Virus record (IMG/VR): IMGVR_UViG_3300012017_001120
Coordinates: 1-34,126 of that record
Direction: 5' to 3' (one strand)
DNA from: a virus
Length of the DNA stretch: 34,126 nt
Shown here: piece after piece, positions 1 to 34,126 of the stretch
Numbering within the stretch: the stretch's first letter is position 1
How the letters are laid out: each line of letters opens with the position of its first letter
Notes under the pieces: model-generated
The model's database searches: none
Told to the model about the DNA's origin: nothing
What the model saw: only the letters and a program-made list of their open reading frames with translations
Translations under genes and position numbers: made by a program

Positions 1-60
1 GAGCCGATAAGTAATTTTACTTATGACCCTAGAAAAAATACGGCAAAAAAGATAAGGTAA
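1..60 (+). CDS. 3' end of an upstream gene (partial, unknown)
   Basis: The first 60 bases are open in one frame only and end in TAA at 58-60, giving 19 residues ending in NTAKKIR. The other two forward frames hit stops within 12 bases. The stop sits just before the promoter of the next gene, as at other gene ends here, so I read this as the C-terminus of a gene that begins before the window. Its function cannot be judged from this fragment. Confidence 0.5.
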   Translation, partial: EPISNFTYDPRKNTAKKIR

Positions 61-66
61 TTTCAT

Positions 67-74
67 TACCTTTG
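67..74 (+). promoter_or_regulatory. Bacteroidota-type -7 box (TACCTTTG) for the first fibre gene
   Basis: TACCTTTG matches the TAnnTTTG -7 consensus of Bacteroidota sigma factors and lies 13 bases before the ATG at 88. No clear -33 TTG box is visible. It is part of a 20-base sequence, TAATTTCATTACCTTTGTAA (58-77), repeated exactly at 794-813. An inverted repeat GGTAAT-TTC-ATTACC (56-70) overlaps its left edge. Confidence 0.65.
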
Positions 75-87
75 TAAGAAATAAGTA

Positions 88-780
88 ATGGCAATTATCC
101 CAAGTACAGAGCAATTTATTGGCATCTCGCCAAATGTAAACACTTCTGAAAGAAGGTCTGCATTAGTAAATTCAGACAGCGAACCATATACAATGCAAGA
201 CTTTATTGACACCATTGGTCCCGGGCAAGTGGGTCCTCAAGGTCCGGTAGGTCCTCAAGGTCCTGCAGGAACAAATGGTTTGTTTGCTCAAACTGCTTTA
301 GGAGCACTTATTACTAATACTACTGTAGAAACTTCATTAATAGGAGCAGGAGTAGGTACTTTATCAGTGCCTCCCAATACATTTCAAGTGGGGGATAGTT
401 TTGCTGCTAGACTTTGTGGATATTTATCTTGTGCAAATAATGCAACAATTCATATTAGAGTAAGGTCTGATGGTACTGTTATAGCAGATGCAGGTATATT
501 TTCTATGAAGATAACAACAAATAAATTTTTTGAACTTAATATAGATTTTACAGTTACTAAAATAGGAGTAGCAGGAGTTGCTGAGTTATTTACAAATGGT
601 CAGTATAGTTATAATCATAATTCACAAGGTGAAATAGCAGCAAATAACTTTGCTTCAGTTACTACTACTATATTTGACACTACTGTCCTTAATGCTTTAT
701 CTATTACAGCTGAATGGGGTGCAGCAAGTGCTAATAACAAAATTCAATCTCAAAACTTTGTATTAACTAAAGTATATTAA
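88..780 (+). CDS. Short collagen-like tail fibre or receptor-binding protein
   Basis: This 230-residue protein has three visible parts. Residues 1-45 form an anchor-like segment (IPSTEQFIGISPNVNT, PYTMQDFIDTIG) that also starts the next gene. Residues 45-62 are a short Gly-X-Y collagen-like run (VGPQGPVGPQGPAG). The remainder is a beta-rich C-terminal domain with many Thr, Ala and Asn residues and no recognised catalytic motif. The layout of particle anchor, collagen-like rod and distal beta domain is typical of phage tail or capsid fibres, so a role in host-surface contact is likely but inferred. It has its own promoter-like box 13 bases upstream. Compared with its neighbour it has a very short collagen tract and no chitin-binding-like modules. 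Confidence 0.7.
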   Translation: MAIIPSTEQFIGISPNVNTSERRSALVNSDSEPYTMQDFIDTIGPGQVGPQGPVGPQGPAGTNGLFAQTALGALITNTTVETSLIGAGVGTLSVPPNTFQVGDSFAARLCGYLSCANNATIHIRVRSDGTVIADAGIFSMKITTNKFFELNIDFTVTKIGVAGVAELFTNGQYSYNHNSQGEIAANNFASVTTTIFDTTVLNALSITAEWGAASANNKIQSQNFVLTKVY

Positions 781-802
781 AAATAAAATAAAATAATTTC
801 AT

Positions 803-810
803 TACCTTTG
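803..810 (+). promoter_or_regulatory. Bacteroidota-type -7 box (TACCTTTG), copy of the one at 67
   Basis: TACCTTTG lies inside the exact second copy (794-813) of the 20-base promoter sequence seen at 58-77. It lies 49 bases before the ATG at 860, so it is probably the distal member of a tandem pair with the box at 837-844. Confidence 0.6.
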
Positions 811-836
811 TAAAAAATAAAATAAAACAATTTTGC

Positions 837-844
837 TAACTTTA
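837..844 (+). promoter_or_regulatory. Possible second, weaker -7 box (TAACTTTA)
   Basis: TAACTTTA differs from TAnnTTTG at the last base and is followed by an A-rich stretch, like the other boxes. It lies 15 bases before the ATG at 860, the same spacing as in the first fibre gene. It could be a second start site or a decayed copy of the promoter. Confidence 0.35.
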
Positions 845-859
845 TAAAAAAAACAAATT

Positions 860-2827
860 ATGCCTACTATCCCAAGTTCAGAACAATTTATTGGATTGTC
901 ACCAAATGTAAACACTACCGAGAGAAGGTCAGAGTTAATAAATGCAGAGAGTTTTCCATATACAATGCAAGACTTTATTAATACTATTGGAGCAGGTTCG
1001 GGTCCTCAAGGTCCACAAGGTCCTCAAGGTCCTCAAGGTGTTCAAGGTGTTACAGGCAGTCAAGGCCCTGCAGGAACTGTAGGAGCTACAGGCAGTCAAG
1101 GACTACCGGGCCCAACGGGTGCTACGGGAGCTACGGGAGCTACGGGAATAGTAGGTCCTCAAGGTGTTCAAGGATTACAAGGATTTCAAGGTGTAGCCGG
1201 AGCAGTGGGCCCTGCGGGATTAAATTGGCAAGGTGGATGGTCTGCTTTAGGCGTTTATGTAATTGATGACGCAGTAGGATATGGTGGGGCTTCTTGGTTT
1301 TGTATAAATAATATTGGGCCTGTTCCTACTACTCCTAATTTAGACCCAACTCATTGGTCATTACTTGCATCGCAAGGTGCAGTTGGTCAACAAGGTGCTC
1401 AAGGTATTCAAGGTATTCAAGGTATTCAAGGCCCTGCCGGTGCAGCAGGATTGCAAGGTGCTCAAGGACCGATAGGTTTAACGGGTGCTACAGGTGCAAC
1501 GGGTGCAACGGGATTGCAAGGCCCACAAGGTGTGGCCGGAACAAATGGAACGCAAGGTCCAATTGGACCAATAGGTGCTACAGGTGCCACGGGTGCTCAA
1601 GGTATTCAGGGTGCTCAAGGTACAGCCGGTACAGTTGGTCCTGCGGGATTAATATGGGCAGGCACTTGGAGTGCTTTAGGTGTTTATGTATTAAATAACG
1701 CCGTTTCTTTTGGAGGCGCTAGTTATTTTTGTTATAACCCTGCAGGTGTAGGTCCTTCAGCATCAAACCCTACGGTTGATACTCCTAATTGGGCGTTACT
1801 TGCATCGCAAGGCGCAACAGGAGCAGCAGGAGCAGCAGGAGCAGCAGGAGCAGCAGGTCCGGCAGGGGCAACAGGTCCTCAAGGAATTGCAGGAGTTGCG
1901 GGTGCTACAGGACCTCAAGGTTCTACGGGAGCAACAGGAGCAACAGGTCCTCAAGGAATTCAAGGCGTAGCGGGACCAATTGGCCCTGCAGGATTAACTT
2001 GGGTTGGTGTTTGGAGTGCTTTAGGGGTTTATGTACAAAATGAGGCTGTATCTTTTGGTGGTGCAAGTTATTTCTGTTATAATCCTGCAGGTGTAGGTCC
2101 ATCAGCGACAGACCCTTCACTTGATACTCCTAATTGGGCATTGCTTGCTGCAGTTGGAGCTACAGGTGCAACGGGTGCGGCAGGAGTAGCGGGTGCTACA
2201 GGTCCGGCAGGTCCGGCAGGTGTTGCAGGTCCAACAGGACCACAAGGAGTTCAAGGAATACAAGGAATACAAGGAGTACCTTCAGCAACTTTTTCTGCAG
2301 TTAATTTTAGTCCGCTACCTATTTTCCCAATATTTACTGAATGGGTGACTGATGTTATTACCATTCCTGCAAATACATTTGATAGTTTCTCAGAAGTGGT
2401 TTTAAATTTAGTAGGGCAAATAAGTAAAAATACTGTTTTTGAGAAATTTACATATAAGATATACTTAACCGATACGCCACAAGTTATTGATACACTTTTT
2501 GATAATGCTAATTTTCCAATTAACATGGTAGAGGCAAAAACAGGAGATGCTGCACAGCTAACAACTAAGTTAGAAAGGTCTTTTGCAATAGGCGGGAATG
2601 ATGTTTTATATTTTCAGAATAATCTTACTGCTACTTCAAATTCTGATAATGCAGTATTAGCATCAACACCATTATATACTGCTACTTATTTTAATAATGT
2701 TCCTAAGCTTGCTTCAACGATACATGGTACAAGCATTGATTGGTCTTTGGATTGGTATATAGCAGCTGTGGTAATTTCAGAAGATGTTAATGAGGCATTT
2801 ATAGAGAGATGGATTTCACTTAAATAA
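860..2827 (+). CDS. Large collagen-like tail fibre with three CBM5/12-like modules
   Basis: This 655-residue fibre starts with the same roughly 45-residue anchor as the preceding gene (IPSSEQFIGLSPNVNT, PYTMQDFINTIG). Long Gly-X-Y collagen-like stretches ([20 protein letters not shown]) follow. They are interrupted three times by a compact module at about residues 120-171, 263-316 and 378-431. Each module reads WSALGVYV, then A-V-x-x-GGAS-W/Y-FC, then NWALLA. The Trp, Tyr and Val pattern resembles carbohydrate-binding modules of the chitinase CBM5/12 type. The last 180 residues form a non-repetitive beta-rich tip. It probably binds a surface glycan of the host, which is inferred from architecture. 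The repetitive codons create several spurious open frames on both strands. No chaperone or peptidase motif is seen in the tip. Confidence 0.78.
   Translation: MPTIPSSEQFIGLSPNVNTTERRSELINAESFPYTMQDFINTIGAGSGPQGPQGPQGPQGVQGVTGSQGPAGTVGATGSQGLPGPTGATGATGATGIVGPQGVQGLQGFQGVAGAVGPAGLNWQGGWSALGVYVIDDAVGYGGASWFCINNIGPVPTTPNLDPTHWSLLASQGAVGQQGAQGIQGIQGIQGPAGAAGLQGAQGPIGLTGATGATGATGLQGPQGVAGTNGTQGPIGPIGATGATGAQGIQGAQGTAGTVGPAGLIWAGTWSALGVYVLNNAVSFGGASYFCYNPAGVGPSASNPTVDTPNWALLASQGATGAAGAAGAAGAAGPAGATGPQGIAGVAGATGPQGSTGATGATGPQGIQGVAGPIGPAGLTWVGVWSALGVYVQNEAVSFGGASYFCYNPAGVGPSATDPSLDTPNWALLAAVGATGATGAAGVAGATGPAGPAGVAGPTGPQGVQGIQGIQGVPSATFSAVNFSPLPIFPIFTEWVTDVITIPANTFDSFSEVVLNLVGQISKNTVFEKFTYKIYLTDTPQVIDTLFDNANFPINMVEAKTGDAAQLTTKLERSFAIGGNDVLYFQNNLTATSNSDNAVLASTPLYTATYFNNVPKLASTIHGTSIDWSLDWYIAAVVISEDVNEAFIERWISLK
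1217..1372 (+). repeat. CBM5/12-like module, copy 1
   Basis: Residues 120-171 of the large fibre contain GGWSALGVYVIDDAVGYGG, then SWFC and HWSLLAS. This is the most divergent of the three copies in this gene (Gly-Tyr for Ser-Phe in the centre, His for Asn before the last Trp). Collagen-like repeats flank it on both sides. Confidence 0.6.
1646..1807 (+). repeat. CBM5/12-like module, copy 2
   Basis: Residues 263-316 contain GTWSALGVYVLNNAVSFGG, SYFCYNPAGVGPS and NWALLAS. It is nearly identical to copy 3 in its centre, which suggests recent duplication or gene conversion. Confidence 0.65.
1991..2152 (+). repeat. CBM5/12-like module, copy 3
   Basis: Residues 378-431 contain GVWSALGVYVQNEAVSFGG, SYFCYNPAGVGPS and NWALLAA. 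It is followed by a last collagen-like segment and then the unique tip domain. Confidence 0.65.
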
Positions 2828-2835
2828 TAATATAA

Positions 2836-3015
2836 ATGAAGAATGTTAGAGGGTTAGGAGATGTTATTGAAAAAATAACAACATCTACAGGGATTAAAAA
2901 AGCAGTAGACACTGTTTCAAAAGCTGTAGGTAAAGATTGTGGATGCAGTAAAAGAAAAGAAGCATTAAACAATCCTAATTTACTTGTAAATAAAATGTTT
3001 AATCGTAAAAAATAA
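2836..3015 (+). CDS. Small conserved protein with a Cys-x-Cys motif
   Basis: This 59-residue frame starts 8 bases after the fibre stop and is followed within 5 bases by the next start, so it fits the tight operon. It begins MKNVRGLGDVIEKITTSTGI, continues with a helical Lys-rich stretch and then KDCGCSKRKEALNNPN, and ends in a basic tail. I recall small phage proteins with the pattern GLGDxIEKxTxxTGIKKxV...DCGCxxRKExLN, so I consider it a real gene. Its function is unknown. The Cys-x-Cys pair beside a basic run could bind a metal or nucleic acid, but two cysteines are too few for a standard zinc finger unless it multimerises. Confidence 0.7.
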   Translation: MKNVRGLGDVIEKITTSTGIKKAVDTVSKAVGKDCGCSKRKEALNNPNLLVNKMFNRKK

Positions 3016-3019
3016 TATT

Positions 3020-3187
3020 ATGAAGACCAAGAAAGTTATTGCAAAAAAGACTGCTCCTAAAGTGATGGTTGGTAAAAAAACAGCTTTTGATATTAAAGAA
3101 GCTAGTAATCAAAATCTAACTGCCGGAGCAAGAAATAATTATGCGAAAAACGCACAAGCAGCTATGAAAAATTCTAAAAAAAAATAA
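3020..3187 (+). CDS. Small lysine-rich protein, unknown
   Basis: This 55-residue frame is packed between its neighbours with gaps of 4 and 3 bases. It begins MKTKKVIAKKTAPKVMVGKK and ends in a run of four lysines within NSKKK. The strong positive charge and lack of cysteines or hydrophobic core suggest a disordered, nucleic-acid-binding or virion-internal peptide. No family is recognised. The call as a gene rests on spacing, an ATG after an A-rich leader, and its place between two credible genes. Confidence 0.6.
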   Translation: MKTKKVIAKKTAPKVMVGKKTAFDIKEASNQNLTAGARNNYAKNAQAAMKNSKKK

Positions 3188-3190
3188 GCC

Positions 3191-3664
3191 ATGCCAAATT
3201 TAAAACTTCAAGTAAGTAGAGCTTTATATGTGTATCCGTCTGACGATACGAATATACCAATGCCAAGTCTTATTCTACAGGGTGTTGCTAGTTCAGCCTC
3301 TCCATTTAAACTTATAGATAACACTGTAGACTTTATCGCATTGGGCGTTCAGGTCGGTGATACTGTATACGCTAATAGCTTAGGTGCAATGGTTACAAAT
3401 GTAGATAGCGCTACTGTTTTGACTTTAAATTTAGATATTATATCGGGTAGCGGAGACGGTTATGATTTATATTCAGGAACAAATATGTCAGGAACAATTG
3501 AGCCATGTGTATTATTTGTTGGTAATGGTGGAGACGTAGAGGTTGTAACAGCGGGAGGTGACACTGTTAACTTTGTGAATATTCCTTCGGGGTCTTTTCT
3601 TCCCGTTCAAGTTGTAAGGGTTTTAACGTCAACATCAGCAAATAAAATTATAGCTCTTTGGTAA
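3191..3664 (+). CDS. Beta-rich virion protein, probable head decoration or small structural protein
   Basis: This 157-residue protein is almost wholly beta-prone. Residues 39-95 form a module, KLIDNTVDFIALGVQVGDTV followed by VTNVDSATVLTL, that matches a segment inside the connector protein at 16945. Residues 103-157 (PCVLFVGNGGDVEV, FVNIPSGSFLPVQVVRV, ending KIIALW) resemble a domain I associate with small structural proteins of phages from aquatic Bacteroidota. There is no signal peptide or membrane segment. A capsid or tail surface role is likely. It lies far from the capsid gene, between the fibres and the lysis cassette, which is unusual for a decoration protein but not decisive. The start follows the upstream stop by three bases. 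Confidence 0.55.
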   Translation: MPNLKLQVSRALYVYPSDDTNIPMPSLILQGVASSASPFKLIDNTVDFIALGVQVGDTVYANSLGAMVTNVDSATVLTLNLDIISGSGDGYDLYSGTNMSGTIEPCVLFVGNGGDVEVVTAGGDTVNFVNIPSGSFLPVQVVRVLTSTSANKIIALW

Positions 3665-3712
3665 TGATACAGATAGGAATAAATATAGTTATAAAATAAA
3701 CTTAAAAGTGTC

Positions 3713-3877
3713 ATGCATAAAAACTTTCTAGCATCTTTTTATTTTTTATTTGGATTTATCACTTCATTTTCAATGATGTTTAGTGAAGGTGAGATTTATG
3801 TAAAGTTGGCAGGATACACCCTTTTTTTTTATTTAGCTTTTAGTCTTTTAGATGCTATTGAAGACATAACCTCATGA
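3713..3877 (+). CDS. Small membrane protein upstream of the holin
   Basis: This 54-residue frame begins MHKNFLASFYFLFGFITSFS and has two hydrophobic stretches (about residues 5-22 and 31-46) separated by a short charged loop, SEGEIYVK. Its stop overlaps the next start as ATGA (3874-3877), so the two are probably translationally coupled. Two membrane passes, small size and position directly before the holin suggest a holin partner or antiholin, but no sequence family is recognised. About 48 bases separate it from the preceding gene, with no TAnnTTTG box visible. Confidence 0.6.
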   Translation: MHKNFLASFYFLFGFITSFSMMFSEGEIYVKLAGYTLFFYLAFSLLDAIEDITS

Positions 3878-4335
3878 GAACGCAACTATTCATATTATTG
3901 ACAAATATTCGTTTAGCATCGACAAAATTACTTGGAATTATTGGGGCTTTCTTTTTACCTATTACGGGGATACTTTTTTTAATTGGCTTCGCCATAGTAA
4001 TAGATACGTTAACAGGAATTTGGAAGTCTAAGAAGTTAGGATTACCCATTACATCTAGGAAGCTATCAGCTATTGTTTCGAAGCTAATGCTTTATGAAAT
4101 TGCTGTTATTTTATTTTATTTGATAGATAGGTTTATACTCAACGATATTATTTTAACATTCTTTTCGGTACCTTTGATGTTAACTAAGATACTTGCATTA
4201 GTTTTAGTGTCTATAGAAGTTATGAGTATTAATGAGAATTACGAATCTGTAAGAGGAATCAATATGTGGACAGCAATGAAAAACTTATTCGCAAGAGCTA
4301 GAGATATTAAGCAAGACATAGATACAATAAAATGA
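3874..4335 (+). CDS. Phage holin (Phage_holin_4-like)
   Basis: This 153-residue protein has several hydrophobic segments (about residues 19-44, 68-88 and 92-112) and a charged, cytoplasmic-type C-terminus. The motif IDTLTGIWKSKKLG directly after the first membrane segment, and the later SINENYESVRGIN, match the family of phage holins with a DxxxG-W/I-K signature. Holins accumulate in the inner membrane and form the lesion that starts lysis. Context supports this, because a cell-wall-active protein and a spanin-like lipoprotein follow in the same coupled cluster. The start overlaps the preceding stop by four bases. The stop overlaps a very short frame starting at 4332. Confidence 0.8.
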   Translation: MRTQLFILLTNIRLASTKLLGIIGAFFLPITGILFLIGFAIVIDTLTGIWKSKKLGLPITSRKLSAIVSKLMLYEIAVILFYLIDRFILNDIILTFFSVPLMLTKILALVLVSIEVMSINENYESVRGINMWTAMKNLFARARDIKQDIDTIK

Positions 4336-4406
4336 TACGAAAATTATTTAAGTATTTGAACTTCTTACAGCAGGAAAAAATAAAAGCAATGATTTACAGA
4401 GCATGA
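4332..4406 (+). CDS. Possible 24-residue coupling peptide
   Basis: This frame encodes MIRKLFKYLNFLQQEKIKAM followed by IYRA. It overlaps the holin stop (ATGA at 4332-4335) and the next start (ATGA at 4403-4406). The paired overlaps at both ends suggest it is translated, perhaps only to carry ribosomes from the holin to the next gene. It is basic and amphipathic. Such a short frame could be chance. Confidence 0.35.
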   Translation: MIRKLFKYLNFLQQEKIKAMIYRA

Positions 4407-4537
4407 AATACGCTGCTTATATATTAGCTATCTTTAGTATCTTAATGATATTTGAACACTACTTGCTTAAAAAAGAAAATAAATTTTTACGAGATGAACT
4501 ACACAAGAGAACAGATAGAGATAGCAGTCAAGAATAA
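4403..4537 (+). CDS. Small single-pass membrane protein of the lysis cassette
   Basis: This 44-residue frame begins MKYAAYILAIFSILMIFEHY, a single N-terminal membrane segment, followed by a strongly charged tail (KKENKFLRDELHKRTDRD). N-terminal anchor plus a charged helix is the layout of inner-membrane spanin subunits and of some antiholins. It overlaps the start of the following cell-wall enzyme at 4494, so both are read from the same stretch. Because the cassette also has a unimolecular-spanin-like gene, an antiholin or pinholin-like role is as likely as a spanin role. Confidence 0.5.
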   Translation: MKYAAYILAIFSILMIFEHYLLKKENKFLRDELHKRTDRDSSQE

Positions 4538-5081
4538 GGGATATGTTTGGTTTAACAGCCCCAAAGACTATGATGTTAATATCGTAGGTATTAGAAACCT
4601 AAAGCCCGGCAAGAAGGTCACAAACGAATTCGATGACACCTTAACTTTGTCGTACAAAATCAACGGAGTATGGCAGTATCATGAGTGGAAAATCACCACT
4701 GACCCCGGCAAAAAACCTACAGAAATATTAAGACAATCGAAAGGAGTGGCTAGACTAAAGACCGGTCAATACAGAGGGGTCTATGCTGTAAGTATGCATA
4801 ATGGGAAATATGAGGCTTTATGTCAGCGTCTTGGTAATGTCACTGTATATAGAGATAATAACAAGGACACTGTGTATGATGAGAAGATAACAGAGACAGG
4901 AATGTTCGGTATCAATATTCATCGCTCATCTATCTACAAAGACCCAACTTACGTGGACTACTTTTCAGAGGGGTGTCAAGTTTTTAGATTCAACTCAAAT
5001 TTTGTCGAGTTCATGAAAATTATAAACAAGGCTAAGGCAGCATTCGGAAATAAATTCACTTATACTTTAATTGAGCTATGA
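4494..5081 (+). CDS. YkuD-like (L,D-transpeptidase-fold) cell-wall enzyme, candidate endolysin
   Basis: I chose the ATG at 4494 (MNYTREQIEIAVKNKGYVWF, 195 residues). The frame can be extended upstream to 4452 with 14 extra residues that look unlike a protein start. The diagnostic feature is GINIHRSS at 139-146 followed by YFSEGCQVF at 156-164. The His (143) and Ser-x-Gly-Cys (158-161) match the HxnSxGC active-site pattern of YkuD-type L,D-transpeptidases. Those enzymes form a thioester at the Cys and act on peptidoglycan stem peptides. Between holin and spanin-like genes it is the only plausible wall-degrading protein, so it may cut or exchange peptide cross-links during lysis. No signal peptide is seen, consistent with holin-dependent release. 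It could instead be an inactive or virion-carried wall protein. Confidence 0.6.
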   Translation: MNYTREQIEIAVKNKGYVWFNSPKDYDVNIVGIRNLKPGKKVTNEFDDTLTLSYKINGVWQYHEWKITTDPGKKPTEILRQSKGVARLKTGQYRGVYAVSMHNGKYEALCQRLGNVTVYRDNNKDTVYDEKITETGMFGINIHRSSIYKDPTYVDYFSEGCQVFRFNSNFVEFMKIINKAKAAFGNKFTYTLIEL

Positions 5082-5206
5082 AAATAGAAGTAAATAAAAA
5101 GGTAAAGCCAAAAGTAAAGCGTGCAAATATTCATGCAAAGAGTAAGACTTCTAAATTGAAGTCAAGTAAGAATTACAAGAAAACATATACAAAACAAGGG
5201 AGATGA
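5078..5206 (+). CDS. Small basic protein, unknown
   Basis: This 42-residue frame starts within the preceding stop (ATGA) and ends within the next start (ATGA at 5203). It begins MKIEVNKKVKPKVKRANIHA and is dominated by Lys, with Ser, Thr and Asn. It has no hydrophobic core, so it is probably disordered and nucleic-acid-binding, or a cationic accessory of the lysis cluster. The double overlap is the main reason to accept it as a gene. Confidence 0.55.
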   Translation: MKIEVNKKVKPKVKRANIHAKSKTSKLKSSKNYKKTYTKQGR

Positions 5207-5490
5207 GAAATTTTTTAGCAGGTACGACTAAAGGTAAGTCTAAAACGGCAAAGTATTATCATGAAAATCCTGAAGCGAGAGAGAAGAAGGTTAAATATGA
5301 TATGAAATATCATGATACTGAAGAACGTAGAGAATATAGAAGAGACCTTCAGCGTATAAATAGAAAGAATGGTACAGCAGGAAACCATGACGGAAAAGAC
5401 GTAGCCCATGTATCTAAAACAAAAACAGTATCTCAATCTCAATCTGCAAATAGAGCAGATAAAAAAAGAAACTTTTTCAAAAAGAAATAA
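5203..5490 (+). CDS. Basic protein with NHDGKDVAH motif, unknown
   Basis: This 95-residue protein is highly charged. It carries KSKTAKYYHENPEAREKK (13-29), a Lys/Arg/Tyr-rich helix (KYDMKYHDTEERREYRRDL), then NGTAGNHDGKDVAHV at about 56-70 and a Ser/Lys-rich tail. I recall many small proteins of aquatic phages with this plan (AxYYxxNPEAR, KYxxTxERRxYR, GNGDGKDVxH), so it belongs to a recurring family whose role I do not know. The N-H-D-G-K-D-V-A-H cluster recalls the small active-site loops of HNH-type nucleases but lacks the rest of that fold. DNA binding is plausible. Its stop overlaps the start of the spanin-like gene (TAATG). Confidence 0.65.
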   Translation: MRNFLAGTTKGKSKTAKYYHENPEAREKKVKYDMKYHDTEERREYRRDLQRINRKNGTAGNHDGKDVAHVSKTKTVSQSQSANRADKKRNFFKKK

Positions 5491-5963
5491 TGAAACTATC
5501 GTATATCCTTGTGGTCTTTTTAAGCGCTCTAATGTTACTTGGATGCTCAAGTGAACGCTTGGCACAATACCACTATAAAAAAGCTCTTAAACACGGCTTA
5601 AAGGTTATTCAAGACTCTGACACCATAACAATAAATACAATAGATTCTATTCCTGTAATAATAAACGATACTATCGTGTGGGAGAAGTATTTTACCACTA
5701 AGGATACTATAGTTAAGTTCAATAATATTTACGTTCCTAAAACTAGGTGGCAAACAAGAATTGAGTATCGTTATAAGACCAAAGTTCTTAAGCAAGATGT
5801 GCTTAAATACAAGTACATTTATAAAGACTCAAAGCAAAGGGCAAAAGAAAAACGTGGCATTAATTGGCAGTTATTTTTTTGGGGAGTATTGACAGGGGCA
5901 ATCCTTTTGGTTGTTATTTCTTTTGTTTGGAGAATGTTTATTAAAAAAGCATTATATTTGTGA
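5490..5963 (+). CDS. Unimolecular-spanin-like lipoprotein
   Basis: This 157-residue protein has an N-terminal lipoprotein signal (MKLSYILVVFLSALMLLGCS, lipobox LLGC with the lipidated Cys at 19). A periplasmic region of about 105 residues rich in beta-type Thr/Ile sequence follows, then a C-terminal membrane helix at about 127-147 (LFFWGVLTGAILLVVISFVW) and a short basic end. An outer-membrane lipid anchor plus an inner-membrane C-terminal anchor in one chain is the architecture of u-spanins such as phage T1 gp11. These span the periplasm and disrupt the outer membrane as the last lysis step. Position at the end of the lysis cluster agrees. An alternative is a lipoprotein for superinfection exclusion. 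The next promoter box lies inside its last codons. Confidence 0.7.
   Translation: MKLSYILVVFLSALMLLGCSSERLAQYHYKKALKHGLKVIQDSDTITINTIDSIPVIINDTIVWEKYFTTKDTIVKFNNIYVPKTRWQTRIEYRYKTKVLKQDVLKYKYIYKDSKQRAKEKRGINWQLFFWGVLTGAILLVVISFVWRMFIKKALYL
5953..5960 (+). promoter_or_regulatory. Bacteroidota-type promoter (-7 box TATATTTG)
   Basis: TATATTTG lies in the last codons of the spanin-like gene, 27 bases before the ATG at 5988. A TTG at 5927-5929 gives a 23-base spacer, at the long end of the TTG-N17-23-TAnnTTTG rule described for flavobacteria. It is the only box in this window with a -33 candidate at acceptable spacing. The start downstream has the leader TTAAATCAAATAAAATG. Confidence 0.65.
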
Positions 5964-5987
5964 CAAAATTAACTTAAATCAAATAAA

Positions 5988-6248
5988 ATGGGTAAGATAG
6001 AAAACAACAATGTTCAAGATATTATTTTTGTAACAGATGAAGAATTAAAAAACATCAGAGAGATGAATGGCGATTTTTCTAAAGCAAAAATGAATCTTGG
6101 TGATTTAGAATTGCAGAAGCAAAGCTTGATAAAATACATAGATAGTATTAAAGATGTTTTTACAAAACATGAAAAGATACTAATGGAAAAGTATGGTGAA
6201 GATGCTGTAATAAATATTGAAACAGGAGAGGTAACAAAAAAACAATAG
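5988..6248 (+). CDS. Small coiled-coil protein, unknown
   Basis: This 86-residue protein begins [20 protein letters not shown] and is mostly predicted helix with heptad-like spacing ([20 protein letters not shown]). It ends in [20 protein letters not shown]. Endings of the form KYGxxxIxxxTGxxx recur in small coiled-coil proteins of Bacteroidota phages, but I know no function. It has its own promoter-like box and lies six bases before the third collagen-like fibre. Chaperoning or anchoring of that fibre is a possibility from context only. Confidence 0.6.
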
Positions 6249-6253
6249 AAAGC

Positions 6254-7243
6254 ATGGGAAAAATAAGTAGCTATACAATTATATCAACGCCTACATTAAA
6301 CGATAAGTTAATTGGAACTGATGTAACTCCAAACAATGAAACTAAAAATTTCTTAGTTAGTGATTTATTGGCATTGGGAGTTGGTGGAACAGGGGCTACA
6401 GGCCCTCAAGGTCCACAGGGAATTGCAGGAGTAACAGGAGCCCAAGGTGTTCAAGGTGTTCAAGGTGTTCAAGGAGCAATTGGACCAATAGGTCCCGCGG
6501 GATTGAATTTTCAAGGTGTTTGGAGTGCTTTAGGTACTTATGTAAATGATGATGTTGTATCCTTTGGTGGAGCTTCTTATTTTTGTTATACAGCAGGCGT
6601 TGGACCATCAGTGTCAAACCCTGTAATAGACACAGTTAATTGGGCGCTTTTAGCAAGTATAGGTGCAACGGGTCCTACGGGTCCGGCGGGTGCTCAAGGT
6701 ATTCAAGGATTAACGGGCGTTCAAGGTCCACAAGGAGTTACGGGTGCCACAGGTGCTACGGGGCCTATAGGTCTTACAGGTCCTACGGGAGCTACGGGAG
6801 CTACGGGAGCAGCAGGGGCAGGTGGTGTAACAACTGCAGGAACTAATATATCAATAACAGGATTAGGGACATTAGTAAGTCCTTACATTGTTAATTCTAC
6901 AGTTCCATATACAATATATAAGGCTTTAGTTTCTGTTTCGGGTGGTATTTTTACGGTAATACAATTAGAAAATACAATTGGTGATGGAAGTAATGTTAAT
7001 CCCGCAGATATTGAATGGAGCAATCCTACTAGCGGAAGTTTAATCGCAACTAAAACAGGTGCATTTTCATCTTCAAATGTCTTTATAACTGCTCCAAGTA
7101 TGCAGGAATTAAATATTCCTTATATTCTTACTCCATCTAAAATAGACTTAAATACAATCTTAATAAAAGTTTTTCTGTATGATGGAACTTCTGCATCTAC
7201 TCCAAATCTTACAGATATACCAATTGAAATAAGAATATATTAA
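6254..7243 (+). CDS. Collagen-like tail fibre with one CBM5/12-like module
   Basis: The 329-residue protein starts with [20 protein letters not shown], an anchor segment different from the two earlier fibres. I associate it with phage structural proteins (ISSYxxxxxPTLxDKLIGTD). Two collagen-like stretches flank a single module at residues 83-135 ([38 protein letters not shown]) that closely matches copies 2 and 3 in the large fibre. The last 130 residues are a beta-rich tip starting [20 protein letters not shown]. The likely role is a tail or capsid fibre that binds the host surface. The shared module across two genes separated by the lysis cassette points to recombination between them. Confidence 0.72.
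6500..6658 (+). repeat. CBM5/12-like module, copy 4
   Basis: Residues 83-135 of the third fibre repeat the module seen at 1217, 1646 and 1991, with the same Trp, Tyr, GGAS and FCY positions. One residue is missing in the loop (YTAGVGPS against YNPAGVGPS). Confidence 0.62.
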
Positions 7244-7246
7244 AAT

Positions 7247-7474
7247 ATGGAAATAAGAAAAATTTCTATTGGCCCTGACTATAAAGGAGGGGCAATGCAC
7301 TATATCGTAGGGCAAAAAATATTAAACGACACTAACGAGATACATGTAATAAAGCTTGAGGATTCAACTCAGTCTATAAAAATATACATCATCAACGAAG
7401 CAAATGAAATACTTTTGTGGAAAGAATTTACGCATACCATTCCAATTTCTATTGAATATAATATATTCTATTAA
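7247..7474 (+). CDS. Conserved small protein preceding the packaging genes, unknown
   Basis: This 75-residue protein begins MEIRKISIGPDYKGGAMHYI and continues VGQKILNDTNEIHVIK, ending ISIEYNIFY. The pattern I-R-K-I-S-I-G-P-D-Y-K-x-x-A-M-H-Y-x-V-G-Q is one I recall from Bacteroidota phages next to terminase genes, so it is a conserved family. No function is known to me. It looks like a small single-domain beta protein. Its stop overlaps the next start (TAATG). Confidence 0.65.
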   Translation: MEIRKISIGPDYKGGAMHYIVGQKILNDTNEIHVIKLEDSTQSIKIYIINEANEILLWKEFTHTIPISIEYNIFY

Positions 7475-8040
7475 TGAAATCACCATTTTACTTTATTGTT
7501 GAGTCTTTAATAAATAAAAGGTACAACAATACAAAATCCATTAGTGGACTCGATGTTATTATAAGTACATCTGAAGAAGACTATATATCTTCAAACAGGC
7601 TTGCTAAAGTAATAGAAGTGCCATTAGGGTATTCAGGTCCAATATCTCCCGGAGACGTATTACTTGTTCATCATAATGTTTTTAAATTTTATTATGATAT
7701 GAGGGGTAGGCAGAAAAGTGGGAAAAGTTTTTTTAAGGACAATATCTTTTTTGTTGAGCTAGACCAATTTTTCATGTACCAAAAAGATGGTGTATGGAAT
7801 GCTTATGATAAGTATTGTTTTGTAAAGCCAATAGATGCTATTGACTCTTATATAAAAAAACCTTTTAGCAATGAGCCATTAATGGGTGAGATGCTATATC
7901 CAAATGATTACTTAATTTCAAAAGGAATAAATAAGGGGGATATGGTATGTTTTTCTCCCGATAGCGAATATGAGTTTACTGTTGACGATGTTATGATGTA
8001 TAGAATAATAGATAGTCAAATAACAATTAAATTAAATTAA
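7474..8040 (+). CDS. Putative phage co-chaperonin with a duplicated GroES-like fold
   Basis: In this 188-residue protein the C-terminal part (about 113-188) follows the GroES order. A first strand, YCFVKPID, comes first. A variable loop, GEMLYPN, and KGDMVCFSPDSEYEF then precede VDDVMMYRIIDSQITIKL. The last two match the GroES pattern GDxVxFxxxxGxExxVDGxEYLIxRExDILAII in spacing and hydrophobic residues. Residues 1-105 show the same order once more (FYFIVESLI, LAKVIEVP, SPGDVLLVHHNVFKFYYD, NIFFVELDQFFMY), so the protein may hold two such domains. Phage T4 gp31 is a GroES-like protein that lets host GroEL fold the capsid protein, and a similar role is a reasonable inference this close to the head genes. 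Confirmation needs structure prediction. It overlaps both neighbours by one base. Confidence 0.5.
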   Translation: MKSPFYFIVESLINKRYNNTKSISGLDVIISTSEEDYISSNRLAKVIEVPLGYSGPISPGDVLLVHHNVFKFYYDMRGRQKSGKSFFKDNIFFVELDQFFMYQKDGVWNAYDKYCFVKPIDAIDSYIKKPFSNEPLMGEMLYPNDYLISKGINKGDMVCFSPDSEYEFTVDDVMMYRIIDSQITIKLN

Positions 8041-8321
8041 TGGATACAAAAGAAATAAAATTAAGAATAATTGCAGCAGGTCATAAAGCGGTTGAGCAAC
8101 TAATAAAAGTTGCAGAAGAAAACATTATCAAAGTAGATTCTGAAGATGAATTGGCAGCAGATAGATTAAAGAATGCTGCTATGACAAAAAAGTTAGCGAT
8201 ATTTGATGCTTTCGAGATATTAAATAGAATAGAATCAGAGAGAGAAGGAATTGAATCCTTAGAGAAAGGAATAAGTAAAACAGATACTAAACAAGGATTT
8301 GCTGAAAGACGATCAAAATAA
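8040..8321 (+). CDS. Helical protein, candidate small terminase subunit
   Basis: This 93-residue, almost wholly helical protein begins MDTKEIKLRIIAAGHKAVEQ and carries long amphipathic helices (DELAADRLKNAAMTKKLAIF, EILNRIESEREGIES). It ends in a basic, probably flexible tail. Small terminase subunits are short helical proteins usually encoded just before the large subunit, which is exactly this position. I cannot see a helix-turn-helix with confidence, so the assignment is from context and size. Its end lies 40 bases before the chosen terminase start. Confidence 0.45.
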   Translation: MDTKEIKLRIIAAGHKAVEQLIKVAEENIIKVDSEDELAADRLKNAAMTKKLAIFDAFEILNRIESEREGIESLEKGISKTDTKQGFAERRSK

Positions 8322-8361
8322 TATATGTTGTGTACAAAAAAACCTTGTACCCGCAACGACA

Positions 8362-10545
8362 ATGTCCCACAAGAATAGGGCAAGGTCTTGGATATATGGG
8401 TATAATGAGAAGCATGACATTATTGTTATTTCAAAGAATGGTCAAATAGGTGAAATAGTAAATATATCAGGAATAAACATTGGTCTGCCACCTGTGCCTG
8501 ATAAGGTATATAAAAGAAGCGAAGTTAAAGCTGAACAATATTGGCAAAGAGAAGAATTGCCAAGAGAGTTATTAAAAATACCATCAATTTTTACTTGGAA
8601 TGAAATGCCTTCTCAATTTAAAGATAGGTGGGTAGATTATATTGAGAATGAATTTGATTGTAGAGAATCAGGATTTTGGTTCTATAATAATGGAGTACCT
8701 ACATATATAACAGGGTCCCATTATATGTATTTGCAATGGGCAAGTATTGATGTCGGATATCCCGACTTTAGAGAAGCAAATAGAATCTATTGGCTTTTTT
8801 GGGAAGCTTGTCGTGCTGATACTCGTTCTTTTGGAATGATATATCTAAAAATAAGAAGGTCAGGTTTTTCTTTTATGTCATCTTCGGAATGTATTAATGT
8901 CGCAACTCTTGCAAGAGATGCTAGGGTTGGTATCTTATCAAAGACAGGGGCTGATGCTAAAAAAATGTTTACAGATAAGGTAGTTCCAATTAATAGTAGG
9001 CTTCCATTTTTCTTTAAGCCAATTATGGACGGAATGGATAAGCCAAAGACTGAATTAGCATTTAGAATACCGGCATCAAAGATTACTAAGAAAAACATGT
9101 ATAATGCTGAGGCAAATGACCTTGAGGGATTAGATACAACTATAGATTGGAAGAATACAGAAGACAACTCTTATGATGGGGAAAAATTATTATTTCTAGC
9201 ACATGATGAAAGTGGTAAATGGACTAAGCCAAATAATATAAAAGAAAATTGGAGAGTTACCAAAACTTGTCTAAGATTAGGTTCTAAAATTATTGGTAAG
9301 TGTATGATGGGTTCAACATCAAATGCTCTATCAAAAGGAGGAAGTAATTTCAAGGATATATATGAAGACTCAAATGTTTCTCATAGAAATGCAAATGGTC
9401 AAACAAAAAGTGGGCTCTATGCTTTGTTTATACCTATGGAGTGGAACATGGAAGGATTTATAGACTTATACGGTTCACCTGTATTCAATGCTCCTGAAAC
9501 TCCAATTATGGGAGTAGATAAATTGCTAATAAAAAATGGAGCTATTGATTATTGGGAAGCTGAAGTAGATTCTCTAAAAAGTGATGCTGATGCCTTGAAT
9601 GAATTTTATCGTCAATTTCCAAGAACAGAGTCGCATGCTTTTAGAGATGAAAGTAAGCAAGCAATTTTTAACCTTACAAAAATATACCAACAGATAGATT
9701 ACAACGACTCAACAATAAAAGGACATCATACTACTCGTGGAAGTTTCCATTGGTTAGATGGTATTCAGGATACTAAAGTTGTTTGGACACCTGACAATAG
9801 AGGTAGATTCTTGGTAAGTTGGATGCCTAATAAGTCTATTCAGAATAATGTATATAATAGAAATGGAGTTTATCACCCCGGAAATGAGCATATAGGTTCA
9901 TTTGGGTGTGACTCTTACGACATATCGGCAGTAGTAGGTGGTAGAGGTTCTAATGGTTCTTTGCATGGCATGACTAAGTTCCATATGGACGAAGCTCCTA
10001 CAAATGAATTTTTCTTAGAGTATATAGCAAGACCACAAACGGCAGAGATATTTTTTGAAGAAGTATTGATGGCTTGTATTTTTTATGGTATGCCTATACT
10101 AATAGAAAATAATAAGCCTAGATTATTATATCATTTCAAAAACAGAGGGTATAGAGGGTTTTGTATGAATAGGCCCGACAAGTTATATTCTAAATTATCA
10201 AAAACAGAACGGGAGTTAGGTGGTATACCAAATTCATCTGAAGATGTAAAGCAATCGCACGCATCAGCAATTGAGTCTTATATTGAGAAGTTTATAGGTA
10301 TGGATTTAGTTGGAACGTATAGAGATTCAGACGAAATAGGAACTATGCCATTTACAAGAACATTAGAGGATTGGGCTAAATTTGATATAAATGATAGAAC
10401 AAAATTTGATGCTTCAATTAGTTCGGGATTAGCTATAATGGCAAATCAAAAACATATATATATACCTGAGAAAAAAGAATCAAAAATTAGCATTACCTTT
10501 GCAAGATACAGTAACGATGGAAACAACAGTCAATTAATCGAATGA
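8362..10545 (+). CDS. terL: Terminase large subunit
   Basis: I chose the ATG at 8362 (MSHKNRARSWIYGYNEKHDI, 727 residues). An open extension begins at a TTG at 8299 inside the previous gene and is less likely. The ATPase half shows a deviant Walker A, KIRRSGFSF (163-171), of the RRxGxS type in place of GxxxxGKT. A Walker B, LLFLAHDE, ends in Asp282-Glu283, and a coupling motif GSTSN lies at about 317-321. The nuclease half shows FGCDSYDIS with Asp517 as the first metal ligand and PILIENN with Glu582 as the second. It would translocate DNA into the procapsid through the portal and cut concatemers. Its stop overlaps the portal start (ATGA), and the next promoter box lies in its final codons. 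Confidence 0.88.
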   Translation: MSHKNRARSWIYGYNEKHDIIVISKNGQIGEIVNISGINIGLPPVPDKVYKRSEVKAEQYWQREELPRELLKIPSIFTWNEMPSQFKDRWVDYIENEFDCRESGFWFYNNGVPTYITGSHYMYLQWASIDVGYPDFREANRIYWLFWEACRADTRSFGMIYLKIRRSGFSFMSSSECINVATLARDARVGILSKTGADAKKMFTDKVVPINSRLPFFFKPIMDGMDKPKTELAFRIPASKITKKNMYNAEANDLEGLDTTIDWKNTEDNSYDGEKLLFLAHDESGKWTKPNNIKENWRVTKTCLRLGSKIIGKCMMGSTSNALSKGGSNFKDIYEDSNVSHRNANGQTKSGLYALFIPMEWNMEGFIDLYGSPVFNAPETPIMGVDKLLIKNGAIDYWEAEVDSLKSDADALNEFYRQFPRTESHAFRDESKQAIFNLTKIYQQIDYNDSTIKGHHTTRGSFHWLDGIQDTKVVWTPDNRGRFLVSWMPNKSIQNNVYNRNGVYHPGNEHIGSFGCDSYDISAVVGGRGSNGSLHGMTKFHMDEAPTNEFFLEYIARPQTAEIFFEEVLMACIFYGMPILIENNKPRLLYHFKNRGYRGFCMNRPDKLYSKLSKTERELGGIPNSSEDVKQSHASAIESYIEKFIGMDLVGTYRDSDEIGTMPFTRTLEDWAKFDINDRTKFDASISSGLAIMANQKHIYIPEKKESKISITFARYSNDGNNSQLIE
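10494..10501 (+). promoter_or_regulatory. Bacteroidota-type -7 box (TACCTTTG) for the portal gene
   Basis: CATTACCTTTG inside the 3' end of the terminase gene repeats the core of the fibre-gene promoters (67 and 803). It lies 40 bases before the portal ATG. No -33 box is clear. Because it is within coding sequence, chance is possible, but the extended match CATTACCTTTG to the intergenic copies argues against it. Confidence 0.5.
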
Positions 10546-13037
10546 AAGATACGATAATAGATATAACCTCTGCTTCATTCCCAAGTCAGTTAGCAACAGA
10601 CAGCGAAAAAGCAACAGAAAAATTTGGACTCCAAGTAGGACAAGCTATTCAGTATGAGTGGTTTAGAAAAGATGGGGGGTCATGTAGGTTTTATAATCAA
10701 TGGAGAGATTTCCATAGGTTAAGACTGTATGCAAGAGGGGAGCAATCCATAGCAAAATATAAAAACGAGCTAGCAATAGATGGTGATTTATCATACTTAA
10801 ATTTAGATTGGACACCTGTTCCTATACTTCCTAAATTTGTGGATATTGTAGTTAATGGAATGTCTGATAGATTATTTAAGGTTAAGGCATACTCTCAAGA
10901 CGCAATGTCTCAACAAAAGAGAAGTAAGTTTCAAGATATGGTTGAGGCCCAAATGGCAGCTAAAGTTCCACTTGAGATTATCCAAGAGAAAACAGGAGTT
11001 GACCCATTTATTATGCCTCCCGAGCAGTTGCCTAAAACAGATGAAGAGTTAGCTCTTTTCATGCAGTTAAACTACAAGCCTGCAATTGAAATTGCTGAGG
11101 AGGAAGCTATTAATACCATATTTGATGAGAACCATTATCAAGACATTAGAAAAAGAGTAGACTATGATTTAACAGTAATAGGCATTGGAATAGCAAAGCA
11201 TGAATTTTTATTAGGCTCGGGTGTTTCTATTTCATATGTAGACCCTGCAAATGTAGTTTACAGTTATACTGAGTCTCCTACTTTTGATGACTGCTTTTAT
11301 TGGGGTGAAATAAAAACACTTCCAATTACAGAGTTGTTAAAAATTAAGCCTTCTTTAAAGAAAGAAGAATTAGAGAAAATATCTAAAAGCAGTCAAGGGT
11401 GGTATGATTACTATAATGTATCTCAATTCTACGAGAATAGTCTTTTTTATAAAGACACTTGTACGTTGCTTTATTTTAATTACAAGACAACAAAAAAAAT
11501 AGTATATAAAAAGAAATTACTTGAGGGTGGTGGAACGAGAGTGATTGAAAAAGATGATACATTCAACCCTCCGGTTGAAATGATGGAAGAGAACAATTTT
11601 GTTAAGATTGAAAAAACAATTGATGTTTGGTATGATGGGGTAATGGTTATGGGAACAAACATAATTATAAAGTGGGAGATGGCAGAGAACATGGTTAGGC
11701 CTAAGTCAACTTCTCAGCATGCTCTTCCAAACTATGTTGCTAACGCTCCACGTATGTATAAAGGAAACATTGAATCTTTAGTTAGACGAATGATTCCATT
11801 TGCAGATTTGATACAGATAACACACTTGAAGCTACAGCAAGTTATTGCAAGGGTAGTGCCTGATGGTGTATTTATTGATGCCGATGGGTTAAATGAGGTT
11901 GATTTAGGAACAGGTGCTGCATATAATCCTGAAGATGCACTAAGGTTGTATTTTCAAACGGGTAGTGTTATTGGAAGAAGCTACACTCAAGAGGGTGATT
12001 ACAATAATGCCAAAGTTCCAATTACTCAATTAACTTCAAACTCAGGATTAAGTAAAACTCAAATGCTCATATCTAACTATAATCATTATATGGATATGAT
12101 TCGTTCTGTAACAGGATTGAATGAGGCGAGAGACGGAAGTAATCCTGACCCCAACTCATTGGTTGGTGTTCAGAAGCTTGCTGCATTAAATTCAAATACA
12201 GCTACAAGACATATCCTTGAAGGAGCCTTATATATTTATAGAAGTTTAGCAGAAGCGTTAACGTATAGAGTTGGAGATATATTGCAGTATGCAGATTTCA
12301 AAGATGATTTTGCAAATAAAATTGGGAAATATAATGTTTCAATATTAAATGATATTTCGGATTTATATATTTATGATTTTGGAATTTTTATTGAAGTATC
12401 TCCTGATGAAGAACAAAAAGCACAGCTTGAAGCAAATATACAAATGGCTTTATCTAAAGGAGATATAAATCTTGAAGATGCAATTGATATTCGTGAGTTA
12501 AGAAATCTTAAACTTGCTAATCAATTGTTAAAGATGAAGAGAACTCAAAAGCAAGACAGAGAAAGTCAAAACCAAATGCAGATGCAGGCAATGCAGGCAC
12601 AGCAACAATTAAAGTCTCAAGAACTAGCAATGCAAACTGCTATGCAAAAAATACAAATGGAGTCTGAGGCAAAAATGAAATTAAGAGAAGCTGATGTTAA
12701 CCTTACTATCCAACAATTAACAGCAGAAGCTCAACTTAAAAAAGACTTAATGGCTGTAGAGTTTGATTATAATATGCAACTAAGTGGTCTTACACAAAAC
12801 AATTTGAAAACTCGAGAAGATGAGAGGGAAAATGCTAAGTCAAAAAGAATAAGTCAGCAGAATACCGAGCAATCAAAATTAATAAACCAACGAAAAAATA
12901 ATTTACCACCTCAAGACTTTCTGTCTAATCAAAATAACATAGATGGATTTGATGTGCCTCAATCTAAACCAATGACTTTTGAGTCAAATGAAGATAGTTT
13001 AGATGGATTTGATATGAGTGAATTTTCACCTCGTTAA
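10542..13037 (+). CDS. Portal protein
   Basis: The 831-residue protein follows the terminase and precedes the scaffold and capsid genes, the normal portal position and a suitable length. Recognisable segments are RLYARGEQSIAKYKNELAID, DLSYLNLDWTPVPILPKFVD and VVNGMSDRLFK near the N-terminus. These are characteristic of portals of short-tailed Bacteroidota phages, including crAss-like ones as I recall them. The centre has clip and stem-type sequence, and RSVTGLNEARDGSNPDPNSL at about 525-545 is a common portal segment. Residues about 665-790 form a long Gln/Met/Lys-rich coiled coil. The tail carries two copies of DGFD (801-804 and 821-824). The dodecameric portal would sit at one capsid vertex and dock terminase and then the connectors. 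It starts inside the terminase stop (ATGA). Confidence 0.85.
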   Translation: MKDTIIDITSASFPSQLATDSEKATEKFGLQVGQAIQYEWFRKDGGSCRFYNQWRDFHRLRLYARGEQSIAKYKNELAIDGDLSYLNLDWTPVPILPKFVDIVVNGMSDRLFKVKAYSQDAMSQQKRSKFQDMVEAQMAAKVPLEIIQEKTGVDPFIMPPEQLPKTDEELALFMQLNYKPAIEIAEEEAINTIFDENHYQDIRKRVDYDLTVIGIGIAKHEFLLGSGVSISYVDPANVVYSYTESPTFDDCFYWGEIKTLPITELLKIKPSLKKEELEKISKSSQGWYDYYNVSQFYENSLFYKDTCTLLYFNYKTTKKIVYKKKLLEGGGTRVIEKDDTFNPPVEMMEENNFVKIEKTIDVWYDGVMVMGTNIIIKWEMAENMVRPKSTSQHALPNYVANAPRMYKGNIESLVRRMIPFADLIQITHLKLQQVIARVVPDGVFIDADGLNEVDLGTGAAYNPEDALRLYFQTGSVIGRSYTQEGDYNNAKVPITQLTSNSGLSKTQMLISNYNHYMDMIRSVTGLNEARDGSNPDPNSLVGVQKLAALNSNTATRHILEGALYIYRSLAEALTYRVGDILQYADFKDDFANKIGKYNVSILNDISDLYIYDFGIFIEVSPDEEQKAQLEANIQMALSKGDINLEDAIDIRELRNLKLANQLLKMKRTQKQDRESQNQMQMQAMQAQQQLKSQELAMQTAMQKIQMESEAKMKLREADVNLTIQQLTAEAQLKKDLMAVEFDYNMQLSGLTQNNLKTREDERENAKSKRISQQNTEQSKLINQRKNNLPPQDFLSNQNNIDGFDVPQSKPMTFESNEDSLDGFDMSEFSPR

Positions 13038-13056
13038 TTATTAATTATTTTTGTAT

Positions 13057-13064
13057 AACTTTGT
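13057..13064 (+). promoter_or_regulatory. Bacteroidota-type -7 box (TAACTTTG) for scaffold and capsid genes
   Basis: TAACTTTGTAAAAAA lies in the 47-base gap after the portal, 20 bases before the ATG at 13085. The leader TTAAATCAATAAAATG follows. As no other box precedes the capsid gene at 14222, this promoter would drive both scaffold and capsid up to the terminator at 15700. Confidence 0.7.
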
Positions 13065-13084
13065 AAAAAATTAAATCAAATAAA

Positions 13085-14203
13085 ATGGAAATTAAAGTAA
13101 GAGCAATCGGCGACGTACAAACAAAAAGCGTTGCACAAATAGAAGAAGAGCTTCTAGTTAAGCACGAAGAATCACTATCAACAGATAATGTGTTTCAAGA
13201 GCAAGAACAAGAGCAAGAGCAAGAGCAAGAAGTAACTCAAGTTGAACCACAGGAAGAATCCTATGAAGAAGAGTTGAGTGAAGAAAAAGTTCTTTCATAT
13301 ATTGGAAAAAGATATAATAAAGAAATTAGTTCATTTGATGAACTGATGGCGGAAAGACAATCTAGTGAAGAAATGCCTTCAGATGTAGCTGCTTATATGA
13401 AGTATAAGAAAGATACAGGGAGGGGATTTGAAGATTTCATAAAGTTAAATAAAGATTTTGACAATATGGACTCGGATGGTTTAATAAAAGAGTATCTACA
13501 ATCTACGAATTCAGAGTTGGATTCCGATGATATAGATGCATTGATGGAAGATTATCAATATGATGAGGACATCGATGATGAATCTTTTATTAAGAAAACA
13601 AAGATTGCAAAGAAGAAGGTTATTGGGGAAGCCAAGAAATACTTCAATCAACAGAAAGAACAATACTCTGTTCCTATTGAGTCAATAGGAGTTGGTGTTC
13701 CGGACGAAGAAAAAGAGGTATACGAGGCATACAAACAATACACCAAAGAAGCAGCGACTATTGATGAATCAAACAGGCGTAAGCGTGAATGGTTTGACCA
13801 AAAGACAAGTGAGGTTTTAAACGATGATTTCAAAGGTTTTGATTTCAATATAAACGACAAAAAACTTTCATTTTCTCCCGGTAATCTAAGCGATATTAAA
13901 AAGAATCATGCAACACCTCAGAACTTTATAAATAAGTTTTTAGATGAGAATGGTTTAATGAAAGACGCAGAAGGATATCATAAATCGTTAGCTATGGCTA
14001 TGAACCCTGAAAAGTTTGCTAAGTTCTTTTATGAACAAGGACAAGCAGATGCTACAGATGATGTTGCGAAGAAGATGAAAAATATAAACATGTCTGAACG
14101 CAAAACACCTGAAAACACTAATAGGGTTGATGGAATGCAGGTCAAGTCTCTAAGCCCTGACTCCGGAAACGGACTAAAAATTAGAAGTATAAAAAGAATT
14201 TAA
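13085..14203 (+). CDS. Capsid scaffolding protein
   Basis: The 372-residue protein lies between portal and major capsid protein. It is acidic in its first half, with a pure Glu-Gln repeat (EQEQEQEQEQ, 39-48), clusters such as YEEELSEEK and DDIDALMEDYQYDEDIDDE, and extensive helix. The C-terminus turns basic (GNGLKIRSIKRI). Acidic helical body, basic C-terminal hook, and this gene position are the hallmarks of phage scaffolds, whose basic end binds the inner face of the capsid protein. No Ser/His/Asp protease motif was found, so scaffold removal would need another protein or exit of intact scaffold. The start MEIKVRAIGDVQTKSVAQIE is familiar from other Bacteroidota phages. Confidence 0.75.
   Translation: MEIKVRAIGDVQTKSVAQIEEELLVKHEESLSTDNVFQEQEQEQEQEQEVTQVEPQEESYEEELSEEKVLSYIGKRYNKEISSFDELMAERQSSEEMPSDVAAYMKYKKDTGRGFEDFIKLNKDFDNMDSDGLIKEYLQSTNSELDSDDIDALMEDYQYDEDIDDESFIKKTKIAKKKVIGEAKKYFNQQKEQYSVPIESIGVGVPDEEKEVYEAYKQYTKEAATIDESNRRKREWFDQKTSEVLNDDFKGFDFNINDKKLSFSPGNLSDIKKNHATPQNFINKFLDENGLMKDAEGYHKSLAMAMNPEKFAKFFYEQGQADATDDVAKKMKNINMSERKTPENTNRVDGMQVKSLSPDSGNGLKIRSIKRI
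13196..13230 (+). repeat. Hexanucleotide (GAGCAA) repeat coding for Glu-Gln
   Basis: About six imperfect copies of a CAAGAG/CAAGAA unit encode the EQ run in the scaffold N-terminal region. The unit length is a multiple of three, so slippage would change the length of the run without shifting the frame. Confidence 0.7.
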
Positions 14204-14221
14204 AAACTAAAACAAAAAAAA

Positions 14222-15682
14222 ATGTCAATATTATCAACACCAACTTTTGGTCTTACTCCTAGTTCGGAGCAAGTTCCATTATCAACAAACTACATTACTA
14301 ACTTCAACTTCTTAACTCAGTATCTTCCTGATACTTATGAGAAAGAATTTGAGCGTTATGGTAATCGTACAGTATCTTCATTCTTGCGTATGGTAGGAGC
14401 AGAGATGCCGTCAAACTCAGACCAAATAAAATGGGCTGAACAAGGTCGTTTACACACTAAGTACACAGACTGTCTTGCTTTAGCAGCATTAAATGCGGAT
14501 ACTGCTACATTTACCGTTACTACTCCTGCTACAGGAACAGGTGCAATTCAAACGGGAAACAATATTGCAATCCGTAAGAACCAAACAGTTATGATTTATG
14601 ATAATGCTACGGGATTATCAAATAAAGCAATTGTTACTGCTACTCCTACTATCGTAACAGCAACAACATTTACTCTTGCAGTTGCTTATTACGAAGCAGG
14701 TGGTCAAGCATTCGCTGCTTCTTCTACTTGTTCTGTTTGGGTATATGGCTCAGAATTTAAAAAAGGAACACTTGGAATGGAAGGTTCTTTAGAGGCTGAA
14801 GATGAAATCTTCTCTAACAAACCTATTATCATTAAAGATAAGTATGCAGTAAATGGTTCAGACATGGCTCAAATTGGTTGGGTTGAAGTAACTACTGAGA
14901 ATGGTGCTTCAGGATACCTTTGGTATTTAAAGTCAGAGCATGAAACTCGTTTACGTTTTGAAGACTATCTTGAAACAGCAATGATTGAAGCAGTTCCTGC
15001 TGAACTAAATTCAGGTGCAATCAATGTAGTAGGTGTTGCAGGTACTGCAAATTCCGGAGGTTCTGAAGGAGTTTTCTATGTAGTAAATAGTCGTGGAAAT
15101 GTATGGGGTGGTGGTAATCCACAATCTCTTTCTGATTGGGACACTGTTATATCTCGTTTAGATAAGCAAGGTGCTATTGAAGAAAACGTAGTATTTGTTA
15201 ATCGTGATTTTGGATTTGATATTGACGATATGTTAGCAGCACAAAACTCTTATGGAGCAGGTGGTACTTCTTATGGTCTATTTGACAATGACAAAGACAT
15301 GGCGTTAAACTTAGGCTTTACAGGATTCCGAAGAGGTTATGATTTCTACAAGACTGATTGGAAATACTTAAATGACCCAACAATGCGTGGTTCTATGCCT
15401 ACAGGTTCAAATGCAAAAGGGAACATTACGGGACTACTTGTTCCTGCAGGTTCAACTAATGTATATGACCAAATCATGGGTAAAAATGCAAAGCGACCTT
15501 TCTTACATGTTAGATATCGTGCTTCTGAAGCAGAAGATAGAAAATATAAGACTTGGATTACAGGTTCAGCCGGAGGTGCTCAAACTAGTGACTTAGATGC
15601 AATGGAAGTTAACTTCTTATCTGAGCGTGCTGTTTGTACTTTAGGTGCGAATAACTTTGTTTTATTCCGTTACGGAGTTTAA
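14222..15682 (+). CDS. Major capsid protein (probable HK97 fold)
   Basis: The 486-residue protein directly follows the scaffold and is followed by a strong terminator, as expected for the most abundant virion protein. Recognisable segments are SSEQVPLSTNYITNFNFLTQ near the N-terminus, then MVGAEMPSNSDQIKWAEQGR. Near the C-terminus come DKDMALNLGFTGFRRGYDFY and KRPFLHVRYRASEAEDRKYK. These match capsid proteins of Bacteroidota phages as I recall them. Residues about 85-178 are a Thr/Ala-rich beta insertion (RKNQTVMIYDNATGLSNKAI, VTATTFTLAV) that probably projects from the shell and resembles a module in other virion proteins here. The codons look more uniform than those of the neighbours, as in highly expressed genes. 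It has no own promoter, and the leader before ATG is a run of A residues. Confidence 0.85.
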   Translation: MSILSTPTFGLTPSSEQVPLSTNYITNFNFLTQYLPDTYEKEFERYGNRTVSSFLRMVGAEMPSNSDQIKWAEQGRLHTKYTDCLALAALNADTATFTVTTPATGTGAIQTGNNIAIRKNQTVMIYDNATGLSNKAIVTATPTIVTATTFTLAVAYYEAGGQAFAASSTCSVWVYGSEFKKGTLGMEGSLEAEDEIFSNKPIIIKDKYAVNGSDMAQIGWVEVTTENGASGYLWYLKSEHETRLRFEDYLETAMIEAVPAELNSGAINVVGVAGTANSGGSEGVFYVVNSRGNVWGGGNPQSLSDWDTVISRLDKQGAIEENVVFVNRDFGFDIDDMLAAQNSYGAGGTSYGLFDNDKDMALNLGFTGFRRGYDFYKTDWKYLNDPTMRGSMPTGSNAKGNITGLLVPAGSTNVYDQIMGKNAKRPFLHVRYRASEAEDRKYKTWITGSAGGAQTSDLDAMEVNFLSERAVCTLGANNFVLFRYGV

Positions 15683-15699
15683 TAATAATTGAATGTTTA

Positions 15700-15730
15700 A
15701 AAGGAGGGGCACTTTGCTCCTCCTTTATTT
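15700..15730 (+). terminator. Rho-independent terminator after the capsid gene
   Basis: AAAGGAGGGGC (15700-15710) pairs with GCTCCTCCTTT (15716-15726) over 11 pairs with one G-U, around the 5-base loop ACTTT, followed by ATTT. The only GC-rich palindrome in the area, it begins 17 bases after the capsid stop. Confidence 0.85.
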
Positions 15731-15756
15731 TAGTAACTAAATCAAATCAAATAATA

Positions 15757-16503
15757 ATGAAAGCAAACACAACATCAGTAGATAAGACCTACAAGCTGAA
15801 AAGCAATGCAACGCCAATCTCTTTTACGTTGCCATCAAGAAATACAACGAGGTTCCCACTTCTTTATTTTGATGAAGAGAACAATGTCAATAGACCTTTG
15901 CGATATGCAAGAAATCAAAAATCACCATTTGAAGATGAACAAGATGGAAACTTTCTTCTTGAACCAATCATATTTGATGATGGATTCCTAAGTGTCCCAA
16001 GAACAAATCCTGTACTACAGCAATTTTTACATTATCATCCGTTAAATGGAAGCGCTTTTATAGAAGTAGATAAAACAATTGATGCCGCTAAGGAGGTTGA
16101 GATGTTAAACTTTGAAGTAGATGCATTGATTGAAGCAAGACAATTAACGGTAGAGCAACTTGAAGTAGTAAGTAGAGTTATGTTCCAAAAAGACATAACA
16201 AATGTGTCAACCGCAGAGTTACGCAGAGATGTATTGATTTATGCTAAAAGAGAGCCTAAGTCATTTTTAGAGATATTAAATGACCCTTTACTTAAACTGC
16301 AGTCTAATGTTCAAATGTTCTTCTCAAACAATGTATTGCAATTTAGAAATGGACAGCGTGAAGTATGGTTTAATACTAAAACCAATAAGAAGAAAATGAT
16401 GGGTATCCCATTTGGTGAAGACCCATTTGAAACTGTTGCTTTATATTTAAAGTCAGACGAGGGTATTGAGGTATTGAAGTTCTTAGAAATAAGTTCAAAA
16501 TAA
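15757..16503 (+). CDS. Conserved virion-associated protein downstream of the capsid gene, unknown
   Basis: The 248-residue protein begins MKANTTSVDKTYKLKSNATP and continues with FTLPSRNTTRFPLLYFDEEN and then PLRYARNQKSPFEDEQDG. A helical centre (about residues 105-180) has regularly spaced Glu and Leu. The end, FFSNNVLQFRNGQREVWFNT followed by KTNKKKMMGIPFGEDPFE, looks like a compact alpha/beta domain. I recall this gene beside the capsid gene in related phages, but not its function. A head-completion or minor capsid role is inferred from position only. It has the leader AAATCAAATCAAATAATAATG but no clear TAnnTTTG box. It lies after the terminator, so it is either fed by readthrough or has an unseen promoter. 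Confidence 0.6.
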   Translation: MKANTTSVDKTYKLKSNATPISFTLPSRNTTRFPLLYFDEENNVNRPLRYARNQKSPFEDEQDGNFLLEPIIFDDGFLSVPRTNPVLQQFLHYHPLNGSAFIEVDKTIDAAKEVEMLNFEVDALIEARQLTVEQLEVVSRVMFQKDITNVSTAELRRDVLIYAKREPKSFLEILNDPLLKLQSNVQMFFSNNVLQFRNGQREVWFNTKTNKKKMMGIPFGEDPFETVALYLKSDEGIEVLKFLEISSK

Positions 16504-16507
16504 TTAG

Positions 16508-16515
16508 TATATTTG
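16508..16515 (+). promoter_or_regulatory. Bacteroidota-type -7 box (TATATTTG)
   Basis: AGTATATTTGTA lies in the gap after the previous gene, 29 bases before the ATG at 16545. The leader is AT-rich (AAATAAATAAAAC). No -33 TTG at the usual spacing is seen. Confidence 0.6.
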
Positions 16516-16544
16516 TACTTTATAAATAAATAAAACATTTTAAG

Positions 16545-16865
16545 ATGAACAGGAAATATTTACAGTTTACTATTGGAGCAGCTAATTCTTTAATAAAACA
16601 TTTATTCTCAGCTAACGCTGATTACTTTATCACAATGCCTACTACTAGTACATTGAAGCTTCATGCTTATTCAGCACATGCAGGGTCTGATGAAATTACC
16701 ATTACGTTTACTACTGCTGATGCTACTTATGAATCTCACTATGCAGTTATTAATGCTTTAGCTCTTGCTAATAGAGCTTCATCTAATCCTGATGTGATTA
16801 TTGAGCCAACTTTACCAATGGTTGGAGCAACACAACAATTAATTACTTCTGTAGTTATTTCATAA
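16545..16865 (+). CDS. Small beta-rich virion protein, unknown
   Basis: The 106-residue protein begins MNRKYLQFTIGAANSLIKHL and continues through beta-prone sequence (YFITMPTTSTLKLHAYSAHA, SDEITITFTTADATYESHYA). A helix, INALALANRAS, precedes a final strand, LITSVVIS. I recall small proteins of this plan close to capsid genes in phages of aquatic bacteria, without a known role. Its own promoter-like box upstream and terminator downstream make it a one-gene unit, which suggests it is made in quantity, as a decoration protein would be. That role is inference. Confidence 0.55.
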   Translation: MNRKYLQFTIGAANSLIKHLFSANADYFITMPTTSTLKLHAYSAHAGSDEITITFTTADATYESHYAVINALALANRASSNPDVIIEPTLPMVGATQQLITSVVIS

Positions 16866-16892
16866 TATTTACATTATTTAATAGTTAGAAAG

Positions 16893-16918
16893 GGCACTTA
16901 GTTTAAGTGCCTTTTTTT
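16893..16918 (+). terminator. Rho-independent terminator
   Basis: GGCACTTA (16893-16900) and TAAGTGCC (16904-16911) pair perfectly around the three-base loop GTT and are followed by seven T residues. It lies 27 bases after the stop of the small beta protein and 4 bases before the next promoter box. Confidence 0.88.
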
Positions 16919-16921
16919 ATT

Positions 16922-16929
16922 TATCTTTG
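16922..16929 (+). promoter_or_regulatory. Bacteroidota-type -7 box (TATCTTTG) for the connector and tail genes
   Basis: TTATCTTTGTAAAAAG follows the terminator directly and lies 15 bases before the ATG at 16945. The next recognisable box is at 25164, so this one probably serves the five genes from 16945 to 25156. Confidence 0.7.
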
Positions 16930-16944
16930 TAAAAAGAATAGCGT

Positions 16945-17919
16945 ATGTCTGTGATGATAAACTCCGTAAGAAACACTGTAATAGCCATATTAAATAAAAA
17001 TAACTATGGGTATATTTCTCCATCTGATTTTAATTTATATGCACAACAAGCGCAGCTAGAATTGTTTATGAAGTATTTCTCTGATTACAATTCAATTGTA
17101 AATAAGGAGAACGCTAGAATGTCAGGGACAGACTATGCTGATTTTGGCAAGTCATACTCTGAGCAGATGGAGGAGTTCATCGTAACAAATACATTGACAA
17201 ATACATCAGTAACAAGTACGCTTTCAAATGTATATTATCTTCCATCTTTAGTTACAACAGGAGATGAAGATTATATGATAAGCAAAGTGCTATGTTATTC
17301 AAAGATACTTTCAAGTGGTGTAAATACCTCTGTTGTTGCACTTCAGTTAGTAGACTCTTCAGCTAATTTTTTATTAGCAGGGGTTTCAATTGGAGATGTA
17401 GTTGTAAACACTTCTGTTTCTCCAACTGTAACAGCTACGGTAACATCTGTGTCCGCTACGATATTAGGTCTTTCAGTAAACATATTTACATTAACACCTG
17501 AATCATATAGAGTTTTTGATTCTTCGGTTCAAAATGAAGCAGAAAAAGTTTCGGCAGGAAAGATAACATTACTAAATATGTCTCCAATTACATCTCCATC
17601 TGTAAACTATCCTGCATACACACAAACAAGTGATACAATAACTGTGTATCCGGCAAGCATTATAAACTTACCATTGCAAGTTGAAGCCACTTATTTTAGG
17701 TATCCAAAAAATCCAAAGTGGACTTATATTTCATTAGCGAATGGTGAGCCTGTATTTGACCAATCGCAACCTGACTATCAAGATTTTGAAGTAGGGTTTC
17801 AAAATGAAGTAGGATTAATTATTAAGATACTTGAATACTGTGGAATAACAATTAGAGAGGGGCAAGTATATCAATTTGCTAAACAGGAAGAGACTGAAAA
17901 CAATGCACAAATACCATAA
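16945..17919 (+). CDS. Head-tail connector or ring-type structural protein
   Basis: The 324-residue protein begins MSVMINSVRNTVIAILNKNN and continues YGYISPSDFNLYAQQAQLEL. This N-terminal pattern of NTVxxILNKNxxGYISPxxFNxxAxxAQLExF is one I associate with virion proteins of short-tailed Bacteroidota phages, crAss-like ones included. Residues 132-191 hold an inserted beta module (LQLVDSSANFLLAGVSIGDV, TATVTSVSATILGL) matching residues 39-95 of the protein at 3191. After it comes PLQVEATYFRYPKNPKWTYI and a helical end (FQNEVGLIIKILEYCGITIR). Position between head and tail genes suggests a connector or ring around the portal. Separation from the next gene is three bases. Confidence 0.6.
   Translation: MSVMINSVRNTVIAILNKNNYGYISPSDFNLYAQQAQLELFMKYFSDYNSIVNKENARMSGTDYADFGKSYSEQMEEFIVTNTLTNTSVTSTLSNVYYLPSLVTTGDEDYMISKVLCYSKILSSGVNTSVVALQLVDSSANFLLAGVSIGDVVVNTSVSPTVTATVTSVSATILGLSVNIFTLTPESYRVFDSSVQNEAEKVSAGKITLLNMSPITSPSVNYPAYTQTSDTITVYPASIINLPLQVEATYFRYPKNPKWTYISLANGEPVFDQSQPDYQDFEVGFQNEVGLIIKILEYCGITIREGQVYQFAKQEETENNAQIP
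17338..17517 (+). repeat. Beta module shared with the protein at 3191
   Basis: Residues 132-191 of the connector align with residues 39-95 of the 157-residue protein in the order L-x-D, F, GV, GD-V, VT-V and L-x-L. The connector copy has a four-residue longer loop (TSVSPTVT). Confidence 0.5.
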
Positions 17920-17922
17920 AAA

Positions 17923-18846
17923 ATGACATATATATCACAATACGAATATTATGAAAATAATGGTAATAACCCTGAAGACTTAAATTGGGGGTCTTATCAA
18001 TATGTTAGTTTAGCTGATGTTGTAACGAATTTTCTTTTAATGTACTCAGGTAACCACTCATTAGTTAATAATGAAGAGAGGTACAAGATATTATTCCACG
18101 CCAAGCGTGCGGTCCAAGAGTTAAACTATGATGCGTTTAAAGAGATAAAAGTTTTAGAACTAAATGTTCCAAATACATTACGATATATTCTACCATCTGA
18201 TTATGTAAATTGGGTAAGGATATCGGTATATGAGAATGGCGTTCTAAGACCATTAAGTGAAAACATACAGACATTATCTTCAGGGGCATATCTTCAAGAT
18301 AACCTATCAAATATATTGTTTGACCAAAACGGAAATGCTTTATCTCCTCAGAACTCAGCTATAGATTATGATAGAATTACAGGAACAAAGAAATCAATCT
18401 ATCTAAACAAAGGAAACCAATTTGATAATCAAGCAGGGTATAATGTAGATGGTTTTTGGTATTTTGATTATGCAATTGGAACAAGATATGGACTTAATAC
18501 AGAGACAGCAAATGCTAACCCTACATTTAATGTAGATAAAAAGGCAGGTGTGATTAATTTTGATTCAGGAATGTCAGAAAGATTATGTATTCTTGAATAT
18601 GTTTCAGATGGTATGGAGAATGGAGACAATTCTCTAATAACAATAAATAAATTATTTGAGGCTTATATTTATGCTTACATAAAATATGAGGTTTTAAACG
18701 CTAAATTCGGAGTTCAAGAATATGTTATTCAAAGAGCCAAAAAAGATAAGCAAGCATTATTAAGAAATGCTAAGATAAGAATAAGTAATATTCACCCCGG
18801 AAGACTTTTAATGAACTTAAGGGGCTTAGATAAAATACTAAAATAG
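17923..18846 (+). CDS. Tail tubular A-like or head-tail adaptor protein
   Basis: The 307-residue protein has SLADVVTNFLLMYSGNHSLV, then ERYKILFHAKRAVQELNYDA and IKVLELNVPNTLRYILPSDY. It ends in a helix rich in Lys and Arg (VIQRAKKDKQALLRNAKIRI). A helical N-terminus, RYxxxxHAKRAxQELNYD, VPxTLxxxLPxDYVxWxR and a returning C-terminal helix form the pattern of adaptor proteins comparable to T7 gp11 (tail tubular A), which dock under the portal in short-tailed phages. It is followed by the tail stabilisation gene one base later, the T7 gp11-gp12 order. The family-level match is from memory, so the name is provisional. Confidence 0.62.
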   Translation: MTYISQYEYYENNGNNPEDLNWGSYQYVSLADVVTNFLLMYSGNHSLVNNEERYKILFHAKRAVQELNYDAFKEIKVLELNVPNTLRYILPSDYVNWVRISVYENGVLRPLSENIQTLSSGAYLQDNLSNILFDQNGNALSPQNSAIDYDRITGTKKSIYLNKGNQFDNQAGYNVDGFWYFDYAIGTRYGLNTETANANPTFNVDKKAGVINFDSGMSERLCILEYVSDGMENGDNSLITINKLFEAYIYAYIKYEVLNAKFGVQEYVIQRAKKDKQALLRNAKIRISNIHPGRLLMNLRGLDKILK

Positions 18847-18847
18847 T

Positions 18848-21800
18848 ATGCCAAAATTTAGCAGGAATTTTGTTTCAGGGAAAATGAACAAAACTTTTGA
18901 TGAAAGAGTTGTTCCAAATGGAGAGTATATTGACGCTATGAACGTGCGTATGGGTTCAACGGAAAACTCTGAATTTGGAGTTATCGAAAACACAAAAGGA
19001 AACCTTCCGTTAACAGCCTTAAAATTTCTAAATACTCCTTTAAGCGTAGATGCAAGGTGCATAGGTGCTTATGAAGATGGAGCAATGGAGACAGTATATT
19101 GGTTTGTACATGACCCAAATTTCCCATTAGGACTAACGGGTAAGCTTGACTTACTTTTGTCTTTTAATACAAACAATTCATTCCTTACTTATCACGTTAT
19201 CACTATAGATAATGGCGGTAATATAAATACAACTCTAAATTTTAATCCAAAGTATCTTATTACAGGAGTAAATAAAATAGAGAACTTATTATTTTTTACG
19301 GATAACTATAATGCTCCAAGAGTAATAAATATAAATAGAAATTATGCTGTGCCATCAGGTGCTCCATTAACAGATGCGGGTGGTATTGCAGCAGCATTGC
19401 TACTTGAAGAGTCACTACTTGTTATTAAGAAGCCACCTACTGAGTCCCCAACGGTTCAGTTATTAAATACTGTTGGTCAACAAAACTTTTTAGAAGAGAG
19501 GTTTATATCATTTGCTTATAGGTATTTATATGCTGATGGAGAGTATTCAGCTACTTCGCAGTGGTCTGATATTGCTTTCGCTCCAAATGGATTTGAGGTA
19601 ACTGTAGAGGCATACTTGAATGAAGGAATGATAAACTCATTTAATGCTTGTAAAGTAACTTACTATACAGGAAACTCTCTTGTTGTTGGTATAGATTTAT
19701 TATTTAAGCAATCAGAAAGCAATATAATTAAGATAATTGAAAAACAGAATAAGCAAGACCTAGGAATACCAAATAATATATATACATCAATAAGCTTTGA
19801 TAATAGTAAGATATTTACTACTCTTCCTGAGTCTGAGTTATTAAGGTTATATGACAATGTCCCAAGATTTGCTCAAGCACAAACCCTTATGGGTAATAGG
19901 CTAATGTATGGCAATTATATTGAAGGATATGACTTAGTAACTTCACTTGGAAACCCTGTTCAATTTACTTATGAGACAGCGTTAATTCAAGATTCAATAG
20001 GACTTGACTCATTAGTAACATCAAAACAATCATCAACATATCTTATTGATGGAGGTCATGTAGTTCCATTTTCAATCTTAAGAATAGACTTTGCTAACTT
20101 AGTTCCATATGCATCTAATTTAATATCAGGAGCTTCTATTGGAATTAGTATTGAGTTTTCACATGAAAGTTTTACAGGTAGTCCTTCGTTGATAGGAACA
20201 ACGCCTACTACTTCTGTATCGGCTACATTTTTTTTAACATCAAATTATAGCAGTCCATATGATTTAGCACAAAGTGTTGAGTTCCAAGATTGGATTGGTA
20301 CGGTTGCTAATATACTTCCTGTATATGACCCTATCCCTGCGAATCCAACATCTTGTGATGGGTATACATTTACCGATAAATTCAATTGTTTAACACCTAC
20401 TAATTTAGCTGCAAATTTTGAAAAGAGAGCAGCAGGTATTGATGCTGTAGGTGAACCAATAAAAATAATATCAAGTAATCTAAACAGCTATATCGACTTG
20501 CAGATAGTTGCTACTCAATATGAGGACACCACTAGCCTTGGTACTTATGGATATGAATATTATCAGATAACAAATGAAGCCGCTACATTTTCAAAGGTTG
20601 GGCAAATAAGAAGTTTGCATAGCAATAGAGGATATGAGGTGGGAATAGTTTATATGGATGATTTCCTTCGTTCATCAACAGCTCTTGTTTCAGTAGATAA
20701 TACTGTTTACACTCCTTGTTCTTCCTCAAACCTTCAAAACTCAATAAGAGTAACTATACCGACTTCACAAGTAGCTCCATATTGGGCAACTAGATATAAG
20801 TTTGTAATAAAGCCTGACCAAGAAGGGTATCAAACAGTATACTCAACATTACTTTATATAGATAGCGCCAATAATAACTTATATTGGTTTTTACTTGAGG
20901 GAGAAAATCAACAAAAGGTTGAGGTAGGTGATAGACTTATTGTAAAAAAAGACTCAAATGGAGCATCACAAGAATGTGTGTATACTACTGTTTTAGAAAA
21001 GGGCTCTCAAGCCTTTCCATTCCCGGGTGTATACATGAGATTAGAAACTGTTAATTTTGCAGCAACAGTCCCATCTATACCACCATATACAGACTCTGAT
21101 ACTGTTTGCTGTGGAATTATTAGTCCTGTTTATGTATCTTGGTCTGAGATTGGCGTGCCACCTAGAATTGACCTTGATGTTCCTGCAGGTTCGGTAATAG
21201 GAATTATGGCTTATACTTATCGACCTCCGGGGATTTTTGGATGTGATAAAAGAGAGATTAATCCGGCACAGGCATATGTTTATTTTACCGCAACGAATAA
21301 TTACAACAATCTAGAAGATTGGTTCGTGTTTAATCAGGCAGCTATTTTATCAGCGTTGGGAGCACTTCCAAGTACGGGTATGACTATTTCTTATCAAGGC
21401 GCTTATGGCTTATCATTTTTAGCGATGAACAGTCTTGCACAAGGGGGTATAGATGAGGGTATAATGAAATTATACATTAATAGAGACCCTGCTGATAATC
21501 ATTTAACTTTTTGGATAACGGGAACAGACTCCTGCACCAATAGTGTGCCTATTACTACAATTAAGTTTAAACTAAATAGAGCACCTGTTAGTCCTGACTT
21601 TGTATTTGAGACAGCTCCAATAGATGCGTTACCTGATGTGTTCTTTGAAAACAATTTATCGTTTGGGATTACGTCTATTGGCGAGCATGAAGGAAATGTT
21701 CAAAATCAAGACTTTTTAATGGGACAACCTGCAATTATAAATACAGGGTTTTTCAATTGCTTTTCATTTGGAAATGGAGTAGAGAGTTATAAAATTAGAG

Positions 21801-24139
21801 ACTCAATAATTGGTAGAGAGTTTAATCTTGGGGAAAGAGTAACCTCAGTTTCTGCACAAGACTACAAAGAAGCGCATAGGTTCTCGGATATTACTTATAG
21901 TGGGATATACAACCCTGAGTCAAATCTAAATAAGCTTAATGAGTTTAATTTAGGTCTTCTAAACTATAAATATTTAGAGTCATCTTTTGGGTATATTTAT
22001 ATATTAGATGGTAGAGAGACTGATGTTTTATGTATCCAAGAAGATAAGATATCGTATGTATTAGCAGGCAAAAATTTATTGTCAGATGCAGGTGCAGGGC
22101 GAGCGCTACTTGCTGTACCTGAAGTATTGGGTACTCAGATTGCAAGAACTGAAAAGTTTGGTATAAGCCACAACCCTGAAAGTTATGTTCAATGGGGTGC
22201 TGATAGATATTTCACTGATGTAAAAAGAGGCGCTGTTATACAGCTCCAAGGAGACTCAGCACAAAACGATAAGTTACAGGTGGTATCAGAGTTTGGGATG
22301 CGAACATGGTTTAGAGATGAATTTATCTATTCACAGACTACGCAGAAACTTGGCGGATATGACCCGTATATGAATGAATATGTTTTGACTAGCAATGATA
22401 TTAGTATCCCAATAGTAACGGAGTGTTTTGATTGCGACCAAGACAATACATTTTCAATAGACAACTCTTCTAACTCAACGGATAGAGAGATAAATTATTG
22501 TATCGAATTAAATGATTGTATTGGAATTGGAACTATTACCATAGCAACAACATCTATATCTTTAGGAGGAAGCTTTACTGTATCAGCTACCTATGATGGA
22601 ACAACAACTTCAACATTAATAACAAGTGTCGGAATAGATACTGTTAGTTATAATGTAAATAATCCGTCTGTTTTTACTCTTGAAATTAATATAATTATAT
22701 CTGCAGGTTCAACAATTGGATTTGATATAAACAATGAATGTCAAGAATGTGAAAAAATAAAACTAATTGAGGTAGTAATTACTGATAATAGCAATGCAGG
22801 ATTTTTCATTCATAATCAATATAACTATACTGATGTAACTATACCTTATACATCTCCATTACAGAGCAATCAAGTTACATTTGCTTCAGGTACAGCGGTT
22901 CCACTTGTTTCATATTATAATGCAGCGTCAGGATTCCAAGGACAGGGTAGCTTCCCTTACCCCGGAGTAGATATGACACTATATACAAATAAAATTGGGT
23001 TTGATAACTATGACTTTATTGACCCTCCGAATAGATTTTTATGGACAACCACAAATATTAATTATCCAAATACACCTGCATCTATAGCAATACTACTATC
23101 AATAGCAAATGTTGTGACTCCAATAGTAACTGTTGGAAATCAGAACTCCGCAGTTTTTTCTGTGCCAAGCTTATTTGATAATCTTTATTTGATTTGGGAC
23201 TTAAGGAGTACCACTGAGGTTGAATTATGTTATAGCGAAGTGAGTTGTGATGTCGCTTGTCTCGAATGCTCGGTTTGTGAGTGCGGGTCATGGTTGGTAG
23301 TAAATAATACCGGAGAGTCTTATTTTGGTGTTCAGTATGTTAATTGTGACGGAATTAATGGTGTTATTGGAGAGTTTGACCCTGTAAGCTATACGTTCCC
23401 TAGAGACGCAGGTCTATTTATATGCGCTAGGTCGTTCCCTGAACCTGTCGATGGATTTATATATATGTATTTAGGATGTTATTGTTGTAAAGAAGAATGT
23501 ACTAGCTATAGCGTTGTAAATAATAGTATCCAAAATATAGATTTTGTTGGATATCTTACTTGTGGAGTTGAAGACCCGAATGAAGTGGTTACATTTAGTC
23601 CATCTACCCCTGTAGAAATTTGCTTTACAGCGTCAGAAACTATGGGGTATTTTGAGATAACAACAGGAATAGATTTTGTTGAAAGTTTAGACTTCTCATT
23701 AATTGAATGTGGGTGTGCAGCAATTTGTTGTTCAACTTATATTGTTTGGAACGATAGTAATGCGCAAGAAACAGATGTTAATTATGTGGACTGCAATGGA
23801 ATGTTTCAAACCGTAACATTAGCTCCTTTAGCAGGAATTACATTATGCGCAATATCCATTGAACCAACTCTAAATTTAAACACTATCACATTAAATGCTT
23901 GTATTTGTTGTACTGAAGATTGTTTTACTTTAACAATTGAAAATAATTCAGGTCAAGATATAACAATTAATGGAGATTTTTTATGTAATGGTCTTCCTTT
24001 TGAATCCTTTACATATCTTTCGGGAGCGAATCCATACACTCAATGTTGGAATAAAAATGCTACTTTTACAATAATATCAAATGCTCCATCTTTTGGCCAA
24101 TTATTGTTTGATGTAGTTGAATGTGATTGTTTAAATTAA
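18848..24139 (+). CDS. Tail stabilisation (tail tubular B-like) protein with cysteine-rich repeated C-terminus
   Basis: The 1763-residue protein begins MPKFSRNFVSGKMNKTFDER and continues VVPNGEYIDAMNVRMGSTEN. This matches the start of tail stabilisation proteins of crAss-like and related phages (FxxGKMNKDxDERxxPxGxYxDAxNxxxSxxEGSxxGxxxN). These are comparable to T7 gp12 and P22 gp10. The first 1180 or so residues form the beta-rich tail body, including EDKISYVLAGKNLLSDAGAG and GISHNPESYVQWGADRYFTD, both typical of this family. From about 1190 the sequence changes to Cys-containing beta domains. Residues 1478-1763 consist of four tandem cysteine-rich units of 63-77 residues. The distal part may be a receptor-binding extension fused to the tail, which is inferred. 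It starts one base after the preceding stop. Confidence 0.75.
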   Translation: MPKFSRNFVSGKMNKTFDERVVPNGEYIDAMNVRMGSTENSEFGVIENTKGNLPLTALKFLNTPLSVDARCIGAYEDGAMETVYWFVHDPNFPLGLTGKLDLLLSFNTNNSFLTYHVITIDNGGNINTTLNFNPKYLITGVNKIENLLFFTDNYNAPRVININRNYAVPSGAPLTDAGGIAAALLLEESLLVIKKPPTESPTVQLLNTVGQQNFLEERFISFAYRYLYADGEYSATSQWSDIAFAPNGFEVTVEAYLNEGMINSFNACKVTYYTGNSLVVGIDLLFKQSESNIIKIIEKQNKQDLGIPNNIYTSISFDNSKIFTTLPESELLRLYDNVPRFAQAQTLMGNRLMYGNYIEGYDLVTSLGNPVQFTYETALIQDSIGLDSLVTSKQSSTYLIDGGHVVPFSILRIDFANLVPYASNLISGASIGISIEFSHESFTGSPSLIGTTPTTSVSATFFLTSNYSSPYDLAQSVEFQDWIGTVANILPVYDPIPANPTSCDGYTFTDKFNCLTPTNLAANFEKRAAGIDAVGEPIKIISSNLNSYIDLQIVATQYEDTTSLGTYGYEYYQITNEAATFSKVGQIRSLHSNRGYEVGIVYMDDFLRSSTALVSVDNTVYTPCSSSNLQNSIRVTIPTSQVAPYWATRYKFVIKPDQEGYQTVYSTLLYIDSANNNLYWFLLEGENQQKVEVGDRLIVKKDSNGASQECVYTTVLEKGSQAFPFPGVYMRLETVNFAATVPSIPPYTDSDTVCCGIISPVYVSWSEIGVPPRIDLDVPAGSVIGIMAYTYRPPGIFGCDKREINPAQAYVYFTATNNYNNLEDWFVFNQAAILSALGALPSTGMTISYQGAYGLSFLAMNSLAQGGIDEGIMKLYINRDPADNHLTFWITGTDSCTNSVPITTIKFKLNRAPVSPDFVFETAPIDALPDVFFENNLSFGITSIGEHEGNVQNQDFLMGQPAIINTGFFNCFSFGNGVESYKIRDSIIGREFNLGERVTSVSAQDYKEAHRFSDITYSGIYNPESNLNKLNEFNLGLLNYKYLESSFGYIYILDGRETDVLCIQEDKISYVLAGKNLLSDAGAGRALLAVPEVLGTQIARTEKFGISHNPESYVQWGADRYFTDVKRGAVIQLQGDSAQNDKLQVVSEFGMRTWFRDEFIYSQTTQKLGGYDPYMNEYVLTSNDISIPIVTECFDCDQDNTFSIDNSSNSTDREINYCIELNDCIGIGTITIATTSISLGGSFTVSATYDGTTTSTLITSVGIDTVSYNVNNPSVFTLEINIIISAGSTIGFDINNECQECEKIKLIEVVITDNSNAGFFIHNQYNYTDVTIPYTSPLQSNQVTFASGTAVPLVSYYNAASGFQGQGSFPYPGVDMTLYTNKIGFDNYDFIDPPNRFLWTTTNINYPNTPASIAILLSIANVVTPIVTVGNQNSAVFSVPSLFDNLYLIWDLRSTTEVELCYSEVSCDVACLECSVCECGSWLVVNNTGESYFGVQYVNCDGINGVIGEFDPVSYTFPRDAGLFICARSFPEPVDGFIYMYLGCYCCKEECTSYSVVNNSIQNIDFVGYLTCGVEDPNEVVTFSPSTPVEICFTASETMGYFEITTGIDFVESLDFSLIECGCAAICCSTYIVWNDSNAQETDVNYVDCNGMFQTVTLAPLAGITLCAISIEPTLNLNTITLNACICCTEDCFTLTIENNSGQDITINGDFLCNGLPFESFTYLSGANPYTQCWNKNATFTIISNAPSFGQLLFDVVECDCLN
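23279..24136 (+). repeat. Four tandem cysteine-rich repeats
   Basis: Units begin at residues 1478 (CGSWLVVNNTGESYFGVQYV), 1549 (ECTSYSVVNNSIQNIDFVGY), 1626 (CCSTYIVWNDSNAQETDVNY) and 1689 (DCFTLTIENNSGQDITINGD). Each has an opening Cys pair, a strand ending in a V-x-N-x-S type turn, a middle Cys before a Gly or Asn, an I-C-x-x or Q-C strand, and a closing C-x-C or C-x-C-C that leads into the next unit. The regular cysteine spacing suggests disulphides or metal sites. Confidence 0.65.
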
Positions 24140-24152
24140 TAAATAGAATACT

Positions 24153-24335
24153 ATGCCGGCAACATATTTTTTAAATTCAGTAGATTTGGCAAGCGCTACA
24201 TACATTTATAGTGACGCATCTATGTTATATGCAGCAGCCGAAGGATACTATTCAGACGGCACCATTTGCAGGCATTGGTATCTTGACCTTGTTCTTGGAT
24301 ATTGGATATTAGAACCATTTACTTATTGTGAATAG
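24153..24335 (+). CDS. Small tail-associated protein, unknown
   Basis: The 60-residue protein is MPATYFLNSVDLASATYIYS followed by DASMLYAAAEGYYSDGTICR and an aromatic C-terminus ending in YCE. I recall short modules with the pattern S-x-x-L-x-x-A-x-x-V/I-Y-x-D, then A-x-x-G-Y-Y-S-x-G-x-x-x-R and a final Cys at the ends of tail proteins of flavobacterial phages. Here it stands alone as a gene. It has two cysteines (39 and 59). It may cap or extend the stabilisation protein, whose gene ends 13 bases upstream. Function is otherwise unknown. Confidence 0.55.
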   Translation: MPATYFLNSVDLASATYIYSDASMLYAAAEGYYSDGTICRHWYLDLVLGYWILEPFTYCE

Positions 24336-24337
24336 AC

Positions 24338-25156
24338 ATGTTTAAAACACTTACATATAGCCCAAATGCACAAGGATGGCCTTCATTCTATTCTTACAAT
24401 CCTGATTGGATGATAGGCATGAATAATTATTTCTATTCATTTAAAGGGGGTAATTTATATAGGCATAGCGTAAACATTAAAAGAAATACATTCTATACCA
24501 CATGGTGCGCACAAAACGTACCACCACTAGACCCATTTACACCAACAGGACTTATAAGTGTATTAAATGACTTGCCTCTTGAGAATAAATTATTTAAGAC
24601 AATGGACTTGGTGGGTGATGCACCTTGGTCTGCAACCTTAACTACTGACTTACAATATACAGGGTTTATAGAGCAAGCATGGTTTGAAAGGAAAGAAGCG
24701 ACTTGGTTTGCATTTGTAAGGAATGATGGTGCAATACCAATGGGGCCACAAGAGTATCCTTTAAGAAGTGTAAATGGAATTGGTAATAGTTTATCAGTTG
24801 TAATTGGTGCAGGTACGGCAACTATAAACTTCTCAATAACTCCTCTTATAGCAATAGGGAGTATAATAAGCATTGGTGACATTGTTTACTTTTCAGCAGG
24901 TGCAATAGGCGCAGGTATAGTAACGAGTGTTATTCAGAACTATCCTTTAGGAGACAACTATATTATTATTGATACCACTCCTATATGGACCACTCCTATC
25001 CCTACTCAAACGGAGTATTTCTTATTTAGTAAAAACTCAGTTGCAGAGTCACATGGTGTACTTGGTCATTACTGTTTATTTTCTCTTTCAAATAATTTTG
25101 ATACAAAAATAGAATTGTTTTCAGCAGAATCAGAGTTAATGAAAAGTTACCCTTAA
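24338..25156 (+). CDS. Conserved structural tail protein
   Basis: The 272-residue protein begins MFKTLTYSPNAQGWPSFYSY and continues NPDWMIGMNNYFYSFKGGNL and YRHSVN. I recall this GWPSFYSYxPxxMxGMNxxFYxFKGGxLYRHN pattern from structural proteins of Bacteroidota phages, lying next to the stabilisation protein. Residues about 150-231 are a beta module (IISIGDIVYFSAGAIGAGIV, then YIIIDTTP and EYFLFSK) similar in order to the modules at 3191 and 16945. It ends HYCLFSLSNNFDTKIELFSA and then MKSYP. A tail nozzle, knob or fibre-attachment role is plausible but not shown. It starts two bases after the preceding stop and is the last gene before a promoter box. Confidence 0.58.
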   Translation: MFKTLTYSPNAQGWPSFYSYNPDWMIGMNNYFYSFKGGNLYRHSVNIKRNTFYTTWCAQNVPPLDPFTPTGLISVLNDLPLENKLFKTMDLVGDAPWSATLTTDLQYTGFIEQAWFERKEATWFAFVRNDGAIPMGPQEYPLRSVNGIGNSLSVVIGAGTATINFSITPLIAIGSIISIGDIVYFSAGAIGAGIVTSVIQNYPLGDNYIIIDTTPIWTTPIPTQTEYFLFSKNSVAESHGVLGHYCLFSLSNNFDTKIELFSAESELMKSYP

Positions 25157-25163
25157 TTTTTTA

Positions 25164-25171
25164 TATCTTTG
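25164..25171 (+). promoter_or_regulatory. Bacteroidota-type -7 box (TATCTTTG) for the ejection genes
   Basis: TATATCTTTGTAG lies in the 49-base gap after the structural protein, 34 bases before the ATG at 25206. It is the last recognisable box in the window, so the three ejection-type genes probably share it. Confidence 0.65.
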
Positions 25172-25205
25172 TAGTTATTAAGAAAATTTATTAAAAAACT
25201 ATAAC

Positions 25206-25997
25206 ATGATAGGAGCAGCAATAGGAATAGCATCAACTCTATTAACAACAGGGATGTCTTTTGCCCAAGCAAATAAGCAAAAAAAAATACAGAAACAAGC
25301 AGAACAGGAAGCTGATAAATTAATGATTGAAACTAAAAAGGCGCTTGAAATAAACTATATGGATGCATTATCCGTTCAAAAAGAGCCTTATGAGTTAGCG
25401 AGAGAAAAGATGCTTGCTCAAGGAACACAGGCTACACAGGCAGGTCAAGAGTCTGAGAGAGGTGCTGCTGCAACCGCAGGGCGAGTACAGATGTCACAAA
25501 ATGAAGCTCAAGGAGATATTAGAACAGAAATGGGTAAAGAGTTAACTGAGATTGAAAGATTAAAGGTTGCTGAAGACGCTAGGCTAAGAGACTTAAATGT
25601 ACAAGTAAAATTAGGCGAGATTGAAGGCGCTCAGATGGCTGCGGCTAATGCTCAAGAAATGTCGGCTGATGCTATGGAGCAAGGTTTTGCAGGAGTTACA
25701 AGTGCAGCAACGCAAGGAGCTAACTTAATTCCTTTGTATGGGAAAAATGCTATAGCACAACAGCAAGGCGCTTTAAAAGGAATGACTTTTACTCCTGATG
25801 AATTTACAAAATTTGGAAATGTTGGAGGAACTACGCTAGGTCAGGCAGGTTCTAATGGAACAACAAACCTAGACTTTGAGGCTATTGGTAATATGAATAA
25901 GTCTCAATTTAGACAATTTAGAAGAGACCTTACTCCTCAACAACAAACATCATTATTTCAGAACCAACAGTTTTTAGACGCTTACGGACCATACTAA
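25206..25997 (+). CDS. Internal virion (ejection) protein, T7 gp14-like position
   Basis: The 263-residue protein begins MIGAAIGIASTLLTTGMSFA, an N-terminal hydrophobic segment. Long Ala/Gln/Glu/Lys-rich helices follow (ANKQKKIQKQAEQEADKLMI, EGAQMAAANAQEMSADAMEQ). The C-terminal third is Gly/Gln/Asn-rich (QQGALKGMTFTPDEFTKFGN, FRQFRRDLTPQQQTSLFQNQ). A short membrane-seeking N-terminus plus Ala/Gln-rich coiled coil is usual for the smallest of the three ejected proteins of short-tailed phages. T7 gp14 inserts in the outer membrane during DNA entry. The following two genes fit the roles of gp15 and gp16 by size order. Sequence similarity to T7 proteins is not claimed. Confidence 0.58.
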   Translation: MIGAAIGIASTLLTTGMSFAQANKQKKIQKQAEQEADKLMIETKKALEINYMDALSVQKEPYELAREKMLAQGTQATQAGQESERGAAATAGRVQMSQNEAQGDIRTEMGKELTEIERLKVAEDARLRDLNVQVKLGEIEGAQMAAANAQEMSADAMEQGFAGVTSAATQGANLIPLYGKNAIAQQQGALKGMTFTPDEFTKFGNVGGTTLGQAGSNGTTNLDFEAIGNMNKSQFRQFRRDLTPQQQTSLFQNQQFLDAYGPY

Positions 25998-26018
25998 AAT
26001 AATTAAAACAAATAAATA

Positions 26019-27569
26019 ATGGCAACATTTTATAAATATCAAGAGCGTGACATTGACAGCCAAGTAAATTGGGCTGATATTGGGCTTGGTATGTCTGATA
26101 TGATTACAGACCAAGTCGCTACAAGAAAAGCAAAGAAAGAGGCGTATGATGACGAAGTAAGAGCAATCAATAACTATTTAGATGAAAGCCCATCAGGGGA
26201 TGATGCAAACTTGGCTTCATGGACATCTGCTTATTCATCGGATATGCAAAAGAAAATGTTAGAGAATCAAAGGGCATTTAAAAATGGTATGATATCAGAA
26301 AGAGATAATGTTACTTTTACGCAAAATGTTAAAGATGGAACAAAGACAATTTTTGATTTATCTACAGAGTATCAAGCTGAGTATAAAGATAAGATGTTAA
26401 GAATAAACTCAACTGACCTATTAAATAAGTCGCAAGAATTAGAGTCTTTTCTTATGGAACAAGCAGAGTCATATGATAACTATAAAACATCTAAGCCAAT
26501 TATTGACCCTAAAACAGGGTTGGTATTAATGAGCATAAAAAAGAAAGATGGAACATATGAAACTGTTTCTGCTGCTAATTTAAGAAATAGAATGAAAGTA
26601 AAGGTTGACTATTTTGATTCTAATGGGGCTACAACAAAAATTGAAACGGAAGGATTGGGAGAAGAAGTAATTAGTAATTATGCCGAAGCAAAGAACGCGT
26701 TATCTACAGGTGTTATTACAGAAGAATCATTTAAACTATTAAAAGATGGTTTTGAGACAGCGTTAAGAGATCAGGTGTCTTCATATTTAGTTGCTCCAAC
26801 AAATGTGTCTTCCGTATTAACAAATGATATTTTGTATGAGGACATTCTTGATAAAGATGGAAAAGTAACGGGTCGTAAGCCTGTAAATTACTCATTTACT
26901 TATGATAAAGCTGCGGCTGCTGCCGACCCATATAAAATATTATTGGTAGTTCAAGGTGGGGGCAGTGGCGTTCCAACTCCTGATTTCTCAACAGCAAATG
27001 GTGAAAAACAACGAGAAGTAGTGCTTGGATATATGACAAGACAAACAATTGAGAAAGTAGATAGGAAAGTTAGTCAGCAAGTTATTGGTGCTTTAGGATA
27101 TAAGCCGCAGGCTCCGGCTCCGGACTTTAGATTCACTGAGAGAGCGGATGCAAAAAAAGAGGTAGAATCTTCTCTCAATACATGGGCGGAAAACGCTGCC
27201 AATATGATTTTTGGAGGTGACATAAATACGGCAAGTAATGCAGCTCAATATATATCAGGAGGATTTGGAGCTTCAGGTGGCGTGGGCACAACAAAAACAG
27301 GCAGAACGCTTAAGCAAATAGATGCTAAAGGAAATCAAAAAACATTCACAATGGATGGTAGTAGAGCGTCTTTGATAGCTTTAGTACAAGCAAATGGCGT
27401 TCCTATCAATTACCAAGACAAAACGGTAGAGTTGCTAATTAAGTATCAGGCAGGTAGAAAGCCAAATAATTTCGATGTTTCTGCAGGTGCTATAAATGAA
27501 AATGTTACTCCAACGTCTAAATATAATGGAGCGGGGTCTCTTCTGCCTGATTGGATAAGAAATAAATAA
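26019..27569 (+). CDS. Internal virion (ejection) protein, T7 gp15-like position
   Basis: The 516-residue protein begins MATFYKYQERDIDSQVNWAD. It is mainly helical and charged in its first half (VATRKAKKEAYDDEVRAINN, MLENQRAFKNGMISERDNVT). It has a mixed alpha/beta middle (YKILLVVQGGGSGVPTPDF) and a Gly/Ala/Asn-rich end (QYISGGFGASGGVGTTKTGR). I recall proteins that start with W-A-D-x-G-x-x-M-T-D and a long helical body between the small and giant internal proteins of Bacteroidota phages. It has no catalytic motif that I can recognise. A periplasmic-tunnel role like T7 gp15 is inferred from order and size only. It ends 20 bases before the giant gene, with no promoter between. Confidence 0.55.
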   Translation: MATFYKYQERDIDSQVNWADIGLGMSDMITDQVATRKAKKEAYDDEVRAINNYLDESPSGDDANLASWTSAYSSDMQKKMLENQRAFKNGMISERDNVTFTQNVKDGTKTIFDLSTEYQAEYKDKMLRINSTDLLNKSQELESFLMEQAESYDNYKTSKPIIDPKTGLVLMSIKKKDGTYETVSAANLRNRMKVKVDYFDSNGATTKIETEGLGEEVISNYAEAKNALSTGVITEESFKLLKDGFETALRDQVSSYLVAPTNVSSVLTNDILYEDILDKDGKVTGRKPVNYSFTYDKAAAAADPYKILLVVQGGGSGVPTPDFSTANGEKQREVVLGYMTRQTIEKVDRKVSQQVIGALGYKPQAPAPDFRFTERADAKKEVESSLNTWAENAANMIFGGDINTASNAAQYISGGFGASGGVGTTKTGRTLKQIDAKGNQKTFTMDGSRASLIALVQANGVPINYQDKTVELLIKYQAGRKPNNFDVSAGAINENVTPTSKYNGAGSLLPDWIRNK

Positions 27570-27589
27570 ATAATATAAATAATATATAA

Positions 27590-30500
27590 ATGAATGACGA
27601 CGCAATAAATGACGCATATCAAATGTTTTCGCAAGGCGGATACAATGGTTCTATTGACAATTTTAAACAGTTAATAGCATCTAATCCAAATGCGTTAAAT
27701 GATTCTTATGAGATTTTTAAGTCGGGAGGTTATAGTGATGACATTGAATCATTCAAGACGTTAATGGGTGTTTCAAATTCTTTTTCAAATCCTTTTATTA
27801 AAAAAAAAAGTCCCGGTGGGGTATCCATTTCGGCAGATGGTTCTTCGGAATCTCAAGGTTCTGAATCTTTCATGTCCATGATGGGTGATATTGCAACTAA
27901 ACAGATAGCAGAAGACAAAGAAAAAGCAAAGCAATTACAGGCCACAGGATTCCGAAAGGAAATGAAGGATGCAGAAGCTATTGAGCTTAGTGGAAAGGAA
28001 CAGCCTTTAAGTAAGATATATGATGAATATGATGATTTCTTTAATACTAAAAATCAACAGGCAACAGGTGTAGAGGCATTTATAAAAAGCAAAGCTAGAC
28101 CCAAAGGTAGAAACGATTATAACGAGAATGTGTCTTTTGACCTCGGATTGGGTATAGCAGTAAACGATACTAGATATAGAGTAAAGGATGGCTTTTGGGA
28201 GCGATTAGTGCAAGGGGATTCTAAATATGAAAAGATAACAAATGCTTCAAGTATATCTGCTCTAAACAAAAGATACGATAGAGACTTATCAACTGATGTT
28301 GCTCCAATAGAAGTTAAGCCAAGTGTAATAGACCCATTTCTTATTGTTAACTCAGATTTTCTTTCTAAGACAGAAGAGGATGCTCAAACAGTTTTAGAAA
28401 ACAAGTTTGGTGATATGGGATTTGAATTTAAGCAAGCAGGTGCTTTTACAGATTATATAACAGTAACTCCTAGAAATGGAGCAGACCCAATGACATTTTC
28501 ATTTGATGAAAAATCAGGTGATGAGGCCGTTAGGCTACAATCTTTTTTAAGAAACAATGCTTCCGCTGAAAAAGAAAATTATGCTTCTACAAGTAATATT
28601 TTAAATTTTGTAGCAAACAACGAAAACCCATATGGTTTAGATGGATATAAAAAATTATTTAAAGACCTAACTTATCTTCAAAAAAAGGAAGAGATAACAA
28701 GGCGACAAAAGGAGTCGGCAGGATTTGAGTTCGACGACCTAAGTGGTATAGCGGGATTTGCCATGGGGTTGATATATGACACTGAAGAAAATAAATCGAA
28801 ACTTGCTGAAAGTGCAAAAAAAATGCAAGATGAATTATATAATAGCGAAGAATATAAGTTATTTAAGAATGAGGAAAGTAAATTTGAGCAACAGCTAGAA
28901 GACAGGTATTCACTACTGCTTGATGATTATGAAATAAAACAACGAAACGGTGATTATGAAGGAGCGAGAAAGGCAAAGTTAGCGATTGAAAGTGGGTTTA
29001 GTAGAAATGTTATTGGAGACAATATTACAAATCTTTCAAACTCACAATATGACTTAATGAGCGCTAAGAATAACCTCGTTGCAAAGGAAACAAAATTACG
29101 AGAGCAAGCATCAAAAGGTTTAATAACACAAGAACAATTTGATATTGGCGCAGAAGCTATTTTAGTAGAATCAAAAAAACTAGCTATTTCAGCAGAGAGC
29201 GTTAATTCAAACCAAAAAAAAATGAACGCTCTTGCGGGAATGTATATGTTAGAAAAAGCAAAGTATGGTAATTTTGGAAGTAATCTTTGGAACAGTTTTG
29301 TAATTGGGACAGACGAAGTAATAAGTGCAGCAAACTATATAAGAGGGTCTGTTGACATGAGAAATATGATAGGAGAAGAAGCTAAGATAGGCGCCCAATC
29401 TAGGATTATAACTCCGCAACAAAAAAAATATTATGAGGACAAGGGATATAGTGAAGAAGAAGTAAAAAATATACTTTATAATAAGGCGGAGCTATCAGCA
29501 ATTAAAGCCAATAAAAAAGCAGTTATAGAAAGATTTGGTTCTGATTTAACAACTGAAGAGTCAAAGTCAAAGCTCGGGTTTGTTCAAAATGCTTTAGTTG
29601 GTGTCGCAGCATCATTACCTTCAATGCTAACAAGGGCTATACCTGTCGTGGGACAAGTAGCAGCATTTGCAAGTATGGCAAATATGTCATACAATGCGAT
29701 TGAAGAAGAGATGCTTTCAGACCCTGACTTTGAAACGACAACAAAAGGAGAAAGGGCTTTTATTGCTGTTCCATATGCGGCTGTTATGGGGTATCTTGAA
29801 AACCTTGGTATAAGTAAAATGACAAAAGGAAAATCAGCTATTCTAGGAAAATATATTTTAGGTAATATGGCAAAAGCTCTTCCAAAAAAAATGGGAAGAG
29901 AAGCAGTTGAGAACATAGTAAATAAAGAAGTTAAAAGTCTAGTTGGCAAAGGGGTATTAAAAGTTGTTGCGGGTGGGTTAGCAGAAGGAGAGACAGGAGC
30001 AATGCAAACATTGTTTGCCGATATTGGAATGAAAAAAGCATATAACTCTATAAGAGCCGCTTATACCGGTGAAGATTTAACAGAACTAACAGGAGGAGAA
30101 GCATTTGGCACTCCTCAGTCTTTTTCAGAAGGTGCATTAGCAGTTGGTGAAGGAGCATTAGCAGAGGCAATTGGTGGTTTCGCTATGTCTACAGTTATGG
30201 TAGGAGCGCAGGGATTGGCTACGGGTAAAATATCATTATATAATAAAGATGACTTAAAGTTTTTTGAAGACTTTTCTTCGGATGAGCAATTTAAGAAGAT
30301 TATTGTAACAGACTTAAAGACTAAGATGCTAGAAGGCACAATGACAAAGAGTGAGGCACAAGCCGCACTAAATGATATTGACTTGGTGGCAGGTGTATTT
30401 AATTCAATAGATGAGAACCTACCTCAAGGAGCAAAGATTGAAGCCTTTAATTTAATAAATGAAAAACGAAGATTATTAATAGAGATTGAAGGTAAAGACC

Positions 30501-33500
30501 CTGCTTTAAGTAAAGAAAAAAATGATAGAATAGCTGAAATAAATACAAGGCTAGAGGAGCTACCTTCTCTTGTACAAGAAGATAACTTAGCAGATAGAGC
30601 GAGTGATATAGAATATGCTCTTGGAAGAGGAAGAGGGAAATCAAAAACCGTAAGGATTGATGGTAAAAGGGTAAGTAGAGAAGAAGCAGAGACAGAGTTA
30701 CAAACAATAATCACTAAAATAGAAGAAAATGCCATTCAAAAGCAAACAGCAAGTGAAGTACTTGTACAGCCAACAACCACAATTGGCGAAGAAGTGGTCC
30801 AAGGAGAACCCCAAACAGAACTTGAAGTCATTACCAAAGAAGGTGAAGCCCAAGAACAAAGGTTCAAGGATAAAGAATATTTAACAGCTGAAGAGACATT
30901 AAATTTTAGCATAAATAACGCTAAGGAAAACATAGAAAATAGAATATTAAGATTTCAAAAATCAGAACACCCCTCAAGCGAAGATTGGGTAAAGTCGGAG
31001 AAAGAAGAATTGAATCAGTTAAACGAAAACCCATTAGCATATTTTGAATCTAAATTACAGCAAGCTAATGAAAGAACTACACCTTGGGTAGAAGAAATAG
31101 AGCATTTTGAAATGATTATTAATGAGTTCAAAGCCGTAGAAAATGCTCAAGCCGCACCAACACAAGAATTAGCTCCTGTAACGCAAGAATTGGTCTTAGA
31201 GGAGGTAACACCACAACCTAAGAAATTAACTATAAGAGAGGAGATGTCACTTGCAGCTGAAAAAGCTCAAGGGAAAAAGGGTAAAGCGCCTAGGGCAGCT
31301 AGAGTGCGAAAAGCACCTGTAGTAACAGCACCTGCTCTTGAAGTTGAAGCGGCACCAATTGTTGTAGAGCCTACACAGGAAGCTGTAGTAGCACCTGTAG
31401 TAACGGCACCTGTAACTGAGGCTAAGGAAGGCGCACCTACTAAGTTTTCGTGGGATAAAATTAAGGAGTATACGAGTGAAGTAATTAGAAGCATGAGACA
31501 ACTTCAATTTTCTAAATTAAACCCTTTAATTGAACTTAAAAAACCAAGCGCAGCTCAAATAATAGAGATAAAAGCTCTTCAAGCAAAAATAAAATCTGCA
31601 GATGCAGTATTAAATGCTAGAGAAAATAAAATAAAAGAGGACGAGAAGAAAGCTGAGAAGGGAGAGCCTACTGATAAAAGCCCAAGGGTAAGTGGTGTCG
31701 ACCAAAATGGTAAGCCTGCTGAGTTTGTTGTAGTTGTTAATGAAAAGAAACAAACAGCAAAAGTACAGCTTAAAAAAAGAGGAGACTCAGAATTAGCAAG
31801 GCAAAAAATAGAGTCTGATTTGAAAATACAAACTGACGATAAAGGAAGAAAGTTTGTTGAGACTCAAAATAAATCAAGGGTCTATATTGATGAGAAAGTT
31901 ACACCACCTAAAGCTGAGGTTAAAGCTAAAGTTAAAACTGAAGCTCCTGTGGTTGAAGCCAAGAAAGAGTTCATTATAGATGGCAAAGAATATACTGAAG
32001 AAGAGGCTATAGAAATAAGTCAAAATAATTATAGAATCCCTAATTACGGAAGTAAAATGGAGTACAATGGTAGCAACCCTCAAGCTAAAGAATTTGTAAA
32101 TAATTATAATAGAAATTCAAGCCCATACTTTAGAGATGGAAGATTAAAAGGAGAGTATATGAAAGGAAAACTTTCAGAAGCTCTTGGAAGTATGAGTTTT
32201 AGAAAATTTGGTAATTTATATAGAAAACATATAGACCCTTATTTTAGCAGGGCTAATAATGAAAAATCAGTTGGAGGCGTGGTAGATAATAATTTTAGAT
32301 TTGAAGACTTAGCAACATATATTATAGGCGATTCTAATCCTGATACTTTTGAAGAAGCAGATTTCAGAGCATTTGCTAAAGAAGCAGGTATTGAGATTCC
32401 TGCAGCACCTGTAACTGAGGTTAAAGTAGAAGCTCCAAAGGCTAAACCTGTGGCTGAAGTTAAAGTAGAAGCTCCAAAGGTTGAGCCTGTTGTTGAACCT
32501 AAAGCAGAACCTGTTAAGACAACTGCTACAAATACTGAAGCTGATATAGAAAATGAAAGAGCAGCAGAATTAAAATCTAAAGGAGTAGATAGATTTTTTC
32601 CTGAAGAAATAAATGAAACTGCTAAACAAATTGAAGAAAGGGAAAAAAAACAAAAAATTCAAGATGAAATTAATGAGAGATATGATTCAAAATTAGCTGC
32701 TTTAGATACTCAAGCAAAAACAGAAACTACAAAAAAGCCAACGGCAAAAGCTGAACCTGTAGTTTTAAATTTTAATGTGAAATCTACTACTAGAAATGGA
32801 ATGGAAACTATTATCACTGATGACAATTCTTTAAGGATGGGTGATGAAGGTCAAGAGTTAAGTAAATTAAGAAGATATGGTAAAACTAAGCACTATATTA
32901 ATGATGGTATACTTGGTGTTATAATTGAAGGGTTTTCCATGGATGGAAGAGAGGGAGGACGTACCATTGTAAATGTTAAAGTTCCAAATGGTTTTAATGA
33001 AACTATTTTTGAAGAGCTTGTAAAAGGAATTAATTATCCTGCTATGACTACAGTTGCAGAAACAGAAAGAGTATTAGCAGAAATTAAAGATGCAATTCAA
33101 AAATCAATAATTGCTCCCGCTCCCGCTACTCAAGCAACAACAGAAACTACAAAAAAATCAACAGTAACGACTGAAGATAGAATGGGTGTTATTACTAGCA
33201 TAAAAAAAGATATAGAAAAAACAACTGAAGAAATAAAAAAAGCAAGAGCAGAAGCTAGAAAAGCTGTAAATGAAATTGAAGCAAAAATTCTTGATACTAA
33301 AAATGAAAATAAAAAAGAAGAGTTACAATTTGATATAGAAGAGATTGAAACTCAACTTGAAGAAGACCTAGAGGGACTTAAAGATGACTTAGACCGCCAA
33401 ATAGGAATGTTGAAAGAAGAAGTTGAGTCACTTAAAGATTTAGACCTTGAAAAACCTGAGAATAAAAAGACACTATTAAGTTATATAGATGGTGCTATTG

Positions 33501-34126
33501 CTGCACTCAATAGTTTAAATAAACTAACATACGCAAAACTTGATGCAGGAGTTACAGTAGGAATATTGAAGGCTATTTTAAAGGGAATACGTGCAGGAGT
33601 TGTTGCAGGTAAAACATTTAATACTGCTGTTAGAGCAATGGCAACTAAATATAAAAATGAGCATAAAAATGAAAATATAACTATTGATGAGTTTATTGAA
33701 GAAATTAATGATTATTTAGATTCAACGTATGTTGACCCACAAGCTGATGAAGAGTCATTAGATAAAGATATTGATAAATTTACTACTGAAATTAAAAATG
33801 CAATAAGACAAGCTCAATCACAATCAAAAACCTTAAGAGAAAAAGCAGCTGCTAAAATTAAGGACATGCTCAAGGGTAAGTTTAAAAGTATATCAGCTGT
33901 TCACATGAGGTCAATTATGACAAGGCTTGTTAGTGTTAACGTGGAGAATCAAACTCAGTATGATAAGTTCTTAGAATACGTTGAGAAAGTAATTGAGATT
34001 ACAAACTATGATGCCAAGGTTAGAGAAGCAAATGTTAAAAGGAAAAAAGCTAAAGACAATACAATAGGCAATAACCCAAAACTTGGGGACCTTTCCCTTG
34101 ACTTGCTTGGTTCACTGTCACGAATG
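27590..34126 (+). CDS. Giant multidomain internal virion/ejection protein (partial, runs off the window)
   Basis: An unbroken frame starts at 27590 (MNDDAINDAYQMFSQGGYNG) and is open for 2179 codons to the last base, so the C-terminus is missing. Residues about 5-58 hold two copies of an AYxxFxxGGYxxxxxxFxxL repeat. Residues 662-701, 720-741 and 853-880 are hydrophobic and could enter a membrane (ALVGVAASLPSMLTRAIPVV, AFIAVPYAAVMGYLENLGI). Segments from about 1170-1290 and 1600-1750 are Ala/Pro/Glu/Val/Lys linkers. Residues about 1863-1965 are a long coiled coil, and 1968-2015 a Gly/Ala-rich helical segment (LKAILKGIRAGVVAGKTFN). Size, membrane segments and position third in the ejection set fit a T7 gp16-like role. 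No lysozyme, protease or RNA-polymerase DxDGD motif is seen in the visible part. Enzymatic domains may lie beyond the end. Confidence 0.7.
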   Translation, partial: MNDDAINDAYQMFSQGGYNGSIDNFKQLIASNPNALNDSYEIFKSGGYSDDIESFKTLMGVSNSFSNPFIKKKSPGGVSISADGSSESQGSESFMSMMGDIATKQIAEDKEKAKQLQATGFRKEMKDAEAIELSGKEQPLSKIYDEYDDFFNTKNQQATGVEAFIKSKARPKGRNDYNENVSFDLGLGIAVNDTRYRVKDGFWERLVQGDSKYEKITNASSISALNKRYDRDLSTDVAPIEVKPSVIDPFLIVNSDFLSKTEEDAQTVLENKFGDMGFEFKQAGAFTDYITVTPRNGADPMTFSFDEKSGDEAVRLQSFLRNNASAEKENYASTSNILNFVANNENPYGLDGYKKLFKDLTYLQKKEEITRRQKESAGFEFDDLSGIAGFAMGLIYDTEENKSKLAESAKKMQDELYNSEEYKLFKNEESKFEQQLEDRYSLLLDDYEIKQRNGDYEGARKAKLAIESGFSRNVIGDNITNLSNSQYDLMSAKNNLVAKETKLREQASKGLITQEQFDIGAEAILVESKKLAISAESVNSNQKKMNALAGMYMLEKAKYGNFGSNLWNSFVIGTDEVISAANYIRGSVDMRNMIGEEAKIGAQSRIITPQQKKYYEDKGYSEEEVKNILYNKAELSAIKANKKAVIERFGSDLTTEESKSKLGFVQNALVGVAASLPSMLTRAIPVVGQVAAFASMANMSYNAIEEEMLSDPDFETTTKGERAFIAVPYAAVMGYLENLGISKMTKGKSAILGKYILGNMAKALPKKMGREAVENIVNKEVKSLVGKGVLKVVAGGLAEGETGAMQTLFADIGMKKAYNSIRAAYTGEDLTELTGGEAFGTPQSFSEGALAVGEGALAEAIGGFAMSTVMVGAQGLATGKISLYNKDDLKFFEDFSSDEQFKKIIVTDLKTKMLEGTMTKSEAQAALNDIDLVAGVFNSIDENLPQGAKIEAFNLINEKRRLLIEIEGKDPALSKEKNDRIAEINTRLEELPSLVQEDNLADRASDIEYALGRGRGKSKTVRIDGKRVSREEAETELQTIITKIEENAIQKQTASEVLVQPTTTIGEEVVQGEPQTELEVITKEGEAQEQRFKDKEYLTAEETLNFSINNAKENIENRILRFQKSEHPSSEDWVKSEKEELNQLNENPLAYFESKLQQANERTTPWVEEIEHFEMIINEFKAVENAQAAPTQELAPVTQELVLEEVTPQPKKLTIREEMSLAAEKAQGKKGKAPRAARVRKAPVVTAPALEVEAAPIVVEPTQEAVVAPVVTAPVTEAKEGAPTKFSWDKIKEYTSEVIRSMRQLQFSKLNPLIELKKPSAAQIIEIKALQAKIKSADAVLNARENKIKEDEKKAEKGEPTDKSPRVSGVDQNGKPAEFVVVVNEKKQTAKVQLKKRGDSELARQKIESDLKIQTDDKGRKFVETQNKSRVYIDEKVTPPKAEVKAKVKTEAPVVEAKKEFIIDGKEYTEEEAIEISQNNYRIPNYGSKMEYNGSNPQAKEFVNNYNRNSSPYFRDGRLKGEYMKGKLSEALGSMSFRKFGNLYRKHIDPYFSRANNEKSVGGVVDNNFRFEDLATYIIGDSNPDTFEEADFRAFAKEAGIEIPAAPVTEVKVEAPKAKPVAEVKVEAPKVEPVVEPKAEPVKTTATNTEADIENERAAELKSKGVDRFFPEEINETAKQIEEREKKQKIQDEINERYDSKLAALDTQAKTETTKKPTAKAEPVVLNFNVKSTTRNGMETIITDDNSLRMGDEGQELSKLRRYGKTKHYINDGILGVIIEGFSMDGREGGRTIVNVKVPNGFNETIFEELVKGINYPAMTTVAETERVLAEIKDAIQKSIIAPAPATQATTETTKKSTVTTEDRMGVITSIKKDIEKTTEEIKKARAEARKAVNEIEAKILDTKNENKKEELQFDIEEIETQLEEDLEGLKDDLDRQIGMLKEEVESLKDLDLEKPENKKTLLSYIDGAIAALNSLNKLTYAKLDAGVTVGILKAILKGIRAGVVAGKTFNTAVRAMATKYKNEHKNENITIDEFIEEINDYLDSTYVDPQADEESLDKDIDKFTTEIKNAIRQAQSQSKTLREKAAAKIKDMLKGKFKSISAVHMRSIMTRLVSVNVENQTQYDKFLEYVEKVIEITNYDAKVREANVKRKKAKDNTIGNNPKLGDLSLDLLGSLSRM
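32420..32480 (+). repeat. 22-base direct repeat in a linker of the giant protein
   Basis: The 22-base sequence starting GTTAAAGTAGAAGCTCC occurs at 32420-32441 and 32459-32480, 39 bases apart and in frame. It encodes EVKVEAPK twice, followed by a third degenerate unit (EPKAEPV). It is a Lys/Glu/Pro linker repeat that can grow or shrink by recombination. Confidence 0.7.

Follow-up and report, generated by a model that had tools for sequence, protein, structure and literature searches.

The crAss-like phage PhicrAss001 carries a tail fibre, gp22, and a head fibre, gp21, which are trimeric and have short N-terminal docking segments, as proposed below for the fibre described here; residues 1–26 of gp22 dock in the tail hub (PMC10172136). 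Neither collagen nor carbohydrate binding is mentioned in that paper. The short tail fibre (STF) of Agrobacterium phage Milano, gp31, is a slender trimer with two 'bead-like globular domains' in its middle, formed by the stacking of three subunits. It contains the disulfides Cys84–102 and Cys127–144, and its fold was called novel, with no mention of collagen (PMC10811340). Carbohydrate-binding modules (CBMs) are known from other phage fibres. Glycan binding has been proposed for bead-like CBMs in the tailspikes of G7C (gp63.1) and others, with lipopolysaccharide (LPS) as the proposed ligand of gp63.1 (PMC13082707), while the annotated fibre CBM of A-1(L) gp80 is a case without host binding (PMC10966104).

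The protein described here belongs to a known kind, the beaded collagen-like phage fibre, of which it is a new example. A literature search on crAss-like phages together with collagen and carbohydrate binding yielded no description of such a fibre. Two annotated proteins resemble it closely. The tail fibre-like protein of the T4-like Dhakavirus JS10/IME08 (ADI55498.1) has a bead with 48–51% identity, the same GPAGL...LLASQG junctions and a collagen rod, but it has one bead only, a gene near hoc and an enterobacterial host. The tail fibre of a Flavobacterium elemo phage (QMP85843.1) has a bead with 49% identity within Gly-X-Y repeats and likewise a Bacteroidota host; it differs in its single bead, short rod and phage genus (Elemovirus).

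Genome context

The window, the whole stretch of 34,126 bases analysed here, is the virus record IMGVR_UViG_3300012017_001120, whose phage is crAss-like and of water origin. ORF 18848–24139 matches the crassvirus muzzle family (crAss_MUZ) with 38.9 bits against a cut-off of 27, and PHROGs for terminase, portal and virion structural protein stand in order in the window. On the basis of this muzzle gene and structural gene order, the combination by which Crassvirales are recognised, the window is assigned as a fragment of a crAss-like phage. Its fibre genes lie before the terminase, whereas those of PhicrAss001 follow the portal gene. A contig of another IMG/VR record (L007) shares 5,813 bases with the window, identical bar one difference, and likely represents the same virus population.

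By eye, the final ~300 residues of the muzzle ORF resemble several Cys-rich repeats (V.N.S...Y..C.G...C). Also by eye, one very long coding region rich in Glu, Lys, Pro and Ala occupies the + strand from ~27590 to the window end at 34126; it is likely to encode a virion cargo protein.

Architecture of the fibre protein

The fibre ORF and its two fibre-like neighbours contain the following features.

88 to 780, + strand: companion fibre protein, with an N-terminal segment as in ORF 860–2827, a brief run of Gly-X-Y repeats and another type of C-terminal domain
860 to 2827, + strand: collagen-like beaded fibre protein, 655 residues (Pfam Collagen, E 5.9e-39; PHROG 5073 'tail fiber protein', its best PHROG, E 7e-110)
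860 to 997, + strand: N-terminal segment of 46 residues, 74% identical to the start of ORF 88–780; likely docking peg
1001 to 1225, + strand: Gly-X-Y rod segment 1, 25 triplets
1214 to 1375, + strand: bead module 1, CBM5/12-like fold, residues 119–172
1376 to 1654, + strand: Gly-X-Y rod segment 2, 31 triplets
1643 to 1810, + strand: bead module 2, CBM5/12-like, sister of module 3, residues 262–317
1811 to 1999, + strand: Gly-X-Y rod segment 3, 21 triplets
1988 to 2155, + strand: bead module 3, CBM5/12-like, residues 377–432
2156 to 2281, + strand: Gly-X-Y rod segment 4, 14 triplets
2282 to 2824, + strand: C-terminal tip domain, beta-rich (pTM 0.79), fast-evolving; likely receptor-binding head
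6254 to 7243, + strand: second collagen-like fibre protein, with a different N-terminus and one bead (residues 82–137, window 6497–6664)

All four Gly-X-Y runs are long enough for a triple helix and in this sense collagen-like. The modules, of 54–56 residues, overlap the preceding run by four residues (AGLx) at each bead entry. An earlier sequence-only reading had placed a collagen-like rod interrupted by three related modules at 1217–2152, and this layout is confirmed with the boundaries given above. Of the motifs that it named, WSALGVYV and GGAS(W/Y)FC occur in all three modules, while NWALLA is limited to modules 2 and 3, with HWSLLA in its place in module 1.

Matches of the fibre to PHROG 22681 'DNA polymerase', which falls in a collagen segment, and to the NCBIfam Lcl and SclA/SclB adhesins, which reflect collagen composition and lie far under the cut-off, were discarded. 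The neighbouring genes share their 46-residue N-terminus (window 88–225 and 860–997) but differ in their C-terminal domains, which would suit two fibres that share one docking site or compete for it.

The module family

Sequence similarity among the modules is far above chance. Module 2 matches the other two beads of the fibre with E values of 4e-30 and 3e-18, and the fourth copy, in ORF 6254–7243, with 4e-23. An iterative profile search of the collected loci gave 240 module matches, 116 of them unique. Among the 140 modules with complete flanks, Gly-X-Y repeats lie upstream in 139 and downstream in 139, so that insertion into a rod is the rule. The junctions are near-invariant, with (G)PAGL at the entry and LLAxxG at the exit, and module columns are strongly conserved across the family. 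Fibres with a single bead are common (53 of 85 proteins).

Beads 1 and 3 represent two old classes, which keep their position across phages and differ in loop 31–41. The origin of bead 2 varies with the lineage, being either class 1 or class 3; for the window fibre, sequence comparison gives modest support to a class 3 origin. At the DNA level, two copies of a 300-nt unit (1556–1855 and 1901–2200) are 74% identical.

Relationship to CBM5/12

The resemblance to CBM5/12 chitin-binding modules, proposed earlier from the aromatic and glycine pattern, is borne out by profile searches and by the predicted fold. In searches with single modules, Pfam CBM_5_12 (PF02839) was matched by 29 of 34 at E values up to 1, at best 4.8e-6. 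The whole protein of ORF 860–2827 scores 19.8 bits, under the curated cut-off of 26.2, and the modules are therefore regarded as divergent members of CBM5/12. Searches with the module profile reach both the chitin-binding domain (ChBD) of ChiA1, with an E value of 2.3e-4, and the CBM of 4ilv, with 1.8e-4. ChiA1 is reached by the family profile only, a single-sequence PDB search with module 2 returning nothing.

AlphaFold predicts module 1 with a mean pLDDT of 83 in the best model and of 58–63 in the other four. In the best model, the bead has the small three-stranded beta fold of CBM5/12 and matches 1ed7 (ChiA1) in Foldseek with a TM-score by target of 0.76 and an rmsd of 1.6; 2d49 and other chitinase CBMs match as well. 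The PDB matches of this model all have E values above 0.001, which is not surprising in a domain of this length. Equally near folds are found in fibre chains of phages and injection systems, namely Anabaena CIS (7b5h), the A-1(L) tail fibre (8kec), Milano (8fqc), 7-7-1 (9rkv) and G7C gp63.1. The Milano match has an rmsd of 1.3 over 44 columns, and the two globular domains of that fibre would be the parts aligned to the bead. Within predicted viral structures, the top matches that carry a name are the tail fibre-like protein of JS10 and phage proteins with the annotation 'collagen repeat'. Because sequence profile and predicted fold agree, we assign the modules as CBM5/12 homologues.

The beads share with the ChBD of Bacillus circulans ChiA1 (1ed7, PF02839) both the fold and the motif W...Y...V.Y.G..Y.C...P...W.L. 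In contrast to that domain, they have an extra N-terminal strand, GLxWxG, and are inserted in a collagen rod, whereas the ChiA1 domain is appended to an enzyme.

The sugar-binding platform

ChiA1 W687, in the loop AGWEPS, we take to be the chitin-binding Trp of the sugar platform; no text on W687 as a binding residue was found in the literature. In the beads, the column aligned to W687 holds T, S or L, and this loop is free of Trp in all 113 modules examined. The matched solved CBMs displayed in the profile alignment all keep this residue. As judged by sequence alone, the exposed aromatic platform of the ChiA1 type, which goes with chitin or cellulose binding, is thus absent from the beads.

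Alignment to ChiA1 identifies W9, Y15, V21, F/Y23, G25, Y/W28, C30 and W49 as CBM5/12 signature positions. The aromatic and glycine pattern that had suggested sugar binding (W...Y...V.Y.G..Y.C and a terminal W) is present, but it is a pattern of the fold, the conserved Trp and Tyr appearing to occupy mostly fold positions. Two near-invariant hydrophobic residues of the phage family, W5 and F29 (Lys in ChiA1), lie outside this signature. Their conservation suggests an added packing face, and they are more simply read as contributing to packing between chains. Disulfide linkage through the invariant Cys was set aside, since the corresponding residue of ChiA1 is a Cys too, and its only one.

Selection on beads and tip

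Comparison of the window fibre with a relative (L008) gives a dN/dS of 0.92 for the tip, 0.20 for the modules and 0.07 for the collagen segments. The substitutions in modules and tip differ significantly (Fisher p 3e-4). The tip exceeds the modules in dN/dS in all 14 further pairs with usable values, and so in 15 of 15 overall; the further pairs were picked to cover sequence clusters and include some near relatives across pairs, so that the count is not strictly independent. The faster change of the tip places rapid host-driven change, and with it host-specific binding, at the tip, which is likely the receptor-binding head. Purifying selection on the beads also fits binding of a conserved ligand.

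A Foldseek search with the tip gave no clear relative. The matches are weak (TM-score by query 0.20–0.37), mostly to viral capsid jelly rolls and legume lectins, and a closer identity was dropped in favour of 'beta-sandwich' alone.

Proposed role of the beads

We consider it fairly probable that the beads are homotrimeric and knot, register and cap the collagen triple helix by means of a borrowed CBM5/12 fold. The protein of ORF 860–2827 would then form a rod-shaped homotrimeric fibre of the crAss-like virion; the trimeric state is proposed on the model of collagen and of solved phage fibres. The 46-residue peg would dock it to the virion, by analogy with crAss001 gp22 and more likely at the tail than at the head. 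The rod itself would be a Gly-X-Y triple helix of some 270 residues, ~78 nm long at 0.286 nm per residue. Within each bead, the three chains would co-fold into a trimeric knot, where one helix segment terminates and the next is brought into register; the knot would also add stability and create a defined swelling or hinge. The C-terminal beta-sandwich trimer would bind the host.

The loss of the platform Trp argues for such a knot over sugar binding. Gly-X-Y repeats on both sides of the modules, the near-invariant junctions, the fold matches among solved phage fibres, the packing face suggested by W5 and F29, the dN/dS contrast between tip and beads, and the fixed positions of beads 1 and 3 despite the turnover of bead 2 point in the same direction. 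Against it stand the higher dN/dS of the modules relative to the collagen segments, the low confidence of four of the five AlphaFold models and the LPS binding proposed for the bead-like CBMs of G7C gp63.1. The main competing explanation is that the beads are weak glycan-binding modules, with nine CBM5/12 sites per trimer giving avidity for a polysaccharide of the host surface through a non-classical site. Homology and fold are genuinely those of CBM5/12, the conserved aromatics W5, F29 and Y/W28 beyond the core pattern could form another site, loop 31–41 varies between bead classes, and the G7C-type tailspikes provide a proposed parallel. However, every module lacks the ChiA1-type Trp, the beads are under tighter constraint than the tip in each pair compared, and A-1(L) gp80 offers a precedent for a fibre CBM that does not bind the host. 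We therefore regard glycan binding as unlikely, if still deserving some weight. A more specific form, in which retooled beads bind a conserved Bacteroidota glycan through a trimeric W5/F29/Y28 site, making the rod a multivalent adhesin and leaving strain specificity to the tip, appears slightly more doubtful. The repeated weak sugar-binding sites that the sequence-only reading had envisaged for multivalent attachment along the rod are thus not supported, in view of the missing platform, the stronger purifying selection on modules than on tip, and the presence of trimeric fibre beads among the solved phage relatives. A sugar grip all along the beads is less likely than a role in holding the three-stranded fibre together.

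The beads might instead be docking sites for other phage proteins, or branch points for a second fibre (ORF 88–780 or 6254–7243). Several fibre genes occur in this one virus, two of them with a common N-terminal segment, and the trimeric beta modules XD2/XD3 of T4 gp10 and CBA120 TSP4 bind other trimers (PMC8825819). XD2/XD3 are jelly rolls, however, and thus of another fold, these beads recur in unrelated phages whose companion genes are unrelated too, and many fibres have a single bead; we hold this explanation to be improbable. Still less credible is a reading of the beads as passive spacers or as remnants of shuffled cassettes, retained since they leave the rod undisturbed. The turnover of the middle bead between class 1 and class 3 origins and the repeated 300-nt unit would agree with it, but the strong column conservation, a dN/dS well below 1 and the constant positions of beads 1 and 3 would not.

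An enzyme-associated sugar-binding fold has here been reused as a repeated element of collagen-like phage fibres, its sugar platform apparently lost. The label 'carbohydrate-binding module' on a phage fibre should not be taken to mean receptor binding unless the platform residue and the selection pattern are checked.

Distribution of beaded fibres

Beaded collagen-like fibres are widespread among phages. The carriers include crAss-like phages, T4-like Dhakavirus, Flavobacterium elemo phages, and contigs binned as Cytophagales and others. Of 16 carrier records, 11 are crAss-like; among them are all nine checked records longer than 69 kb, each with the crassvirus muzzle gene. Distant blastn comparison with named phages gave collagen-like, low-coverage matches only. 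Environmental crAss-like phages are mostly uncultured, and the tip is the part of the fibre to look at for host range.

In IME08, the beaded collagen-like gene (L005, 3758–4945) is flanked by gene 24b and rnlB, in the vicinity of hoc and apart from the long tail fibre genes; its product may be a head fibre. Several bead-bearing contigs (L114–L123 and L129) are binned with genomes of Algoriphagus, Spirosoma and other Cyclobacteriaceae, a hint at the hosts of those phages.
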